The notes beneath the pieces are model-generated. The model saw only the letters and a list, made by a program, of their open reading frames with translations. It searched no databases and was not told the origin of the DNA. Shown here in pieces: positions 1-64,000 of a DNA stretch of 64,000 nt (its first letter is position 1; each line of letters starts with the position of its first letter). The DNA is from Fodinibius salsisoli (lineage in GTDB: Bacteria > Bacteroidota > Rhodothermia > Balneolales > Balneolaceae). The stretch spans positions 186,001 through 250,000 of the forward strand of contig NZ_JAGGJA010000007.1 in the NCBI RefSeq assembly GCF_026229185.1. The letters are read 5' to 3'. The translations under genes were made by a program, and so were the position numbers.

Positions 1-303
1 ATTTGATAGATGAACTTCAACAATGGGGATCTCAAGCAGTTCTATAGCATCACGAATAGCTACGGAAGTATGGGTGTAGGCGGCAAAATTGGCAACAACC
101 CCATCCACATTACCTTCCAGAAGAGCGTGAATAGCCTCGACCAGCTTACCCTCCCCATTGCTTTGAAAGAATGTCAGTTCGTGATCAGGGAATGATTCTG
201 CTAACAGCTTTTCAATATCATCCAGCGTATCGGAACCATAGTGTTCAGGATCGCGTGTCCCCAGCATATTCAGGTTGGGTCCATTTAAAATCGATATCTT
301 CAT
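1..303 (-). CDS. aroQ: 3-dehydroquinate dehydratase, type II (partial, 3' end off the window)
   Basis: Type II dehydroquinase catalyses the third step of the shikimate pathway in the cytosol, converting 3-dehydroquinate to 3-dehydroshikimate. I translated the minus strand from the ATG at 303-301 and it stays open to base 1, giving the first 101 of the usual ~145 residues. The family signatures are in order: [18 protein letters not shown] at residues 6-23 with the catalytic Tyr, FFQSNGEG near 46-53, [11 protein letters not shown] near 76-86, and VEVHLSN at the edge. Its ATG overlaps the stop codon of the upstream HIT gene (ATGA), so the two are probably co-translated. One small oddity is NFAAYTHT where most members have a Pro-Gly before the AYTHT stretch. 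The identification is firm; only the C-terminus is unseen. Confidence 0.95.
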
Positions 304-698
304 ACCTGCACCTCATCGCTAATCAGTTGTGTCAGTTCTTCCATCCGTTGCTCACTTACTTCTACATTGTGGCCTAATGCCATCACCTGATGTGTTTTAT
401 AGAGGGGAATCAAATGAACATGGGCATGGGGAACTTCTAATCCCTGTACAATAACGCCGGTTCGAAGAGGGCTCAGTGCTTCATCTATTGCATGGGCAAT
501 AGCCCTGGAAAATTTCATGGTACTCTGCATTAAGTCATCCGGGAGGTCAAAAAAATAGTCGACCTCTCGTTTGGGAACGACCAGGGTGTGCCCTTCTGCA
601 ATAGGATTAATATCCAAAAAGGCGATATGATCGTCAGTTTCTGCCACTTTATGGCAAGGGATTTCGCCCTCTATAATTTTGGTAAAAATGGTTGCCAT
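300..698 (-). CDS. HIT family nucleotide hydrolase/transferase
   Basis: This 132-residue protein is a histidine-triad hydrolase of the Hint/Fhit superfamily, which acts on nucleoside phosphoramidates or dinucleoside polyphosphates. The triad HAHVHLIP lies at residues 91-98 (His91, His93, His95), with the typical N-terminus ([18 protein letters not shown]) and the [10 protein letters not shown] segment at 36-45. Length is normal for the family. The stop overlaps the aroQ start by four bases, suggesting an operon. A heptamer tandem repeat begins five bases upstream of the start codon, occupying the place where a ribosome-binding site would sit. Family assignment is certain; the physiological substrate cannot be told from sequence. 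Confidence 0.93.
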
Positions 699-703
699 GC
701 CAA

Positions 704-744
704 TACAGGTTACAGGTTACAGGTTACAGGTTACAGGTTACAGG
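704..744. repeat. Heptamer tandem repeat, about 6 copies
   Basis: Five exact copies of TACAGGT plus a sixth lacking its last base run head to tail at 704-744, immediately upstream of the HIT start codon (ATG at 698-696, minus strand). Because the unit is 7 bp, slipped-strand changes would alter the spacing of the leader but not the reading frame. It lies in the 112-bp gap between the MBL-fold gene and the HIT gene. Confidence 0.95.
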
Positions 745-810
745 AAACTGAGAATCGCTTCCCATTTTGTCAAATACAATATCACATTTCTTCATTGCAA
801 AGTACAATAC

Positions 811-1770
811 CTAAGGCATCTTAAAAATAATTCCATTAGAGGTCACCTCGCTGGTCATGGTCCCCTCCTGTATTCCCCAATCCAGGTAGCCCATTACCTC
901 TGACAGCACCAAAAATGTTGCTCCCTTCTCAATGGCCTCTGCGAATAACCGTTGCGCTATCTCCATTAGTCGCATGGGGCGTTTTTCCAGCAACATTTGG
1001 ATTTTTTGATACCGATTCTCGTGCTCTGTCAAATGATGATTGGCCACTCCGCCAATATCTTTGATCAAATTTCCATGACCCGGCAAAACCACCCCTTTTT
1101 GTCCGGAAATCCATTTCAGTGAATTACGGTACTGCAATAAGCTTTTATTACGCTGCTCCGTATCCGGATCAAAATTGATCAGGGCATTAGTGCTGATATG
1201 TTCCAGCAGCAGGTCACCACCAAAAATCAATCCCTTTTGTGTATCAAATACCACATGCCCCGGGGCGTGGCCGGGCGTATGTTTTACAACCACTGACAAG
1301 CTTCCGCTGGAAAGCTCTTCTCCCTCCTGTATCGGTTTTGGGCGAAGGGGTTCCGAAAATTGCTGAAGCCAATCCAGCTGCTCAATCATTTGATTAACAA
1401 ACGTCTTGGGAATTTGATGCTCTTCGAAAAAAGTCCGAAAAAGCTCTTGATTGTCGCCACCTCCAAAATTATCCTGCTCTTTGGGATGTCCATAAATTAC
1501 TGCCCCAGAGAGATTCCCCAAGTGAGCTGCCTGTCCAAAATGATCAGGATGTCCGTGGGTCAGCCAGATTTCATCTAGGTCTGCTAAAATAAGTCCCTCC
1601 TCTTTCAAGAGTTTATCCAGATCTTCCTCTGCTTTTTTTGAATAGTACCCACAATCGATGAGTACATTCTTTTCATCCTTGATAAGATAGCTGAACACAT
1701 CTCCCACCGCAAAAGGGGTAGGAATTCTAAGCGGGTAAATATACTCTCGGGCCCATGAGGGTAATAGCAT
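811..1770 (-). CDS. MBL-fold metallo-hydrolase (LACTB2/glyoxalase II-like)
   Basis: A metallo-beta-lactamase-fold hydrolase of about 319 residues. The dinuclear-zinc motif THGHPDH lies at residues 71-77 (His72, His74, Asp76, His77), followed by HTPGHAPGH and GDLL for the second metal shell and a VLPGHG segment. After the metal domain comes a helical, winged-helix-like tail (RLMEIAQRLFAEA), typical of the LACTB2-like branch. I chose the ATG at 1770 because the frame continues 23 codons upstream with sequence unlike the family, and the homologous part begins just after 1770. The substrate is unknown; thioesters, nucleic acids or lactones are all used by relatives. Confidence 0.85.
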   Translation of the reverse strand: MLLPSWAREYIYPLRIPTPFAVGDVFSYLIKDEKNVLIDCGYYSKKAEEDLDKLLKEEGLILADLDEIWLTHGHPDHFGQAAHLGNLSGAVIYGHPKEQDNFGGGDNQELFRTFFEEHQIPKTFVNQMIEQLDWLQQFSEPLRPKPIQEGEELSSGSLSVVVKHTPGHAPGHVVFDTQKGLIFGGDLLLEHISTNALINFDPDTEQRNKSLLQYRNSLKWISGQKGVVLPGHGNLIKDIGGVANHHLTEHENRYQKIQMLLEKRPMRLMEIAQRLFAEAIEKGATFLVLSEVMGYLDWGIQEGTMTSEVTSNGIIFKMP

Positions 1771-1893
1771 AGTCAAACTGTTTATTTCAAATAAGCCATT
1801 TATGCTTAAAGGTATCGATTTTCTGCGCAACCCAAGCACTATTCTCTTTTAATGCCCTCTACTTTAAGAATCTAAAAAAAATTGGATTTAAGG

Positions 1894-1925
1894 TTGATAT
1901 TATATCTACAAATACCGTATATTTG
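1894..1925 (+). promoter_or_regulatory. Candidate Bacteroidota-type promoter for tRNA-Lys
   Basis: TATATTTG at 1918-1925 fits the Bacteroidota -7 consensus TAnnTTTG exactly, with a TTG at 1894-1896 as a weak -33 partner 21 bases upstream. The tRNA begins 19 bases after the -7 box. The match is by eye and only the -7 box is strong. Confidence 0.4.
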
Positions 1926-1944
1926 CATTCTATTTTGAAATCGA

Positions 1945-2017
1945 GAGTCGGTAGCTCAGCTGGCAGAGCAACGCCCTTTTAAGGCGTGGGTCGTGGGTTC
2001 GATCCCCACCCGACTCA
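1945..2017 (+). tRNA. tRNA-Lys (anticodon TTT)
   Basis: A complete 73-nt cloverleaf. The acceptor stem GAGTCGG/CCGACTC is perfect, the D-arm contains GTAGCTCAGC, the anticodon arm CGCC-CTTTTAA-GGCG presents TTT, and the T-arm is GTGGG-TTCGATC-CCCAC. The discriminator base is A and the CCA is not encoded. It stands alone, followed at 2038 by a strong hairpin with a T run. Confidence 0.98.
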
Positions 2018-2037
2018 CTTTTAAGACTCTCTCTCTT

Positions 2038-2075
2038 AAGCCTCTGGCGGTTGATAGCCTCAGAGGCTTTTTTTC
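2038..2075 (+). terminator. Rho-independent terminator after tRNA-Lys
   Basis: A perfect 9-bp stem AAGCCTCTG/CAGAGGCTT at 2038-2046 and 2061-2069, with a 14-nt loop, is followed by a run of T. It lies 20 bases after the tRNA end. Confidence 0.88.
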
Positions 2076-2258
2076 TAATTGGTCAAGTATATATGCTCCT
2101 GCCAACCATAATGTGTTTTTGTAAGTTATTTCACAAAAATTCATTAACTCTTCGTATACTTACAAATTAAAGATATATGGAATTACCTTCCCTTCAACTT
2201 ACGTTATAAAGGGAAGTGGATATATTTAAACTTTTTGTTATTTATTTAACTCATATTT

Positions 2259-4238
2259 ATGGCCGAGAATAAGAAGCAACAATCGGACACAAACAGATCC
2301 CGAAACAACAACCAGAAAGGCAACAAACGCCCCGGTGGCAAACATCAATATACCTTCTATTGGGTTATTATTGCTGCCCTGCTTGCCTTCTGGATTTTCA
2401 GCTCACAAAGTGGGGGTATCTTTGGCGGGCCTCCCTCCATCGAATACAGTACGTTTAGAGATCAAATACAATCTGGCAACGTACAGAAGGTAACCGTTCG
2501 GGGCAATCAGATTGAGGGTCAGTTAAAGCAGAAAACCCCGCTTAAGGCTTCCGAAAACGATACAACCCAGTACAGTAAATTTACGACTTACCTCCCCTCT
2601 TTTGGTGATGAAAAGTTAATGGATATGCTGGAAGCCAATGACGTCAAAGTCCAAACCTTGCCCAAGAGCAATGTTGACTGGTGGACGATCCTCCTCTGGG
2701 GCATTCCTTTGGCCTTTCTTATTATCATTGGTATTCAGTTCTTCCGGCAAATGCGCATGCAGGGACAAAACATGTTTAAAATCGGCCAAAGCAAGGCCAA
2801 GCTACAGGATGCTGAAAAAGTTAATACAACTTTTGATGATGTCGCCGGACTAAAAGGCGCCAAAACCGAACTCCAGGAAATTATTGGCTTCCTTAAAAAC
2901 CCCGATAAATTTGATTCATTGGGCGGCGAAATTCCTAAAGGATTATTAATGGTAGGCCCTCCCGGAACCGGAAAGACTTTGCTTGCGCGAGCCGTAGCAG
3001 GCGAAGCGGGCGTCCCCTACTTTACGATTACAGGATCGGACTTTATGGAAATGTTTGTTGGGGTTGGAGCCAAACGCGTGCGAGATATGTTCAACAAAGC
3101 TAAAGAAAAGGCCCCGGCCATTATCTTTATCGATGAAATCGACTCTATTGGCCGAAAACGTGGTGCAGGATTGGGAGGCGGTCATGACGAACGCGAGCAA
3201 ACCCTAAACCAATTGCTGGCAGAACTTGATGGCTTTGAACCTAACGCAGGCGTTGTCGTGATGGCGGCAACTAATCGGCCCGACATTCTGGATAAGGCGC
3301 TTCTTCGTCCCGGGCGTTTCGATCGACAGATAACCGTACATCTACCCACCCAGGAGCATCGGGAAGAAATTTTAGAAATTCATGCCCAGAATAAAAAGCT
3401 CTCTGATGAGATAAACCTCGAAGAAATTGCACGATCTACACCAGGATTTAGTGGAGCCGATCTGCAAAACCTGCTCAATGAAGCTGCACTCATCGCTGCC
3501 CGTCATAAACGCAAGGCGGTTGAGCAGCAAGATGTTGATCAGGCACGTGATAAAGTGATGATGGGACTTAAACGAGAAGGCATACGCCTTTCCGATCATG
3601 AGAAAAAGTTGTTGGCTTATCACGAAGCGGGACATGCCATCGTTGCTGCTGCCCTGCCTAACGCTGATCCTATCCATAAGGTAACCGTTATTCCACGGGG
3701 CAAAGCTATGGGCGTAACGATGCAGCTTCCGGAAAAAGAAAAACTGCTTTATGAGAAAAAATATATGCTCGACCGCATGGCCGTTATGATGGGGGGGCGT
3801 GCTGCTGAAAACCTCATTTTTGATACTGCCACGAGCGGTGCTGAAAACGATCTAAAACAGATTACCAAGCTGGCCCGAAAAATGGTGCTCGACTGGGGTA
3901 TGAGTGAAAAGTTCAACAATATTGCATTCGGAGGTCAACAAGAGCAAGTTTTCCTCGGAGAACAGATGGGGAGCCCCAAAGAGTACAGTGACAGCACAGC
4001 CCGTGAAATTGATCATGAAATTAAAGCTATCCTACAAGAAGCTTATAACCGTGCCCTGGAAGCCATCACCACTCATCGTGATGTCTTAGACCGTCTTGCA
4101 GACGAACTTCTTGAAAAAGAGGAAGTTCCCGGCAAGGCTGTAATGCAGTGGATGAACGGGGCCCTGGAGCAAAATCAGGATGACGAACCATCCCAAAACG
4201 AAATCAGTCCCACTGATGGACTTCCTGAGGAGGAATAG
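2259..4238 (+). CDS. ftsH: ATP-dependent zinc metalloprotease FtsH
   Basis: A membrane-anchored AAA+ protease that degrades misfolded membrane proteins and regulatory substrates. The 659-residue protein has a basic, Asn/Lys-rich N-terminus, a first membrane helix near 31-47, a periplasmic domain, and a second helix near 141-162. The AAA module follows with Walker A GPPGTGKT (about 233-240), Walker B IIFIDEID and the second region of homology ending in RPGRFDR. The zinc protease motif HEAGH is near 454-458. The C-terminal tail is acidic. Length and domain order are normal. It is the only gene in its unit: a terminator hairpin follows 28 bases after the stop. Confidence 0.98.
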
Positions 4239-4265
4239 CTTCTAAGAGACCCCAAAACTTATCTG

Positions 4266-4301
4266 AAAAGCGTGAGTATTTAAATGCTCACGCTTTTTTA
4301 T
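4266..4301 (+). terminator. Rho-independent terminator after ftsH
   Basis: A perfect 10-bp stem AAAGCGTGAG/CTCACGCTTT at 4267-4276 and 4287-4296 is followed by a short T run. Confidence 0.88.
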
Positions 4302-4401
4302 TTGCAGCTATAAAAGCCTGACAAGCTTCTATTTGGATTTTGGGATTTTTTCACTGATTATTATTTCTCTCATTTACCAAAATCATTTATTCGGTTTTAT
4401 T

Positions 4402-4860
4402 ATGTGGAAAGAGTTTAAAGAATTTGCGATAAAGGGAAATGTCATAGATATGGCTGTTGGTATTATCATTGGTGCTGCATTTACCAGTGTTGTCCAATCG
4501 CTTGTTAAGGATGTCCTTCTACCGGCTTTGAGCCCTATAACTGGAAGCATTGATTTCTCCAGTGCCTTTCTTGTCATTAAGCCTGGCGCAACTCCGGGAC
4601 CCTACGAGTCACTGCAAGTAGCGAAAGAAGCCGGAGCGACCATCCTTTCTTATGGCACCTTCATTAATGCCAGTATTAGCTTTTTCCTGGTTGCCTTTGC
4701 AGTCTTTGTCTTGGTTAAAAATATCAACAGGTTAAAACGACCTGAAGAAAAACCTGCCCCTGAAATACCAAAAATCAAAGAGTGCACCTACTGTTTTACG
4801 GAGATTCCTGTAAAAGCTTCAAGATGCCCACACTGTACCTCTCAACTGGAAGAATCGTGA
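4402..4860 (+). CDS. mscL: Large-conductance mechanosensitive channel with C-terminal zinc ribbon
   Basis: MscL opens under membrane tension to release solutes during hypo-osmotic shock. The 153-residue protein starts with the family's N-terminal helix (MWKEFKEFAIKGNVIDMAVG), then TM1, a periplasmic loop and TM2 (about 92-114). I chose the ATG at 4402 because the family sequence begins there; the frame extends 23 codons upstream without similarity. The usual C-terminal helix bundle is replaced or extended by a four-cysteine zinc ribbon: CTYC then CPHC, near the last 22 residues. MscL channels with such a tail are not the E. coli type. The channel identity is certain; the role of the ribbon is not known from sequence. 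Confidence 0.95.
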   Translation: MWKEFKEFAIKGNVIDMAVGIIIGAAFTSVVQSLVKDVLLPALSPITGSIDFSSAFLVIKPGATPGPYESLQVAKEAGATILSYGTFINASISFFLVAFAVFVLVKNINRLKRPEEKPAPEIPKIKECTYCFTEIPVKASRCPHCTSQLEES

Positions 4861-4869
4861 TAGCCAGAA

Positions 4870-6420
4870 TTAGACAACCAAAATTACCAATAAGGTATAT
4901 AACAGGCCTCCCAATCCTGCAGCCGTTAATGCCAGGGGAATTTGAGTATACACGTGATCCATCAGATCACAACCGGTAGCCAGTGAAGATAAAATCGTAG
5001 TATCTGAGATAGGCGAACATTGATCTCCAAATACACTGCCGCCTACTACCGCACCGAAGCAAAGAGTGATAAAAAACTCATCCGGTAGTACGGCCCATGC
5101 CAGGGGCATGGCTACCGGAAACACAACGGCGTAGGTGCCCCATGAAGTGCCTGCCGAAAAGGCGATAAGCATACACAATCCCATCAAAATGGCTGGTAAG
5201 GCTGCCGGAGCAATAGTATCCCCTACTAAATCAACCACATATTCCGCGGTCCCTACTGCCTCGGCAACTTCTTTGAGAGAGACCGCCAGTGCCAGGATAA
5301 TAGCTCCAATCGTGACGCCCTTACAACCATCGACAAATCCATCCATGACCGTCTGCAAGTCCATACCCTTAGCCAGAGCCACAAACATACCGGTTAATAC
5401 TGCCAGCACAAAGGCTTCAGCAATCAATAGCGTAGGATCTTCGGTATTGCCCATCACATAGGCGGTATATCCATAAGGAATAATAGCCACGCCTAATAAA
5501 GTACCAATGGGACCAAAAAAATCGACCAGCCCGGAGTTGTAATCCTCCGGAACATCCACTTCCGTCAGTTCGGAGGAAGCCATAGGCTGGGCGTCAGCTC
5601 GGTCCAGGCTACCCTCGGTTCGGGCACGACTGATAGCCTCACGCATTTTCTTGCCGGGAATCCAGGGAAGCAGCTCCCATGCAAACAGGAGCGTTATCAG
5701 CAAAGCAAAAATGCCATAAAAATTAAAGGGTAAGGCCTGGATAAAAAAGGCCACGCCATCCTGCGCCGTCTCAAATAACGGAATAGTGCCCACTACAAGT
5801 CCGGCGATATATAATGGCCACACGTTAAACGGGATGACCGTAGCTGCCGGCGAGGCGGTGGAGTCGACCATGTAGGAGAGCTCTTCATGCGAAACTTTGT
5901 GCTTATCGGCAATTGGACGCACCGTCGCACCCGTCAAGACGGTACTGATCGTACCTCCCTGGTGAAAGACCAGCCCCATCATCCAGGTAAAAAACTTAGC
6001 ACTTTTTCTTCCACGTACCATCCGTTCACTGGCCCAGTGTGCAAACTTCTCGGCGCCACCCGTTCGTGTCCAGATGCCAATAAGTCCGCCCAGTGACCAG
6101 AGGTAGACCAATAAAATAAGAGCAAAACTTTCGGTCCCAATGGAAGGGATCAAAAACTCCTGCACTACATTCAATTTCCCGGATATAACGCCTCCTAACG
6201 CTATGCCTACAAACAGGGAGCTTATCACTTCCCGTGTCCAGAAAGCTAAACCGATGGCAACCAGCGGCGGAGCTACTGACCACCAACCGTAATGGCCATT
6301 AAATTGGGGAAAATCACCGGCAAAGATAACCCCAAGTACAACCAGAAGAAGCGTAATTGCCAAATTGATCCAATTGCCTTTCGAAAATGAGTTAAGCCAT
6401 GATTGGTCAGTATGGGTCAT
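4870..6420 (-). CDS. NhaC-family Na+/H+ antiporter
   Basis: A 516-residue polytopic inner-membrane protein with roughly 11-13 hydrophobic helices, matching the NhaC branch of Na+/H+ antiporters. Recognisable family segments include the GxIxGxWTRTGGAEKFA region, the conserved loop GGTISTVLTGATVRPIADKHK, the DSTASPAATVIPFN motif, and the C-terminal CSPISDTTILSS segment. It exports Na+ in exchange for protons, and some relatives also move organic substrates. It is the last gene of the minus-strand run, 40 bases downstream of the DadA-like gene, so it may be co-transcribed. That leaves open a supporting role in ion balance for Na+-coupled uptake. There is no terminator between it and the convergent mscL, whose stop lies 9 bases away. 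Confidence 0.88.
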   Translation of the reverse strand: MTHTDQSWLNSFSKGNWINLAITLLLVVLGVIFAGDFPQFNGHYGWWSVAPPLVAIGLAFWTREVISSLFVGIALGGVISGKLNVVQEFLIPSIGTESFALILLVYLWSLGGLIGIWTRTGGAEKFAHWASERMVRGRKSAKFFTWMMGLVFHQGGTISTVLTGATVRPIADKHKVSHEELSYMVDSTASPAATVIPFNVWPLYIAGLVVGTIPLFETAQDGVAFFIQALPFNFYGIFALLITLLFAWELLPWIPGKKMREAISRARTEGSLDRADAQPMASSELTEVDVPEDYNSGLVDFFGPIGTLLGVAIIPYGYTAYVMGNTEDPTLLIAEAFVLAVLTGMFVALAKGMDLQTVMDGFVDGCKGVTIGAIILALAVSLKEVAEAVGTAEYVVDLVGDTIAPAALPAILMGLCMLIAFSAGTSWGTYAVVFPVAMPLAWAVLPDEFFITLCFGAVVGGSVFGDQCSPISDTTILSSLATGCDLMDHVYTQIPLALTAAGLGGLLYTLLVILVV

Positions 6421-6460
6421 AATAGATCTGGATATATAATTTTAAAAATTCAACTGAATT

Positions 6461-7723
6461 TTACATATAGCGATTAGGATCCATCATAGGATGGGAGAGT
6501 TTAGCCTGATTTTCAGTAATCAATTGACTAATTATTTCACCACTGGCAAAGCTTAAACTCATGCCAACCATTGAATGGCCGGTAGAAACAAAGATACTAT
6601 TAAATGGTTCAACTTTGCCTACATAAGGCAAACCATCGGGCGAACAAGGGCGCAACCCTACCCAGACATCTTGCCCATCCAAATCCCCCAAAGAGTATTC
6701 TGGAAAATATTGAGTGACAGATTTTTTCAAAGCAGAAATTTTAGCAGGTGTAACAGATTGATCTTTTCCTACAATTTCCATCGTCCCCGCGAATCGCAGA
6801 TCACCCATCATCGGCGTTACAGCCACTTTCTTCTCTGCTAACAAGAAATTAATCTGTGGTACGGTCGAGGGAGAATCAAGCGTTATGCTGTACCCCTTAC
6901 CAGCCTGAAGGGGAAGCTTAAAATTAAGGCGCTTCAATAATTCCGGTGTCCATGCTCCACTGCATAAGACCACCTGAGTTCCACTTAATTTTTGATTGTC
7001 TGAGCTTACAACATCTACCTTTCCTTCAGATTTCTCATTTATATCTGTTATCTCTGTATTAAACCTGAAGTTCACCCCTTGCTTTTGCAGTAGAGCTTTG
7101 AGCTGTTCCATTAAATGTCCGGGGTGTAAATGAGCATCCTTAGGGTAATATACTGCGCCATGGATATCCATTCTGATATTCGGTTCCATTTCCTGCACCT
7201 CTTTGGCCGACAGAACTTCCGTCGGAACCCCAAGAGCACTCGCTTTTTGTGCTTTTTTTGCCTCTTTTTTTAACCCTTTTTCTGTTTTACATATTGTTAA
7301 GTGCCCGTTCTTCTGAAACCCAAAACTGATTGATTCTTTTTTCTCAAGATCAATTAGCAAGTTTTGGTTTCTAAAAAGCATATCTCTCAGCACCGGTCCT
7401 GCCTCATCCACATGTTTTTCGGTAGAAGCCTTTCTGAACTTCCATATCCAGCTAATCAGTTCTTTATTTAAACGAGGCTTGATATAAAAGGGACTTTCTG
7501 CCTTAAGCATCCAGCGCAGCCCCTCGCTAATAACCCCAGGGGATGAAAGGGGGATAATATGCCGTGGTGCAATCAGACCGGCATTGCCATATGAACAATT
7601 ATCTTCGCCATCCCCTTTTTCACAAATGGTAACAGTTATCCCATTTCTTCTTAAATAGTAAGCCACGGCCAATCCCGCAATACCCGCACCAATGACTATG
7701 ACATGATCTGTGTTATTCATCAT
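6461..7723 (-). CDS. D-amino-acid dehydrogenase-like FAD oxidoreductase (DAO family)
   Basis: A flavoprotein of about 420 residues. The dinucleotide-binding GxGxxG motif (VIVIGAGIAG) is at the very N-terminus and the closing FAD motif is near the C-terminus (GHSMVGMSLSFASGEI), as in DadA. The segment CSYGNAGLIAPRH resembles the SxANAG region of DadA-type enzymes, and WVGLRPCSPDGLPYVG is the typical DAO C-terminal motif. DadA-type enzymes deaminate D-amino acids to 2-oxo acids and pass electrons to quinone. I chose the ATG at 7723 over an upstream TTG. The neighbours (D-aminoacylase, dipeptide epimerase) support a D-amino-acid substrate, but hydroxyproline or sarcosine-type substrates cannot be excluded. 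A 243-bp AT-rich gap separates it from the D-aminoacylase, so it may have its own promoter. Confidence 0.82.
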   Translation of the reverse strand: MMNNTDHVIVIGAGIAGLAVAYYLRRNGITVTICEKGDGEDNCSYGNAGLIAPRHIIPLSSPGVISEGLRWMLKAESPFYIKPRLNKELISWIWKFRKASTEKHVDEAGPVLRDMLFRNQNLLIDLEKKESISFGFQKNGHLTICKTEKGLKKEAKKAQKASALGVPTEVLSAKEVQEMEPNIRMDIHGAVYYPKDAHLHPGHLMEQLKALLQKQGVNFRFNTEITDINEKSEGKVDVVSSDNQKLSGTQVVLCSGAWTPELLKRLNFKLPLQAGKGYSITLDSPSTVPQINFLLAEKKVAVTPMMGDLRFAGTMEIVGKDQSVTPAKISALKKSVTQYFPEYSLGDLDGQDVWVGLRPCSPDGLPYVGKVEPFNSIFVSTGHSMVGMSLSFASGEIISQLITENQAKLSHPMMDPNRYM

Positions 7724-7966
7724 TGCATTCAATCAAAAACAATATTAAAATTTTGTTGTACTTAAGTTCTTTTAGTGCCTCTCTTTATTTACTCCGGAGC
7801 TGTATAAAGATCAGTTTACCATAAAATTGCAGTCAGAGGACAAATAGTACTACTTGCTTATTGCCCCGAGTCCAATAATTTTGTCTGTATATTGATTATT
7901 CTAAATACATTATACACTTCCATTCTATTAAAAATTAGTTGTGCAAACAAAACGCTTAATCCGCTT

Positions 7967-9544
7967 TTATTGGTCTGAATGATTTAACACTCTCCCCCAT
8001 CGCCGATCCGATATTTGACCCTCTTCAAGAGCGTATTGCCCATTCACCAGAACATATTCCATTCCTTTTGAAAATCGGTGCGGCTGTTGGAAGGTTGCTT
8101 TATCCAATAATTGATCCAAATCAAAAATGGCAAGGTCGGCCTTGGCTCCTTCTCGAATCTGTCCCCTGCCGCTAATGTCAAAGACCTGGGCCGGCAATGT
8201 GGTCATGCTTCGGATGGCGGAGGCTAAATCGATCACCTCTTTCTCTAACACATATTTCCGTATCTTTCGGGGGAAAGTTCCATAGTTTCTGGGGTGTGGG
8301 ACGCCTTGCCCCATCTCCACGAGTCCACCATCAGAGCTGGTCATCGTCCACGGCTGACGCATAAAGCGGTGCACATCCTCCTCTTTCATATTAAAGGATA
8401 CGATACCAGGCCTCCCTTTCTTGATAAGCTCAACGGCCATATCCAGTGGAGGTACGTCCCGGGCATCGGCAATTTCTTTTAGCGTCTTACCTTCTATGGT
8501 TGAATCCGGACTGTAATACCGAAACTGGATGCGATCTGGTCCACCACGGCGGGCTAAATTTTTCTCCATTGCAGTACGTATTTTGGGAAGTTTTTCTGGA
8601 TCTTTCAGCCGTTTTACAAGTTCTTCATGCCCGCCCTCTTCGGCCCACCTGGGCACCAAAGCAGAAATCAAACCTGTGGCTGATGCCATATAGGGATACT
8701 GGTCGGCAAAAACTTCGACCCCTTCAGCACGCGCCTTTTCAATATTTGCTACGATCGTTTCCGACAGATCCCACACCGGAGGTCCCAGTGCCTTAATATG
8801 TGTGACGATTCCAGGCAAAGCTGCTTCTCTCGCAACCTGGATGACTTCGTCAACGGCCGCCTCCAGGCCAATGGTATAGTTGGATTCATCCCGGATATGG
8901 CTTACATAGGCTCCTCCAAGCTGGGCTGCTACTCTGGAGAGCTCGATTAATTCATTAGTCTTTGCATAGCTGCCCGGAGCATAAAACGGGCCGCTGGAAA
9001 GTCCAAATGCCCCAGACTGCATTCCTTCCCGAACCAATTGCTTCATCTTTTCCAGCTCTTCTGATGAAGGTGCCCGGTCTTCCATTCCCATCACTTCTTT
9101 TCGAATTGATCCTTGGGGAACCATCTGCGCCACATTGACGCCAAGGCCATCTTCAAGCAACCCCTGGCGCTGCTCTTTCAGATCAACGGCGCCTCCTCCA
9201 TCCGGGTTGACAAATACGGTGGTGATGCCTTGCAGAAGCAACGGTTTGGCATCGCTAAGCTCCGGTTTGGTAAGCCCGGAAGCGGCGTGAGAGTGTACAT
9301 CAATAAAACCCGGCGTTACATAGAATCCGCTGGCATCAATAGTATCACGGGCGGCCGCTTTTACAACTCCAATCTTGACAATTTCATCATCCCTGACAGC
9401 AATATCTGCATAGTACCAGGGATTACCGGTGCCGTCTAAAACTTTACCATTAATAATCAGCTTGTCATATTCCACCGATGCATCGGGCTGTGGGGTACAA
9501 GCGGTGAATACGAGAGTAATTAAGCCTATTAAAACTTTGTACAT
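7967..9544 (-). CDS. N-acyl-D-amino-acid deacylase-like amidohydrolase, lipoprotein
   Basis: An amidohydrolase-superfamily enzyme of about 525 residues in the D-aminoacylase/dihydroorotase branch. After a lipoprotein-type signal (MYKVLIGLITLVFTAC) come the metal-binding HSH at residues 84-86 in GFIDVHSHAASG, a DQYPYMASATGL segment, SSDGG, and the family hallmark HPRNYGTFPR. Such enzymes release free D-amino acids from N-acyl-D-amino acids; relatives act on other N-substituted D-residues. I chose the ATG at 9544 because it begins with the signal peptide and lies one base after the stop of the serine hydrolase; the frame runs 38 codons further into that gene without a signal. An envelope location is unusual for a D-aminoacylase and suggests substrates met in the periplasm. 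Exact substrate is inference. Confidence 0.85.
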   Translation of the reverse strand: MYKVLIGLITLVFTACTPQPDASVEYDKLIINGKVLDGTGNPWYYADIAVRDDEIVKIGVVKAAARDTIDASGFYVTPGFIDVHSHAASGLTKPELSDAKPLLLQGITTVFVNPDGGGAVDLKEQRQGLLEDGLGVNVAQMVPQGSIRKEVMGMEDRAPSSEELEKMKQLVREGMQSGAFGLSSGPFYAPGSYAKTNELIELSRVAAQLGGAYVSHIRDESNYTIGLEAAVDEVIQVAREAALPGIVTHIKALGPPVWDLSETIVANIEKARAEGVEVFADQYPYMASATGLISALVPRWAEEGGHEELVKRLKDPEKLPKIRTAMEKNLARRGGPDRIQFRYYSPDSTIEGKTLKEIADARDVPPLDMAVELIKKGRPGIVSFNMKEEDVHRFMRQPWTMTSSDGGLVEMGQGVPHPRNYGTFPRKIRKYVLEKEVIDLASAIRSMTTLPAQVFDISGRGQIREGAKADLAIFDLDQLLDKATFQQPHRFSKGMEYVLVNGQYALEEGQISDRRWGRVLNHSDQ

Positions 9545-9545
9545 G

Positions 9546-10823
9546 CTACTTGTTTTGTAATGAATCCCAATTATCATCCTCATAAACATAATCCGAGCTA
9601 TTTTGCTCTTCCATCCACTGTTCCCGGTCAAATCCTGCTTGACAATCTTTCTTCGCAAGCACTTCAGTTAGTTTTGGTTTCGGATATTTGATTGAATGTC
9701 CTAATATAATAGAATCTGTCTTCGCCCGAATGAGCTTCATATACTCATGTTGATAAGTATTATTGAGTATAACTACTGTGCTTTTCCGATCTCTGAACCG
9801 TTTAATATAGCTTAAATTACCTGCCCAGCTACCTGTGTGGTACGAGACTTTGCCCTCCTTTTCGTTTGTATAATTATGCCAACCAAAGCCGTAGTCTGTT
9901 TCTACTCCTTCAAATTCTACCGGTGTAAACATTTTCTCTTTCGAAGATGCTGTAAGAAACTGATCGGTATATAACAGTTTGTCCCATTTAAGTAGGTTAT
10001 CAATACTCATGGAAAGTCGTCCCGGTCCCAAGCGCCCACTCAAAAACTGATAGTATTTTTTCCCAGGTTTATTCTCCGGCCGGATATAACGGCAAGAATC
10101 GGCCGACCACATAAAACCCGGGGCATAGCTATCTTCTTGAAAAACTTCTGCTCTCGCAAAAAAGCCAGCATCTTTAAATTCAAAAGGCTCAAAAAGTATT
10201 TCGGTCAAATATTCATCCAGCGGTTTACGTGATGCCGCTTCTACTACTTCTGCCAGTATAACATAGCCGGTATTGCTGTAGTCGTACTTGGTACCAGACT
10301 CAAACTGAGGCGCAGGCTGCTGCTCTATCAGGTAAGAAATAATATCTTTATTTGTAGCTACCTGATCGCGAGGCCAGTGCTCTTTGAAATACTGTACATA
10401 ATCTGGCAGTCCGGATATGTGGCTCAACAGATGCTCAATTCGAATCTCTTCGTATGGAAACTGGTCCGGTAGATAGTGTTTAATATCATCTTTAACTGAA
10501 AGTTTATTCTGCTGTTCGAGATGAAGAATAGCAGCAGCGGTAAACTGTTTGGAAAGGGAAGCTATTTCCATCAGGGTAGATGGCTCAAATGGGGTCTCTT
10601 TTTCCAGGTTGGCTTCACCAAATCCCTGTTTAAAAATCGTTTTTCCGCTGTCAACAACGGCTACTGCACCATTAAACATGCCATGCTCATGCAGATGGGT
10701 GAACAGGCTATCCAGTTGTTGTGCTTTGGCATTGGAAATGGGCTTCGGAGGCGCACTGCAGGCTGTTAACACCAAAATAATGAGGACGAATAAGAGAAAG
10801 TAGCTATTCAAGTGTTGTATCAT
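9546..10823 (-). CDS. Serine hydrolase (class C beta-lactamase/DD-peptidase fold), lipoprotein
   Basis: A 425-residue envelope protein with a lipobox LTAC (Cys22) and the serine beta-lactamase/penicillin-binding fold. The catalytic SLSK is at 89-92, YSN at 182-184, and a HTG triad replaces the KTG motif in SYHTGSWAG near residue 328. This pattern is typical of esterase/D-aminopeptidase/DD-peptidase members rather than true beta-lactamases. In this locus, one base after the dipeptide epimerase stop and one base before the D-aminoacylase start, a peptidase releasing or trimming D-residue peptides fits best. The single-base spacings imply a tightly coupled operon. Substrate specificity is inferred from context only. 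Confidence 0.85.
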   Translation of the reverse strand: MIQHLNSYFLLFVLIILVLTACSAPPKPISNAKAQQLDSLFTHLHEHGMFNGAVAVVDSGKTIFKQGFGEANLEKETPFEPSTLMEIASLSKQFTAAAILHLEQQNKLSVKDDIKHYLPDQFPYEEIRIEHLLSHISGLPDYVQYFKEHWPRDQVATNKDIISYLIEQQPAPQFESGTKYDYSNTGYVILAEVVEAASRKPLDEYLTEILFEPFEFKDAGFFARAEVFQEDSYAPGFMWSADSCRYIRPENKPGKKYYQFLSGRLGPGRLSMSIDNLLKWDKLLYTDQFLTASSKEKMFTPVEFEGVETDYGFGWHNYTNEKEGKVSYHTGSWAGNLSYIKRFRDRKSTVVILNNTYQHEYMKLIRAKTDSIILGHSIKYPKPKLTEVLAKKDCQAGFDREQWMEEQNSSDYVYEDDNWDSLQNK

Positions 10824-10824
10824 A

Positions 10825-11859
10825 TTATATCTTTTTCCAGGAACATTTTTTCAGACCTATACCCGGGTCTTCCGGGAGCCTTATTTTTCCATCCGCAACC
10901 TCAGATGCCTGGTACGGGTCATTTGTAACATTTAAATTACCATCAAGGTCTACCCAATCTGCAAGAGTACCTAAATGGGCCGCGGCAGTAATAGCGCAAG
11001 AGGTTTCAGACATGCATCCCAGTAATACTTTAAGACCCAACCCCCGAGCAGCATGAATCATTTTGCGGGCCTCATGAATTCCGGTAGACTTCATGAGTTT
11101 AATATTCACTCCATGATAAAGCTCCCGTGCTTGCGCCATATCAGGCAACCGCTGTACTCCTTCATCCCCTACAATGGGTAGCGGACTTTTATTTTTTAGC
11201 CATATTTGACCATCAATATCATCTTTGGGAAGCGGTTGTTCTATAAAAACCACTCCTTTGTCACTAAGCCACTTGATTATTGCCAGTGCCTCTCCAGGAT
11301 CTTCCCACCCCTGATTGGCATCTACATACAATGGTTGGTCACTGACCTCCCGGATTGCTCTGATTATTGCTTTATCTTCTTTAGTTCCAGTTCCCAGCTT
11401 TATTTTTAAGTAATTAAACTCGCTGGCTTCCTCTACGCGCTTCTGTATCGTTTCTGGACTATTGATGCCAATTGTTTTAGAAGTAGCAAGTGTACAGGCA
11501 GGCAATCCAAGATATTGATGCAACGGGAGCATTAGTAACTTGCTTACCAGATCATGCAAAGCGATATCAATTGAAGCTTTTACAGCTGTATTTCCAAGCG
11601 CTATAGCATCAACTGCTTGGAGTATTTTTTCAACTTCAAAAGGGGATTGAAAGCCTGACAAATCGAGCTTATGTAAAAAATCGGTAGCTGAATCAATAGT
11701 TTCTCCATAGAGAGGAGGCATAGAGGCTTCCCCCAGGCCTTCTATGCCTCTATACCGAATCTTCGTCAACAGTATAGGAGTTTTAGTTCTTGACGCTCCT
11801 GAAATTTTAAATATATGCTTCTTTTTCAGGATATAAGGCTTAAACTCCAGCTGTAACAT
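10825..11859 (-). CDS. Dipeptide epimerase (L-Ala-D/L-Glu epimerase type, enolase superfamily)
   Basis: A 344-residue enolase-superfamily enzyme of the muconate-lactonizing subgroup that inverts the second residue of a dipeptide, classically L-Ala-D-Glu from murein. The active-site set is complete: LKIK (Lys152/Lys154), metal ligands Asp180 (YVDANQGW), Glu207 (FIEQPLP) and Asp232 (GDEG), and the second-side base Lys254 (NIKLMKSTG). The DLDG motif (Asp304, Asp306) matches the Asp-x-Asp pair that binds the dipeptide amino group in this family. No signal peptide, so it is cytosolic. It directly follows the small lipoprotein and is separated by one base from the serine hydrolase. Dipeptide epimerases differ in substrate, so murein dipeptide is likely but not proven. 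Confidence 0.88.
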   Translation of the reverse strand: MLQLEFKPYILKKKHIFKISGASRTKTPILLTKIRYRGIEGLGEASMPPLYGETIDSATDFLHKLDLSGFQSPFEVEKILQAVDAIALGNTAVKASIDIALHDLVSKLLMLPLHQYLGLPACTLATSKTIGINSPETIQKRVEEASEFNYLKIKLGTGTKEDKAIIRAIREVSDQPLYVDANQGWEDPGEALAIIKWLSDKGVVFIEQPLPKDDIDGQIWLKNKSPLPIVGDEGVQRLPDMAQARELYHGVNIKLMKSTGIHEARKMIHAARGLGLKVLLGCMSETSCAITAAAHLGTLADWVDLDGNLNVTNDPYQASEVADGKIRLPEDPGIGLKKCSWKKI

Positions 11860-11882
11860 AATTGACGTTACATAGATTAATC

Positions 11883-12341
11883 CTACTCTACTCCTTCAAT
11901 TGTTAATTCATACGTATCGAGGTTTTGGGCAGGCTCTACATCTCCACGATTCTCCAGCCTAAGAAATAGAGTTCGGATTTCTCCCTCTGGAAGTGAATTT
12001 CCATCCAAATTTATAGTTACTGCTGCCGAACTTGAATTAGCGGGGATGGTGACGGGCGAGGTAGAAAGCAGTTCGTAGTGCGTTCCGGCTTCAGCTGTCG
12101 TTTCTTCATCAACCAAAAAATTCACCGAAACATCATTATCACGCTGGGCTCCTATAAGTTGAATCAAGACCTCCACCTCTCCTTCATCTTCATCAAAGGT
12201 ATCTGTTTGAGGTCGAAATTCAAGTTTAGCCTCTCCCTGATAGGTTTGATCTTCTTGTTCAAACAGATCATTCAAACAACCCGTCAAGAATAGTGAGACT
12301 AATAAAACTGATAATATATTATATGCTGTTCGTTTTTTCAT
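11883..12341 (-). CDS. Small Sus-locus lipoprotein with a Calx-beta/DUF4843-like domain
   Basis: A 152-residue lipoprotein: signal peptide with lipobox LTGC (Cys22), an acidic linker, and one beta-sandwich-like domain (residues ~38-150). The sequence includes DTFDEDEGEVEVLIQLIG and the AEAGTHYELLSTSPVTIPAN pattern common to Calx-beta-like domains. Short lipoproteins of this sort often sit just after susD and are thought to be surface-exposed ligand-binding accessories. Here it lies 42 bases after susD and 23 bases before the dipeptide epimerase, so it belongs to the operon. The domain assignment is by pattern, not by search. Confidence 0.72.
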   Translation of the reverse strand: MKKRTAYNILSVLLVSLFLTGCLNDLFEQEDQTYQGEAKLEFRPQTDTFDEDEGEVEVLIQLIGAQRDNDVSVNFLVDEETTAEAGTHYELLSTSPVTIPANSSSAAVTINLDGNSLPEGEIRTLFLRLENRGDVEPAQNLDTYELTIEGVE

Positions 12342-12383
12342 AATAAACTATTTAATCTTTTTAGATCATTTTCTGAATTAGCC

Positions 12384-13862
12384 TTAATCGAAGAATGGAT
12401 TCTCCACCAGTTCAGGGTTTAGTTCCACTTCTCCATCAGGTAAATCATCCAGGAAATAGTATTCTTCATATGGAAGAAATGATACCGTTGTTGTACCATC
12501 ATCTAGGTCAAACGCTACCTTGCGCAAGTCACGTCCGAGCCGTTTAAGGTCAAAAAAGCGATGGCCTTCGGCCACTAACTCTCGGCGGCGTTCCTCAAGA
12601 ATTTCATCAAGTACAGCCTCTTCTGTCACCGGACCCGTATAAGCATCGATGCCCCGCTTGGCACGCAATTCATTCAATTTAGCGACAGCTGAAGATGGAC
12701 CTTCGGTATTGAGCAGTGCTTCGGCCTGAATTAGAACCATCTCAGCAACTCGGAAATGAACATAATCGTCGGCGAACTGACCCTGCTCAGCTGCATATTT
12801 GTGCAACTCGAGATTATCAATGTTAACCCCGGCACAGGCGTTAACTTCTTCTTCAGTAACATCATTAAAACATGGGGTATACCAGGCTTTCAGGCGTGCA
12901 TCGCCTTCCGGGTAAGAATCAATCAGATCTTGGGTAGGTATTTGCCCAAACCATTGCATGGAAGTATACGCGGCTAAACCGTCATTTACACCACCTGATT
13001 CTGTTGCCGGATCTACATCAAACGTTAATATAGCCTCAGGGTTGCTGGCCGATTCATCAAACATAGTAGCAATTTCATCAGCTTCAGCAAGACGAGCGCC
13101 GGATTCAGCAATGGCATCAGTTGCAGCAGTATTGGCAACCTCTAATTCCCCCTGGTATAGATTAACCCGAGCTTCCAGTGCTTTAACAGCTGCCGGTGTA
13201 ATATAAAATGGTCCTTCAGCAGATGATTGGCTTAAAGCCTGGTATGAAGCCTCCAAATCACTTTCAATTTGGGTATATACTTCTCCCACTGTACTTCGTG
13301 CCTTAAAATCTGCATCAGTAACATCAAGTGTTGGCTGCGTACGTATTATAACTCCTAAATCGAAGCCCGTCGCATCTCCTGAACTCGGTGCCATCCCCGG
13401 CTCATAGCCAAAGATACGTACCAAATGATGCAGCGCGAAGGCTCTCATGAAGTAGGCCTCTCCCCAGAATTTATTTTCAGTTTCCGCATTTAAAACCCCC
13501 TCCTGTACCCCCTCCAACAGGATATTGGCATCGTTTATCATATCATATAGATCATTCCAGGCTGCAGTTCCGAGCCCTGCTTCAAAAACATTATTGTTAA
13601 AATCTTCAAAGCGTGTTCCGGAACCGATATCGGTATTATCAGCCAAGGCGCTGGGACCAAGCAGCCAAGTAGTATTCATATCTGGGGCTGCTAACATACG
13701 GCCATACATTCGGGCACGGACACCTCGAACTGCCTCCGGGCTTGTTAGAGCAGTGTTTTGATCCACGGCAGTACTTGGGTCTGTCTCACTGAGCAAATCG
13801 CTACAAGCCTGTGTTACGAACAGTGTGCAAACAAGAATGATTAATTTCATTGGATATTTCAT
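12384..13862 (-). CDS. RagB/SusD-family nutrient-binding outer-membrane lipoprotein
   Basis: About 492 residues. SusD-type lipoproteins form the lid on a SusC transporter and capture the ligand at the cell surface. The signal peptide ends at TQAC; the N-terminal helix (LSETDPSTAVDQNTALTSPEAVRG) and TPR-like repeats (EAYFMRAFALHHLVRIFG) are typical, as is the C-terminal EILEERRRELVAEGHRFFDLKRLGR motif. I chose the ATG at 13862 over the TTG two codons upstream. It follows susC by 29 bases. Together with the enzymes downstream, its ligand is probably a peptide rather than a glycan; that part is inference. Confidence 0.95.
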   Translation of the reverse strand: MKYPMKLIILVCTLFVTQACSDLLSETDPSTAVDQNTALTSPEAVRGVRARMYGRMLAAPDMNTTWLLGPSALADNTDIGSGTRFEDFNNNVFEAGLGTAAWNDLYDMINDANILLEGVQEGVLNAETENKFWGEAYFMRAFALHHLVRIFGYEPGMAPSSGDATGFDLGVIIRTQPTLDVTDADFKARSTVGEVYTQIESDLEASYQALSQSSAEGPFYITPAAVKALEARVNLYQGELEVANTAATDAIAESGARLAEADEIATMFDESASNPEAILTFDVDPATESGGVNDGLAAYTSMQWFGQIPTQDLIDSYPEGDARLKAWYTPCFNDVTEEEVNACAGVNIDNLELHKYAAEQGQFADDYVHFRVAEMVLIQAEALLNTEGPSSAVAKLNELRAKRGIDAYTGPVTEEAVLDEILEERRRELVAEGHRFFDLKRLGRDLRKVAFDLDDGTTTVSFLPYEEYYFLDDLPDGEVELNPELVENPFFD

Positions 13863-13891
13863 AGTCAAACCTTTTATTTTTTTTAAATCGT

Positions 13892-16800
13892 TTAAAACTT
13901 CAGCTCAATACCACCATTAATTTGCAGAGCCGTAGGAAATGAAGCAGAAGATTCAGGTCCTACTGTCTCCGGATCAACATAAGGATAAGCTGTCCACGTC
14001 ATTAGGTTTGTACCTGAACCGTATATACGAATACCTCTCAAATTTAATTTTTCGACAATGTGATTAGGCAAAGAGTAACTCAAGCTTATATTTTTTAAAC
14101 GAATATAACTTGCATCAAACAGAGAGTTACTGCTGTTGACATCTGACCAGCCGGATGCTTCAAAATACCCGTTCCCATTTTCTTCCGCTCGGGGATATTT
14201 TGTAACATCACCGGGCTGTCGCCAGCGCTTAGTATGTACTTCTCTGAGCACTCCTTCTTCATCAGCAAAGAGATAACTGAACTCCGTTTGTGGCTGTACT
14301 GTTTGTCCAAAGCTATATTGAAAGAAAACATCAAGCGACAAACCTTTATAGGAAAATCGGTTGCCAAATCCACCGATCAAATCCTGCTCACCGCCATCCA
14401 AGAAAACATTATCGGCGGTCGTTGGGTTATAGGTAATATTACCATTAGCGTCATACCACATGGGGCGACCGTCTGCGGGATTAACACCAGCCCATTTTGG
14501 CATCCAAAATGCATCCAGCGAGTGGCCAACAGCAATGGGATTATCATTGCCCGGATCTAACATTTTGCTGCCATTAGCCAATTCTTTTACTTCGTTCTGT
14601 TGGACGGCAATATTGAACCGGCTTGTCCAGAAAAAGTCCGATGCATCAAGGTTTATGGTACGGATTTCAAACTCTACCCCCCGATTCTCGACCTTGCCAA
14701 TATTTTGTGTATAAGAACCCAGCCCAGAATCTGTTGGAAGAGGTCGGTCTAAAAGCAAGTCAGAGTTTATGCGCCTGTACAAGTCAAGGCTACCAGATAT
14801 ACGATTATTTAAAAACCCAAAGTCCATTCCTACATTAAGCTCTCTGGACTTCTCCCAGGTCAGCAAGGAATTTTGAAGCTGGGTAATCGTCAAACCGGTA
14901 ACGCCTTTATAACTACCTGCAACCCCAAATAAGCCTCGTGCTTCGTAGTTATCGATTGCAGTGTTTCCTGTGATGCCATAGCCGGCTCGTAACTTCAGTT
15001 GGTCAACAAAGTCAACATCAAAGAAATTTTCTTCACTGATCAACCAGGATACTGATCCTGATGGAAAGAATCCCCATCGCTTATTGCTACCGAATCGCGA
15101 AGAGCCATCATAACGGGCTGTTACGGTTGCGTAATATCGAGAATCATAATTGTAGTTGGCTTGTCCAAAATAACTGGCGATTCGGAATTCAGAGTTAAAT
15201 CCCTGGCCTGCTTCCGGTGTTGCTGCGGCATCAAGTACTCCTAGAAAGGGATTCCCTATACCAATTTGATTTGCCTCTACTTCGTCTAAATATTCTCGGC
15301 GATATTCGCCTCCTATTAAACCCGATACATTATGAACTTCATTGAACGTTTGCCTTGCATTTAGAAGGAGGTTGGCACTAAAATTACTTACCGTTCCAAA
15401 CCGACGGTTCACACTTCCATCTGCGCTTGGGTCAGCCAAGGGTTTTTCCCAATCACGTTCCTTCTCAACTCTATAATCAATTCCCACCATTCCGCTAAGG
15501 GATAACCAAGAATTGAAATCATAAGTAGGTGCAAGATTCGCCAGGATTGATGTTACCTGGGTTGAGCGGACTTCTTCATTAAGGATAACCGCCGGGTTAT
15601 TGTTGAGCCCCTGCTCGGTATTAGGATTATAGCTACCGCCCTCTGAGAGTGTATTTTGTCCTGTTAGATTCCCATCTGCATCCAAATACGGAAACGACAT
15701 GGGAACTTCCTCAATAGACTGATAGAACGGACAATTTACATAAAACCCATCCTGACAAACTCCCGGGGCCGAAGTATTTGCTAAGTTCACATTAACTTTG
15801 GCCGATAGCTTGGAGTTAAATTTATGATCAAAATTCGTCCGTAAATTAAATCGCTCAAATCCAACCTCCTGAACCTGCCCTTCTGTATTTTCCCATCCCC
15901 CTGATATATAATATTGGGTTTGTTCGGATCCGCCACTGGCTGATACATTGACAGAATTAGATACCCCATTTCGATAAATATAGTCTTGCCAATCAAAAGT
16001 TGGCAAACTGCCTGGATCAAAGTTTTTATCATATCCAAAATCTTCAACGTCACCACGCGTTTCCGTTTCTCCCTGTGCTTCGAAGTGATATTCCACCCAT
16101 TCCTGAGAGTTCATCATATTCAGCCGTTTAATATCCTTCCGGATACCCGTTTCATAATTCACGCTAATCTGTGTGTCGCCTTGTCGGCCCCGTTTTGTAG
16201 TAATCAACACTACCCCATTGGCAGCCTGGGCTCCATAAATGGCAGCAGCAGACGCATCTTTAAGGATTTCAATGGATTGTATATCCGAAGCCGGAATATT
16301 ATTCAGAGGAGAAACATCATTCGATTCTGTATTACTCTCAGAGTTGACCGGCACGCCATCAACAATCCACAGCGGTTCGTTACCGGCATTAATCGAGCCC
16401 GTACCCCTGACCCGAACCTGAAACCCACCGCCCGGGTTACCACTGGAGGTCGTTAACTGAACACCTGAGGCCCGTCCCTGAAGTAAAGCCTCCGCACTTT
16501 GTAGCGAAACATCTTCTAAATCATCTGAATCGACGGTACTTATGGAACCCGAAAACTCACGCTTTGTTTGCGTACTATATCCCGTAACGATGACCTCATC
16601 AAGCCCGAGATCACTACTTTCGAGGCTAATTGTAAGTTCTGTTGCCTGGCCATCTTCAACTTCAACGGTATTTTCATAACGCTCATACCCTATAAAAGAT
16701 ACGGTAATGTTATAGGTCCCAGCTTCAACACCCGTTATTTCAAACTTACCGTTCACATTTGTAGAAGCGCCCTGCCCAGTAGCCTCTATAAAAACATTCG

Positions 16801-17242
16801 CTCCGGGGAGTGGTTCGCCGGATCGTGCATCTGTCACGGTTCCGGTTATGGTTCCGGCCTGCACCGGTACTTCTGTTTTTTGTTCTTTAATTAAAATCAC
16901 TTTGCGGTTATCCGAAAGAGTGGCATACAGCCCCGTGCCTGACAGTAACGCATCCAACACCATATAAACTGAAGCATTTTCAGCCTCATAGGTTATAGGC
17001 TTTTGTGGAACTGCTTGTGTCTCGTAGGAAATCCCTACGTTGGCTTTTTCTGCCAACGTTTGCAGAGCATCACTGAGCTGCTCATTGTCAAAGGCTACGC
17101 TTACCCTGCGTTGTTGCTCAACCTCCATATAATTCATCGCCGTTAATTGTCCGACTACCGTTCCTTCACTTAGCAAAACGATACCCATACACATAAACAA
17201 CCACTTTAAAATCATTTTACTCGGTATGTATCTACATCTCAT
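13892..17242 (-). CDS. SusC/RagA-family TonB-dependent transporter with STN signalling domain
   Basis: A 1116-residue outer-membrane receptor. After the signal peptide come an STN secretin/TonB short N-terminal domain (about 46-122), a carboxypeptidase-regulatory-like beta-sandwich (GTITGTVTDARSGEPLPGANV, about 130-210), and a TonB-box-like DEVIVTGYSTQTKRE. The plug has the RGTGSINAGNEPLWIVDGVP signature, and a C-terminal beta-barrel ends in an aromatic residue (IELKF). The STN domain marks it as a transducer that signals to an inner-membrane FecR; the cognate fecR gene is 66 bases upstream. Ligand import is TonB-dependent. Length and domain order are normal for SusC-like signal-transducing receptors. 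Confidence 0.96.
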   Translation of the reverse strand: MRCRYIPSKMILKWLFMCMGIVLLSEGTVVGQLTAMNYMEVEQQRRVSVAFDNEQLSDALQTLAEKANVGISYETQAVPQKPITYEAENASVYMVLDALLSGTGLYATLSDNRKVILIKEQKTEVPVQAGTITGTVTDARSGEPLPGANVFIEATGQGASTNVNGKFEITGVEAGTYNITVSFIGYERYENTVEVEDGQATELTISLESSDLGLDEVIVTGYSTQTKREFSGSISTVDSDDLEDVSLQSAEALLQGRASGVQLTTSSGNPGGGFQVRVRGTGSINAGNEPLWIVDGVPVNSESNTESNDVSPLNNIPASDIQSIEILKDASAAAIYGAQAANGVVLITTKRGRQGDTQISVNYETGIRKDIKRLNMMNSQEWVEYHFEAQGETETRGDVEDFGYDKNFDPGSLPTFDWQDYIYRNGVSNSVNVSASGGSEQTQYYISGGWENTEGQVQEVGFERFNLRTNFDHKFNSKLSAKVNVNLANTSAPGVCQDGFYVNCPFYQSIEEVPMSFPYLDADGNLTGQNTLSEGGSYNPNTEQGLNNNPAVILNEEVRSTQVTSILANLAPTYDFNSWLSLSGMVGIDYRVEKERDWEKPLADPSADGSVNRRFGTVSNFSANLLLNARQTFNEVHNVSGLIGGEYRREYLDEVEANQIGIGNPFLGVLDAAATPEAGQGFNSEFRIASYFGQANYNYDSRYYATVTARYDGSSRFGSNKRWGFFPSGSVSWLISEENFFDVDFVDQLKLRAGYGITGNTAIDNYEARGLFGVAGSYKGVTGLTITQLQNSLLTWEKSRELNVGMDFGFLNNRISGSLDLYRRINSDLLLDRPLPTDSGLGSYTQNIGKVENRGVEFEIRTINLDASDFFWTSRFNIAVQQNEVKELANGSKMLDPGNDNPIAVGHSLDAFWMPKWAGVNPADGRPMWYDANGNITYNPTTADNVFLDGGEQDLIGGFGNRFSYKGLSLDVFFQYSFGQTVQPQTEFSYLFADEEGVLREVHTKRWRQPGDVTKYPRAEENGNGYFEASGWSDVNSSNSLFDASYIRLKNISLSYSLPNHIVEKLNLRGIRIYGSGTNLMTWTAYPYVDPETVGPESSASFPTALQINGGIELKF

Positions 17243-17308
17243 ATTACCACCCTTTTTGAGTTTATCATTTGTTTTAATACATGCTTGGATAGTTAGATAT
17301 AATGATAT

Positions 17309-18307
17309 CTATGTCATCCAGACAATTTTACCATTTTCCCTTTTTTGATAAGTTATATTAAAAGTCTTAGCGATGACATCCAGCACTTCACTCAAGTCTG
17401 TCTTCTCAATATTGGCTGTTAGTTTAAGCTTTCTAAGCTTTCTTGATTTAAATTCTACCTCCACATTATACAGATGCTCTATCTGACGACTTACTTGTTC
17501 CAGTGTTTCACCGGAATAAACCAATCTGTTGTAGATCCAGCTTAAATAGTTTTTTGCGTTTACTTTCTCTATTGTAATTTGCCCATCGCCCAAATGTAGC
17601 AATCCAAAGTTGTTCCGTGTTAAAAGCGCTCCTCCTGAACTACCGTCTCCCTTTTGTTTTAAAGCTACTTTCCCTTCAATAACAGCTACTTCAACACAGT
17701 TCTGTGTAGAGTCTGTATTGACGTTAAATTTTGTTCCCAAAACCTCAATAGTGGAGCCTTCGGTATTGACAATAAAGGGGTGATCGGTATTTCTTGCTAC
17801 TTCAAAATAAGCTTCCCCCTTAAGATTCACATTTCGTTTGCCCTCCTGCATCTTTGTGGGAACCTTGAGCTGCGACTGCTCATTCAACCGAATTTTAGTA
17901 CCATCAGAGAGCGTGAAGATATGCTGTTGGCCCTGCTGTGTGACATAGGTAATGGTTTTTGGCTGTGGATTTTCACTACCGAAAGACAGGTATCCCTCCA
18001 AGTAGAAAAAAGCGGATATGCCGACCAAGATGAGCAAGATAGAAGCCACTCGGATGCCAATACTAAACCTGTGGTTAGTATCTGGATATTTACGTTTCTG
18101 TAGCTGTATCCGATTAAAAATATGCTCACTATCAGCAGGATAACAACCAAATTCATGGGGAGTTTCTAACGCGTTCTCAAATTCTTCCTCCATTTCCTGA
18201 GCAAGGAAAGTTCTTCCCTCTTCCGTCTGAAACCAGCCTAATACCTGGTCCAACTCTTCATCAGAGCATTCATCACGAAAATATTTATCAAGCAGACGTT
18301 GGTCCAT
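17309..18307 (-). CDS. FecR-family anti-sigma factor
   Basis: A 332-residue inner-membrane regulator. The N-terminal cytoplasmic helices (MDQRLLDKYFRDECSDEELDQ) bind the sigma factor. One membrane helix lies near 83-104, then the periplasmic FecR domain (TYVTQQGQQHIFTLSDGTKIRLNE, and GEAYFEVARNTDHPFIVNTEG). The C-terminal domain contacts the STN domain of the transporter. Placement between the ECF sigma gene and the susC with STN gives the classic three-part surface-signalling order, so all three can be assigned to one pathway with good confidence. Confidence 0.94.
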   Translation of the reverse strand: MDQRLLDKYFRDECSDEELDQVLGWFQTEEGRTFLAQEMEEEFENALETPHEFGCYPADSEHIFNRIQLQKRKYPDTNHRFSIGIRVASILLILVGISAFFYLEGYLSFGSENPQPKTITYVTQQGQQHIFTLSDGTKIRLNEQSQLKVPTKMQEGKRNVNLKGEAYFEVARNTDHPFIVNTEGSTIEVLGTKFNVNTDSTQNCVEVAVIEGKVALKQKGDGSSGGALLTRNNFGLLHLGDGQITIEKVNAKNYLSWIYNRLVYSGETLEQVSRQIEHLYNVEVEFKSRKLRKLKLTANIEKTDLSEVLDVIAKTFNITYQKRENGKIVWMT

Positions 18308-18450
18308 TACAGTTCAGCTATTAGCTTTTTCGTTTGTCTATAGTTTATACAAACGAGAACCATAAAAGTATTACGCCAAATAGATAATTATTTTATTTTT
18401 TCCTGTGGACGGGAAAAGTTGTAGGCATTCATGCCGCTTTAAATGCCAAA

Positions 18451-19020
18451 CTAGGTGCCTGTAGGTTTACTAAGATGTTCACTTACATATTTTTTGACAA
18501 AGTTTGAGGCTTTATAATATTGAGATTTTACGGTATGAATAGAAACATCCAGGTATTCGGCAACTTCATTATTGGTTAGCCCTTCTTTAACCCGCAATCT
18601 ATAAACCTCACGTCTTTTGTCCGGCAATTCTTCAACCGCTTCTTGATAAAGACCTCGATACTGAGCAAGATCTATAACATTACTGTTTTCCAAACCATCC
18701 ATTTTCTTTTCGTAGGAAAGGGTTACTCTCTTTTTAAGCTTGCGTTTATCACGGTCAATAAGATTTAAAACATGGTTTTTTAAAGATGTGAACAAGAATC
18801 CCTTTAAAGATCCTGACTGATTCATCTTCGCCCTATGATGCCATAACTTTAGAAAAATATCATGAACAGCATCTTCTGCTAGTTCTTTATTTCTCAAATA
18901 TTTTTTTGCAACCCGATATAATGATCGGTGATATTTATCATATATTTTTTTAAATGCAGTTTCACTACCCTGCTTAAGCCTGCCCAACAATATCCTATCT
19001 TCGTATCCGCTACATCCCAT
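18451..19020 (-). CDS. ECF-type RNA polymerase sigma factor
   Basis: A 189-residue sigma-70 family protein with region 2 (FKKIYDKYHRSLYRVAKKYL and DAVHDIFLKLWHHR, ~25-70) and region 4 (LPDKRREVYRLRVKEGLTNNEVAEYLDVSIHTVKSQ, ~132-168) joined by a short linker and no region 3. This is the ECF group that pairs with FecR in Bacteroidota. It opens the minus-strand locus and probably drives expression of the susC operon and possibly itself, when ligand at SusC releases it from FecR. A gap of 143 bases separates it from fecR. Confidence 0.94.
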   Translation of the reverse strand: MGCSGYEDRILLGRLKQGSETAFKKIYDKYHRSLYRVAKKYLRNKELAEDAVHDIFLKLWHHRAKMNQSGSLKGFLFTSLKNHVLNLIDRDKRKLKKRVTLSYEKKMDGLENSNVIDLAQYRGLYQEAVEELPDKRREVYRLRVKEGLTNNEVAEYLDVSIHTVKSQYYKASNFVKKYVSEHLSKPTGT

Positions 19021-19076
19021 ATAGTAAATTAATTAGCCATAATTATAAAAAAACCTAAACATATAACATATTTATA

Positions 19077-19084
19077 CAAATATA
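19077..19084 (-). promoter_or_regulatory. Possible -7 element for the sigma gene
   Basis: On the minus strand, TATATTTG lies 56 bases upstream of the sigma-factor ATG and matches the Bacteroidota -7 consensus TAnnTTTG. No clear -33 TTTG is seen at the right spacing, so this is a weak call in AT-rich DNA. Confidence 0.3.
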
Positions 19085-19262
19085 AATAAAACTAACACAC
19101 CCCCCTTCTCTTATTTTACATAAAGTGAATAATTAATCAAGTAATAATCAACTATTTTAAATCAACAACTCTATACTACCCAATACTTATATTTTTATTT
19201 TGTTGTTTGAAGTATGGTATTTTGCGAATCTGATCTGATTTATAAATTTTGCCTGCAACAGT

Positions 19263-20009
19263 ATGACGAACGCTTATTTTTCTACTGGGGATTACATCCG
19301 AAGTATTTTAGCCATTATTCTCTTCTTTGTCATTTTTTTGATCGCCACCCCCTTTATACTATTACTTCTTATCCTTTCTTTTGGGAAAGCTACGAATTTT
19401 ATCATCGAATCTATTGCCCCTTTACTTGTGCGACCGGTATTTAAAATTTTAGGTATTCAGTTTAATATAAAGCTACATACCGATGAAGTAGCAAGTCCGG
19501 CCATTTTCATCATCAACCATAGCTCTACCCTCGATATGCTCACCCTGTTGGCCTTGGGACTCCCCCGCGTTCGGTTTGTAGCTAAATGGCAGTTTCAATA
19601 TAACCCCCTATTTTTATTGCTGGGGCGGCTTACCGGACAAATATTTATCCGTCGGGATAAGTCGGACCAAGCGATTGCTACGCTGCAAAAAACCTATAAA
19701 CGCATTCAGAAAAACAGCCTATCCGTTATGATGGCGCCCGAAGGCTCTCGTAAACATCCTGGTGTTATAGGTCCGTTCAAAAAAGGTCCCTTTCGTATGG
19801 CCATGGACCTGGACTATCCCATAGTCCCCATCTATTTTGAAGGAAATCGCAGGCTCAGCAAGGGCGGTTCATTGATCACAAAACCAGGAACCCTGACCGC
19901 TCACATACACGGACCTATCAGCCCTACAGAATGGAACCTGGAAAACCTTGAAGAACAGATTGCCGGCGTTCGAAAAAAATATCTGCGTTGGGCAGGAGTC
20001 AAAGAATGA
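19263..20009 (+). CDS. plsC: 1-acyl-sn-glycerol-3-phosphate acyltransferase (PlsC family)
   Basis: A 248-residue membrane-bound acyltransferase of phospholipid synthesis that acylates lysophosphatidic acid. The N-terminal hydrophobic stretch (about 14-40) anchors it. Motif I is NHSSTLD (His86, Asp91), motif II includes RVRFVAKW and RRDKSD, and motif III is APEGSRK (Glu160, Arg163), followed by the proline-containing PIVPIYFEG block. All motifs are intact. It stands alone and divergent from the ECF sigma gene, with 242 bases of AT-rich DNA between. Substrate could also be an ornithine-lipid or other lyso-lipid acceptor, since several paralogues share these motifs. Confidence 0.88.
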   Translation: MTNAYFSTGDYIRSILAIILFFVIFLIATPFILLLLILSFGKATNFIIESIAPLLVRPVFKILGIQFNIKLHTDEVASPAIFIINHSSTLDMLTLLALGLPRVRFVAKWQFQYNPLFLLLGRLTGQIFIRRDKSDQAIATLQKTYKRIQKNSLSVMMAPEGSRKHPGVIGPFKKGPFRMAMDLDYPIVPIYFEGNRRLSKGGSLITKPGTLTAHIHGPISPTEWNLENLEEQIAGVRKKYLRWAGVKE

Positions 20010-20131
20010 GTTGAATAATGTCCCTCCTCACATATAAATACACGGAATGTTTTTTTCCCTGATGAAGTTGACAAAAACGTTACCTATGTTAGCAAACAGA
20101 ATACAATTAGAATTGAAGACATTATTAAAAT

Positions 20132-21130
20132 ATGATTTATCGCACTTTAGGAGATAGTGACTTAAAACTTTCGGCTATTACATTTGGTGCCTGGGCTGTC
20201 GGTGGCTGGATGTGGGGCGGAACCGACCACCAACAATCTGTCGAAGCAATCCAGGCCGCATATGACCACGGAGTTACCTCTATTGATACGGCTCCGGTAT
20301 ATGGACAGGGACTTAGTGAAAAGATTGTGGGCGATGCCATAAACGACATCCCGCGAGATAAACTGCAGATTCTTACCAAATTCGGCCTCCGCTGGGATAC
20401 CGATAAGGGGCATTTCCGATTCCCAAGCAAAGACAATGACGGCAATGATCTGGCCATCCATGAATATGCCGCAAAAGAGAGCGTGATCAAAGAATGTGAA
20501 GAAAGCCTGCAGCGGCTGGGAACCGACTATATCGATCTGTATCAGATCCACTGGCCCGATCCCACCACCCCAATATCAGAAACGATGGAAGCCCTGATAC
20601 AGCTCAAAGAGCAGGGTAAAATTCGGGAAGCCGCCGTTTGTAATTACGATGCAGGGCAACTCAAAGAAGCCAACGAAACGATCAATATTGTTTCCAACCA
20701 AGTACCGTACAGCATGCTTCGCCGTGATATTGAAGAGGAAGTCGTGCCCTATTGCCTGGAAAACAATAAAGGCATCCTGGCTTACAGTCCGTTACAAAGA
20801 GGACTATTAACCGGGAAAATGACGCCCGGCCAAGATTATGAAGAAGGTGATGCTCGTGCCGACAGCCCCTATTACTCGGATGAAAATATTAAGCGCACGA
20901 ATGCTTTCCTCAATGCCATCCAACCTATTGCAGATAATCACGATGCTACGCTGGCTCAGCTGACGATCCAGTGGACCATCCAGCAGCCGGGCATCACTAT
21001 TGCTCTGGTTGGTGCGCGTAATAAAGAACAGGCTACACAAAACGCCAAGGCGGCTGATATTACCTTATCAAATGACGAGCTAAGCAAGATCAATGACGAG
21101 CTGGATGCCTTGGAATTGGATCTTGATTAA
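20132..21130 (+). CDS. Aldo/keto reductase
   Basis: A 332-residue cytosolic NADPH-dependent oxidoreductase of the AKR superfamily (YajO/IolS-like branch). The catalytic tetrad is visible: Asp52 and Tyr57 (DTAPVYGQGLSE), Lys83 (LTKFGLRW) and His140 (YQIHWPDP). The C-terminal cofactor-binding part has VGARNKEQATQNAKAADITLS. It reduces aldehydes or ketones, substrate unknown. It stands alone with 122 bases upstream and a hairpin 55 bases downstream. Confidence 0.92.
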   Translation: MIYRTLGDSDLKLSAITFGAWAVGGWMWGGTDHQQSVEAIQAAYDHGVTSIDTAPVYGQGLSEKIVGDAINDIPRDKLQILTKFGLRWDTDKGHFRFPSKDNDGNDLAIHEYAAKESVIKECEESLQRLGTDYIDLYQIHWPDPTTPISETMEALIQLKEQGKIREAAVCNYDAGQLKEANETINIVSNQVPYSMLRRDIEEEVVPYCLENNKGILAYSPLQRGLLTGKMTPGQDYEEGDARADSPYYSDENIKRTNAFLNAIQPIADNHDATLAQLTIQWTIQQPGITIALVGARNKEQATQNAKAADITLSNDELSKINDELDALELDLD

Positions 21131-21185
21131 ATAATCGTACTAAACATCAGGAGTTAAGCTCCCTCTAAACAAAGAAGTTTTAAGA

Positions 21186-21217
21186 AATGGAGGTTGCCGA
21201 GTTGGTAGCCTCCATTA
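21186..21217 (+). terminator. Hairpin downstream of the aldo/keto reductase gene
   Basis: An imperfect stem of about 13 bp (AATGGAGG paired with CCTCCATT at the base) with a 5-nt loop. It lacks a clean T run on the plus strand, so termination is only plausible. It is the first of several palindromic elements in the 424-bp gap before metF. Confidence 0.45.
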
Positions 21218-21235
21218 ATTAAAACGCTGATAAAA

Positions 21236-21261
21236 GATTCCGAAACAAGTTCAGAATGACA
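21236..21261. repeat. Short dispersed-repeat relic (reads HSELVSESF on the minus strand)
   Basis: On the minus strand this stretch translates as CHSELVSESF, the product of a short intergenic element I recognise as widely repeated in unrelated bacterial genomes and often mis-annotated as peptide ends. It has no gene context here. Confidence 0.5.
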
Positions 21262-21341
21262 TGATTGAGTGGATTTGCCAAGCCCTCTTCTACGTTTTCT
21301 CGATCCAAGCATAATTCTATGCTCTGCGCAGAGCTTTACCG

Positions 21342-21460
21342 TCAATCCTCCTGTCCTCCTTCTCCAAGGAGGAACTCATTATTGTAAATGAAAGCTACAG
21401 AATGTTAAAAAAACTACCACCAAAAGCCCCCCTTGGAGAAGAGGGATTTAGGGAGATTGA
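21342..21460 (+). repeat. Intergenic repeat element, copy 1 (119 bp)
   Basis: The element starts TCAATCCTCCTGTCCTCC and ends GATTTAGGGAGATTGA. Its first ~34 bases and last ~28 bases recur almost exactly, inverted, at 45863-46003, while the middle differs. The two ends are themselves imperfect inverted repeats (TCAATC at one end, GATTGA at the other), as in a MITE-like or REP-type element. No open frame is shared by the two copies. Confidence 0.85.
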
Positions 21461-21554
21461 CTCTGCTTAATAGCTTTCAAATCATTATTTCAACTGGTAA
21501 CCGCTTTACTGCTATATATTCCATATTTATAAGCTACAAACAATCATCACAAAC

Positions 21555-22523
21555 CTACTTCCCTATCGCTTCATGCCCCAATGGAAGTTGTTCAATCACA
21601 TCCAGGGCCGGGGTTGGATCTCCCATAATATAGAAATGAATGCCCGGCGCTCCCTTCTCCAACAGCTCGGTGCACTGCTGGGCTGACCATTCTATGCCAA
21701 TAGATCGTGCTTGCGTTGGATTGGCTTGCACCTCATGGGAAAGTTCCTCAGGAATGTTAAGGTGGAAATATTTGGGCAAGAAATTGAGATGAGCATCCCG
21801 GGTTAAGACTTTTAATCCCGGTACAATGGGACACTCAATGCCTGCATCCCGGCACTTATCCACAAACCGAAAGTAGGCCTCATTATCAAAAAACATTTGC
21901 GTCACGATGTAGTCACCGCCGCGATCCACCTTGTTTTTAAGCATTTGGATGTCAAAATCGAGGTTCGGCGCCTCAAAATGCTTCTCAGGATAGCCGGCCA
22001 CACCTACACAGAAATCTGTTTGGTGCGCATTCGTGATATTCTCCAGATATTGCCCGCTATTCATATCTTTGATCTGATCAACCAAATCTACAGCAAACTG
22101 ATTAAACGTACCATTTTTAATTCGGGGAACAGAATCATCGGCCTTATCTCCCCGGATAGCCAGCACATTATCTATACCCAGATAATTCAGCTCGATGAGG
22201 GCATCCTCCGTTTCCTCTTTGGTAAATCCTTCACAAATCAGATGGGGCACCGGATCTACCCCATACTTATGCTTAATTGCCGCACAAAGCCCGATGGTCC
22301 CCGGTCGTTTCCGCTTGATATGCCGCTTAATGGTGCCATCACTCAGTTCCTCATAATGCGATTCCGCCGCATGGTAGGTCACATCAATAAAGGGCGGATT
22401 GTATTTCATAACCTGATCGAGCGAATCAAATACCTTCTTGACCGACCCTCCGCGTTTGGGAGGAATAATCTCAAAAGAAATTAAAGGCTCATCCGATCGG
22501 TCGTAATGTTCAATTACTTTCAT
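21555..22523 (-). CDS. metF: 5,10-methylenetetrahydrofolate reductase
   Basis: A 322-residue TIM-barrel flavoenzyme that makes 5-methyltetrahydrofolate for methionine synthase. The N-terminal ISFEIIPPKRGGSVK contains the catalytic Glu, ATFIDVTYHA-type sequence follows (PPFIDVTYHAAE), and the folate/FAD-binding stretches DNVLAIRGDKADD and GVAGYPEKHFEAP are clear, as is YIVTQMFFDNEAYF. Length is slightly above the usual ~300. It is divergent from metH with 189 bases between the two start codons, so the two probably share regulation. I saw no recognisable SAM, SAH or cobalamin riboswitch in that gap. Confidence 0.96.
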   Translation of the reverse strand: MKVIEHYDRSDEPLISFEIIPPKRGGSVKKVFDSLDQVMKYNPPFIDVTYHAAESHYEELSDGTIKRHIKRKRPGTIGLCAAIKHKYGVDPVPHLICEGFTKEETEDALIELNYLGIDNVLAIRGDKADDSVPRIKNGTFNQFAVDLVDQIKDMNSGQYLENITNAHQTDFCVGVAGYPEKHFEAPNLDFDIQMLKNKVDRGGDYIVTQMFFDNEAYFRFVDKCRDAGIECPIVPGLKVLTRDAHLNFLPKYFHLNIPEELSHEVQANPTQARSIGIEWSAQQCTELLEKGAPGIHFYIMGDPTPALDVIEQLPLGHEAIGK

Positions 22524-22712
22524 TTAGTCTGCTATTCTTTGTATCTTCTGTATCCAAAAATGATCAACCGTTACAGGCTTTTCTAACGAAAAGTCCTAAA
22601 GTGTAAAGGTAATCACTTCGTAGCTCAGTTGAAAAGTTTTTGTGCAACGCAAGAGCCTCCTTCTAAAAAGTGGCTCAAAGCACCTTATATTAATTACCTG
22701 AAAGACAGATAC

Positions 22713-25700
22713 ATGAATTTCGATCAAATTAAGGATCTCCTGCAAGATCGTATCCTCATTTTGGATGGCGCGATGGGCACGATGATCCAATCTCACAATC
22801 TTACAGAAGACGACTACCGGGGCAAGCAGTTCCAAGACTATCATACCGACCTGCAGGGCAACAACGACCTTCTCAGTATCACACAGCCCGATCTTATTAA
22901 AGGTATTCACCGCTCCTTTCTGGAAGCGGGCTCCGACATCATTGAAACTAATACGTTTAACAGTACCTCCATTTCCCAGGCGGATTATGACATGGCGGAT
23001 CTGGCCTACGATCTAAATGTGGCCGCTGCCCGGAATGCGCGAGAAGTGGCCGATGAGGTTACCAAACAAAATCCGGACAAACCCCGATTAGTGGCCGGAG
23101 CCGTTGGGCCCACCAATAAAACACTGTCGCTCTCTCCCGATGTGGAAGACCCCGGTTACCGTGCTATCACCTTCGATCAGCTCAAAAAATCGTACCGCGA
23201 ACAAATTCGGGGCCTGGCCGATGGCGGCGTGGATATGCTGCTGGTAGAAACCATTTTTGATACGCTGAATGCCAAGGCAGCCATCTATGCGATTCACAAA
23301 CATGCCGAAGAGACCGGCCAGGAACTGCCGGTCATGATCTCTGGTACCATTGTAGATCAAAGTGGACGTACCCTCTCGGGGCAGACGACCGAAGCCTTCT
23401 GGATTTCTATATCTCATACCAAGAATCTGCTCAGCGTTGGACTGAACTGTTCGCTGGGATCCGATCAAATGCGTCCATATATTGAAGAACTGGCACGTAT
23501 TGCGGATTGCCATACCAGTCTCTATCCCAATGCCGGACTGCCCGATGAGATGGGCGAATACAACGAGACGCCCGAATTTATGGCGGATCAATTGCGTGAC
23601 TATGCAGAATCTGATTTTGTAAATCTTGTAGGAGGTTGCTGTGGTACTACCCCAAAGCATATTAAAGCAATTGCCGAAGCAGCGAAGCAATGTGCGCCAC
23701 GACAAATCCCAGAACAAAAACCTTATTTAAGACTCAGCGGACTCGAACCATTGGTCGTCCGTCCCGATACCAACTTTGTGAATATCGGTGAACGTACCAA
23801 CGTAATGGGCTCCCGCAAATTTAAGCGGCTTATCAAGAATGAGGAGTTCGAGGAAGCCCTTTCGGTAGCGCGCCAGCAGGTAGAAAACGGTGCCCAGATT
23901 ATTGACATCAACATGGATGAGGGCATGCTGGATTCCCAAGAAGTGATGGTAAATTTCCTGCAGCTGCTGGCTGCAGAGCCCGACATTTCGCGCGTGCCCA
24001 TCATGATTGACTCTTCCAAGTGGTCCGTCTTGAAAGCAGGACTGAAAGCAGCCCAGGGCAAGTGTGTGGTTAACTCCATCAGCTTAAAAGAAGGCGAAGA
24101 GCAGTTTAAAGAACAAGCTCGTGAAATCCTCAACTTTGGGGGTGCTGTCGTCATCATGGGTTTTGATGAGCAAGGGCAAGCCGACAGCTATGATCGGCGC
24201 ATCGAAATTGCGGAACGGGCCTACAACATCCTTACTGAAGAAGTGGGTTTTGCGCCACAGGATATCATCATGGATCCCAACATCCTGACGGTGGCCACCG
24301 GTATTGAAGCACACAACAATTATGCCGTTGACTTTATTGAGGCTACCCGATGGATTAAACAAAACCTGCCGATGGCTAAAGTCAGCGGTGGACTTAGTAA
24401 CATTTCATTTTCTTTCCGTGGTAATAACAAAGTGCGCGAAGCCATGCACGCGGCTTTTCTCTACCACGCCATCCAAGCCGGCCTTGATATGGCGATCGTA
24501 AATGCAGGGCAGCTGGAAGTCTACGAGGAGATACCCGATAAACTGCGCGATCTTGTGGAAGATGTGCTCCTTAACCGACGCGATGATGCTACGGAACGCT
24601 TGGTGGATTATGCCGAAGAAATCAAAGGTGAAGACACTGAGACGGAAGAAAAAATCCAAGAATGGCGCCAGGAATCTGTCGAAGAACGTATTAAACACGC
24701 GCTGGTGAAAGGCATCGTCGATCATATTGTGGATGATGTGGAAGAAGCCCGACAGAAATACAATCAACCTATTGAAGTTATTGAAGGTCCCATGATGTCG
24801 GGTATGGATGTCGTCGGGGACCTCTTTGGATCGGGCAAGATGTTCCTTCCACAGGTGGTAAAAAGTGCCCGCGTGATGAAAAAAGGAGTGGCCCACCTCA
24901 TCCCCTTTATTGAAGAGGAGAAGGAAAAGAACCAAAATAGTAAACCAAAGGCCAAAGTACTGCTGGCTACTGTCAAAGGAGATGTTCATGACATCGGTAA
25001 AAATATTGTGGCCGTCGTGTTGCGCTGCAACAACTTTGATGTCATTGACCTGGGCGTGATGGTTCCGGCAGATAAAATTTTGGAGGAAGCCCGACAAAAC
25101 AATGTGGATATTATTGGCCTCAGTGGGCTCATCACTCCCTCTCTGGATGAGATGGTGCATGTAGCCAAGGAATTGAAACGTGAAGAATTTCAGCAGCCCC
25201 TGCTTATCGGAGGCGCCACAACCTCGCGCATGCATACCGCTGTAAAGATAGAACCAAACTACAATCGGCCGGTGGTGCACGTACTGGATGCCTCGCGAAG
25301 TGTATCCGTGACGGGTAACCTTGTTTCCCAGACACTGCGCGAGGAGTTCGTTAAGAAAAAGAAAAACGAATACTTAAAACTCCGGAAACAGCACGAAAGT
25401 CGGTCCAATCGCAAGACCTATCTTTCGCTGGAAGAGGCTCGCGCCAATGCCTCCGATATTGACTGGTCAGCCACGGAAGTTAAAAAGCCGGCCCAGTTAG
25501 GCCGGCAGGTTTTTGATAACTATCCGCTGGAGGAAATCCGCAATTACATAGACTGGGGACCGTTTTTCATTGCCTGGCAGATGAAGGGCAGCTTTCCCGC
25601 CGTACTCGAGGATGAAAAGTATGGCGAAGAAGCACGTAAACTTTTTGACGATGCCAATGCGCTTCTGGACAAAATTATCGACCAGAAGTTACTAAAAGCG

Positions 25701-26399
25701 CGGGCGGTACTGGGACTTTATCCCGCGAATGCTGTCGGTGATGATGTTGAACTATATACCGACGAGAGCCGATCGGAAGTGTTGACGACCTTCCATACTC
25801 TTCGTCAGCAGGCCCAGAAACGACGCGGACAGCCAAATAAGGCACTCGCTGATTTTGTAGCTCCCAAAGAAACGGGCATTGCCGACTATATGGGCGGCTT
25901 TGCCGTGACCTGCGGCATTGGCGCCCCAGAGCTTGTGAAACAATTTGAAGAGGACCATGACGATTATAATGCGATTCTCACCAAAGCACTGGCCGACCGA
26001 CTGGCCGAAGCGTTTACAGAACTTCTTCACGAAAAAGTACGAAAAGATATCTGGGGCTATGCACCGGAGGAAGATTTCGATAACGAAGCACTGATTCGCG
26101 AAAAGTATACTGGTATTCGTCCGGCTCCCGGCTACCCGGCCCAGCCCGACCATACCGAAAAACGCATTCTGTTTGATCTCCTTGATGCCAAAGAGCAAGC
26201 TGGTATCCATCTCACCGAACACTACGCCATGCATCCGGCTGCTTCGGTTAGTGGACTCTATTTTTCCCATCCCCAATCTGATTATTTTAATGTGGGTAAC
26301 TTCAAAAAAGACCAAATTGAAGACTATGCCCGGCGCAAAGGCATGAGTGTGGAAGAAATAGAGCGTTGGTTAAGCTCTAACCTGAGTTATGAACCGTAG
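22713..26399 (+). CDS. metH: Methionine synthase, cobalamin-dependent
   Basis: A 1228-residue modular enzyme that transfers the methyl group of methyl-folate to homocysteine via cobalamin. Modules in order: homocysteine-binding barrel with zinc cysteines (GLNCSLGS near 244, GGCCGTT near 307), pterin-binding barrel ([14 protein letters not shown] near 353), cobalamin cap, B12 Rossmann domain with the ligand motif DVHDIGKN (His near 759), and the C-terminal AdoMet reactivation domain with [15 protein letters not shown] near 1136. I chose the ATG at 22713 because the protein then matches the full-length family (E. coli ~1227); the frame extends 28 codons upstream without similarity. The gene is full length with no lesion. 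Confidence 0.97.
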
Positions 26400-26445
26400 T
26401 TTTAACTATAACTGGGCTTTCAGTCAGTAGTGATTATATTTAATG

Positions 26446-26472
26446 GTTACTAAGTTTCAAAAGTTTAGTAAT
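26446..26472. repeat. Palindrome at the 5' break of the RAYT relic
   Basis: Arms GTTACTAA and TTAGTAAT (7 Watson-Crick pairs plus a terminal G-T) surround a short interior containing AGTTTCAAAAGTTT. It lies exactly where the transposase-like reading frame loses similarity to its family. Confidence 0.6.
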
Positions 26473-26473
26473 C

Positions 26474-27013
26474 ATTATAAAACTATTTATTAAGGATTAG
26501 GACTATCATTACTTCCCTAGCAAATGGAACCAATATTTGGATGCTTATCTCGATGTTTGGGCTTACTGTTTAATACCAAATCATTTCCATTTTCTTGTTC
26601 AGATCAAAAACAAAAAAGAATTATCGAATGCAGACCTGACAGGTTTACAAAACCTGTCAGGTCTTATTTCTAAAAAATTTAGTAACTTCTTCAATTCATA
26701 CACAAAGTCGGTTAATAAAAAATACAGCCGTCATGGTAGCTTATTTCAAAAGCCTTTTAAGAGAGTAAAAGTTGAGTCAAAACAATATCTTCAGCACCTG
26801 ATCCACTATATCCATCATAATCCAATTCATCATCATCTGGCCGAATCTTATCTGGATTGGAAATATTCATCCTATTCAGCTATTCTAACCCAACATTCAA
26901 CTAATATTGAAAAACAGAAGGTATTGAAGCTATACCAAGGCAGGGACAACTTTATATCTCATCATCAAACGATGAAAAACTATAACAAAATAAGTCATCT
27001 TCTTATTGATTAG
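26474..27013 (+). pseudogene. REP-associated tyrosine transposase (RAYT, IS200-like Y1), truncated and interrupted
   Basis: The frame reads KLFIKD, a TAG at 26498-26500, then DYHYFPSKWNQYLDAYLDVW and the HUH motif as NHFHFLVQIK, SYTKSVNKKYSRHGSLFQKPF, and the Tyr-containing YLQHLIHYIHHNPIHH, ending in a normal C-terminus. This is the single-strand transposase domain of RAYTs, which act on REP palindromes. Two lesions are seen: the first ~20-25 residues (the usual YHIYNRG start) are missing, and one in-frame stop interrupts the early part. A start at a TTG (26537) would still give 158 residues but lacks the N-terminal strand, so I call it a pseudogene. A 33-bp perfect palindrome is embedded in frame at 26632-26664. 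Confidence 0.8.
26632..26664. repeat. Perfect palindrome embedded in the RAYT reading frame
   Basis: Two 15-bp arms, AGACCTGACAGGTTT and its exact complement, with a 3-nt loop ACA. The total length of 33 bp is a multiple of three, so the frame is kept and it is read as DLTGLQNLSGL between NA and IS. Confidence 0.95.
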
Positions 27014-27020
27014 ACACATT

Positions 27021-27059
27021 ATAAGACATGCCAAGTTTTGAAAACTTGGCATGTCTTAT
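27021..27059. repeat. Perfect 39-bp palindrome after the RAYT relic
   Basis: Arms of 19 bp (starting ATAAGACATGCC and ending AAGTTTT) with a single-base loop G. It begins 8 bases after the relic's stop and ends 18 bases before the convergent lipoprotein stop, so it could also terminate transcription in both directions. Its core (AAGTTTT/AAAACTT) resembles that of the other two palindromes here. Confidence 0.95.
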
Positions 27060-27076
27060 GTTAGACTTCAGCCGTT

Positions 27077-27601
27077 TTACTTCACTGGCTGTAATTCCTG
27101 AATACTCTTGGGGTCAACTATTCCCCTTACTTCCTGGAAGTTATTCAAATCAACATTGTTCGACTCCACAAATTCTACTGGTAAAATAGCCACCCAAAAA
27201 TCCTGATTCTGGGTGTAACCGGACCCAAGCGTACCGAGATCAATATTTCCCTGCAGAAAAAGCTGCACATCATCAACCGTATGGTCGAAGGAATATTGAA
27301 ATTGCCCATCATCAAAATAAATTGTTGCAGGAAGCTGCTGCCATATGCCGTTGCCAGTTTGTTCATCCTCTCCATACTTCCAGTAAACCACTATAATGTC
27401 GGAAGAAAACGCCTCAGCGCCATAATCAGAAAAGAAAAACTGCTGCGAATAATTATTATTCGCATTAAAAGTTGCTTCTACACCAAAGCCCTGACCAATG
27501 GGTCCCGAACCCCCGGGAGGTCCCTCTGGCCCGACTGGCCCCCGTTCTCCCTGACAACCAACAAATAAAAGTACGGAAAATATAAGGCTAAGGTATTTCA
27601 T
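27077..27601 (-). CDS. Lipoprotein with a short collagen-like Gly-X-Y segment
   Basis: A 174-residue lipoprotein of unknown function. The signal ends at FVGC (Cys16). Directly after comes a collagen-like run, GERGPVGPEGPPGGSGPIG, about six Gly-X-Y triplets, then a soluble domain of ~130 residues rich in Asn, Gln and aromatic residues with no family I recognise. Small collagen-like lipoproteins of this build occur in Bacteroidota. It stands alone, convergent with the RAYT relic. Confidence 0.8.
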   Translation of the reverse strand: MKYLSLIFSVLLFVGCQGERGPVGPEGPPGGSGPIGQGFGVEATFNANNNYSQQFFFSDYGAEAFSSDIIVVYWKYGEDEQTGNGIWQQLPATIYFDDGQFQYSFDHTVDDVQLFLQGNIDLGTLGSGYTQNQDFWVAILPVEFVESNNVDLNNFQEVRGIVDPKSIQELQPVK

Positions 27602-27826
27602 AATTATCTTCTTTTAAGGTTAATAACAATTAATATTTTTTATTACTGATCTTTTTGTTGAGTTGTAACGTCTTACTCCAAGGTAATATTCGTCAAATTC
27701 TCTGCATTCGCATGATCATGTGATCCTCAATAACTGACTACTATAATTTCCTCACATTATGATGTGATTGATGATAACCACTTTGCCTTATAGATTCTTT
27801 ATAAATGTAAGAAAGTTACGGTGGTT

Positions 27827-28582
27827 ATGTATCGATTGGCATTAATAGGTTCGGCCCTTACGATCCTGCTTGCTTCATGCTCTCCCAGACCTGTATTTCG
27901 AATGCACCCCCAGGCAGAGCAGACCTCTTTTGAGCAAGGTACAGAATATGTACAGATTGAGCGGAATGGAGTCATACTAACGATGTCATATTATCGGCAT
28001 CTTTCTGATCAGTTTGTCATGGATGTTGAAGTAGTAAATGAAACCGATTCGCTCTTACGTGTCGATCCGACTCAATTCTCGTATGATGCGCTTAAATACA
28101 TTTCTCAGGATACCTCAAACCTGCCTCTTATTTCTTCTCGACGTGCTATTAATCCCGAACTACAACTGCTGGAAAAGGACCTCCAAATTGCTCAGACTGA
28201 GGCTAACCAACGAACCGGTGACCTTTTGCATGCCATCGGTCAAACAGCTTCTATTGTGAATTATGCCACCGCCGATTCTCAAGAAGAGCGGGAGGATATC
28301 AGTCAACGAAGCGAGGAAGCCAGTATCAATCATGAAATCAACCGCCAACGACGAGCGTTCTACAAATCGGGATTACGTGATCAGCGTGAGGTTTGGGAGA
28401 TTGATGCACTACGCAAAACCGATCTTTTTCCCGGTGAATATGTTCGGGGATATCTCTTTTTTAAAAATGAACCTGACGCCCGAGCCTATATTTTCTATTT
28501 CGACTCTGCCCAGGCTCTTATTGAACTCCGGTATCTCCAAAAGAGATATAAAAAGAAGGAGGGGGATATTATTCTCTACTAA
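27827..28582 (+). CDS. Putative lipoprotein of unknown function
   Basis: A 251-residue protein with a lipoprotein signal ending at LASC and a serine/proline-rich start to the mature chain. No enzyme motif is recognised. The body has a beta-rich first half (YVQIERNGVILTMSYYRHLSDQFVMDVEVVN) and a helical, charged middle (residues ~105-190, many Glu, Gln, Arg), then GEYVRGYLFF and a strand-rich C-terminus. I chose the ATG at 27827 over the GTG two codons upstream. The flanking genes give no functional clue. Confidence 0.75.
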   Translation: MYRLALIGSALTILLASCSPRPVFRMHPQAEQTSFEQGTEYVQIERNGVILTMSYYRHLSDQFVMDVEVVNETDSLLRVDPTQFSYDALKYISQDTSNLPLISSRRAINPELQLLEKDLQIAQTEANQRTGDLLHAIGQTASIVNYATADSQEEREDISQRSEEASINHEINRQRRAFYKSGLRDQREVWEIDALRKTDLFPGEYVRGYLFFKNEPDARAYIFYFDSAQALIELRYLQKRYKKKEGDIILY

Positions 28583-28623
28583 CTAAGAAGAGTCCTACTT
28601 CTTTTAAGCGAATTAGTTGTAGC

Positions 28624-29868
28624 TCACTGAACCACTTCATCCAAAGCAATATCCACAATTTGTTGTCGCAACGCATCTAAATTGAAATAATATCCATTTT
28701 CCTGGGGCCCGCTATTCTGCCGATTCGTTAAAAATATAATGGACAACTCATATTTGGACACCACTACGATGCTCGTTCCTGTAAATCCGGTATGACCGAA
28801 AGTTCCTTCCGGAGCGCCTTCGGCAGCAATAAAATCTTTATCCATAGCCCAGCCAAGGCCATTCCCAAAACGATCTTTGGTTAGAAAGGTATCAATGGTC
28901 GCAGAAGAGATAATCTTTTTACCTTCAAACGTCCCTTCATTTATTAACAGATCCACAAGTACCTGCAGGTCATCTATGGTAGAAAAAAGACCTGCATGAC
29001 CTGCTATCCCCTGGTTGGCATACCAAGCATTGCCATCGTTTACTTCGCCTTTAAGTGTATAATTTCGCCAACCATCCCATGACTTCGGATCAGCGTCCAC
29101 GTTATAACCAAAACTATCATCATAAACCATCCGCTTTTCAAAAGGGTTGCCGTGTGAAGTCGCTGCTATCTGCTCATAACCATTATCCAGGGGATTAAAG
29201 GTTGTTTGTTCAAGATGAAGAGGCTGATAGAGTTCTCTTTGCACATATTTGTTTAACTCGTCTCCAGAGACTCGCTCAATGATATCCCCAAGCAACATAA
29301 AGCCCAAATCGCTGTAATGTCGTCCCTCCCCAACGGGCCATTGTAATGGTACTTGTCTTACATAGTGGTAGCGTTCTTCCTGATTGGAGGCATAGTAGTA
29401 GGTTGGGAGCCATTGTGGAAGCCCGGAAGTGTGAGTTAGCAAATGTCGGACCGTAATCTTTGATTTCGTTCCCTCTCCAAATTCAGGAAGGTATTTATAA
29501 ATAGGAGCGTCCAGATCAACTTTGCCCTTATCCACCAGTAGCATGATGCCAAAAGTGGTAGCACAGACTTTCGTCAGAGAGGCAAGATCAAAAAGATAAT
29601 TCGTAGTCATAGCTTCCGGCTTTGTCAAACGCTGCATGCTATAACTATACTTCTGAGCAAAGCCATAGGCCGCCCGATGCAGAATGGAATCTCCGCGCTT
29701 AATTTGGATTACACTTCCCGGAATGTTCTCTGCATCAATGGAGTTCTGGATGAGACTGTCAACAGCCAACAGATGTGGAGCTTTGGCCTGTTGTGAGGCT
29801 AAGTCAGTTGAGCATGCTGCTAATCCAAATAGCAGAGCCCAAATAGCCATTAATGATGCGTTTCTCAT
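28624..29868 (-). CDS. Serine hydrolase (class C beta-lactamase fold), lipoprotein
   Basis: A 414-residue secreted serine hydrolase. The signal ends at LAAC (Cys19). Catalytic motifs are SLTK in the DLASLTKVCATT segment, YSDLGF in place of the YxN motif, and HTGFTG as the third motif. This set matches the YfeW/PBP4*-like branch, acting as esterase or DD-carboxypeptidase-type enzyme on murein peptides rather than as a lactamase. It lies 50 bases downstream of the symporter gene, on the same strand, so the two are likely an operon. Together with the nearby NagB/PIG-L gene, cell-wall turnover is the likely setting, which is inference. Confidence 0.86.
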   Translation of the reverse strand: MRNASLMAIWALLFGLAACSTDLASQQAKAPHLLAVDSLIQNSIDAENIPGSVIQIKRGDSILHRAAYGFAQKYSYSMQRLTKPEAMTTNYLFDLASLTKVCATTFGIMLLVDKGKVDLDAPIYKYLPEFGEGTKSKITVRHLLTHTSGLPQWLPTYYYASNQEERYHYVRQVPLQWPVGEGRHYSDLGFMLLGDIIERVSGDELNKYVQRELYQPLHLEQTTFNPLDNGYEQIAATSHGNPFEKRMVYDDSFGYNVDADPKSWDGWRNYTLKGEVNDGNAWYANQGIAGHAGLFSTIDDLQVLVDLLINEGTFEGKKIISSATIDTFLTKDRFGNGLGWAMDKDFIAAEGAPEGTFGHTGFTGTSIVVVSKYELSIIFLTNRQNSGPQENGYYFNLDALRQQIVDIALDEVVQ

Positions 29869-29918
29869 CCCCTATTTTCCTCAGAGTGTTTATTCAAGAT
29901 CATGCTGTATCCTATCCT

Positions 29919-31454
29919 TTAGCGACTCCTGACCCATTGAGATACTTTACCTGCGACTAAAACAATAAAACTACCGGCAACCGTATAGAGCGGCCAGGCA
30001 ATAGCCAACCCTTCGCCCGGCAGCAGCTCTTGCAACGGACCTTTAACCATAAACAGTAATGAAAGTAATCCTACGAAGAAACCGATAAGTGCGTCTTTGG
30101 TATTCGGCTTAGAAAACAGGCGTCCGAGCAGGAAAGCCCCGAGGAGTCCTCCATAGGTGTAGGAAGCAATGCCCAGACCGAGCTCTACGACAGCAGGTCG
30201 TTCACCAGCCTGCAATTGTAAATAGGCAAAGAAAAATGCGGAGCCCGTTAATATTACCGCCCAAACGGTCGTGAAGATTCGTGAGATCCGTAAATCTTCA
30301 GCCGGAGTATTTTGCTTTCCGAAATAGGGTTTGTAAAGATCAAAAGTGGTGGATGAGGCCAGAGAATTGAGGGAAGAGCTCAAGCTACTCATTGCTGCGG
30401 CAAAAAGTGAGGCTACAATCAGGCCCGACATACCAACGGGTAGTTGTTCTACAATAAATTTGGCAAAAATTTCGTCGGTGGTTGCCAGTCCCAATTGCTG
30501 AGCAGTTTGGGCATCATAAAAAGAATACAGCAATAAACCGATGAAAAGAAATAGGCCAAACTGGAGCGCCACGACAATTCCGCTGCCAATCAATGCTTTT
30601 TGGCTATCTTTTAAATTCCGGGTGGTGAGCAAGCGCTGTACAATGAGCTGGTCGGTTCCATGCGAAGCCACAGAGAAAACGGCTCCCCCAATCAGGGCCG
30701 TAAAAAAGGTATAAGGCTGAGCAATGAAATCCGCGAAGGCCTGTCCAAAACCAAAATCAACTAGTTGCAATTTGTTTGTCTGTGCCGCCAGTTCCATTGC
30801 TCCACTCAGTCCATTAGGCAAATCCATAACCATAATGACTCCTGCAAAAATAGCTCCACCGACATAGACTACCATCTGCATGACGTCCATCCACACTACT
30901 GCTTTTATTCCTCCAATCAGGGTGTAGACAAGAGTAATAACCGAGATGACAGCAATTGAGAGCAGGTACACTTCTACATCACTCCAGCCGGTAAAAGCTC
31001 CTCCCAAGCGCAAAATAATAGCCAATGGAATGGCTGTTGCAAACAGGCGAACCCCGTCAGCGAGTAAGCGAGTAACCATGAACGTGGTACTGGCGGCATT
31101 GCGCATAGAATCGCCAAAGCGTTCTTGTAAAAACTGATAAGCAGTCGTTAAATTTCCTTCAAAATAGGCTGGTAAAAAGAGGGTACTAACGAATATTCTA
31201 CCGACAATGTATCCCAGCGTTATTTGAAGAAAAGTGAGGTTTCCCCCATAAGCTACAGCGGGAACACTTATAAAAGTGAGAGTACTCGTTTCAGTTGCTA
31301 CGACAGAAAAAAGAACGGCCCACCATGGAATGTCATGGCCACCCAGAAAATAATCAGATGTATTTGACTGGCGCCCGGCGATTCGAACACCAAGCCAAGC
31401 CACACCCAACAGGTATCCCAAAATTATTATATAATCGACGTAAGAAAATTCCAC
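29919..31454 (-). CDS. Sodium:solute symporter (SSS family)
   Basis: A 511-residue inner-membrane transporter with about 13 hydrophobic helices. It has the family's typical N-terminus (DYIIILGYLLGVAWLGVRIAG and SDYFLGGHDIPWWAV), the IGGIKAVVWMDVMQMVVYVGG sodium-site region, and GTDQLIVQRLLTTRNLKDSQKA in the middle loop. I take the GTG at 31454 as the start, since the conserved N-terminus begins there. SSS members carry sugars, amino acids, sialic acids or acetate with Na+. Location between a serine hydrolase and a divergent glucosamine-6-phosphate deaminase suggests amino sugars or murein fragments, but the sequence alone does not fix the substrate. Confidence 0.9.
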   Translation of the reverse strand: MEFSYVDYIIILGYLLGVAWLGVRIAGRQSNTSDYFLGGHDIPWWAVLFSVVATETSTLTFISVPAVAYGGNLTFLQITLGYIVGRIFVSTLFLPAYFEGNLTTAYQFLQERFGDSMRNAASTTFMVTRLLADGVRLFATAIPLAIILRLGGAFTGWSDVEVYLLSIAVISVITLVYTLIGGIKAVVWMDVMQMVVYVGGAIFAGVIMVMDLPNGLSGAMELAAQTNKLQLVDFGFGQAFADFIAQPYTFFTALIGGAVFSVASHGTDQLIVQRLLTTRNLKDSQKALIGSGIVVALQFGLFLFIGLLLYSFYDAQTAQQLGLATTDEIFAKFIVEQLPVGMSGLIVASLFAAAMSSLSSSLNSLASSTTFDLYKPYFGKQNTPAEDLRISRIFTTVWAVILTGSAFFFAYLQLQAGERPAVVELGLGIASYTYGGLLGAFLLGRLFSKPNTKDALIGFFVGLLSLLFMVKGPLQELLPGEGLAIAWPLYTVAGSFIVLVAGKVSQWVRSR

Positions 31455-31558
31455 CCTTCCCCTTTTTTTACCTTTTTATCATTTACATTTGCCGTAAAAT
31501 AATGTTACTTACGAACCGAAATTATAGAGTATTTTTATTGTAACCCCAAGAAATAATC

Positions 31559-31585
31559 ATTGGCTTATTTTTTAACTTAGCCAAT
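31559..31585. promoter_or_regulatory. Candidate operator between symporter and nagB-like genes
   Basis: An inverted repeat ATTGGCT-N13-AGCCAAT lies 20 bases upstream of the nagB-like start, in the divergent intergenic region. Its position could suit a regulator controlling one or both units. It is also compatible with an mRNA hairpin. Confidence 0.35.
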
Positions 31586-31605
31586 AAAGGAATACAACCA
31601 GATCA

Positions 31606-33534
31606 ATGACTTACTATAAGGAAACTGATAAGACCACTTATTACGAAAACATCCCCACAAATATCTATCAGGATGCCAGTACTGCTTCTAAAGAAGTGGC
31701 AGAGGAGATAGCCCAACTTATCCGCAGTCGTGATGAAGCGAACAAAAAAACCGTGCTGGGTTTAGCAACGGGTTCTACTCCTACGGGAGTCTATAAGGAG
31801 CTTGTTCGCATGCACAAAGAAGGTGCGCTTTCCTTTAAGAACGTTATTACCTTTAACCTCGACGAATACTTCCCGATGGAGCCCCATTCGTTGCAGAGTT
31901 ATGTTCGGTTTATGAACGAGCACCTTTTTGATCATATTGATATCCCTGAAGATCAGGTTCATATTCCTGACGGCACGCTCGACCGGGATGAGGTTGCAGA
32001 ATATTGCCAGCAATATGAGCAAAAAATACAAGAAGCAGGTGGTTTAGACATTCAGCTGCTGGGGATCGGTCGGACAGGGCATATCGGTTTTAATGAACCG
32101 GGCTCGCGTCCAAATTCCCGTACTCGTCTAATTACACTCGACCGGATTACCCGTAAAGATGCGGCCAGTGACTTTTTTGGGGAAGAGCATGTCCCACGCC
32201 GCGCTATCACCATGGGAGTAGGTACAATTCTGGATGCCGACAAAGTGATCCTGATGGCCTGGGGTGAGGGTAAAGCCCCTATTATTAAAGAAGCGGTCGA
32301 AGGCAGTATCCGTGAACAAATTCCGGCCACCTATTTGCAGGAGCATCAGAATGCCCAGGTTATCCTTGATGAAGCCGCAGCTGAAAAACTCACCCGTCAA
32401 AAAACGCCATGGATACTTACCACCTGCGACTGGGATGATAAATTAATGCGGAGAGCCGTTGTCTGGTTATGCCAAGAAGTAGAAAAACCGGTTCTCAAAC
32501 TCACTGATGAAGATTATAACGAACACGGAATGGGCGATCTATTGACTCAACATGGTCCCGCTTATGACATTAATATCAAGATATTTAATGAGCTACAGCA
32601 CACCATTACCGGCTGGCCCGGCGGTAAGCCCAATGCTGATGATACTCATCGGCCAGAGCGTGCAACGCCCTTCCCAAAGAGAGCTGTTGTGTTTAGCCCC
32701 CACCCCGATGATGACGTTATCTCGATGGGAGGAACGCTTATTCGTCTTGTTGAACACGGCCATGAGGTTCATGTAGCTTATCAGACTTCCGGTAATATCG
32801 CTGTCTTTGATGCCGACGTTGTGCGGTTTATGGATTTTGTCTCTGATTATAATGACATGTTCGATATGGGGCAGGAGGAAGCCGATCAAATGCTTTCAAA
32901 CATCAAAACCTTTTTAGAAGAAAAACAACCCGCCCAGGTAGATTCGGATGAAATTAAACACATTAAGGGTCTGATTCGACGAGGCGAAGCCAAAGCTGCG
33001 GGACGCTATTGCGGTATTCCCGAAGATCAGCTGCATTTCATGGATATGCCTTTCTATGAAACCGGACGCGTTAAGAAAAAACCACTCTCCCAGGAAGATG
33101 TAGACATTACCGTAGATCTGCTCCGTGAGGTTAAACCTCACCAAGTGTATGCTGCGGGCGACCTTTCCGATCCCCATGGAACACATCGAGTATGTTTAGA
33201 AGCCATCTTCAAAGCCTTGGAAGAGTGCAAAGATGATGACTGGATTGATGACTGCAAAGTCTGGCTCTATCGCGGAGCCTGGCAAGAGTGGGATGTTAAT
33301 GAAATTGAAATGGCTGTACCACTTAGTCCGGAAGAACTGACCAAAAAGAGGAAAGCTATCTTTAAACACCAATCTCAAAAAGACCGTCCGCTCTTTCCCG
33401 GTGCTGATCCCCGCGAATTTTGGCAGCGCTCGGAAGAACGGAATCGAGGCACGGCTCAACTTTATGATGCTTTGGGCTTTGCTGAATATGAGGCTATCGA
33501 AGGCTTTGTGGAATACAAAGGGCGGCAAAAATAA
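31606..33534 (+). CDS. nagB: Glucosamine-6-phosphate deaminase fused to a PIG-L deacetylase-like domain
   Basis: A 642-residue two-domain enzyme. Residues ~1-270 are NagB: LGLATGSTPTGVYKEL, NLDEYFPM and GIGRTGHIGFNEPGS carry the sugar-phosphate and catalytic residues, converting glucosamine-6-P to fructose-6-P and ammonia. After a linker, residues ~365-640 are a PIG-L/LmbE domain with the zinc site HPDDD (in FSPHPDDDVISMGG) and a second ligand in DPHGTHRVC. PIG-L enzymes remove acetyl groups from N-acetyl sugars, so the fusion could deacetylate and deaminate in sequence. Such fusions occur in Bacteroidota. Both active sites look intact. It is divergent from the symporter. Confidence 0.93.
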   Translation: MTYYKETDKTTYYENIPTNIYQDASTASKEVAEEIAQLIRSRDEANKKTVLGLATGSTPTGVYKELVRMHKEGALSFKNVITFNLDEYFPMEPHSLQSYVRFMNEHLFDHIDIPEDQVHIPDGTLDRDEVAEYCQQYEQKIQEAGGLDIQLLGIGRTGHIGFNEPGSRPNSRTRLITLDRITRKDAASDFFGEEHVPRRAITMGVGTILDADKVILMAWGEGKAPIIKEAVEGSIREQIPATYLQEHQNAQVILDEAAAEKLTRQKTPWILTTCDWDDKLMRRAVVWLCQEVEKPVLKLTDEDYNEHGMGDLLTQHGPAYDINIKIFNELQHTITGWPGGKPNADDTHRPERATPFPKRAVVFSPHPDDDVISMGGTLIRLVEHGHEVHVAYQTSGNIAVFDADVVRFMDFVSDYNDMFDMGQEEADQMLSNIKTFLEEKQPAQVDSDEIKHIKGLIRRGEAKAAGRYCGIPEDQLHFMDMPFYETGRVKKKPLSQEDVDITVDLLREVKPHQVYAAGDLSDPHGTHRVCLEAIFKALEECKDDDWIDDCKVWLYRGAWQEWDVNEIEMAVPLSPEELTKKRKAIFKHQSQKDRPLFPGADPREFWQRSEERNRGTAQLYDALGFAEYEAIEGFVEYKGRQK

Positions 33535-33556
33535 TGTGATCACCTTAGCTTTATTT

Positions 33557-33588
33557 AAATGGCGTGTACCTAAAAGTACACGCCATTT
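33557..33588 (+). terminator. Perfect hairpin after the nagB-like gene
   Basis: A perfect 13-bp stem AAATGGCGTGTAC/GTACACGCCATTT with a 6-nt loop. No T tract follows, so it may stabilise or terminate transcripts from both sides (rdgB converges from 33705). Confidence 0.6.
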
Positions 33589-33704
33589 ACAGTTAATTCC
33601 TGATAAATCGCTTTTTGCTATTGACTCACTATGCGTGGTAGGAGAAATTGGTCATCCGGGAGCAAGAGCTGCCAGGCGGATAGCAAGCATTTTCACTACC
33701 TTGC

Positions 33705-34292
33705 CTAATGACTCTTAATATACTCTAAGAAATGGGCCAACGCCTTACCTCGATGGCTAACCTGATTCTTGATATCAGTATCCAACTCAGCAAATGTTTT
33801 TGAGTATCCCTCTGGCTGAAAGACAGGATCATATCCAAAACCCCCGTTTCCTCTTTGCTCAGTCAGTATCTTTCCACGGCAAATTCCCTCGAAAGTATGG
33901 GGTCCATTCCCAGAAACTAAGGCTACCACCGTACGAAACTGAGCATCCCGATTATCTGAGTCAACGCCTGACAATTCCTCGATCAGCTTCAGTACATTTT
34001 CCTGGTAGGTTGCCGACTCACCCGCATATCGTGCGGAATAAACACCCGGTCGACCATTCAAAGCATCCACTTCCAGACCCGTATCGTCAGACAAAGACGG
34101 CAAGCCCGTTTCTTGATAAACGTATCGGGCTTTTTTTAGTGCATTCCCCTCGAGGGTATCCCGATCTTCAATAACTTCTTCCAGATCCGGAAAATCATAG
34201 GTTGACTTAAGCTCAATGCCCAACGGTGCTAATGTTGACTGTAGTTCTTCTATTTTATCTTTATTCTGGGATGCTAATACCAAGGTCTCCAT
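33705..34292 (-). CDS. rdgB: Non-canonical purine NTP pyrophosphatase (RdgB/HAM1)
   Basis: A 195-residue house-cleaning enzyme that hydrolyses dITP, XTP and similar to monophosphates. The substrate-binding start LASQNKDKIEE, the TLEGNALKKARY segment, the catalytic SDDTGLEVDAL, PGVYSARYAG, GYDPVFQPEG and the C-terminal SHRGKAL are all present. Length is normal. It starts 22 bases after the stop of the adenosine-kinase-like gene, so the two form a nucleotide-metabolism operon. Confidence 0.96.
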   Translation of the reverse strand: METLVLASQNKDKIEELQSTLAPLGIELKSTYDFPDLEEVIEDRDTLEGNALKKARYVYQETGLPSLSDDTGLEVDALNGRPGVYSARYAGESATYQENVLKLIEELSGVDSDNRDAQFRTVVALVSGNGPHTFEGICRGKILTEQRGNGGFGYDPVFQPEGYSKTFAELDTDIKNQVSHRGKALAHFLEYIKSH

Positions 34293-34314
34293 AACTAATT
34301 ACTAATGCCTCGTT

Positions 34315-35316
34315 TTAGATTTTCACTTGTAGGGTGTCCAAAATTTCCCGGGCTTTGTTTCCATTCAAGCGCGGACCAAATTGTGATACTACCTTTGAGC
34401 CTGCCAAACTTGCTAATTTTGCTGCCTCATGGTCACTTAGTCCATTTGTAATACCATATAAAAAGGCACCGGCATACATATCGCCCGCTCCATTAGTATC
34501 AACTGCTTGAACTTCATGAGGGGAAACATCAATAAAGGAACTCCCATCATATACCATGGATCCATGCTTTCCTTCAGTAATGACAATTTTTTGGGCCAGA
34601 TTTTTTAACGTGTCCCGGGCTTCAGCTAAATCCTCTTTGCCAGTATATATTTTTGCCTCCTCGGCATTACAGAAAAGTAAATCGATAGAATCTCCAATCA
34701 ATTCTTTGAACCGCCCTTTAAAAGCTTCCACAATGGAAGGATCCGAAAGCGTTAACGCTGTTTTAGTATTATGTTTCTGGGCCATACTTTTCGTCAACTT
34801 CATTGCTTCATGCCCTTTTTCAGAGGCTGCCAGGTAGCCTTCAATATAAACGTACTCAGAATGTTGAATAGCTTGCTCATCCACTTCTTGTGTTGAAAGC
34901 TCAGCTGAAATACCCAAGTACGTATTGAGTGTACGTTCTGCATCATCAGTGACCATCACCAGGCATTTACCGGTAATTCCTTTTTCTCGCTCCTGCCGGT
35001 CAAAATTGGTATTAATTCCTACCTCATCCATGTTCTTCAAGTAGCTGTCGCCAAAGGCATCAGCCGCTACTTTGCACGAATAGAAAGCGCTTCCTCCAAA
35101 TTGGTTGATGGCATATAATGTGTTTGCGGCAGAACCACCGGGCTTTTGAACGGCTTCAGCGTGATTAATATCGTCAATCAATTTAAACTGCAGCTCTTGA
35201 TCTACCAACGTCATCACCCCCTTGGAGATGTCATGCTTATCAAGAAACTTATCCGTTACTTCGAATTCAACATCAACCAAGGCATTACCAATGCCATAAA
35301 CATTATACTTCTTCAT
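34315..35316 (-). CDS. PfkB-family carbohydrate/nucleoside kinase, adenosine-kinase-like
   Basis: A 333-residue ribokinase-fold kinase. The N-terminal motif KPGGSAANTLYAINQFGG and the C-terminal anion-hole/catalytic motif DTNGAGDMYAGAFLYG are intact. The start NVYGIGNALVDVE and the overall length are closest to adenosine kinases, which salvage adenosine to AMP. Fructokinase or a related sugar kinase is the alternative. It is transcribed with rdgB downstream, consistent with nucleotide salvage. Confidence 0.85.
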   Translation of the reverse strand: MKKYNVYGIGNALVDVEFEVTDKFLDKHDISKGVMTLVDQELQFKLIDDINHAEAVQKPGGSAANTLYAINQFGGSAFYSCKVAADAFGDSYLKNMDEVGINTNFDRQEREKGITGKCLVMVTDDAERTLNTYLGISAELSTQEVDEQAIQHSEYVYIEGYLAASEKGHEAMKLTKSMAQKHNTKTALTLSDPSIVEAFKGRFKELIGDSIDLLFCNAEEAKIYTGKEDLAEARDTLKNLAQKIVITEGKHGSMVYDGSSFIDVSPHEVQAVDTNGAGDMYAGAFLYGITNGLSDHEAAKLASLAGSKVVSQFGPRLNGNKAREILDTLQVKI

Positions 35317-35414
35317 AGAAAAGTGTTGGAGTAAAAAGATATGGTTAAAAATAATAAAGCAGCTAAAGATAAGAACTATCGATAGCCTAAGAAAGTAGAT
35401 AGGAGTATTTAATC

Positions 35415-35448
35415 AAAAGACACCTGGCCTTTACAGCCGGTGCCTTTT
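35415..35448 (-). terminator. Terminator after the S8 protease gene
   Basis: On the minus strand a 10-bp stem (AAAAGGCACC with GGTGTCTTTT, one G-T pair), extended by an inner GGC/GCC, ends in TTTT. It lies 27 bases beyond the protease stop codon. Confidence 0.65.
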
Positions 35449-35474
35449 GAAAACCTTAGATTTTTAGCAATAAA

Positions 35475-36695
35475 CTAATTATGTGCGATAGGATCTGGAT
35501 CTCCATCAGGGTCACCACTGGCAGTACCATCTGCGCTTGGATTACCGTTTGTTACCAGTAAAAGACCTGCTACATGGGGAGCAGCCATGGAGGTACCACT
35601 TATCGTTGATGTGCCTCCCGACTCCCAAAGAGAAAGAATATCTACTCCAGGAGCAGCAAGTTCGACTGGTGGATCGGTAGGACCAGACCAATTAGAGAAA
35701 GAAGCAAAGGTATCAGTATCATCCGTAGCAGAAACGGTCCATACATTATTATATTCAACGCGGGCCGGCGAATAGTTGTTTGCATCATCCCCGTCATTAC
35801 CAGCGGCAATAGAAAAGTAAACTCCTTGGTCAGCGGCATTACGGACGGCATCATCGACGGCGTCGGATGTTCCTCCTCCCAGACTCATATTGGCTACATC
35901 GCCCGCAGATGCATTAGCTGCTACGTAATCAATGCCGGAAATGACACCAGAATAAGACCCACTTCCACGATCATCGAGGACTTTTACAGCAACTACTGTT
36001 GCTCCCTCAGCAACTCCGACGACATCAATGTCATTGTCAATAGCGGCGATGGTACCGGCAACATGGGTACCGTGTCCATTGCCATCATCCGGGCTACCTG
36101 AACCGGGACCTTGTGAAACGAATACGGCGCTACGCTGCGTGTCCACATTTAAATCAGGATGATCCAGGTCAATCCCCGTATCAATAACCCAAGCGGTACC
36201 ATTACTTGCCGTGGCTCCTCCAATTCGAGTGATCCCCCATGGTGTTGTTTGACTTCCCCCTCCACCATCGCTGTCTTTGCAAGATGGCCAGGGCGAACAG
36301 GCTCCCGGCGGGGCAAGCGTAATAAACCGATCTTCTTCTACATAAGAGACTCGTTCATCAGTCCGAAGCCTTGCCAACTGTTCGGCATCCAGTTTAGCTG
36401 CAAAGCCTTTGAGCGCCGTATTATACTCTCCCACTACTGCATTCGATGCAATGGTATAGTCTGCCAGTATCCTGCTTCGAACTTCTTTTACCTTCTTTAC
36501 ATCCGATAAAGCTTTTCCTTTTGGACCTTTATCATTAAATACAACGATATACTGTCCATCAATAGCTTTGCCATCTTGAGTGGCTAATTGCTCCTGTTCT
36601 TCTAAGTTTTGATTAGTTGTCGGCTGATCACAAGCATATAGGCCAAATGAAAGAATTATAGCTAATATACTAATTTGTAGGTATGTCTTTTTCAT
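35475..36695 (-). CDS. S8 family serine protease (subtilase), secreted/lipoprotein, with I9 prodomain
   Basis: A 406-residue extracellular protease of the proteinase K-like subtilase group. The signal ends at LYAC (Cys22), followed by an inhibitor-I9-type propeptide (GQYIVVFNDKGPKG to VSYVEEDRFI, about 48-126). The catalytic domain has Asp (WVIDTGIDLDHPDL), His (GNGHGTHVAGT) and Ser (GTSMAAPHVAG), and the oxyanion-hole Asn in AAGNDG. The tail after the catalytic domain is short and acidic (DGDPDPIAHN), without a C-terminal secretion-sorting domain. It stands alone. Confidence 0.94.
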   Translation of the reverse strand: MKKTYLQISILAIILSFGLYACDQPTTNQNLEEQEQLATQDGKAIDGQYIVVFNDKGPKGKALSDVKKVKEVRSRILADYTIASNAVVGEYNTALKGFAAKLDAEQLARLRTDERVSYVEEDRFITLAPPGACSPWPSCKDSDGGGGSQTTPWGITRIGGATASNGTAWVIDTGIDLDHPDLNVDTQRSAVFVSQGPGSGSPDDGNGHGTHVAGTIAAIDNDIDVVGVAEGATVVAVKVLDDRGSGSYSGVISGIDYVAANASAGDVANMSLGGGTSDAVDDAVRNAADQGVYFSIAAGNDGDDANNYSPARVEYNNVWTVSATDDTDTFASFSNWSGPTDPPVELAAPGVDILSLWESGGTSTISGTSMAAPHVAGLLLVTNGNPSADGTASGDPDGDPDPIAHN

Positions 36696-37032
36696 AATAA
36701 GTAGGATAGGTTAATTAACATTTCCCTCACCATCTGCTGATGATTTACTTTAATTTACAATAATTAGACAATACTAACATTCTATCCATACCTTCTGTGA
36801 AAATCAACCGCTATAATGAATGTTGCCTTAGCCTGAAATTTGTCCTCCCTCAATTATTATTGATCAAACTAAGTCTATTGGATATTGAGAGAACTAAAGC
36901 GACTTTAGGTTTGGTTAAAACATACACCGATGTTTTATTTCAGATTCAGTACTATATTAACGCCGTTAATGGCAGTATCTATTTCCCTCTTTTTGTTAAA
37001 AATCACGAATCTCTTTCCCATTATTATCCCTA
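36696..37032. other. 337-bp intergenic region, no gene recognised
   Basis: AT-rich DNA separating the divergent S8 protease and Nudix genes; it presumably holds both promoters, but I see no convincing -33/-7 pair. A 78-codon plus-strand frame whose stop overlaps the Nudix start (TAATG) has ordinary-looking noncoding composition and no recognised family. Confidence 0.6.
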
Positions 37033-37671
37033 ATGAATAATCTCATAACATTCTTAAGGTATCGTCTTCAACAAGATCTGCCCGGCAAAGGGGCCCAGCT
37101 TCAAATGGCTCCCAAACCTGTATCAGAAGGACCTAATCGACCAATGTCTCCCGATAGTTCGGCCTCTCCCAGCACTGTTTTAATATTACTTCTGCCCAAT
37201 GATGAGATGAAATGGGAACTTGTTCTAACGCTGCGAAGTGACAACATTGATCATGGTGGACAACTAAGCTTCCCGGGTGGACGGGCAGAACCTAATGAAA
37301 CGCCTGCCGCAACGGCCCTGAGAGAAGCCAATGAAGAAATAGGTATTGCTACCCAAGAAGTAACGATAATTGGAGAATTGAGCCCCCTCTATATCTCTCA
37401 TTCCAATAGCCAGGTAACGCCCGTTGTGGGATATATGGACTCTATCCCCGATTTTATCGCTAATCCCGACGAAGTGGAAGAAATATTTTCTGTTGAACTT
37501 AAATCACTGGCGACCAAAAAGAATCTGATCGAAGAACAATGGAAACTGCAAGACCATCACTATCATGTTCCCTACTGGGATGTACACCGCGTCCCGCTTT
37601 GGGGAGCCACAGCCATGATGCTTAATGAATTCCTGGATTTATACCGAGAGTTTGTGGCAAAAGAACCTTAG
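37033..37671 (+). CDS. CoA pyrophosphatase-like Nudix hydrolase
   Basis: A 212-residue cytosolic Nudix enzyme. The Nudix box is intact: GGRAEPNETPAATALREANEEIGI fits Gx5Ex7REUxEExGU, with the four metal-binding Glu residues present. The upstream stretch HGGQLSFPGGRAEP matches the LSFPGGR motif of the CoA-pyrophosphatase (NudL/PCD1) group, which cleaves CoA to 4'-phosphopantetheine and 3',5'-ADP. The C-terminal PYWDVHRVPLWGATAMML also fits that branch. Confidence 0.88.
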   Translation: MNNLITFLRYRLQQDLPGKGAQLQMAPKPVSEGPNRPMSPDSSASPSTVLILLLPNDEMKWELVLTLRSDNIDHGGQLSFPGGRAEPNETPAATALREANEEIGIATQEVTIIGELSPLYISHSNSQVTPVVGYMDSIPDFIANPDEVEEIFSVELKSLATKKNLIEEQWKLQDHHYHVPYWDVHRVPLWGATAMMLNEFLDLYREFVAKEP

Positions 37672-37756
37672 TTATTGGCTAACAGTCAAGAGGGTTTTTC
37701 AATCAAAACCTATTGTTTTATTATTCCCAACTGATACACCAATACTCCAACCGCTA

Positions 37757-38725
37757 TCAACTCATCCAGTTGTTAGAATGAACCAACCGATTCTCATCCG
37801 ACTGGTACACTGCAAAGTCAAAGCCCGGCTGAATGCTGTACCCTCCATATTGCCCCTGCTTATTTACGGCAATAAACCCAACTTGAATATTTTCAACGGA
37901 TTCATTTTTTTCAACAATACGCTGTACTGCTTTCCTGCAAGCCGTTTCCGGATCATCGCCGTGACGCATATTTTCGACGACCAGGTGGCTGCCACAAGTT
38001 CGTATGACTTCTTCTCCCAGTCCGGTAGCCGCAGCCGCACCAACCTCATTATCGACAAACAGTCCGGCGCCGATGAGCGGAGAATCACCAACCCGACCAT
38101 GCATCTTCCAGGCAGCTCCGCTGGTAGTGCAGGCTCCCGACAGGTTGCCATCTGCATCCAGCGCCAGCATACCAATGGTATCATGATTCTCAATATTTAT
38201 TTCGGGTTGGTAGTTTGCATCCTTTTTCCAATCCTGCCAATCACTTTTGGAAGCCTCCGTTAACAGGCTTTCCTTTTCAAATCCCATATCCAGAGCAAAA
38301 TTGAGGGCGCCTTCGCCAACTAACATTACATGGGGCGACTCCTCTTTCACTTTTCGTGCCACTGATATCGGATGCTTTATATCTTGCAGAGCGGCAACTG
38401 AGCCACACTGTTCTTTTTCATCCATAATACAGGCGTCCAGTGTAACAAAACCATCACGATCGGGATAGCCCCCATAGCCAACGGTACGTACTTCCGGGTC
38501 GGCTTCTGGAATACGAACGCCTGCTTCTACAGCATCCAGTGCAGATCCATTCTTAGACAAAACGTTCCAGGCAGCTTCATTTGCCGGCATCCCATGCTTC
38601 CAAGTAGAAATTACAGTGGGGCCACCCATCTTTTTAGAGAATGAGAATATATCTGGAGACCAGTTTTGTACAGGAATAAGACCACCTAAAGCAGTTAGTT
38701 TTAGAAAATTCTTTCGGCTAATCAT
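37757..38725 (-). CDS. N4-(beta-N-acetylglucosaminyl)-L-asparaginase-like Ntn hydrolase, Tat-exported
   Basis: A 322-residue asparaginase-2/glycosylasparaginase-family enzyme that self-cleaves to expose an N-terminal Thr. The cleavage site is the HDTIGM motif with Thr183; the following ALDADGNLSGACTTSG and GDSPLIGAGLFVDNE are family hallmarks. The start at 38725 gives a Tat-like signal (MISRKNFLKLTALGG); 32 codons of the frame upstream have no similarity. It would act in the periplasm on glycoasparagine or isoaspartyl-type substrates. It heads away from, but lies beside, two other amino-acid or peptide enzymes on the same strand. Confidence 0.87.
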   Translation of the reverse strand: MISRKNFLKLTALGGLIPVQNWSPDIFSFSKKMGGPTVISTWKHGMPANEAAWNVLSKNGSALDAVEAGVRIPEADPEVRTVGYGGYPDRDGFVTLDACIMDEKEQCGSVAALQDIKHPISVARKVKEESPHVMLVGEGALNFALDMGFEKESLLTEASKSDWQDWKKDANYQPEINIENHDTIGMLALDADGNLSGACTTSGAAWKMHGRVGDSPLIGAGLFVDNEVGAAAATGLGEEVIRTCGSHLVVENMRHGDDPETACRKAVQRIVEKNESVENIQVGFIAVNKQGQYGGYSIQPGFDFAVYQSDENRLVHSNNWMS

Positions 38726-38884
38726 ATAGCTGTTTTTAATTGATGAGAGATATAACCAAATATGTGGATAGTTTCTGTATTTTAGCCCGTTAGCAACATT
38801 TTTGCAGAACTCAATATCCACAACCAGAATGGTCCAAGTTTACAAAAATTGCATCCTAATTACACTTCCTTTTTCATGGCTGGA

Positions 38885-39982
38885 TTAGTCCTGCAACAAA
38901 TTGGCGGCTTGCTGGCCTACCTCCATGCCGATGGCAATACCCATGCCACTGAGCCCGGCAGCAACATAGCTATGTTCGGCTAATTGTTGCACAACAGGGG
39001 CCTTAGTTGGCGTAAATCCCATAATGCCGGACCATTCTTCCTCTATCGTCCAACCATCTGGCAAACCCAACACCTTAGAAGTAAAATCGATCAAATGGTT
39101 TTTGATTGATGCATTGACACCAAAAACATCCGTCTCCTCCTCTTTCTGTGCCATATTCCGAGCACCCCCGATAAGTAATTGATCCCCGATATTTCGGAAG
39201 TAGATATACCCTCGATCATGATGAAAAGTGCCTTGCCAAGGCATCTGCTCCTGCGCATTGGTCACCAAAACATAACCGCGCGCTGGTGTAACCTCTAATT
39301 TTGGCAGTAATCGCCGAGTAAATCCATTGGTAGCCAGAAGCACCTTTCGGGTAGAAAATTTCGAGCTATTAGTCCCGACCAAACTCCCTTCCTTATCTAT
39401 TGCCTGAACGCGGGTGTTCCAACGGATTTCAATACCCGCATGCAGAGCCTTCTGCACTAAAGCTTGCATCATCTTTCCCGGGTGCAAAGCACCCTCCAAA
39501 CGATTATAGATGACCGGGTAGCCCTCTAACTTTTGGGAAGTGTAAACCTCTTTTTCATCCAGAAGCTCTTCCATCCAGCGATTAAATCGATCTATTTTGG
39601 AAGCCACAATTTTGAACTTTGAATCAGAGGTAAAAAGCTCATATCCCCCACAAGGATCATAATTTATGGCTTCTTCTCCCAGCGTCTGCTTCAGGAGCTC
39701 AAGTCCCCGGTAGCGCCGGACAATGCGTGCTTTAATATTTTCTTCGGATGTTTTTTGAAGATCTGCCAGGTGCTCTCCAATGGATCCAATGCAGGCAAAG
39801 CCGGCATTCCGAGTGCTGGCGCCCTTTGGAAAAACGCCCCGTTCCAGCACCGCTACACGCGCCGACGGATGCTCTTGCTTATAGAACAGGGCTGATGAAA
39901 GTCCCACGATACCCGCACCGACGATGATCAAATCATACGGCTGGAGGAATGTTTCTTCTTCCCAGAAAGACGGCTGTGTCAT
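38885..39982 (-). CDS. FAD-dependent oxidoreductase (DAO family, gamma-glutamylputrescine-oxidase-like)
   Basis: A 365-residue flavoprotein with the nucleotide-binding motif DLIIVGAGIVGLSSALFY (residues 17-34), a family-typical GASTRNAGFACIGS (the SxRNAG region), and a C-terminal AAGLSGMGIAIGMEVG. The WSGIMGFTPTKAPVV segment matches the DAO-fold C-terminal region of amine and imino-acid oxidases. Substrate is unknown; glycine, N-methyl or amine compounds are usual. It lies 159 bases from the asparaginase-like gene and 146 from the M20 gene, on the same strand, so co-transcription is possible but not shown. Confidence 0.8.
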   Translation of the reverse strand: MTQPSFWEEETFLQPYDLIIVGAGIVGLSSALFYKQEHPSARVAVLERGVFPKGASTRNAGFACIGSIGEHLADLQKTSEENIKARIVRRYRGLELLKQTLGEEAINYDPCGGYELFTSDSKFKIVASKIDRFNRWMEELLDEKEVYTSQKLEGYPVIYNRLEGALHPGKMMQALVQKALHAGIEIRWNTRVQAIDKEGSLVGTNSSKFSTRKVLLATNGFTRRLLPKLEVTPARGYVLVTNAQEQMPWQGTFHHDRGYIYFRNIGDQLLIGGARNMAQKEEETDVFGVNASIKNHLIDFTSKVLGLPDGWTIEEEWSGIMGFTPTKAPVVQQLAEHSYVAAGLSGMGIAIGMEVGQQAANLLQD

Positions 39983-40032
39983 GGAAGTTAGATGTTAGAA
40001 ATTGGAAGTTGGAGGTTACCACTAAATTGCTC

Positions 40033-40083
40033 TGATAAGCGTCCACGCTTATCATCTTTATGTTATTTCAAGCGTCCACGCTT
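40033..40083. repeat. Pair of short palindromes (AAGCGTCCACGCTT)
   Basis: The 14-bp palindrome AAGCGTCCACGCTT occurs twice, at 40037-40050 and 40070-40083. The first copy extends to a 22-bp palindrome (40033-40054, TGATAAGCGT at its left). Both lie in the 146-bp gap between the M20 and flavin oxidoreductase genes. Confidence 0.85.
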
Positions 40084-40128
40084 AAAACAGCGAGGTCTTG
40101 CCTTGCGAAATAAAAAATCCAATAACCA

Positions 40129-41331
40129 TTAATGTTTTACTTCCGGCAGATCCTGAAAAACCAACGAGGCCATTAAGGCAGCTCCCGTCTGGAAACAGTC
40201 CTCATCGATATTGTATTGGGGATGGTGCCACGGATAAACGGCTCCAGAACTTTCGCCACCAGACCCCAGAAAGAAAAAAGTCCCTGGAAAGTGTTGTTGG
40301 TAAAAGGCGAAGTCTTCGCCAGCCATCAACGGCTCATCCATCAACTTCACCTGATCTGCGCCCAACAGTTTACTTGCCGTATCAATCACGTTGTCGGCCG
40401 CCCATTCGGTATTAATGACCGCAGGGTAGCCCTCATCAAAAGTAAAGGTATAGTCACCGCCCGAGGCCTCGGTGATACTCTTTACGATGCTCTCAATCCG
40501 ATCCCTAATCAAGTAGGCCGTTTCCTGGTTAAACGTTCGCACCGTCCCCAATAGCTCCACTTTTTCGGGGATAACGTTATGTGCAGATCCTCCGGATATT
40601 TTACCTACGGTTACGACAGCCGGTTCGGTGGGATTTACACTTCGGCTTACAATCGTCTGCAGCTGGGTAATGATTTGGGAAGCCATCACAATGGGATCAA
40701 TAGCTTCATGCGGTGAGGCGGCATGACCACCCTGACCAATAACTTCAACTTTGAATTCATCCGGACGAGCCATCAGCGGGCCTTTGCGGAGTGCAATTTC
40801 TCCGGGTGCTAAATTCGGATTGGAATGTAATCCATAAATGACATCTATGCCCTTCTCCTGTAGATACCCCGTTTTGCAGAGCAGACGCCCTCCACCCGGT
40901 AGTTTCTCTTCGCCCGGCTGAAAAATAAGCAAGACCGTCCCTTCGATTTGCTCTTTCAGATCCGATAAAATATGGGCCGTACCCAACAGGTTAGCGGTAT
41001 GGCTGTCATGTCCACAGCAGTGGGCAACGCCTTCATTTTGGGACATAAACTCCTCTTTGTGCTCGCCTTCTTCATGGATGGGAAGCGCGTCAATATCAGC
41101 GCGGAGTGCAACCACCCGATCCGACTTGATGCCCCCTTCCAGAACGCCTACACAGCCGGTATCCAGTGGACGATCGACAGGAATTCCCAATGCATCCAAT
41201 TTCTCGACGATAAATTTGGTGGTCTCTACTTCCTGGTAACTGAGCTCCGGGTGCTGATGCAAATGACGCCGAATGGCAACCATCTCATCCTGGTACTTTG
41301 CTGCGCGTTCCTGTAGGGCACTCAAATCCAT
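40129..41331 (-). CDS. M20 family amidohydrolase/peptidase
   Basis: A roughly 400-residue metal-dependent amidohydrolase, probably cytosolic. Recognisable parts: RRHLHQHPELSYQEVETT at the N-terminus, the metal site ALRADIDALPIHE, AHCCGHDSHTANLLG with the catalytic His/Asp, QPGEEKLPGGGRLL with the catalytic Glu, and a dimerisation lid from about 180. The pattern is that of hippurate hydrolase, N-acyl-amino-acid or N-acetyl-diaminopimelate deacetylase. I chose the ATG at 41331 over the GTG two codons upstream. The exact acyl substrate is open. Confidence 0.9.
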   Translation of the reverse strand: MDLSALQERAAKYQDEMVAIRRHLHQHPELSYQEVETTKFIVEKLDALGIPVDRPLDTGCVGVLEGGIKSDRVVALRADIDALPIHEEGEHKEEFMSQNEGVAHCCGHDSHTANLLGTAHILSDLKEQIEGTVLLIFQPGEEKLPGGGRLLCKTGYLQEKGIDVIYGLHSNPNLAPGEIALRKGPLMARPDEFKVEVIGQGGHAASPHEAIDPIVMASQIITQLQTIVSRSVNPTEPAVVTVGKISGGSAHNVIPEKVELLGTVRTFNQETAYLIRDRIESIVKSITEASGGDYTFTFDEGYPAVINTEWAADNVIDTASKLLGADQVKLMDEPLMAGEDFAFYQQHFPGTFFFLGSGGESSGAVYPWHHPQYNIDEDCFQTGAALMASLVFQDLPEVKH

Positions 41332-41482
41332 AATCACAAAATATTTTTATAAAAAAATAACGACTGAAACTAAAAATAGGTATTTTAGCGGAAGTTCATG
41401 AACTTATTTTGTAACCTTCTTTATGGACCATCGTATAGAATGTAGGCTGCATTAACATCCATCAACCAAACGCCATTGACCT

Positions 41483-41833
41483 ATGAAAAGCCGAAACAAA
41501 ACCTGGGAAGTTATCGCAGCAGGCTGCGCCTTTATGGCACTCAGTGTATATCTCTTTAACCCTGTTGACACTATAACCAAGGATCCCATTAAAGTTCACA
41601 AAATGCAGATCCAAGTTCCCAATGCTCCCGAGCCCCCAACGGCTCCCCCTGAGGTTACTATTGATTTACAAAAATTAGAGAAGCTTGAAAAGCTTAAAGA
41701 ACTGGAACACGTTGAGCAAGAACTCCAAAAAGTAGAGAAAGAGCTCGAAAAAGTTTCTATCCAGCTAAATATGGATCTGTCTTCCCTGACTGGCCTCCAT
41801 CATTTACCTAAAATTTTGATACATTCTAATTAA
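41483..41833 (+). CDS. Small membrane-anchored coiled-coil protein of unknown function
   Basis: A 116-residue protein with a single N-terminal membrane helix (about residues 9-25), a proline-rich stretch NAPEPPTAPPEV, and a long heptad-like helix rich in Leu, Glu and Lys (residues ~58-95), predicted coiled coil. No family recognised. It is followed after 29 bases by mnmD and could be an operon partner, or just a neighbour. Coding is supported by length, a sensible start and composition. Confidence 0.6.
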   Translation: MKSRNKTWEVIAAGCAFMALSVYLFNPVDTITKDPIKVHKMQIQVPNAPEPPTAPPEVTIDLQKLEKLEKLKELEHVEQELQKVEKELEKVSIQLNMDLSSLTGLHHLPKILIHSN

Positions 41834-41862
41834 TCAAAGTTAGAATTAGAGACCTATAATTA

Positions 41863-42651
41863 ATGTCCGAAGAACCTACCGGCAATGGTAATCGACTCGT
41901 TGAAACACGTGATGGCTCACACACCGTTTATTCTTCCCAATTTGACCAGCACTACCATAATCCCAATGGTGCCGTAGCCGAAAGCCGCTACGTGTTTTTT
42001 GAACAAACCGGACTACTTGACAGACTGGCCAGCGCCAACCAAATCACTATTTTTGAAGTAGGTTTTGGCACGGGACTTAACCTGATGCTGCTAATGGATT
42101 ACTACCTTAGCGAAGATAGCCAAGCTAAAATCACCTACTTCTCCGTTGAAGGATTCCCCCTCCAGCCAGACACCGTTACCAATTTCAACTTTACCAACCA
42201 CCTCACCCACCCGGAAGCGCAACACGCCGTTACTGATTTCTTTAGCCAAATTAAAAAGGGTAACAACCAATTCCAGATTGCGGACCGGATTTCTGTCCAT
42301 TTATTCAATGGCCTGTTTGAAGATATAGATTGTAAAAAACAAGAGGTGCAGGCAAACTATATTTTTCACGATGCTTTCTCCCCGGATGTGAATGGCGAAC
42401 TTTGGACGGGTGAAACTTTTAAGAAGCTTAGAGCATATAGCGCCGATGATGTTATTTTATCCACCTATTGTGCAGCCTCCAAAGCCCAGGGAGCTTTGGC
42501 TTGGGCCGGCTGGAAGGTTGGCAAAACCCGGGGAGCGCTGGGCAAACGCGAGATGATTTTAGCTGCCCTGGATTCCCACCAATTGGAAGGTTGCAAGCAA
42601 GTGAATGAAGAACGTTATGCCCGCCGCTACGAACAAGGCGATTTTGATTAA
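41863..42651 (+). CDS. mnmD: tRNA U34 5-methylaminomethyl-2-thiouridine methyltransferase MnmD
   Basis: A 262-residue SAM-dependent methyltransferase that completes the mnm5s2U34 modification in tRNA. It shows the N-terminal substrate part RLVETRDGSHTVYSSQFDQHYH, the SAM-binding EVGFGTGLNL, FSVEGFPLQPD, and the diagnostic HDAFSPDVNGELWT and KRGALGKREMILA-type end (KTRGALGKREMILAA). This is the stand-alone MnmD, without the MnmC1 FAD domain found fused to it in enterobacteria, as is usual for Bacteroidota. Confidence 0.93.
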   Translation: MSEEPTGNGNRLVETRDGSHTVYSSQFDQHYHNPNGAVAESRYVFFEQTGLLDRLASANQITIFEVGFGTGLNLMLLMDYYLSEDSQAKITYFSVEGFPLQPDTVTNFNFTNHLTHPEAQHAVTDFFSQIKKGNNQFQIADRISVHLFNGLFEDIDCKKQEVQANYIFHDAFSPDVNGELWTGETFKKLRAYSADDVILSTYCAASKAQGALAWAGWKVGKTRGALGKREMILAALDSHQLEGCKQVNEERYARRYEQGDFD

Positions 42652-42724
42652 CCTTACCTGGTCATTCCCCTGACTTCGTCACCTAAAAATGGCAACAGTG
42701 ACCAACCCAATAGGTGCTCTTATC

Positions 42725-44704
42725 TTAGGTTTCTTGCTCACAGAAACGGTGCAATAACTCTCCCAGAAATTTTTGGCCATATACCTTGTTGATATGATCC
42801 ATATCGGCAAGTATTACCAAGCGATCCTTGCTCCTTGAAAAGGCTACATTTAATAATCGAGGAACGGCCAAGCCATTTTTCTCTTCATCAAAAGGACGTA
42901 CCGAATAATGACGCCGGTTGCGATAGGATCCTTCTCCACTCATAACGGTATCAAAAATGATGACCTTCTTTTCTCGTCCCTGGAAGGTGTGGATAGTCCC
43001 AACCTCAATGTCTCCATAACCCTCGTCATAAAGCTCGCCCCGAATATCGTAGACCGTACTCCTGAACGGCACAATAATGCCAATTTCATCCATCGGTACA
43101 TGATTCTTCAGCACCAGGCGTTTCAGGATACGTATCAAAATAATAGTATGCACTTCGTTGACCGGACTAAAGCCACGCCCTTCGTCTTTTTGGCTCAGTT
43201 CGGGACCATATTTCTGACTGTCTATGACATTGACGGTGGGACTGCTATCCCTATTTTTCCCGGAAGGGGTTGTAATAGAGTCCGCATCAGAATCAGCGGT
43301 CTTAAGTCGTCCTTCATAAAAGACCGAGCTCAACACTTCTGCCAGGTCTTTATTGAGTCGGTACTGCGTGTCGAAAAAGGTGGTCAATGGGCGATTTTTG
43401 TCATGCCAGGAAAATAAACCTTCCGTGCTTTGAGCCTTGGACACATACGTAAAAATATCCTCTTCCAGGAATTTTCGGGCATCCGTATTGTCTGTTAGTG
43501 CAATGGGTGGTAACTGCATAGGGTCGCCCACCACCACGATATGATCTTTTGCTTTGGCCGCCAGCGCCATCAGGTAGGGCAAGTTGGCCATCGATGCTTC
43601 ATCAATAACCACCGCATCAAATTCCTGTCCGTCAAAAAGATCTGAAGTGCAGACCTTGGCCAGCGTAGTGGCCACCAACTGCATCCGTTCCAGCTCTATG
43701 CGTTCATTGACGGTCATCAGGCGATCCACCTTCTCCTCCAGTGCAGCCTCTCCCCCATGTTTATCCACTCGTTCGCCCAGCTGGTGGATCTCTTCATCCA
43801 ACTCCTCCGGCACCGTTTCCCCTTCATCCATCAGGTTGTCGATTTCCTTCTGGAGCTTCTGGTATTTTCCCAGCAAATTCGAAAGGCCGGCAGCCTTCTG
43901 TTCCTGTTGACTGGATTTCTCTTCAATATGCCGGTCAAACAGCACTTGCTCCAGGCGTTCACTATCCAGTGCCAGCTCTCCATACCGGGTAACCTTTTCC
44001 TCTAAATGCTCTTTTTCTATGGATGTCAGCGCCTCAAGTGCGCTTGACAGCCCCACATCCACCGCGCGATTGGTATTGGCGGCAAAGAGCACCCGTTTCC
44101 GCTTAATGAGGTAATTAGCCATGATAAAGCCGAGCGTTGAGGTCTTGCCCGTCCCGGGCGGCCCCCAAACGTACAGTACCTTATTCTGGAGGGACTTGAT
44201 TAACGACTCATGCTGCGCCTCATTTAGTTTGCTGTCATCCAGCACCCGGGTTTGATCATCATCTTCGTGATGCTTGTACGAATCCGGATAAAACAGCCGG
44301 CCCATCCGCTCACGTGGCGTATCATCCTCATAATCGAGCAGCTTTTGCAGCTCCGTTCGCAGCTTACGCAGCACAAAATCATTTTCCCATTCCAGGCTTA
44401 CTTTGGATAGCATATCCCCAAAATTATGCGGAAAATGCAGCACGGCCTTCTCATCAGAGACCTCCACCGGATAGAGTTCAAACTCATCGTCATAGCCTTC
44501 CATCTCGGCACGGATCACTTCAGCAAAACGAAGCGAGGTGTTTTTGGAATCAAACTCATAGTAAAAAGCTCCCGGGGGATGATCCTCGCGCCGGACGCCC
44601 TCAAAGAGTACATCCTGCGCCGGTTTTTGGCGGACGGCATCTATTTCTGCTTCAATGGCTTCTATCGCCCGCTCTATAAGTTTTTTAACCTTTTTATTGC
44701 TCAT
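42725..44704 (-). CDS. Superfamily 1 helicase, DNA2/NAM7/UPF1-like
   Basis: A 659-residue SF1B-type NTPase. Walker [12 protein letters not shown] is at ~180-190, the DEAD-like motif II is VVIDEASMANLPYLMAL, motif III is VVGDPMQLPPIAL, motif V/VI appear as TIHTFQGREKKVIIFDT and RLLNVAFSRSKDRLVILAD. An acidic, glutamate-rich coiled-coil insertion lies between Walker A and motif II (about 240-350), as in the NAM7 family. The N-terminal ~150 residues are unlike known domains to my eye. Role in DNA repair or RNA handling is unknown. It stands alone. Confidence 0.88.
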   Translation of the reverse strand: MSNKKVKKLIERAIEAIEAEIDAVRQKPAQDVLFEGVRREDHPPGAFYYEFDSKNTSLRFAEVIRAEMEGYDDEFELYPVEVSDEKAVLHFPHNFGDMLSKVSLEWENDFVLRKLRTELQKLLDYEDDTPRERMGRLFYPDSYKHHEDDDQTRVLDDSKLNEAQHESLIKSLQNKVLYVWGPPGTGKTSTLGFIMANYLIKRKRVLFAANTNRAVDVGLSSALEALTSIEKEHLEEKVTRYGELALDSERLEQVLFDRHIEEKSSQQEQKAAGLSNLLGKYQKLQKEIDNLMDEGETVPEELDEEIHQLGERVDKHGGEAALEEKVDRLMTVNERIELERMQLVATTLAKVCTSDLFDGQEFDAVVIDEASMANLPYLMALAAKAKDHIVVVGDPMQLPPIALTDNTDARKFLEEDIFTYVSKAQSTEGLFSWHDKNRPLTTFFDTQYRLNKDLAEVLSSVFYEGRLKTADSDADSITTPSGKNRDSSPTVNVIDSQKYGPELSQKDEGRGFSPVNEVHTIILIRILKRLVLKNHVPMDEIGIIVPFRSTVYDIRGELYDEGYGDIEVGTIHTFQGREKKVIIFDTVMSGEGSYRNRRHYSVRPFDEEKNGLAVPRLLNVAFSRSKDRLVILADMDHINKVYGQKFLGELLHRFCEQET

Positions 44705-44880
44705 TATCGATGTAAAATATTCTGTGTTCTAAATCTCGCATAAAAGACGGTAATCTTGAAACATGAAAATTTAACAGTCATGCACCTCACCTTTCACGTC
44801 TGCTTACTGCTAATTGATTATAGGATACTAAATGTCAAGATCACTCAATTTTTAATTCCTAATTTTTCATTCTTAATTGA

Positions 44881-45732
44881 CTATTGGTCCCACAACTCAG
44901 CCCGGATGGTATCGGCACTTTTCTCAGAAATCTGGTACTCCAGTTTCAGCCGCTTGCGTTCCGGAATTTTCTGCTCCACCAAGCTTGCGCTCTGCGCCGT
45001 ATAGAGTATTAGGTCTGCCTCCCGAACAAACAGCGGCAACGATTTTCCATAGGTAGCCCCCGCCACAAAAGAACCGCCAAACTTGATACTCACCTTCAGT
45101 TCATCAATAATTTTGGGGATAGTCTCATCCTCTGCCGTCACCAAGCCAATGGTATCGATCGCCGCGCGATCCACAATTGAAAGCAGCGTATCCGGCTTCA
45201 CGCCGTACACTATCGGGAGCAAGCGACCCTTTTCAGCATAAGACCGAAATTTGTTCACCAGTTGTATGGGCACAAAAAGCGCATCGTACTTCACCGTTTC
45301 GTTATACTGGTTGGCGTTAAGAACCCGACTCCGTACCCCCACCTCTTTCTTGATGGCATCGGCAATCATCTTGCCCATCTCATCGGTCTCACCAATACTG
45401 GCGCAGGTTTCGATGCGATCGGGCCAGTCCATAAAGCTGAGTTGCTCCTGGAATAACTCATCAATCTCCGATTCATCCAGACCATAGCCAATCAGCTCTT
45501 CCAGCAGCTTCCGCATCTTCTCTGCGCCTACTTCCAGGCGATCCGCTTTACTCAGATTCGTATTTTGGCGTTCCACGATAAAGCCCTTCCCCCGTTCTCC
45601 GCGAATCATCCCCTCATCCGCGAGGATATGGTAGGCCTTCCGGACGGTATGGAAGCTCGATTCCAGCTGTTGTCCCAGTTGACGTGTAGACGGCAGCGTC
45701 TCCCCCACCTGGAACTGCTTGGTAGCGATCAT
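44881..45732 (-). CDS. GntR-family-like transcriptional regulator, N-terminus uncertain
   Basis: A one-component regulator. The N-terminal winged helix is TLPSTRQLGQQLESSFHTVRKAYHILADEGMIRGERGKGFIVE, a GntR-type helix-turn-helix and wing, and the C-terminal ~190 residues are an uncharacterised helical/Rossmann-like effector domain. I give the ATG at 45732 (281 aa); a TTG lies one codon earlier. The in-frame sequence directly upstream, AIKTSAKYIADRIR, fits the first GntR helix, yet it contains no ATG/GTG/TTG: only ATA and other codons before the TAA. So the true start is probably a non-standard codon upstream, or the first helix was lost. Regulon unknown. Confidence 0.72.
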   Translation of the reverse strand: MIATKQFQVGETLPSTRQLGQQLESSFHTVRKAYHILADEGMIRGERGKGFIVERQNTNLSKADRLEVGAEKMRKLLEELIGYGLDESEIDELFQEQLSFMDWPDRIETCASIGETDEMGKMIADAIKKEVGVRSRVLNANQYNETVKYDALFVPIQLVNKFRSYAEKGRLLPIVYGVKPDTLLSIVDRAAIDTIGLVTAEDETIPKIIDELKVSIKFGGSFVAGATYGKSLPLFVREADLILYTAQSASLVEQKIPERKRLKLEYQISEKSADTIRAELWDQ

Positions 45733-45862
45733 CAACCGGATGCGATCAGCGATATATTTGGCAGACGTTTTGATAGCTTTGCGTTTACTTGAATTTATTA
45801 CTATTTATTTAGTACAATGCTTTATGTGAGTAATATTAAAGCTTAAAAACTATTGGGAATAA

Positions 45863-46003
45863 TCAATCTCCCTAAATCCCTCTTCTCCAAAGCCTGTCCC
45901 GAAAACTTTCGGGAAGGGACTTTTGGTGGCTACTTCTGTAGTAGCTCATGACCCTATCTTCAACAATGGGTTCCTCCTTGGAGAAGGAGGACAGGAGGAT
46001 TGA
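45863..46003 (-). repeat. Intergenic repeat element, copy 2 (141 bp, inverted)
   Basis: This is copy 1 (21342-21460) in the opposite orientation: TCAATCTCCCTAAATCCC at its left end and GGACAGGAGGATTGA at its right end are the complements of copy 1's two ends. The middle has diverged and contains a palindrome CCCGAAAACTTTCGGG. It fills much of the 350-bp gap between the GntR and TlpA-like genes. Confidence 0.85.
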
Positions 46004-46082
46004 ATGATTAGGACTCATCGTTTAGAATTAGCTTTAGTTAATAAATGGATTCGAATTATTTAAGGGATTAAAAACAACCATC

Positions 46083-47717
46083 ATGAAGATATCAGTTTTA
46101 TCGGGGATTCTCATTATCTGTTTTTCGACGCTGCTCCATGCCCAACAAACATCCACCGACAGCATTTCCATCACTTTTAATATCACTGTTCCTGAATCCA
46201 CCCCGAAAGACGCTACGATTTTCTGGGCCGGCTCACTGAACAACTGGGATCCGGGCAACCGGGGAACCGGCTTTGGGATGAAAGAATATGCCGAAGCCGT
46301 TGCTTTTCAGAACGGGCAGTGGACCATCACCCTCACCGCCCCGCAAGGCAGTGAACACTCCTATAAATACACCCGTGGCTCTATTTATAGCTCCGAGGAG
46401 CAGGCAGATTACTCCTTTCGGCCGGTTCGGTCCGTTACTTTTGACAAACCAAAAACCGTTCAGGATACGGTGGAAACCTGGCACGACCTCCCACCGGAAT
46501 CACTATCCGATCAATGGCCCAAAATACCGCTGGATACCACCCAGATTTACCTCGATTATAATGGCAAGCATCTCAGGGCCAATAGTACCATTCTTTATGA
46601 TAAAGAAATTGGCCACAACCTGTTCGATGTAAATGCTTCCAATGCAACGGTTAAAAGCATTCCTGACAACTTTTATGATGCTGTATATTACTACCAAAAA
46701 ATATCTGCCACCACGAACGATCTGCAACTCGTTTCCGCAGCTAAGACCAGTCCCGAAGAACCCTGGCATATCTTTGTGGATACCAATGGCGACAAAGCGA
46801 TCAGTTTATCGGAAAAAGTGTTCACCATTGAAGAAGACGAGTCCTCCAACCAATGGTCGGGTAAGGTTCCGGTGCGCAATATCATTGATGGTGAGACGAT
46901 AACTAACTTAGTGCCATTTGTGGTCAGCCAGGCAACCGACCTCCCGCCCGGCTATCGCTCCACCGCTCGTCAGGGCGCTCCGAACCTGGTCTATGAACTT
47001 CCTTACAAACACCGGCGGGGAATTATTCAAGAAGATACTTTTAACATTTCCACTCCTTACCTTTCTCGCTTTTCGGCTAACCATCAACTGACTATCGACC
47101 GCAACAATGATGATACCTTAGAGGTAGGCGACGGCTCGAATGAAGTATATGCGAGCGACTTCAAGCGAATGCGCTATGATCAAACCTACTTTCAGTTTCC
47201 TTCTTTTACATTAGGAGATCAATCTTGGCAGGTAGCCGATATCGATCCGCACGGCCGGTGGATACGACTACGTCCGGCCCTTGCAACTGAAACCCGTGAA
47301 GCGATTACAAAAGGAACCACAGCGCCCCAATGGAAGGCCGAAACGGTTAAGGACGATACCCTCAGCTCCAAAAAGCTCCAGGGAAAGTATATTTTGTTGG
47401 ATTTCTGGGGCAGCTGGTGTGGACCGTGTATCCAGCAGATTCCCTTACTCAAGAAAGCCTACCATCGATTCAAGAACCAGGATTTCGAAATGATTGGCTT
47501 TGCCTATCAGAACCAGGCCTCGCTAACCAAAGCACTGCAAGAGTATCGCCTGCCCTGGTCCCAGGTGCTGGATGACACCGGTGATTACAGCTCGCTATTT
47601 TTAGTAGGTGGATACCCAAGTTATTTCTTAATCGGTCCCGATGGCACGGTTCTGGAAATGGGCAGCTCATTAGAGGGTGAGCAGCTCATTCCCACGCTGG
47701 AGCAATACTTAGAGTGA
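46083..47717 (+). CDS. Secreted TlpA-like thioredoxin with N-terminal CBM20-like domain
   Basis: A 544-residue exported protein: signal peptide (MKISVLSGILIICFSTLLHAQ, cleaved after LHA), then a beta-sandwich region with the CBM20/starch-binding-like signature TIFWAGSLNNWDPGNRGTGF near residues 42-61. A long middle region has no recognised domain. The C-terminal domain is a TlpA/ResA thioredoxin with LLDFWGSWCGPCIQQIPLLKKAYHRFK (WCGPC near 448). Thioredoxins of this type work in periplasmic disulfide exchange and cytochrome c maturation, or as part of bigger Bacteroidota envelope proteins. Why a carbohydrate-binding-like module is attached is unknown. Confidence 0.85.
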   Translation: MKISVLSGILIICFSTLLHAQQTSTDSISITFNITVPESTPKDATIFWAGSLNNWDPGNRGTGFGMKEYAEAVAFQNGQWTITLTAPQGSEHSYKYTRGSIYSSEEQADYSFRPVRSVTFDKPKTVQDTVETWHDLPPESLSDQWPKIPLDTTQIYLDYNGKHLRANSTILYDKEIGHNLFDVNASNATVKSIPDNFYDAVYYYQKISATTNDLQLVSAAKTSPEEPWHIFVDTNGDKAISLSEKVFTIEEDESSNQWSGKVPVRNIIDGETITNLVPFVVSQATDLPPGYRSTARQGAPNLVYELPYKHRRGIIQEDTFNISTPYLSRFSANHQLTIDRNNDDTLEVGDGSNEVYASDFKRMRYDQTYFQFPSFTLGDQSWQVADIDPHGRWIRLRPALATETREAITKGTTAPQWKAETVKDDTLSSKKLQGKYILLDFWGSWCGPCIQQIPLLKKAYHRFKNQDFEMIGFAYQNQASLTKALQEYRLPWSQVLDDTGDYSSLFLVGGYPSYFLIGPDGTVLEMGSSLEGEQLIPTLEQYLE

Positions 47718-47774
47718 TGAATTAAGACAAGACCTGCCAATTCTTAGTAATCTTGCGGATATGGTTATAGCTCA

Positions 47775-47822
47775 GAGGGAGTTATACTCCCGTTCTTCTG
47801 TAGTCGGGAGTGCAACTCCCTC
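47775..47822. repeat. Long hairpin, 18-bp arms
   Basis: Arms GAGGGAGTTATACTCCCG (47775-47792) and CGGGAGTGCAACTCCCTC (47805-47822) pair with only two mismatched positions; loop 12 nt. Confidence 0.85.
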
Positions 47823-47969
47823 GGAGCTTGGGTTCCTCCGGCCTCACGAATCATGTGTGTAGACTCGAATAATGATTAGGATCATTTCAGGTGCTTTAAA
47901 CTATTCCAAGTTGCAAACTTGAAACAGTAGTGAAAAAAGATCATCCATAGCGCCTATGCATGGCATTTC

Positions 47970-48034
47970 ATACTCATCGGATGAGTATTAGAAAATAATT
48001 AAAGGATGAAGCAGAATCACTCATCCGATGAGTG
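47970..48034. repeat. Pair of related palindromes (ACTCATCSGATGAGT)
   Basis: ATACTCATCGGATGAGTAT at 47970-47988 and CACTCATCCGATGAGTG at 48018-48034 share the ACTCAT/ATGAGT arms around a CGG or CCG centre. Confidence 0.85.
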
Positions 48035-48118
48035 GTGGCATCTTCGAAGTGACAAATAACTGCCCCTATCTTAGAACAGCAATCTGTATCTCACATCCGG
48101 AATCTGGTATCCGGGAAC

Positions 48119-50806
48119 CTATTTACTCTTATCCACCAGCTTCTTGAGTTCCGACACCAGCATCAACGACTCGATAGGTGTCATCCGGTTGGGGTCGCAG
48201 GCGTCCAGCTTGTCCATGAGTACTTCGACATTGGGATCGAGCTGCGCCTGGAACAGTGAAGGCTGTGTAATCTGGCCCTGTTTGTCCATCTCTTTGGCGG
48301 CCTTTTTCACAGCCTCTTTCTTTTTCTTAGCCCCTTCTTCCAGCGTGCCGTTGCTGTCGGTCACATCCAGGCTGTGGCTCTCCAGGTTGTGCAGAATCTC
48401 CTTAGCCCGTTCAATAACCACCGACGGCAGCCCGGCCATATCCGCCACCTGGATACCGTAGCTGTGATCAGCGCCGCCACGGACCAGCTTTCGCAGGAAA
48501 ATTACCTTATCATCATGTTCTTTCACCGACACATTATAGTTGACCACATGATCGTACATATTCTCCAGCTCATTGAGCTCATGGTAGTGCGTCGCAAAGA
48601 GCGTCTTAGCGGCAACTGATGGCTGATTGTGCAGGTATTCCGCCAGCGACCAGGCGATACTAAGTCCGTCGAAGGTGCTGGTTCCGCGACCGACTTCATC
48701 CAGCAAAATCAGGGAGTTTCGGGTGGCGTTATTGAGGATATTCGCTGCCTCGTTCATTTCTACCAAGAAGGTACTCTCCCCGGCCGCCAGGTTATCAGAT
48801 GCTCCCACGCGGGTAAAGATTTTATCCACCAAGCCGATATGTGCTTCGTCGGCCGGAACAAAGCAGCCAATCTGTGCCAGCAGTACAATCAGTCCCGTCT
48901 GGCGCAGAATAATACTCTTACCCGCCATATTGGGACCCGTAATAATCAGGATCTGTTCATCCTCATTTTCCAGGTGGATGTCGTTCGGAATAAACGGATC
49001 ACCGGCGGGCAGCGTTTTCTCCACCACCGGATGTCGTCCTTTGGTAATATTAATCACCTGATCATCAGCAATAGCCGGCTTGCAATAATTATTGCTGAAG
49101 GCTACCTCGGCAAAGCTTTGCAGGCAGTCGAGCTCCGCAATCGCCTGGGCAATTTGCTGCACCTGTTCAGCGTATTCTGCTACATACAGGCGCAGTTCTT
49201 CAAACAATTCATATTCCAGCGTCTTACTACGCTCCTCGGAAGAAAGAATCTTCTCTTCCACCTCTTTCAGTTCGGGCGTAATATAGCGCTCAGAATTGAC
49301 GAGCGTCTGCTTACGAATAAAATGCTCCGGCACTTTATCGGTGTGCGTGTTTGTTACCTCGATGTAGTAACCATACACCTTGTTGTAACCAATTTTAAGT
49401 GAACTGATGCCCGTTTCAGTTGCCAGTTCCTCCTTAATTTCTTTGATATAATTTTTACCATTACGCGCGATATCCCGAAGCTCATCCAGCTCCTCGTTAA
49501 AGCCGTCCTCAAAGATCCCCCCGTCGCGTACGCTGGCCGGCGGATCTTCCACGATCGCCTTCTCGATGCGCTCCTGTACCTCTACCAGCAGCTTCAGCCA
49601 GTCCAGGATATCATCCAGCAGGGGTTCTTCCAGCTGGTTAAACTGCATTTTGATGCGTGGCACCTGGGCCAGCGACATCTTCAACTTGGCCAGGTCCCGG
49701 GCATTGGCACGACCTACGCAGATACGCGAAATCAGTCGCTCCAAGTCACCTACCTGCCCCAGTTCTTCACGCAGATTTTCCCGGATCTCATGGTTCACAT
49801 TCAGTGCTTCTACTGCATTCAGGCGGTTACGAATGGGCCCCATCCGTTTTAATGGACGCATAATCCACTTGCGCAGCAGGCGTCCGCCCATGGCCGTTTC
49901 GGTGTCATCCAAAATAGAAATGAGTGTGCCTTCGCTCTGCCCCTCCTGGATGGTGGTCGTTAGCTCCAGGTTGCGTTTGGTGGAGCCATCAAGGGCCATA
50001 TATTCCTGGTTTTCAAACGACTGTATACGCTTGATATGCCCAAGCGAGGCTTTTTGGGTTTCCTGCAGGTAGTGCATCAGCGCGCCGGCTGCCACATGAC
50101 CTACCTCCAGGCCTTCCACGCCAAACCCTTTGAGGGAGTGCGTTTCAAAATGATCGGTCAGCAGGTTATAGCCGTAGTCGCCCTCGTACACCCACTCTTC
50201 GATGAACGTAAGGTTGTAGTCCAGCAGTTGTTCCGGCACCTGGTTTTTGAGCTTCTGAGGAAGAAGCAGCTCCGAGGGCGTCACTGACTGCAACAGATCA
50301 TGCAGTTGCTCTTTGGGAACCTGGCTCAGGGCAAATTCTCCCGTAGACACGTCTGAAAACGCTACACCCGCCATTTTTCCTTCCCAATAGACCGCCGCCG
50401 CATAGTTATTGCGCTTGTGCTCCAACAGCTTCTCCGACATCGTGACGCCGGGCGTCGTAATCTCGGTTACCTCCCGGGATACAATCTTGCGGCCCGCTTT
50501 CTTAGCTTCTGATGGATTTTCGACCTGCTCACAGACGGCCACGCGGTAGCCTTTTTTCACCAGCTTTGGCAGATAGGTATCCAGGGCGTGGTAGGGGAAG
50601 CCCGCCAGCGGGGTCTGGTCGCTTCCATTATTTCGCTTGGTCAGCGTAATGCCCAGCTCTTCGCTCACCAGCTCGGCATCATCGGCAAAGGTCTCGTAAA
50701 AGTCACCAACCCGGAAGAGCAAAATAGCGCCTTCATGCTCTTCCTTGATGTCGTGATACTGGCGCATCAATGGGGTCAGCTTCTTTTTCTTGGTAGAACT
50801 ACTCAT
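48119..50806 (-). CDS. mutS: DNA mismatch repair protein MutS
   Basis: An 895-residue mismatch-recognition ATPase that starts post-replicative repair with MutL. Mismatch-binding domain I starts at LTPLMRQYHDIKEEH with the FRVGDFYETF motif (Phe-x-Glu, the mismatch-probing phenylalanine). The ATPase domain has Walker A ITGPNMAGKSIILRQ (near 625), the Walker B LILLDEVGRGTSTFDGLSIAW, and ATHYHELNELE. A C-terminal extension has the charged KKKKEAVKKAAKEMD stretch. I chose the ATG at 50806 over a preceding TTG. Complete; no lesion. Confidence 0.97.
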   Translation of the reverse strand: MSSSTKKKKLTPLMRQYHDIKEEHEGAILLFRVGDFYETFADDAELVSEELGITLTKRNNGSDQTPLAGFPYHALDTYLPKLVKKGYRVAVCEQVENPSEAKKAGRKIVSREVTEITTPGVTMSEKLLEHKRNNYAAAVYWEGKMAGVAFSDVSTGEFALSQVPKEQLHDLLQSVTPSELLLPQKLKNQVPEQLLDYNLTFIEEWVYEGDYGYNLLTDHFETHSLKGFGVEGLEVGHVAAGALMHYLQETQKASLGHIKRIQSFENQEYMALDGSTKRNLELTTTIQEGQSEGTLISILDDTETAMGGRLLRKWIMRPLKRMGPIRNRLNAVEALNVNHEIRENLREELGQVGDLERLISRICVGRANARDLAKLKMSLAQVPRIKMQFNQLEEPLLDDILDWLKLLVEVQERIEKAIVEDPPASVRDGGIFEDGFNEELDELRDIARNGKNYIKEIKEELATETGISSLKIGYNKVYGYYIEVTNTHTDKVPEHFIRKQTLVNSERYITPELKEVEEKILSSEERSKTLEYELFEELRLYVAEYAEQVQQIAQAIAELDCLQSFAEVAFSNNYCKPAIADDQVINITKGRHPVVEKTLPAGDPFIPNDIHLENEDEQILIITGPNMAGKSIILRQTGLIVLLAQIGCFVPADEAHIGLVDKIFTRVGASDNLAAGESTFLVEMNEAANILNNATRNSLILLDEVGRGTSTFDGLSIAWSLAEYLHNQPSVAAKTLFATHYHELNELENMYDHVVNYNVSVKEHDDKVIFLRKLVRGGADHSYGIQVADMAGLPSVVIERAKEILHNLESHSLDVTDSNGTLEEGAKKKKEAVKKAAKEMDKQGQITQPSLFQAQLDPNVEVLMDKLDACDPNRMTPIESLMLVSELKKLVDKSK

Positions 50807-50944
50807 CAATAACTATTGGCTTAATACGTTGGATTTATTCTGGTGAAAGGTATAAAAATTACCGCTTCTTTCAGAAGATAGAATTCCCTGAAAGAGTCTT
50901 TCAAAAACAAGAATCACCGGCAGTTAATCAATCCAAAATCATTG

Positions 50945-51676
50945 TTAATTGGATACGAATTTATACAGGTACGGTGACCGATGAGCCTTGCCGGTACTTT
51001 TCTTCCCTACCCGCTCTAAGCGACCGGAGTTAACCATCTTCCGGTGGAAACTTGACCGGTTGATTTCTTTATCCAGGATGGTCTCATAGAGTGTTCGCAA
51101 CTCGCGCATGGTATACTCCTCATCAAGGAGCGTGAGCCCTACAGCGGCATCATCGATATTCTTGCGCAGGCTTTCCAGCGCTTTTTGGATAATGTCTCGA
51201 TGATCCCACAACAGCTTGGGCAACTGGTTAATATCGTACCAGCGGCAGCTGTCGGAGAGGAAATCCGCAATGGGTTCTGCCTGTTCAAAGTTGACGAGGG
51301 CGTAGTAAGCGGTAGAGACGAAACGCTGTAATAAAAAATGATCCTCCGCCGGTTGAAGTCCGTTTTTCTTCATGATCTTGCGCATGGGCTCGGGAGCATA
51401 GCGGTTTAAGCTGCCAAAGGTATGGAACTGGTTCAATTGGATACCCTCTAATCCGGTACGCTTTTGCAACACCCTTTGAGCAGCCACATCGAGGTTTTCA
51501 TTTCTGCGGATAAACCCACCCGGCAGAGCAAAAAAGCCGGTTTCCTTATATTCAAGAATCAACACCTTGAGCTGCTTTTCATTGTAGCCAACCATCACAC
51601 AGTCGATGGCAATGCCGGGGAGAAAGCCCGTCCAATCTACCTCCTTTCCTTCACTTGTATGTTGGTCTTTATTCAT
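50945..51676 (-). CDS. Nudix-derived transcriptional regulator (NrtR/AraR-like)
   Basis: A 243-residue protein with an N-terminal Nudix fold and a C-terminal winged helix (NRSSFHRKMVNSGRLERVGKKSTGK). The start FLPGIAIDCVMVGYNEKQLKVLILEYKETGFFALPGGFI is typical of NrtR-like regulators. The Nudix box is degenerate: GGFIRRNENLDVAAQRVLQKRTGL keeps a Glu in the N-terminal part but has QKR where the catalytic EExG glutamates should be, so it is probably a ligand sensor, not an enzyme. In Bacteroidota such proteins regulate sugar or NAD metabolism; here the target is unknown. It is divergent from the carboxylesterase. Confidence 0.87.
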   Translation of the reverse strand: MNKDQHTSEGKEVDWTGFLPGIAIDCVMVGYNEKQLKVLILEYKETGFFALPGGFIRRNENLDVAAQRVLQKRTGLEGIQLNQFHTFGSLNRYAPEPMRKIMKKNGLQPAEDHFLLQRFVSTAYYALVNFEQAEPIADFLSDSCRWYDINQLPKLLWDHRDIIQKALESLRKNIDDAAVGLTLLDEEYTMRELRTLYETILDKEINRSSFHRKMVNSGRLERVGKKSTGKAHRSPYLYKFVSN

Positions 51677-51811
51677 GCACAGAGCACTTATGGTTTGTAC
51701 TGTTTCTATAAATTAACTACTATTGTTGCATAGTGTAACAATAATAATGCTTGAACGTAAGAATTTATTCTACAGTGCTGAATACGTTATTTATCTCAAA
51801 AAAAGAATCTC

Positions 51812-53428
51812 ATGTATAAAAAGATAGTTGTACTTCTGGTTATTTTCTTAAGTGCCTGTTCTTTATTGACGCAAAAGTCAGTGGCACAATCCAATGAACA
51901 GGATTCTGCTCCCACCGTTACTGTTAAAGATGGAACGCTCGAAGGAATTGATGATTCAGGGATCTCTATCTTTAAAGGGATTCCTTTTGCCCAGCCTCCT
52001 GTCAGTGATTTGCGGTGGCGTCCGCCCCAGGAAGCGCAACCGTGGGAGGGCGTTCGGGAAGCAAAAACATTCAGTCCTGCTTGCATGCAGTTGCCCGTCT
52101 TCGGGGATATGGTATTCCGCGCCGACGGCAACAGTGAGGATTGCCTGTACCTTAATGTATGGACGCCCGAAACGTCTCCTGATCAACAGCTACCGGTCTT
52201 GGTTTACTTTTACGGGGGCGGATATATGGCTGGCGACGGCTCGGAACCCCGCTACGACGGGGCCAGCATGGCTCGCAACCATGGTATTGTGACCGTCACG
52301 GTCAATTACCGGCTGGGCATATTTGGATTTATGGCCCATCCCGAATTAACAGAAGAATCTCCTGAAAATGCATCCGGGAACTATGGCCTGCTCGACCAAG
52401 CCAAAGCACTGCAGTGGGTTAAGGATAATATTGTGGCCTTTGGCGGCGACCCTAATGACATCACTATTGCAGGAGAGTCGGCCGGCTCCATATCCGTCAG
52501 CGCACAGATGGCCTCTCCATTATCGAGAGGTTTAATTGCCGGAGCCATCGGTGAAAGCGGCTCTATCCTTGGGGCCCTTCCCGCCATCCCACTGGATGGG
52601 AGCGAGAGACAGGGGCTACAGTTTGCAAATTCTGTAGATGCCGGTTCGCTTGCGGACTTGCGATCGCTCCCCGCAGACACCCTGCTGCAGGCTGCCGGTG
52701 GTCAGGGAACTCCTCGATTTAGTCCTACGGTGGACGGCTACTTTTTCCCGAAAGCCCCCATCGAGATTTACCGAGCCGGAGAACAAGCTGATGTTCCGCT
52801 CTTCGTGGGCTGGAATTCCCAGGAAATGCCGTACCAATTCATTATGCAAGGCCAAAAACCGACACCCGAAAACTATAAGCAGCGGATTGAAACGTTATAT
52901 AGCGATGCAGCCGATAACATATTAGAACTTTATCCGGGATCCACAACAGAAGAGGCGGTACAATCGGCTACGGATTTAGCCAGCGATCGTTTTATCGCCT
53001 ATAGTACCTGGAAATGGAGTGACACCCACGCTGAAACGGCTGATAGCCCTGTCTATCGTTACTATTACACCCATCCACGTCCGCCCCAGAAAGATACCCC
53101 AAATAATGCGCAAGATACCACTAACGATATTCCAGAAGTAGAGGGCGCCGCTCACGCAGCTGAAATTGAATATATGATGGGTAACCTTCCATCCAATGAG
53201 GTGTTTGCATGGACCGCAGCGGATTATAAAGTTTCTGATATCTTCCAGAATTATGCAGCCAACTTTGTAAAGAACAAAAATCCCAATGGATTGGGTGTTC
53301 CCTTCTGGTCAGCTATAAATGAAAGTGAGTCTCCTAAGATTATCCACATTGCACCCACTACCGAACTGAAAGAAGATCAGCACCGACAGCGTTACCTGTT
53401 GCTCGATCAGCTATACTATTCGGAATAG
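51812..53428 (+). CDS. Type-B carboxylesterase, lipoprotein
   Basis: A 538-residue secreted alpha/beta-hydrolase. The signal carries a lipobox LSAC (Cys16). Family motifs run in order: FKGIPFAQPPVSDLRWRPP, SEDCLYLNVWTP, the GGGYMAGDG oxyanion segment, VTVNYRLGIFGF, and the nucleophile elbow GESAGS (Ser near 223). The catalytic His is likely in GAAHAAEIEYMMG. It hydrolyses carboxylic esters, substrate unknown. It is divergent from the Nudix-derived regulator. Confidence 0.93.
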   Translation: MYKKIVVLLVIFLSACSLLTQKSVAQSNEQDSAPTVTVKDGTLEGIDDSGISIFKGIPFAQPPVSDLRWRPPQEAQPWEGVREAKTFSPACMQLPVFGDMVFRADGNSEDCLYLNVWTPETSPDQQLPVLVYFYGGGYMAGDGSEPRYDGASMARNHGIVTVTVNYRLGIFGFMAHPELTEESPENASGNYGLLDQAKALQWVKDNIVAFGGDPNDITIAGESAGSISVSAQMASPLSRGLIAGAIGESGSILGALPAIPLDGSERQGLQFANSVDAGSLADLRSLPADTLLQAAGGQGTPRFSPTVDGYFFPKAPIEIYRAGEQADVPLFVGWNSQEMPYQFIMQGQKPTPENYKQRIETLYSDAADNILELYPGSTTEEAVQSATDLASDRFIAYSTWKWSDTHAETADSPVYRYYYTHPRPPQKDTPNNAQDTTNDIPEVEGAAHAAEIEYMMGNLPSNEVFAWTAADYKVSDIFQNYAANFVKNKNPNGLGVPFWSAINESESPKIIHIAPTTELKEDQHRQRYLLLDQLYYSE

Positions 53429-53434
53429 TTTATT

Positions 53435-53472
53435 AAGGCCCTTTCTCAACTGCTTTGAGGAAGGGCCTTTCC
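53435..53472 (+). terminator. Terminator after the carboxylesterase gene
   Basis: A stem of about 15 bp (AAGGCCCTT...AAGGGCCTT, with CTCAA/TTGAG inside) is followed by a short T-rich stretch 6 bases after the gene stop. Confidence 0.8.
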
Positions 53473-53630
53473 TTTCTATTAATTCGGACGATTTATCTGT
53501 ATCAAGGTAAATAGCTCTTATATTTGTATATTTACCAACAACTTCTCACTTTTCGGCTACTAAATTTAGTTTGGCATAAAGAATAATCAGCATTTAACTT
53601 TCGACTACTTATTAACTCAGGAAATTTATA

Positions 53631-54536
53631 GTGCAGAAGTATAAGGATTTTTGGCGGCTCATTATTACGCTGGTGAAGAAAAAAGATATTTTTTTCAATG
53701 CTTCCGCCATCACTTTTAACCTTTTCATTTGTGCCATCCCGTTTACCCTGCTGATGATTTCTATCATTGGGTACGTTCTCTCTTACGACGCAGCTTTCAA
53801 TGAGATCCTGCGGTATGGCCGCGAACTCTTTCCCAGCTTTACCTACGAATCAGAGTCGGGTGATGTATTCCGTGGAGCCGTAACACTGGAAAGCCTGCTG
53901 AACCCACTGATCGGGGCACGACGCATCTTTGGAATCGTGGGGATGGTTATCCTGATCTTTTTCTCTCAGGGCTTGTTCCATACGCTCAAGCATGTCGTAT
54001 TTGATATTTTTGAAATCGAAGACCGCCGGCACCCTATCCTGGAGATGGTCTATAACTTTTTCACATTTGGACTGGTGGGTAGTGTATTTTTATTCTTTAG
54101 CTTGGTTATCTCACTGTTATCGTTAGTATCCATTAACGAGCTGCCACTGCCATTTACCGAGATGGTGGTAGAACTCAGCTGGCTTTATGAGCTGCTTAAT
54201 TATCTCATTCCGGTTCTCTTTACCTTTTTTCTGTTCTACATCATCTTTCGCTACATCACCGAAAAGCGGATGCAACCGCGGGTGGCCCTGCTGGCTGCGG
54301 TCATTTTTACTACGCTCTTTGAGCTTGCCAAATTTGGCGTCGGCTGGTACCTGGAATACAGCCTGCATGCCTATCGGTATTTTTATCAGGGATATACTAT
54401 TTTGGTGATTATCGGGGTCTGGGCCTTTTATTCAGCCGCTCTTTTTGTATTCAGTACAATTATTGCCCGGGCTTACCAACAAGTATTTGTTAAGGACCAC
54501 TCCATCCCACGGAACCCTTATACCGTTATTTCTTAG
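53631..54536 (+). CDS. YihY/BrkB family inner-membrane protein
   Basis: A 301-residue polytopic membrane protein of the YihY/virulence factor BrkB family, function not established. It shows the six expected hydrophobic helices (for example FNLFICAIPFTLLMISIIGYVL near 28-49) and the NEILRYGRELFPSF loop. I use the GTG at 53631 because it precedes the conserved MQKYKDFWRL start. It lies alone, downstream of the esterase terminator, and 109 bases before the glycosylase gene. Confidence 0.88.
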   Translation: MQKYKDFWRLIITLVKKKDIFFNASAITFNLFICAIPFTLLMISIIGYVLSYDAAFNEILRYGRELFPSFTYESESGDVFRGAVTLESLLNPLIGARRIFGIVGMVILIFFSQGLFHTLKHVVFDIFEIEDRRHPILEMVYNFFTFGLVGSVFLFFSLVISLLSLVSINELPLPFTEMVVELSWLYELLNYLIPVLFTFFLFYIIFRYITEKRMQPRVALLAAVIFTTLFELAKFGVGWYLEYSLHAYRYFYQGYTILVIIGVWAFYSAALFVFSTIIARAYQQVFVKDHSIPRNPYTVIS

Positions 54537-54645
54537 AAGAATTGAGTCATGAGTAGTAAATTTTGGACAAAGAGCGGTGAGCTGGATATCCTGAACCTTA
54601 ACCCTCATTTAACTTCAACTTCTAACGTCCATAATTTTATATTTC

Positions 54646-55251
54646 ATGGCGAGCAACAAACTTCCGCTGTCTTTTTACCAGCAATCTAATGTTGTGCAGC
54701 TTAGTAAAAAGCTGATTGGAAAGGTGCTGTGTACACAAATTAACGGCAAGCTTACCTCCGGCCTGATAACCGAAACCGAAGCCTATCGCGGTTACGATGA
54801 TAAAGCTTCTCATGCTTCCGGTGGAAAACGCACTCAGCGGACGGAAACCATGTTTAAAAATGGGGGCATCAGCTATGTTTATTTGTGCTATGGTATCCAT
54901 CATCTTTTTAACGTGGTAACCAATACCGCTAATAAGCCCGATGCCGTTTTGATTCGAGCCATCAAGCCGTTGCAAGGAAAAGAAACCATGCTTCAGCGCA
55001 GAAATGCCTCGGCTAATAGTCCCTCATTAACGGCGGGCCCGGGGCGACTGTCCCAAGCTCTGGGTATTACAACAGCCAACGATGCCCTTCCCCTCACAGG
55101 CTCTACCCTTTGGATTGAAGACCGTGGAGATACTTTTTCGGATGATATGATTACAGCCAAACCACGGATTGGGGTTGATTACGCCGGCGACCATGCAAGC
55201 CGGCCCTGGCGCTTTTTTATCCACGATAGTGCATGGGTTAGCCATAAATAA
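54646..55251 (+). CDS. 3-methyladenine DNA glycosylase (AAG/Mpg family)
   Basis: A 201-residue base-excision-repair enzyme that removes alkylated purines. The catalytic ITETEAYRGYDDKASHAS region holds the general base Glu, the DNA-intercalating and binding segments SYVYLCYGIHHLFNVVTN and TAGPGRLSQALGI are intact, and the C-terminal PRIGVDYAGDHASRPWRFFI completes the fold. Length is normal. Confidence 0.94.
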   Translation: MASNKLPLSFYQQSNVVQLSKKLIGKVLCTQINGKLTSGLITETEAYRGYDDKASHASGGKRTQRTETMFKNGGISYVYLCYGIHHLFNVVTNTANKPDAVLIRAIKPLQGKETMLQRRNASANSPSLTAGPGRLSQALGITTANDALPLTGSTLWIEDRGDTFSDDMITAKPRIGVDYAGDHASRPWRFFIHDSAWVSHK

Positions 55252-55281
55252 AAAAGCCCATCCGGTTAAGAATGGGCTTTT
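55252..55281. terminator. Bidirectional terminator after mpg and the DUF4168 gene
   Basis: A perfect 10-bp stem AAAAGCCCAT/ATGGGCTTTT lies directly after the glycosylase stop and 18 bases beyond the stop of the convergent DUF4168 gene, with A/T runs on both sides so it can serve both. Confidence 0.88.
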
Positions 55282-55299
55282 AGCTAAGATAGAAACACA

Positions 55300-55791
55300 T
55301 TAATTTTGCATGCTATCCTGGGTAATTTTCTGGAATCGCTTCATAACTTCAGGATTGCTCCGAACGGCTTGCATCAGTTGTTGGAATCGCTGTGGATTCA
55401 ATCCATTATTCTGAATAATGCCAATCATCTTTTGTTGAGCATTTTGTGACATCTTCATCAATTTGGGCTGAATCTCTTTGATCGTTTCTTCTTCTTCAGC
55501 AGTAACATCCAGTGAATCAGCCATTTGAGGATTGCGCTTACTCATCATAATCTTTTGGAAACGCTGCATATCAATATCTGTTTCTGCAAGCATTGAATCA
55601 ACCTTTTGACCCATTTCCTGGCGAATCTTCTGAGATTCAGAAGAAACCTGGGCAAACTTTTGCAACTCCTGATCAGTAATACTATCTGCCTGTGCAGGTT
55701 GTGGCGCCTGCTGTTGCACCTGAGCAACTGCAGAGCCTGCCATTAATAACAATCCGACTAAAAGAGGCATCACATTTTTGAAACACTTCAT
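55300..55791 (-). CDS. DUF4168-type exported helical protein
   Basis: A 163-residue exported protein: signal peptide ending at AVAQ, a Gln/Pro-rich linker, then a helical region (ITDQELQKFAQVSSESQKIRQ) and a repeat of the same DUF4168 pattern in the C-terminal half (NPQRFQQLMQAVRSNPEVMKRFQ). Function unknown; relatives are periplasmic. Confidence 0.82.
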   Translation of the reverse strand: MKCFKNVMPLLVGLLLMAGSAVAQVQQQAPQPAQADSITDQELQKFAQVSSESQKIRQEMGQKVDSMLAETDIDMQRFQKIMMSKRNPQMADSLDVTAEEEETIKEIQPKLMKMSQNAQQKMIGIIQNNGLNPQRFQQLMQAVRSNPEVMKRFQKITQDSMQN

Positions 55792-56025
55792 ATAAAGAAA
55801 ATAAAATTAGAAATTTAGACCGTAATCTGGATTAAGTTGAACAAATATATCGATTATTTGTTCCGATTTAAAACGGCCCTGCGTCATTAAATTGCCTTAT
55901 CAGGCTTGGTTCGTATCGTTTAAACGTTAGCACCTACTCTTCATTGTACGTTGACAGTAAAGAGATATGAAGGAAGATCTGGCAATCAAAAACCATTTTG
56001 GAATGCTCAAAGGTATGAGCTCCAG

Positions 56026-57351
56026 TTATGGAAGAATATCAAAATTAACGGTAGGCGGCTGACCTGTACCCTGAATATCCAAGGTTGTGTTTAACGGTAC
56101 GTGATCATCAAAGAATCCACCATTCCTTAAAAAGAACCGGCCTTCTTCCGCACCTCCGGCAAAGTCAGTGCGATATGCTCGCTGTGCAATATCATCTCCC
56201 ATAAAGCGGGCCTCCGTTATCTGATGCCATTGCCCACTTTTGTCGCGAGCCCATTGGTTATGATACCAGGCAAGGCGTCCCAGGTAACCATTGGTATCCA
56301 CAAAGTTTTCCAAAAAAGAGTGGGGGCGTGTATACCAGCTATCCGTTTGGGGCCGTTTGAACTGGGCAATTAGCTTCCACTGTTGTTGGTTGGGTAAATA
56401 AAAGTATGCAGTGTAAATAGTATTTCCCTCCCCATCAGGTCGTGCTCCATTCAAAAACCGATAGGTGGTGCCGGCTTCCCAGGGATAGACCCAGTAGCTT
56501 TGCCCACCTGAACCCTCATTACCAAACTTGCCCGTATATACGCCTTCACCCTTTTTAAGCACTTGGATGCGCTGCTCTTCAGGGATCTCTTCGGGATTAT
56601 CTGTTTGGTATGGACTCCAGACTGAAAATAATACTCGTCGCTCATCACTAGCGTTAACCTGAATTCCAAAATAGCCTTCACCGAATCCATTGGCCATAAA
56701 ATAGGAACCAACAGGATCTTGTCCCTTGGGAACCGTAACTTCACTATAAAACCACTCAATATCCGTTTCTTCCGGGAAACCATAGCCAAGATGAACAGAT
56801 GGACCTCTTCGTCCCCAATAAAACCGATTTTTTTTATTATCCCTGACATAAGTCACCTTCACATCTTCGGGAACTTTCAGAATTAAATCACTAATATGAG
56901 CATAGGTATCTCCTTCTTTTTCAACCCCCTTGATATCAAAACGCGCATACCCAGCTTCGCTTATGCCTACCTTTCCAACGCTTACCTCCTTTTCTGACTG
57001 GCTGCTAATAGCTACATTATAAACCGTCTCTCCATGAAGTATTTCTACCGTGCTTGTACCGGCATCAACGGATCCTCGTAACGAAACATCCACCGTTACT
57101 TGACGATCGAACTTTATAAACACACTAAAGTTGCTTGCACTGTGCTGCCAACCTTCAATGCCGGCATTTGATATTTCATCTCCACTTGGCGGTCCTGTTT
57201 GATAGGTATTGCCGCCCAATGGAACTTCCACAGTTTTCACTATCCCTTTATTTTGACCGACCGTTTCACCATCCGCCGAGCATCCCAATACGGTTACCAC
57301 AATACTCATTGTTACCAACTTGATGAGCAAATCTCTTTGAATATAATTCAT
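56026..57351 (-). CDS. DUF5077/DUF3472 domain lipoprotein, probable glycan-related
   Basis: A 441-residue lipoprotein (lipobox VLGC). The first part (residues ~25-150, PPSGDEISNAGIEGWQHSASNFSVFIKF) is a DUF5077-like beta-sandwich, the second (VHLGYGFPEETDIEWFYSEVTVPKGQDPVGSYFMANGFGEGYFGIQ) is DUF3472, a domain found on secreted proteins of glycan-degrading bacteria. No enzyme motif is seen. I chose the ATG at 57351 over one 17 codons upstream, since the signal peptide starts there. It stands alone. Confidence 0.78.
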   Translation of the reverse strand: MNYIQRDLLIKLVTMSIVVTVLGCSADGETVGQNKGIVKTVEVPLGGNTYQTGPPSGDEISNAGIEGWQHSASNFSVFIKFDRQVTVDVSLRGSVDAGTSTVEILHGETVYNVAISSQSEKEVSVGKVGISEAGYARFDIKGVEKEGDTYAHISDLILKVPEDVKVTYVRDNKKNRFYWGRRGPSVHLGYGFPEETDIEWFYSEVTVPKGQDPVGSYFMANGFGEGYFGIQVNASDERRVLFSVWSPYQTDNPEEIPEEQRIQVLKKGEGVYTGKFGNEGSGGQSYWVYPWEAGTTYRFLNGARPDGEGNTIYTAYFYLPNQQQWKLIAQFKRPQTDSWYTRPHSFLENFVDTNGYLGRLAWYHNQWARDKSGQWHQITEARFMGDDIAQRAYRTDFAGGAEEGRFFLRNGGFFDDHVPLNTTLDIQGTGQPPTVNFDILP

Positions 57352-57599
57352 AACTTTAGACGAACTGTTAAAATTAATTTGCGGAAAACTTTTGGCAGCC
57401 ACAATATATGAAAGAAAAAGAAAATAATAACATTTCTTTACATGCTTATTGTTCGATATATATACTTTCTTTTTGTTTTAAAAATAATGGTCAAAAAATT
57501 ATTTCCACTTCCGAAATAGTTTAACATCGAATTAAAATTTTGCCTATTATTGTAGACCTAATATTTGATCAATTTCAATTCAATCAAACCCTACAAATT

Positions 57600-58223
57600 A
57601 TGAATTCTTATAAACGTAATATTTCACTCTTGCTTGCTGTTCTGTTTGTAACAGCATCCGCGTTTATTCCAGTTGATGTTGAAAACCCATCGAATGCTAC
57701 AGCTTGGTCGATTGACAAGGCCCACAGCAATATCTCATTCTCCATTCGTCATATCTTTACCCCCATTACCGGGGAATTTAAAGAGTATGATGCCAACGTA
57801 ATGTTCGACCCCGATAACCTGGAGGAAAGCAGTATCGACATCGAAATTCAGGTCAGCAGTATCGATACGGATGTTGAAAAACGAGACGGTCACCTGCAAT
57901 CCGATGATTTCTTTAGTGTCGCCGAATATCCTACTATTACATTCAGCAGTGACCAGATTACGGTCGAAGGCGATAATGAATTCATTGCACACGGGGAGCT
58001 CACGATTAAGGATGTAACCAAAGAAGTGGAACTGCCCTTTACACTACTGGGTGTTCAGGACCATCCCATGCAGGAGAATACCAAAGTTGCAGGCGTCACC
58101 ATTGACTACCAGTTGAATCGTAATGATTTCAATGTTGGTGCAGGCGACTGGGCATCCACAGCCATTATTGGCGGAGAGGTTGATTTGAATATTGATCTTG
58201 AGATGACCAGCCCTGCCAACTAA
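57600..58223 (+). CDS. YceI family protein, exported
   Basis: A 207-residue periplasmic lipocalin-like beta-barrel protein that binds isoprenoid-type lipids in relatives. After the signal (NISLLLAVLFVTASAFIP) the YceI pattern is clear: WSIDKAHSNISFSIRHIFTPITGEF, SIDTDVEKRDGHLQSDDFF, YPTITFSSDQI and the LNRNDFNVG and IIGGEVDLNIDLE ends. I chose the ATG at 57600, 20 codons into the longer frame, because the signal begins there. A terminator hairpin follows at 58249. Confidence 0.93.
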   Translation: MNSYKRNISLLLAVLFVTASAFIPVDVENPSNATAWSIDKAHSNISFSIRHIFTPITGEFKEYDANVMFDPDNLEESSIDIEIQVSSIDTDVEKRDGHLQSDDFFSVAEYPTITFSSDQITVEGDNEFIAHGELTIKDVTKEVELPFTLLGVQDHPMQENTKVAGVTIDYQLNRNDFNVGAGDWASTAIIGGEVDLNIDLEMTSPAN

Positions 58224-58248
58224 ATACCGTTAGTAACTTTTTTATTAC

Positions 58249-58281
58249 AAAAGGAGCTTATGCGAAATAGGCTCCTTTTTG
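58249..58281 (+). terminator. Terminator after the yceI-like gene
   Basis: A 9-bp stem AAAAGGAGC/GCTCCTTTT with a 13-nt loop, followed by a T, 26 bases after the gene stop. Confidence 0.8.
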
Positions 58282-58322
58282 TATTTTGAGATATATCCAT
58301 AATCTAAACCTTATATATCTCC

Positions 58323-59261
58323 ATGCGCATTGTTTCATTGCTGCCCAGTATCACAGAAATTGTGGTAGCCCTTGGCAAAAAAGAGGAGCTTATAGGCTGT
58401 TCTCATGAGTGTAATTTTCCAGAGGATATTATCTCTCTTCCCGCCTGCACAGAACCCAAATTCGATCCCGATGGTACCAGTTATCAAATTGACCAGCGGG
58501 TAAAGGCGGTACTTCAGGAAGGGCTCGCGGTCTATCGGGTAGATGCTGAACTCCTTAAAAAGCTCAACCCGGATGTTATCCTAACTCAGGATCATTGTGA
58601 TGTATGTGCTACCTCATTCACGGAAGTCAAAAAGGTAGTACAGTCCACACTGGATAAAGACGTGGAGGTTATCTCGGTATCGCCAACGGACTTGTCGTCG
58701 GTTATAGACTCAATTCGTACCATCGCCCGGGCCATTGATGCCGAACCGGAAGCCGAAGAGCTTATGGCTGAAATGAAAGGCACTCTACAAGACATTCAGC
58801 AACAAACGTTGCCGCTTTATGCACCGGATGTACTCTGTATTGAATGGCTCGACCCGCTGATGGCAGCTGGCAATTGGATTCCACAACTTGTACAACTGGC
58901 GGGTGGCAATCCCCAACTTGCGGAAGCCGGAAAGCACTCTCCATGGCTCGAATGGGAGAAAGTCCAGCAGCTCAATCCTGAAATTATTACCATTACGCCC
59001 TGTGGATTTGGTATCTCCGAAACACTCTCGGAGCTCTCCTCCCTTACCAGCCAGCCCGGATGGGAAAACCTGAAAGCCGTACAAAACCACCAGGTATTTA
59101 TCATGGATGGGGATCATTATTTTAACCGCCCAGGTCCACGCTTGGTCGATTCTACCAAAATCCTGGCGGAAATCATTCATCCCGGACGCTTTCGAAGTGA
59201 TACTTCGCACCCCGGCTGGATAAACCTTCATGATTATCAATTTCAACAAGCGTTAGGTTAA
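58323..59261 (+). CDS. BtuF-like helical-backbone metal/corrinoid-binding protein, cytosolic
   Basis: A 312-residue class-III substrate-binding-protein-fold member of the BtuF/cobalamin-binding group. The start MRIVSLLPSITEIVVALG, HECNFPEDI, the long linking helix, and NHQVFIMDGDHYFNRPGPRLVDSTKILAEII are typical. There is no signal peptide or lipobox, unlike true BtuF, so it may bind a corrinoid or metal in the cytosol, or be exported by other means. Its stop is 4 bases before the SDR start, so the two are probably co-transcribed. Confidence 0.82.
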   Translation: MRIVSLLPSITEIVVALGKKEELIGCSHECNFPEDIISLPACTEPKFDPDGTSYQIDQRVKAVLQEGLAVYRVDAELLKKLNPDVILTQDHCDVCATSFTEVKKVVQSTLDKDVEVISVSPTDLSSVIDSIRTIARAIDAEPEAEELMAEMKGTLQDIQQQTLPLYAPDVLCIEWLDPLMAAGNWIPQLVQLAGGNPQLAEAGKHSPWLEWEKVQQLNPEIITITPCGFGISETLSELSSLTSQPGWENLKAVQNHQVFIMDGDHYFNRPGPRLVDSTKILAEIIHPGRFRSDTSHPGWINLHDYQFQQALG

Positions 59262-59265
59262 TGTT

Positions 59266-59988
59266 ATGCCCGGCAAAGCCATCATTATTGGAGCTACTTC
59301 GGGCATAGGTCGTTCTTTGGCTGTTGAATTACATAATCGCGGCTATATAGTTGGAGCTACCGGCCGACGGAACCAGCGACTCAAAGAGCTCCAGGATGAG
59401 CTGGGTGACCGATTGTATATCCAAACAATGGATGTAAGCCATACTGAAAATGCCATTAAACAACTTAAACGTATCACTGACCAGATGAATGGGCTTGATA
59501 TCATTGTCCTGAATGCAGGTATTTCAAGAAGTGGCGAAGGTACCACTAGAAAAACAGATCTTAAGGTTGTTGATATCAATATCCGGGGCTTTGCAAACCT
59601 TACCAGCTTCTGTTTTGAACAATTTGAAAAACAGGGCCATGGCCACCTTGTAGGCATTTCCTCAATTGCTTCGCTATTTGGCTGGGGCCGAACCCCTGTT
59701 TATAATGCGTCCAAATCCTTTGTTAATACTTACCTACAGGGCTACCGTCAGAAAGCAAATCATTCGGATGCTAATATCACCATTACGAATATACTTCCGG
59801 GCTTTGTTCGCTCCGAAATGACTGAGAATAAAAAAAATATGTTCTGGGTTTCTTCGGCAAAAAAAGCGGCCACTCAAATCGCTGATGCCATTGAAGCCAA
59901 AAAAGATAAAGCCTACGTCACCAAACGATGGCGGCTCATAGCTTGGCTAATAAAGCTGATTCCTGAAAAAATATGGAACCGAATGTAA
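59266..59988 (+). CDS. Short-chain dehydrogenase/reductase (SDR family)
   Basis: A 240-residue NAD(P)-dependent oxidoreductase with the cofactor motif IIGATSGIGRSLA, NAGISRSGEG, a catalytic Ser in SSIASLFG, and the YNASKSFV (YxxxK) motif. The C-terminus has a hydrophobic/basic segment (WRLIAWLIKLIPEKIWNRM), suggesting membrane association. Substrate unknown. It starts 4 bases after the BtuF-like gene. Confidence 0.93.
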   Translation: MPGKAIIIGATSGIGRSLAVELHNRGYIVGATGRRNQRLKELQDELGDRLYIQTMDVSHTENAIKQLKRITDQMNGLDIIVLNAGISRSGEGTTRKTDLKVVDINIRGFANLTSFCFEQFEKQGHGHLVGISSIASLFGWGRTPVYNASKSFVNTYLQGYRQKANHSDANITITNILPGFVRSEMTENKKNMFWVSSAKKAATQIADAIEAKKDKAYVTKRWRLIAWLIKLIPEKIWNRM

Positions 59989-60077
59989 GTAAGCTCACTC
60001 AATAAATAGCCACTTGACTTAAGCTCAACTTCTTATTCTATTTGACTACTCATCCAACAACTCTTTATCACTAACTG

Positions 60078-60545
60078 ATGGCTCAAATTAGCACTGGTCT
60101 TTTACTGTTTCGTCGAAAGCCTCACCTTCAGCTACTGCTGGGGCATCCCGGAGCCCCCATGTGGCAAGATAAAGATGAGCAAGCCTGGACCATCCCCAAA
60201 TACTATGTGGATAACGAAAAAGACCTCTTGGAGCGGGCCCAGCACTCCTTTGAAGAAAGCTTTGGATTTATTCCCGATGGAGACTATGAAGCGTTAGGGA
60301 CTGTATCCAGTGAGGGTGAAACCATGCATGTGTGGGCCGTTGCGCACAACATTCCGGATAATTTTATTTTTGAGCCCTTCTGGTTCGAAATGGAATGGCC
60401 ACCGGATTCCGGGCAAATGGAATCATTCCCCGAAATGGACCGCATCGAATATTTTGGTCCCTTCGAAGCCCGTAAAAAAATTCTTCCTGAACAGGTAGAA
60501 TTCCTTCCCCGTCTCGTTGATATTTGCACACAAAAAGAACGCTAG
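60078..60545 (+). CDS. Nudix-fold protein with degenerate Nudix box
   Basis: A 155-residue protein beginning [22 protein letters not shown], as in Nudix proteins of the NTP-pyrophosphohydrolase DR1025-like type, with [32 protein letters not shown] in the Nudix region. Compared with GX5EX7REUXEEXGU, the REU is HSF while the FEES keeps a Glu pair, so activity is doubtful. It overlaps nothing and is followed 67 bases on by the DJ-1 gene. Confidence 0.8.
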
Positions 60546-60612
60546 CATCACAACTCCGGTTATATTAAGGTACCATTCTAATGATAATTCAAAAGAAATC
60601 ATTCTATACACT

Positions 60613-61212
60613 ATGTCTGGTAAAAAATTATTGATGATTGTCGGCGATTTTGGTGAAGATTACGAAATCATGGTTCCTTTTCAGGCTTTACAGATGGTGG
60701 GTCATACTGTCCATGCCGTCTGTCCGGGTAAGAAGGAAGGAGATTCCGTAAAAACAGCTATCCATGATTTTGAGGGAGATCAAACCTATACTGAGAAACC
60801 GGGCCACAACTTTGCCCTAAATGCTACTTTTGATGAGGTAAATCCGGAAGATTATGATGCGCTTGTCATCCCCGGCGGCCGCGCTCCTGAATACCTGCGT
60901 CGAGAAGACGGCGTGCTTGAAATGGTCAATCACTTTGTTTCTGAAGACAAACCGATTGCAGCACTGTGCCATGGACTACAAATACTCGCTGCCGCCGATG
61001 CAGTACGTGATAAAACACTGACAGCCTATCCTGCATGTGCGCCAGAAGTAGAAATGGCCGGTGGACGCTATAAGGAAGTAGATCCTACTGAAGTCGTTAC
61101 GGACGGCAACCTTGTAACTTCGCCTGCCTGGCCGGGACATCCCAAATGGCTGGCTGCTTTTCTGGATGTATTGGGTACCCAAATCACCCATCAGGATAAA
61201 GCCATAGCTTAA
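60613..61212 (+). CDS. DJ-1/PfpI family protein
   Basis: A 199-residue glutamine-amidotransferase-fold protein. The nucleophile elbow ALCHGLQ carries Cys119 followed by His120, and the acidic FGEDYEI supplies Glu18-type residues; the [15 protein letters not shown] motif is a family hallmark. Relatives are chaperones, glyoxalases or small-molecule hydrolases. I chose the ATG at 60613; the frame extends 32 codons upstream and overlaps the preceding gene without similarity. A terminator follows. Confidence 0.9.
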
Positions 61213-61233
61213 CTTATTAATAAACTTGTACAG

Positions 61234-61261
61234 GCCTCTGTCATCGACAGGGGCTTTTTTT
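61234..61261 (+). terminator. Terminator after the DJ-1/PfpI gene
   Basis: A 9-bp stem GCCTCTGTC/GACAGGGGC (one G-T pair) with a 3-nt loop ATC and seven T, 21 bases after the stop. Confidence 0.92.
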
Positions 61262-61284
61262 ACAGCCATATTTACTTCCTTCCT

Positions 61285-61538
61285 TTAAGCCATAAACAGG
61301 TTGGACCTGAAACTTTGCCAGATTACCCACTCCCCATCATGTTCAATTTGAAGAAGACGGCAGACTGAAAGTGAAGAGCTTTTAGATTTATATTTTGGGA
61401 AATCCAAAAGAATATGCCCCAACCAAGCTCATCAAATATATAAATCGGTGTTACGTAATCGGCCTGTGCGGCTTCATATAAAGTAGCACTGTCGTGTATT
61501 CTTAAGTCATTGCGAAACCAAAGTAAAATGTTCTACAT
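61285..61538 (-). pseudogene. Photolyase/cryptochrome gene remnant
   Basis: The minus strand from the ATG at 61538 reads M, a TAG stop, then NILLWFRNDLRIHDSATLY, EAAQADYVTPIYIFDE and stops being family-like. This is the unmistakable start of a DNA photolyase/cryptochrome (WFRxDLRxHD and the PVYIFDE strand). Downstream, another frame of the same strand reads HDGEWVIWQSFRSNLFMA to a stop at 61287-61285, of unknown origin. Only ~35 codons of photolyase survive, with a stop at codon 2, so this is a decayed fragment, not a gene. Confidence 0.75.
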
Positions 61539-61699
61539 CTTGAACTTAGTAAAACTTTCATTTACAATTATTTAAATAAAAATGGTCTTTTATCGTTCGA
61601 TTTTAATAGCAATGGATTGTATAATTGTCTACAGAAGGATTTTATTCACAGTATATACTTTCCTTAAATAGTGAATTTGTTGTGCCTGCATCTAAACCA

Positions 61700-62818
61700 A
61701 TGATAATTGCATATTTTGCTGTACTTACCTGCTTTGTGCTAAGTAGCTGCACTAATGCGCAAAATAATGCCCAACAAATCATTAGCAACCTACAGCTACC
61801 CGATGGATTTTCCGCAGAAATTTATGCCAGTGATGTACCCAATGCCCGCCAGATGGTCATGGGTCAAGATGGAATCATCTATGCAGGCAGCCGCGGGGCA
61901 GGTAACATTTATGCTATCGTTGATGGGAATAATGATTTCAAAGCCGATACCGTTTATACTATTGATGAAGATCTTCGGTCTCCCAGTGGAATAGCCTACC
62001 GTAATGGTTCGCTTTATGTGGGAGCTATTAATCGGATTCTGCGTTATGATAATATTGATGAACAATTTGCTCACCCCCCTGAGCCGGTTGTTGTCACCGA
62101 CTCTTATCCCAGCGAAGGCCACCACGGATGGAAATTTATCGCTTTTGGTCCGGATGGCAAGCTTTATGTGCCGGTGGGTGCCCCTTGCAATATTTGTAAG
62201 TCAGAGAATGAGCTCTTTGCCAGCATCACACGGATTAATCCAGATGGAACAGAACGTGAAGTTATTGCCCATGGCGTACGCAATTCGGTCGGCTTCGACT
62301 GGCATCCTGAAACCGGGGACTTATGGTTTACCGATAACGGCCGAGACTGGCTGGGCGATAACCGACCGCCTTGCGAGCTGAATCATCTTACTGAAGAAGG
62401 CCAACATTTTGGATACCCCTATAAACATGGAACTGATATCTGGGATCCGGAGTTTGGGGGCCAGGGGAAAGGGATGGACCAACCCTTTCGTGCCCCGGCA
62501 CAAGAGCTGGGGCCGCACGTAGCTCCCTTGGGAATGATTTTTTATACAGGCCAGATGTTTCCGCAAGACTATAAAAATCAAATCCTTATTGCAGAACATG
62601 GAAGCTGGAACAGAAGTGATAAAATTGGGTATCGTATTACAAGGGTTTCCTTAAGAAATGGTAGCCCAGACTCTTACCAACCATTCATCAGCGGATGGCT
62701 ACAAGGCAATGATGCCGTTTGGGGTCGGCCGGTAGATCTTTTGCAATTAAATGACGGATCAGTACTTATTTCAGACGACCATAAAGGCATTATTTATCGT
62801 ATAACTTATAACTCTTAA
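61700..62818 (+). CDS. PQQ-dependent sugar dehydrogenase-like (sorbosone dehydrogenase type) lipoprotein
   Basis: A 372-residue secreted six-bladed beta-propeller protein. Lipobox LSSC; then LPDGFSAEIYASDVPNARQM, DLRSPSGIAYRNGSLYVG, EGHHGWKFIAFGPDGKLYVPVGAPCNICKS and the LWFTDNGRDWLGDNRPPCELN motif match the glucose/sorbosone dehydrogenase family, in which PQQ sits on the propeller. Four cysteines are visible (two in the CNIC pair, one in PPCEL, plus the lipid Cys). I chose the ATG at 61700 because the signal peptide starts there. Co-linear with doxX, 13 bases downstream, suggesting an operon. Confidence 0.9.
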   Translation: MIIAYFAVLTCFVLSSCTNAQNNAQQIISNLQLPDGFSAEIYASDVPNARQMVMGQDGIIYAGSRGAGNIYAIVDGNNDFKADTVYTIDEDLRSPSGIAYRNGSLYVGAINRILRYDNIDEQFAHPPEPVVVTDSYPSEGHHGWKFIAFGPDGKLYVPVGAPCNICKSENELFASITRINPDGTEREVIAHGVRNSVGFDWHPETGDLWFTDNGRDWLGDNRPPCELNHLTEEGQHFGYPYKHGTDIWDPEFGGQGKGMDQPFRAPAQELGPHVAPLGMIFYTGQMFPQDYKNQILIAEHGSWNRSDKIGYRITRVSLRNGSPDSYQPFISGWLQGNDAVWGRPVDLLQLNDGSVLISDDHKGIIYRITYNS

Positions 62819-62831
62819 TCGATTTTACTAC

Positions 62832-63263
62832 ATGCTACGAACCCAACGACAAAAAAAACTACGCAATATCGGAATCCTTATATTGCGTGTGGGCCTGGGG
62901 ATTATGTTTATGTTACATGGATATCCTAAAGTTTTCGGAGGTCCAGAAATGTGGACTCAAGTTGGATCAACCTTACAAGTTATCGGCATCGATTTTGCCC
63001 CCATGTTTTTTGGCTTTATGGCTGGTATTACCGAATTTTTTGGTGGACTTTTTCTTATGTTAGGGCTGTTTTTTACACCAAGTCTTATCCTTTTAATTAT
63101 TGTGATGATTGTTGCTGCCATCACACATATCGCCTCCGGGGACCCTTTTACAGCATACTCCCACAGCATTGAACTTGCTATCGTATTTTTAAGCCTGTTA
63201 TTTATTCGTCCCGGTCCATACAGCCTCGACAAAAAATTGGAAAAACGTCGACGCCGGTACTAA
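62832..63263 (+). CDS. DoxX family membrane protein
   Basis: A 143-residue protein with four predicted membrane helices, the DoxX signature LRVGLGIMFMLHGYPKVFGGPEMW and a basic C-terminal tail (KLEKRRRRY). DoxX-like proteins take part in respiratory or thiol redox processes in some bacteria. It follows the sorbosone-dehydrogenase-like gene by 13 bases and precedes the alcohol dehydrogenase by 17, so the three may be one operon. Confidence 0.92.
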   Translation: MLRTQRQKKLRNIGILILRVGLGIMFMLHGYPKVFGGPEMWTQVGSTLQVIGIDFAPMFFGFMAGITEFFGGLFLMLGLFFTPSLILLIIVMIVAAITHIASGDPFTAYSHSIELAIVFLSLLFIRPGPYSLDKKLEKRRRRY

Positions 63264-63280
63264 ACACCATCCTATGCTAT

Positions 63281-64000
63281 TGTGAAAGCCATGGTCTTAC
63301 ATACTGTTGGTGAGCCACTGGAGCTCCGAGACCTTCCCGTCCCTAAAGTTGAAGAACACCAGTTACTGCTTAAAGTACAAAGTTGTGGCATTTGTCGTAC
63401 CGACCTTCACATTGTAGACCACGAACTGCAGTATCCAAAGCTTCCCCTCATCCTGGGACATCAAATTGTAGGCACCGTTCACAAAGTTGGCAAACACGTC
63501 ACAGGCTTTAAGATTGGAGACAAGGTAGGTGTGCCATGGCTTGGGTACACCTGTGAACACTGTACATTTTGTAAAAATGACCAAGAAAACCTCTGCGATA
63601 ACGCCCAATTTACAGGTTATCAAATAAATGGTGGATTTGCTGAGTTTGCAACCGCTAATGCCCGCTTTTGTTTTCCGATTCCGGATGGCTATCCAGCTAA
63701 TCAAGCTGCTCCGCTACTTTGTGCTGGCCTCATTGGCTACCGATCCCTCCGCAAAGCTGACGATGCTCGAACCCTTGGCTTTTATGGATTCGGTTCCGCA
63801 GCTCACATTTTAACGCAAGTCGCCCTCCACCAGGATAGGAAGGTATATGCCTTTACCCGTCCCGGCGATGCCAGAGGACAACAATTTGCCCGTTCCCTTG
63901 GCGCTACATGGGGCGGTGGTTCTGAAACCCTACCGCCTCAAAAACTGGATGCGGCCATCATCTTTGCCCCGGCCGGACATTTAGTGCCCCAAGCCCTGAA
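63281..64000 (+). CDS. Zinc-dependent alcohol dehydrogenase (partial, 3' end off the window)
   Basis: From the GTG at 63281 the frame stays open to the edge, giving the first 240 residues of a ~330-residue medium-chain dehydrogenase. The catalytic zinc site is CGICRTDLH with GHQIVG (Gln where GHE is more common), and the structural zinc site is CEHCTFCKNDQENLC. The GYQINGGFAEFATA and LCAGLIGYRSLRKA regions are typical, and the nucleotide-binding GFYGFGSAAHI follows. The C-terminal third is outside the window. Confidence 0.92.

Follow-up and report, generated by a model that had tools for sequence, protein, structure and literature searches.

The window, i.e., the 64,000 nucleotides of Fodinibius salsisoli DNA analysed here, holds ten minus-strand open reading frames (ORFs) at 4870-19020, whose order and coordinates in a preliminary description were borne out by the ORF list and by fitting matches in family profile searches. 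Since these ORFs are long, intact and endowed with strong family scores, chance is of no concern for the ten-gene observation; the promoter and terminator counts in the locus are at chance level. In the direction of transcription, the first two genes encode an ECF sigma factor (18451..19020; TIGR02985, 134.2 bits for a cut-off of 126.4) and a FecR-type anti-sigma regulator (17309..18307; PF04773 and PF16344 above cut-off). They are followed by a SusC/RagA TonB-dependent transporter with a probable N-terminal STN signalling domain (13892..17242), which belongs to the SusC/RagA family with 825 bits against a cut-off of 368 (TIGR04056). Its earlier designation as an STN-SusC holds in part, as the STN match itself stays under the Pfam cut-off (20.8 vs 28.4 bits), whereas some 110-125 extra N-terminal residues are present, among the orthologues compared, only in this SusC and in that of genome G004, the two that have ECF/FecR genes directly upstream. 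Adjoining SusC are a SusD-family lipoprotein (12384..13868; PF07980 and PF14322 above cut-off), the two forming an adjacent pair of the SusCD/RagAB type, and then a small DUF4843/Calx-beta-like lipoprotein, hereafter Lip (11883..12341), which matches PF16132 weakly (32.0 bits, cut-off 34.5) and comes after SusD in most relatives examined.

The enzymatic part comprises (i) a dipeptide epimerase of the enolase superfamily (MR_MLE; 10825..11859), (ii) an S12 serine hydrolase lipoprotein (PF00144; 9546..10823), (iii) a D-aminoacylase-like amidohydrolase lipoprotein (Amidohydro_3; 7967..9544), and (iv) a DadA-like FAD amino acid dehydrogenase of the DAO family (6461..7732), the run ending with an NhaC/PF03553-family inner-membrane transporter (4870..6420). 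The one-base gaps noted previously on either side of the S12 hydrolase gene were found again, the second provided that the lipoprotein ATG at 9544 is taken as the start of the amidohydrolase; the automatically called ORF begins upstream, at 9658. As 234 bp split the amidohydrolase from the DadA-like gene, the latter may form a separate unit with the transporter gene. Epimerase, DadA-like and NhaC-type proteins all fall under the curated NCBIfam cut-offs of the equivalog or subfamily models they resemble. In agreement with the preliminary description, the profile scan revealed no glycoside hydrolase in the ten genes or in those neighbours that were checked; neither were NlpC/P60, amidase or LD-carboxypeptidase genes present in the ten-gene locus (ORF list and Pfam scan). 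The full set was found once, in the window, with no second occurrence in the genomes searched. A run immediately to the left of the window (L039, G000:C41:170000-186500) was considered as a second copy and rejected, as it contains a glutamyl-tRNA synthetase; its order is ECF-FecR-TonB receptor, then a gene with no Pfam match, the synthetase, and another NhaC-family gene.

The SusC-SusD-Lip trio and the conserved core

SusC and SusD are 73-75% identical to their counterparts in the trios of genomes G004 and G013 (75% for SusD), and the whole SusC-SusD-Lip trio recurs at about 40-56% identity in many other genomes of the host order. In 20 relatives examined, no orthologue of the epimerase, the S12 hydrolase or the amidohydrolase lies beside the trio. 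As judged from this distribution, the trio is native to the order of the window organism. SusD alone was abandoned as an anchor for whole-locus synteny, the orthologous trios coming without the enzymes.

The 80 best relatives of the epimerase, taken as a starting set, mostly belonged to loci with NlpC/P60 genes and included one SusCD-S12 locus (L040, Sinomicrobium), on account of which the Flavobacteriaceae were searched. Among 397 genomes of this family, seven epimerases were found in six genomes. Six of the loci (L276-L281) share one order, namely ECF-FecR-SusC-SusD-epimerase-S12 hydrolase, with epimerases 56-59% and S12 hydrolases 44-50% identical to those of the window. In five of these six loci, the SusD stop shares one base with the epimerase start, the distance being one base in the sixth; the spacing between epimerase and S12 genes ranges from -20 to +87 bases. 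The seventh locus, L040, is more loosely organised (FecR-SusC-SusD-DUF4843 protein-S12-epimerase-S12), and its S12 enzymes are remote relatives of that of the window. Conserved synteny, a check set beforehand, thus extends over this core and not over all ten genes, the amidohydrolase with NhaC and the DadA-like gene occurring elsewhere in other modules. A DUF819 membrane protein (PF05684) ends four of the six core loci (L276, L278, L280, and L281), being fused to the S12 hydrolase in L276, and none was found in the other epimerase loci scanned; DUF819 is a candidate dipeptide carrier. The window genome also has a DUF819 gene elsewhere (L283). Since the trio is found without the enzymes and differs from the SusCD partners in Flavobacteriaceae, the specificity of the window SusCD may be unrelated to these enzymes.

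The epimerase and murein-type loci

The structures solved that are closest to the window epimerase, at 49% identity, are 3iji, 3ijl and 3ijq, which we take to be structures of Bacteroides thetaiotaomicron BT_1313 with L-Ala-D-Glu and L-Pro-D-Glu. Together with the seven epimerases from Flavobacteriaceae, the window epimerase forms one clade outside the housekeeping murein-type epimerases (98% SH-aLRT support in a quick tree in which the window branch is long, 0.76), and none of 500 label shuffles clustered the SusCD-linked epimerases equally. The identification as a dipeptide epimerase stands, all eight members of the clade keeping the KxK motif, K254, the metal ligands D180/E207/D232, R24, and the DxD motif (D304/D306). 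Compared with 121 other sequences, what changes lies in substrate loops, i.e., position 18 (T in the murein type, R/K in the clade), position 23 (S replaced by A in six of the eight, the window epimerase keeping S), positions 50 and 51 (YL to mostly LY), and position 128 (F/Y to K in seven of eight), the residues listed above being unchanged. We take the clade to have retained dipeptide chemistry, probably with an altered specificity. No signal peptide was seen on the window epimerase, which is presumably cytosolic.

These observations bear on the murein stem peptides earlier suggested as substrate. Under such an explanation, SusCD would import muropeptides, the epimerase would act on L-Ala-D-Glu and the FAD enzyme would oxidise D-Ala or D-Glu. 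It finds backing in the relationship to 3iji and the retention of R24, as well as in the sister epimerases, which usually adjoin an NlpC/P60 gene: in Bacteroidota relatives, this gene lies directly upstream of a murein-type epimerase in 62 of 79 loci of one set and 23 of 29 of another. Moreover, in nine diverse Bacteroidota loci (L061, L072, L092, L094, L101, L102, L104, L265, and L266), the epimerase gene has a SusC-type gene immediately downstream, with SusD next in eight and a second TonB piece in its place in the ninth; NlpC/P60 was recognised upstream in seven, and an LD-carboxypeptidase homologue comes after SusD in L072 and L102. Within the first set, SusC is the next gene after the epimerase in 7/72 loci vs 18/744 other positions (Fisher p 0.004, the loci being related and not independent). 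On this sequence evidence, a murein-type SusCD pairing exists in the phylum, with NlpC/P60 and with SusCDs other than that of the window. Near murein-type epimerase and LD-carboxypeptidase genes, an NhaC-family transporter (30-31%) was also seen in L053, L071, and L102.

The murein substrate is nonetheless weakened because (i) the window locus lacks NlpC/P60, as well as amidase and LD-carboxypeptidase, (ii) the specificity loops differ, as a group of positions, from the 121 murein-type sequences, and (iii) the same genome holds a separate SusCD locus, L285 (G000:C5:37000-52000), with the order FecR-SusC-SusD-NlpC/P60-PF13354-Amidase_2-S13, where Amidase_2 is an N-acetylmuramoyl-L-alanine amidase and S13 a peptidase. 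L285 is a strong candidate for murein utilisation and, with a second epimerase of the window genome at C5:100057, makes a better candidate for the routine use of murein peptides than the window locus. A murein stem peptide is thus possible as substrate, not favoured, and the whole murein explanation appears unlikely.

Hydrolases, oxidoreductase and NhaC-type carrier

The S12 hydrolase bears the SxxK, YxN and HxG motifs of its family (as SLSK, YSN, and HTG), and its structure model (pLDDT 77) suggests the general S12 fold and nothing more specific; as the family also takes in esterases and beta-lactamases, this counts against a peptidase role. The amidohydrolase keeps the metal-ligand motifs HxH, His, His and Asp of its own family, has orthologues of 52-77% identity in the host order, and carries Asp (NPDGGG) in place of the Cys ligand of D-aminoacylases (NCG motif). 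None of the amidohydrolases examined has this Cys, most of them having Asp, and the enzyme may not be D-specific. That the two hydrolases act jointly is supported by their fusion into one 882-aa protein in genome G290 (L301:19-2664) and by their adjacency in G460 and G065. Amidohydrolase relatives in G034 and G065 adjoin a class IV aminotransferase gene, which fits amino acid release. The neighbours of the amidohydrolase were also considered as proline racemases, which was rejected, as they are a 2,4-diaminopentanoate dehydrogenase-like enzyme and aminotransferases.

A scavenging of N-acyl-D-amino acids or acyl-peptides, where both hydrolases would deacylate and the epimerase would be an N-acylamino acid racemase, draws on the best solved match of the amidohydrolase, an N-acyl-D-glutamate deacylase, on the best NCBIfam match of the epimerase, the N-acetyl-D-Glu racemase DgcA (185.9 bits for a cut-off of 400), and on a TonB receptor beside a D-aminoacylase gene, predicted to carry N-acyl-D-amino acids in the passages of PMC3400609 on such receptors. 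The epimerase, however, falls among dipeptide epimerases and retains DxD, and the Asp ligand departs from D-aminoacylases, making this explanation very unlikely.

The DadA-like enzyme misses the curated DadA cut-off (279 vs 383 bits), and its orthologues (50-56% identical) mostly lie directly after a proline racemase-type gene. In L304, L305, L306, L307, L308, L311, L313, and L314, the orthologue follows a member of one gene cluster, of which two members were scanned, both being proline racemases; these orthologues are probable D-Pro/D-Hyp dehydrogenases, and the window enzyme may likewise prefer D-Pro/D-Hyp. As the window genome gave no match to proline racemase, a hydroxyproline pathway was rejected as the whole explanation, and the DadA-like enzyme alone may originate from it. 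The NhaC-type carrier meets the family profile PF03553 and misses the NhaC equivalog cut-off (TIGR00931, 39.7 vs 370 bits). In G011, the amidohydrolase orthologue and a 79% identical NhaC occur in another SusCD locus, with the 2,4-diaminopentanoate dehydrogenase-like gene between them; in G128, the amidohydrolase orthologue adjoins a 67% identical NhaC relative.

By its sequence relationships, the locus is a mosaic of the native SusC-SusD-Lip trio, an epimerase-S12 pair and an amidohydrolase-oxidoreductase-NhaC module. That this mosaic is a coincidence, i.e., a general oligopeptide SusCD trio beside unrelated acquired neighbours forming no single pathway, would suit a trio conserved without the enzymes and relatives carrying amidohydrolase-NhaC and DadA separately, but is the least probable reading given the one-base gaps, the core order shared with Flavobacteriaceae down to the regulators and the S12-amidohydrolase fusion.

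Proposed pathway and known systems

Peptides containing D-amino acids, which derive largely from dead bacteria, are resistant to ordinary peptidases. On balance, we hold it probable, albeit with restrained confidence, that the locus is a mosaic, surface-sensed SusCD system for small D-residue peptides. The earlier interpretation as a whole is partly supported. Substrate, regulation, transport roles and site of each step are proposed as follows. Substrate bound to STN-SusC would act, by way of FecR, on the ECF sigma factor, which would raise expression. SusD would capture a short peptide and SusC import it, as in RagAB. In the periplasm, the S12 lipoprotein, joined in the window genome by the amidohydrolase lipoprotein, would trim the peptide, yielding a dipeptide as well as free or deacylated amino acids, and the products would enter the cytosol via an inner-membrane carrier, of NhaC type in the window and DUF819 in most versions of Flavobacteriaceae. 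There, the epimerase would invert the second residue of the dipeptide, allowing ordinary L,L-dipeptidases to complete the breakdown, and the FAD enzyme would oxidise the freed D-amino acid. More tentatively, and with some doubt, the loci of these two distant Bacteroidota lineages could represent a distinct class of sensed SusCD systems for D-residue peptides other than the L-Ala-D-Glu of murein, combining an epimerase of new specificity, an S12 peptidase and an exchangeable DUF819/NhaC carrier. If true, SusCD systems would be sensed entry points for D-amino acid peptides, SusC-SusD-epimerase-S12-carrier would constitute a compact testable operon, DUF819 membrane proteins would gain a candidate role, and the specificity of the epimerase clade should differ from the murein type.

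Parts of this scheme have already been proposed. SusCD pairs were associated with peptides through RagAB of Porphyromonas gingivalis, a SusCD-type pair importing peptides (PMC11817032); the window likewise has a pair from the SusC/SusD families for which peptide import is proposed, but combines it with ECF/FecR/STN sensing and an operon of epimerase and hydrolase genes, the ligand here being a suggested one. For TonB receptors of Pedobacter and of a gammaproteobacterium, cargo of peptidoglycan or N-acyl-D-amino acids was predicted from gene context (PMC3400609, in its passages on these receptors), and both cases have a TonB receptor adjoining genes of the murein or D-aminoacylase kind, whereas the epimerase-S12 core belongs to the window, those passages describing none. 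With the murein-type epimerases associated with NlpC/P60 (3iji/3ijl/3ijq), the window epimerase shares the enzyme family, the catalytic and DxD residues and R24, but differs by its separate clade, its changed loop residues and an S12 partner instead of NlpC/P60. As for the D-aminoacylase and N-acyl-D-glutamate deacylase (1rjp and 3gip), the amidohydrolase family and its HxH, His, His and Asp ligand motifs are held in common, whereas the window enzyme is a lipoprotein of putative activity with Asp for the Cys ligand.

Follow-up and report, generated by a model that had tools for sequence, protein, structure and literature searches.

The window analysed here, 64,000 nucleotides of DNA from Fodinibius salsisoli (source genome 4.85 Mb in 43 contigs), contains a RAYT (REP-associated tyrosine transposase-like) gene with a palindrome inside its reading frame, another at its 5' break and a third just after its stop codon. 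The question raised by this locus is whether the in-frame palindrome is a REP-like unit (REP, repetitive extragenic palindrome) that was inserted without loss of frame, or a built-in site of the gene; the original prediction had offered both readings. The features considered are the following.

22629-26399, forward strand: metH (B12-dependent methionine synthase), with the Pfam domains Met_synt_B12, S-methyl_trans, Pterin_bind and B12-binding
26441-26477, no strand: degenerate 5' palindrome at the gene break, where orthologues have N-terminal codons (inverted-repeat pairing, RNA fold, three-way DNA alignment)
26498-26500, forward strand: in-frame TAG stop within a region still homologous to intact RAYTs (translation; comparison with the orthologues L125 and L128)
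26501-27013, forward strand: remaining RAYT frame (NCBIfam NF047646 and PF01797 matches)
26632-26664, no strand: in-frame palindrome, type A; half-units of 15 nt at 26632-26646 and 26650-26664, inverted and separated by 3 nt
27021-27059, no strand: 3' palindrome of type ACATGCCAAG, 39 bp, 8 nt past the stop codon

The broken RAYT gene and its palindromes

That the gene is a RAYT relic, as predicted, was borne out. After the TAG at 26498-26500 the frame runs for 170 codons, with TTG at 26537 as the earliest possible start and a TAG stop at 27011-27013, and it retains an HuH motif (NHFH), a tyrosine motif (YIHHNP) and an SSY tail. It matches NF047646 with an E-value of 3.6e-15 and 56.1 bits, under the curated cut-off of 80, and PF01797 with an E-value of 8e-4 and 19.9 bits, under the cut-off of 23. 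Seven intact relatives score 51-71 bits against NF047646, also under 80; the lineage thus scores below the curated line, though RAYT is its sole family match. Relative to the orthologues, one from the same genus (L128) and one from another genus of the family (L125), the start and N-terminal codons of the window gene are gone at the 5' palindrome.

The same metH 3' end precedes the RAYT gene in both orthologues, so that metH is a fixed upstream neighbour and a marker of the orthologous locus. In a quick tree, the window gene groups with these two with a support of 94. Horizontal arrival of the window copy was considered and dropped; vertical descent is likelier, because the locus after metH is occupied in another genus too.

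The in-frame palindrome, AGACCTGACAGGTTT-ACA-AAACCTGTCAGGTCT, spans 33 bp with 15-bp perfect arms and a 3-nt loop, and is translated as A-DLTGLQNLSGL. The 3' palindrome has 19-bp perfect arms around a 1-nt loop, and its type also flanks the orthologous gene in L125. The 5' palindrome pairs at 12 of 13 positions around an 11-nt loop, and folds as RNA into a 17-bp stem that includes G.U pairs. All three fold far better than shuffled sequences, with z-scores of -7.3 (in-frame), -7.5 (3') and -6.35 (5') as RNA, and of -7.9, -8.6 and -4.1, respectively, as DNA. Among 60 Markov simulations of the 900-nt region, none gave an inverted repeat as good as the weakest of the three. The positions and common build given for the three palindromes, and the arm lengths given for the in-frame and 3' ones, thus hold. 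The GTTT/AAAC core said to be shared by all of them is present in the in-frame and 3' palindromes, and in part in the 5' palindrome, whose right arm reads AAGTTT and not AAACTT. The idea that the 5' palindrome is the usual upstream palindrome of this lineage was rejected: that of the orthologues precedes the start codon, while that of the window sits at the deletion. A run of T was looked for after the 3' palindrome and none is found in the sequence; this palindrome is therefore not a typical intrinsic terminator.

Palindromes at one linker of the RAYT fold

To find related sites, 394 genomes of the phylum were searched for exact matches to the 28 bases that form the arms of the in-frame palindrome, with the reversed pattern as control. 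The arm pattern occurs in 11 of the 394 genomes, and the control in none. In two loci fetched in this way (L014 and L018), the palindrome again lies within a RAYT-like gene, at the same protein position. Further loci came from a scan of named genomes, the best 80 of whose 393 confirmed places belong to Balneolaceae, Fulvivirga, Algoriphagus, Prolixibacter, other Bacteroidota and Chloroflexi MAGs, and from a search of the family, in which 48 of 92 genomes carry a RAYT gene at an E-value of 1e-15; the family loci are the best matches, 30 in number. The window's own family group (f1) includes relatives from Gracilimonas and Balneola, and its loci L109 and L120 encode the proteins of L026 and L027. 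Removal of matches below 75 bits and of identical proteins reduced 129 similarity matches to 105, and removal of proteins shorter than 160 residues left 102.

A palindrome occupies the linker after the HuH strand and before the next helix in 63 of these 102 distinct relatives, with perfect arms in 48. Allowing wider loops adds nine, 72 in total, with arms of 13-19 nt and loops of 14-22 nt; seven of the nine have a 16-nt loop and type A arms, and come mostly from Cytophagales-like loci. In the linkers of one Cytophagales-like clade (L041, L045, L047, L048, L050, L051 and L055), the half-units are 16 nt apart, not 3, and each reads AAGACCT-GAC-AGGTCTT or its inverse. The remaining thirty relatives have no linker palindrome, among them an entire clade (L131 and L133-L135). 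In L128, L122 and other relatives the gene is intact and the in-gene palindrome is decayed or absent; hence, the in-gene palindrome is not essential. The same linker is occupied in loci from Bacteroidota to Chloroflexi. A downstream palindrome lies -20 to 35 nt from the stop codon in 45 of the 102 loci. After one Chloroflexi RAYT gene (L088, about 5655-5990) there is a tandem array in which two outer palindrome types alternate with a period near 110 bp.

The palindromes fall into types. Types A, B and C end sharply after AGA or AAA outside the core (AA in type C), with no conserved flank. The GT[AG]G foot was looked for and is present in 6 of 81 type A, 3 of 28 type B and 0 of 23 type C palindromes; a canonical GTAG REP was accordingly dropped as an identification. 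The left arm in turn forms a small dyad, RRACCT-nnn-AGGTTT: of 23 distinct perfect site arms, 16 have at least five of its six inner pairs, against 0.9% of shuffles, and this inner dyad is found only on the axis that gives a 3-nt loop. The whole palindrome therefore amounts to two inverted 15-nt mini-hairpins. Half-units also occur in other arrangements, namely a type C half with a type A half behind it (L033), a type B half standing alone ahead of a complete type A palindrome (L036), an extra half-unit (L104) and a single half-unit (L088). The frame is kept because a half-unit with its spacer measures 18 nt in most members, and the usual palindrome 33 nt. REPINs are REP doublets that form a hairpin, two inverted hairpin-forming units associated with RAYTs. 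The palindromes described here likewise consist of two small inverted hairpin units, but differ in their 15-nt halves, the lack of GTAG, the 3-nt spacer and the presence of one or a few copies per genome.

The lineage has the HuH motif and the Y-x-x-x-N-P tyrosine motif of RAYTs, which are Y1 HuH transposases of class 2: NHxH and YIHxNP dominate among the 105 aligned relatives. An AlphaFold model of L014 (pLDDT 93, pTM 0.88) places the palindrome-coded residues 87-97 in the linker and the first turn of the next helix; with a pLDDT of 75-85, this block is the interior stretch modelled with least certainty. The structure alignment comprised 61 sequences. Among solved structures, the nearest is that of E. 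coli TnpAREP with REP DNA (PDB 4er8; Foldseek E-value 8e-9, TMt 0.73). The residue aligned to W94 of the E. coli enzyme (numbered as in the main text of PMC6006769) is F in 97 of the 105 relatives. According to the open-access text of PMC8266576, E. coli TnpAREP binds and cleaves single-stranded REP, and GTAG is crucial; F at the W94 position is in keeping with the missing GTAG. The L014 model has the TnpAREP fold, and the main text of PMC6006769 reports no palindrome inside the E. coli gene.

In-frame REPs in RAYT genes have been published before, for TnpAREP subclass 2.4 (RAYT group 4; Quentin 2018, PMC6006769). As described in the main text of that paper, Bacteroidetes are among the hosts of subclass 2.4, and there are long and 'double foot' palindromes, possibly derived from inverted dimers. 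The automatic search used there demanded a GTAG or GTGG foot, and palindromes like the present ones would thus escape it. Our lineage shares with subclass 2.4, as tabulated there, in-frame palindromes in the beta3-alphaC region, here in the 63 genes counted above. It differs from it in three tabulated features: the canonical GT[AG]G foot, rare or absent in types A to C; the W-Q motif, with F at the W column in the 97 relatives noted; and the absence of a conserved tail after the core, where 95 of our 105 relatives have an SS tail that resembles the one tabulated for subclasses 2.1, 2.2 and 2.6. With subclass 2.6 (RAYT group 5), the same text describes several points in common, namely Bacteroidetes hosts, a YIH[QN]NP-like motif, an SS tail, and flanking 'atypical secondary structures' that have copies elsewhere in the genome; that subclass has, however, a 21-residue insertion between alphaC and beta4, and the text reports no in-gene palindromes for it. 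Judged by these tables, the lineage recalls subclasses 2.1 and 2.6 in its motifs, is set apart from 2.4, and could be either a branch not yet described or a portion of a known one. The Rickettsia palindromic elements and REPs inside ORFs, as presented in the open-access text of PMC3733652, are also palindromes translated in frame in protein genes; those are scattered over many genes, whereas in the loci compared here, a sample biased to RAYT loci, the in-frame place that recurs is one RAYT linker.

In the open-access literature, with PMC6006769 represented by its main text, we found no description of in-gene palindromes that turn over in type, match their flanks, are sole copies or show silent-site conservation, nothing specific on RAYT autoregulation, and no relevant report of palindromes within RAYT-type genes beyond those cited; a search of this literature by palindrome letters gave chance matches only.

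Turnover of palindromes within a reading frame

The peptides found at the linker site include DLTGFQNLSGL, NLQGFENLGGL, DPQSFENFADL, KTSKVFEDLGGL, QTSQVSETCEV and FPKFRTLEKW. The centre of the palindrome falls in one codon phase in 56 of the 63 genes and in another in 7, and relatives with other palindromes have other residues at the site, sometimes from another frame. The original prediction had named unrelated DNA coding for the same residues as evidence against itself; in the relatives, the same residues are encoded by the same DNA. At identical residues, use of the same codon is higher inside than outside the palindrome at every divergence level (for example, 0.75 versus 0.44 at 55-65% identity), in pairs that are mutually non-independent. 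A sample biased to RAYT loci comprised 141 palindromes belonging to five types, and 55 of these lie in frames of at least 150 residues from stop to stop; 33 of the 55 frames are RAYT by motif, and the other 22 palindromes lie mostly at frame edges.

Forty-five loci have a flanking palindrome. In 28 of them, the core of the in-gene palindrome agrees at 0.9 or better with a palindrome beside the same gene, versus a mean of 8.5 and a maximum of 18 when loci are permuted (0 of 5000 permutations reach 28). As a predictor of type, a gene's own flank is better than the internal palindrome of its nearest relative in 18 loci, worse in 13 and equal in 14; part of the flank match thus reflects shared ancestry. 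With a nearest relative of 50-65% identity (13 loci), the gene's own flanks agree at 0.90 on average, versus 0.75 for the relative; with one of more than 65% identity (31 loci), the averages are 0.84 and 0.89. The window gene and L018 have an in-gene palindrome of another type than the palindromes beside the gene, L018 having type C flanks and a type A in-gene palindrome. In a quick tree built without the linker, in which many forks are weakly supported, the state of the palindrome changes at least 39 times among the 102 genes, and its type at least 26 times among occupied sites.

Turnover is also seen within the orthologous locus. In L125, the upstream and downstream palindromes are identical, even in their mismatch, and of type ACACATGCCAGG, and the internal palindrome is AGACTTGCCAAG, read as RLAKFQKLGKS. 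In L128, the flanks are of type AGACTTTCCAAG, and the internal copy, decayed by eye, is read as LSKFCKSEKTE. Downstream of the window gene the palindrome is of the L125 kind, but the in-gene one belongs to type A and is read in another frame. These differences imply that the in-gene palindrome was replaced or re-inserted within one vertically inherited locus. The predicted REP-like insertion without loss of frame is therefore tenable in part: as a recent event peculiar to the window gene it is not supported, since the site is occupied in most relatives, but some insertion or exchange has taken place, as the different palindrome of L125, the decayed one of L128 and the hybrid and extra half-units of other loci attest. 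The alternative prediction, that of a built-in site, stays a live reading. On sequence comparison, these data suggest that the gene carries the palindrome as a lasting component, exchanged slowly, and not as a chance passenger.

Proposed maintenance and competing explanations

The source genome of the window has one exact copy each of the in-frame and 3' palindromes. With up to 3 mismatches, the former is found in three places and the latter in one, and the two diverged places of the in-frame type are both palindromes outside long reading frames. These two (positions 1501-1531 of L194, on contig C11, and 1501-1531 of L195, on contig C1) read CCTGCCAGG and, imperfectly, CCTGACAGG. A resident high-copy REP family in this genome was rejected on the exact and 3-mismatch counts; absence of the palindromes from the rest of the genome, named by the original prediction as evidence against itself, is, as regards such a family, largely what we find, because the exact copies are single and have two or zero diverged relatives. 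The palindromes resemble REPs in their association with a RAYT, but differ from them in copy number, which is high in REPs.

Sole-copy status was scored from exact-core matches counted in the 92 family genomes together with the gene positions, for the ten Balneolaceae genomes whose in-gene palindrome matches the core of type A, B, C or E exactly; diverged copies were sought in the window's own genome. In 7 of the 10 (G000, G089, G211, G293, G187, G151 and G360, the window's genome included), the in-gene palindrome is the only exact-core copy. In G108 all copies lie within the RAYT locus, one of them upstream of the N-terminal fragment of an interrupted RAYT, and G282 and G171 have 5 and 7 exact-core copies elsewhere. 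The interrupted RAYT of G108 (L017, about 850-1170, reverse strand) is split by a 93-residue GIY-YIG nuclease-like frame (Pfam E-value 4.5e-17), with CCTGTTAAAT and ATTTAACAGG at the junctions as an inverted pair by eye. Seven exact-core type A copies occur in G266, which is without a RAYT profile match at 1e-15, and 14 copies occur in G022, a genome outside the family; palindrome families can thus exist without a close relative of this RAYT.

Taken together, the evidence favours a maintained cis element with occasional exchange of half-units over recent insertion from a resident REP family. We consider the chances about even that the window gene is a decayed representative of a RAYT lineage with a standing in-gene palindrome, which would be a putative cis element whose half-units are exchanged. 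The mechanism we propose starts from a palindrome of two inverted 15-nt mini-hairpins (RRACCT-nnn-AGGTTT, about 3 nt, inverted copy), which sits in the linker that joins the HuH strand to the following helix at the protein surface; similar palindromes lie at the gene start and just past the stop. The RAYT may recognise its own palindrome as single-stranded DNA or as an mRNA hairpin, and the in-gene copy may serve as a local cis site for self-recognition or autoregulation. Half-units might pass from flanking palindromes into the gene and back, through strand transfer by the RAYT or through template switching during replication. Since the window enzyme is broken, its own palindromes would be remnants, and nothing there need act now. 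In a stronger form, the enzyme would carry its own putative recognition palindrome in frame as a selected cis element, the two changing type together and independently of dispersed REPs, and the dispersed palindromes would be by-products; this we offer tentatively, as it is rather more probably wrong than right.

The proposed maintenance would bear on the host role of RAYTs and their persistence as single-copy genes, for which a lineage with its presumed target in coding sequence offers a direct test. The presumed target often has no second copy in its genome, the palindrome can be destroyed by synonymous changes that leave the protein untouched, and nature supplies enzyme-palindrome pairs of different types for a swap experiment. 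A reading frame would here preserve a palindrome as DNA, and half-units would be swapped like modules.

The best-surviving alternative, which we regard as unlikely though still weighty, is that REP-like elements land repeatedly near or in RAYT genes, where the enzyme is active, and that only those inserted in this tolerant linker with the frame kept survive, as functionless passengers that decay. This is close to the view of subclass 2.4 taken in the main text of Quentin 2018 (PMC6006769). It would account for the hybrid and extra half-units and the other frames, for decayed copies as in L128, for a linker that is floppy in the L014 model, and for the dispersed copies of types A to C in other genomes. 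It does not readily explain why loci from Bacteroidota to Chloroflexi all use this one linker, nor why 7 of the 10 genomes have no other exact-core copy as donor. In addition, palindrome codons are kept far beyond silent sites in two sole-copy pairs with shared flanks, L123/L126 (shared along all 3.4 kb) and L114/L120 (L120 being the locus of the L027 protein; upstream side only). The members of each pair share the arm sequence, and their agreement at third positions beyond the palindrome is 0.46 and 0.47. Over both pairs, the same codon is used at 18 of 20 identical residues inside versus 120 of 243 outside the palindrome (Fisher p 3e-4), and third positions agree at 21 of 24 versus 167 of 360 (p 6e-5). 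Read from the DNA of these two gene pairs, this argues for sequence-specific maintenance without a donor family.

The same pairs bear on the improbable alternative of template switching only, by which replication across the hairpin would copy arm to arm and to nearby palindromes, with no role for the RAYT or for selection. The perfect arms of many genes are consistent with such copying, as are the identical upstream and downstream palindromes of L125, mismatch included. Copying of this kind keeps arms alike within a gene but not sequence between relatives, and the two pairs share arms despite their diverged third positions; moreover, it leaves the fixed position in unrelated copies unexplained. 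Less probable still is that the three hairpins act in mRNA, as a translation brake or in stability or termination, independently of RAYT binding. The strong RNA folds and the downstream palindromes close to the stop codon in 45 loci fit an RNA element, but no T run follows the 3' palindrome, and neither the inner dyad nor the types shared with dispersed palindromes would be explained. An ordinary protein segment coded by a palindrome by chance can practically be dismissed: the DLTGFxNLSGL reading does recur in many proteins, but other palindromes and frames put unrelated residues at the same site, and of 1260 synonymous recodings of homologous peptides 3 attained the threshold set for a palindrome, which rules out an ordinary peptide. 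Stretches of equal length from other parts of these genes attained it in 12 of 491 cases.

Two further observations concern the window outside the RAYT gene. At 27077-27601, on the reverse strand, lies a small lipoprotein-like ORF with a collagen-like GERGPVGPEGPPGGSGPIG stretch and no Pfam match. Two more strong inverted repeats of another build lie near each other at 47769-47828 and 47972-48033.
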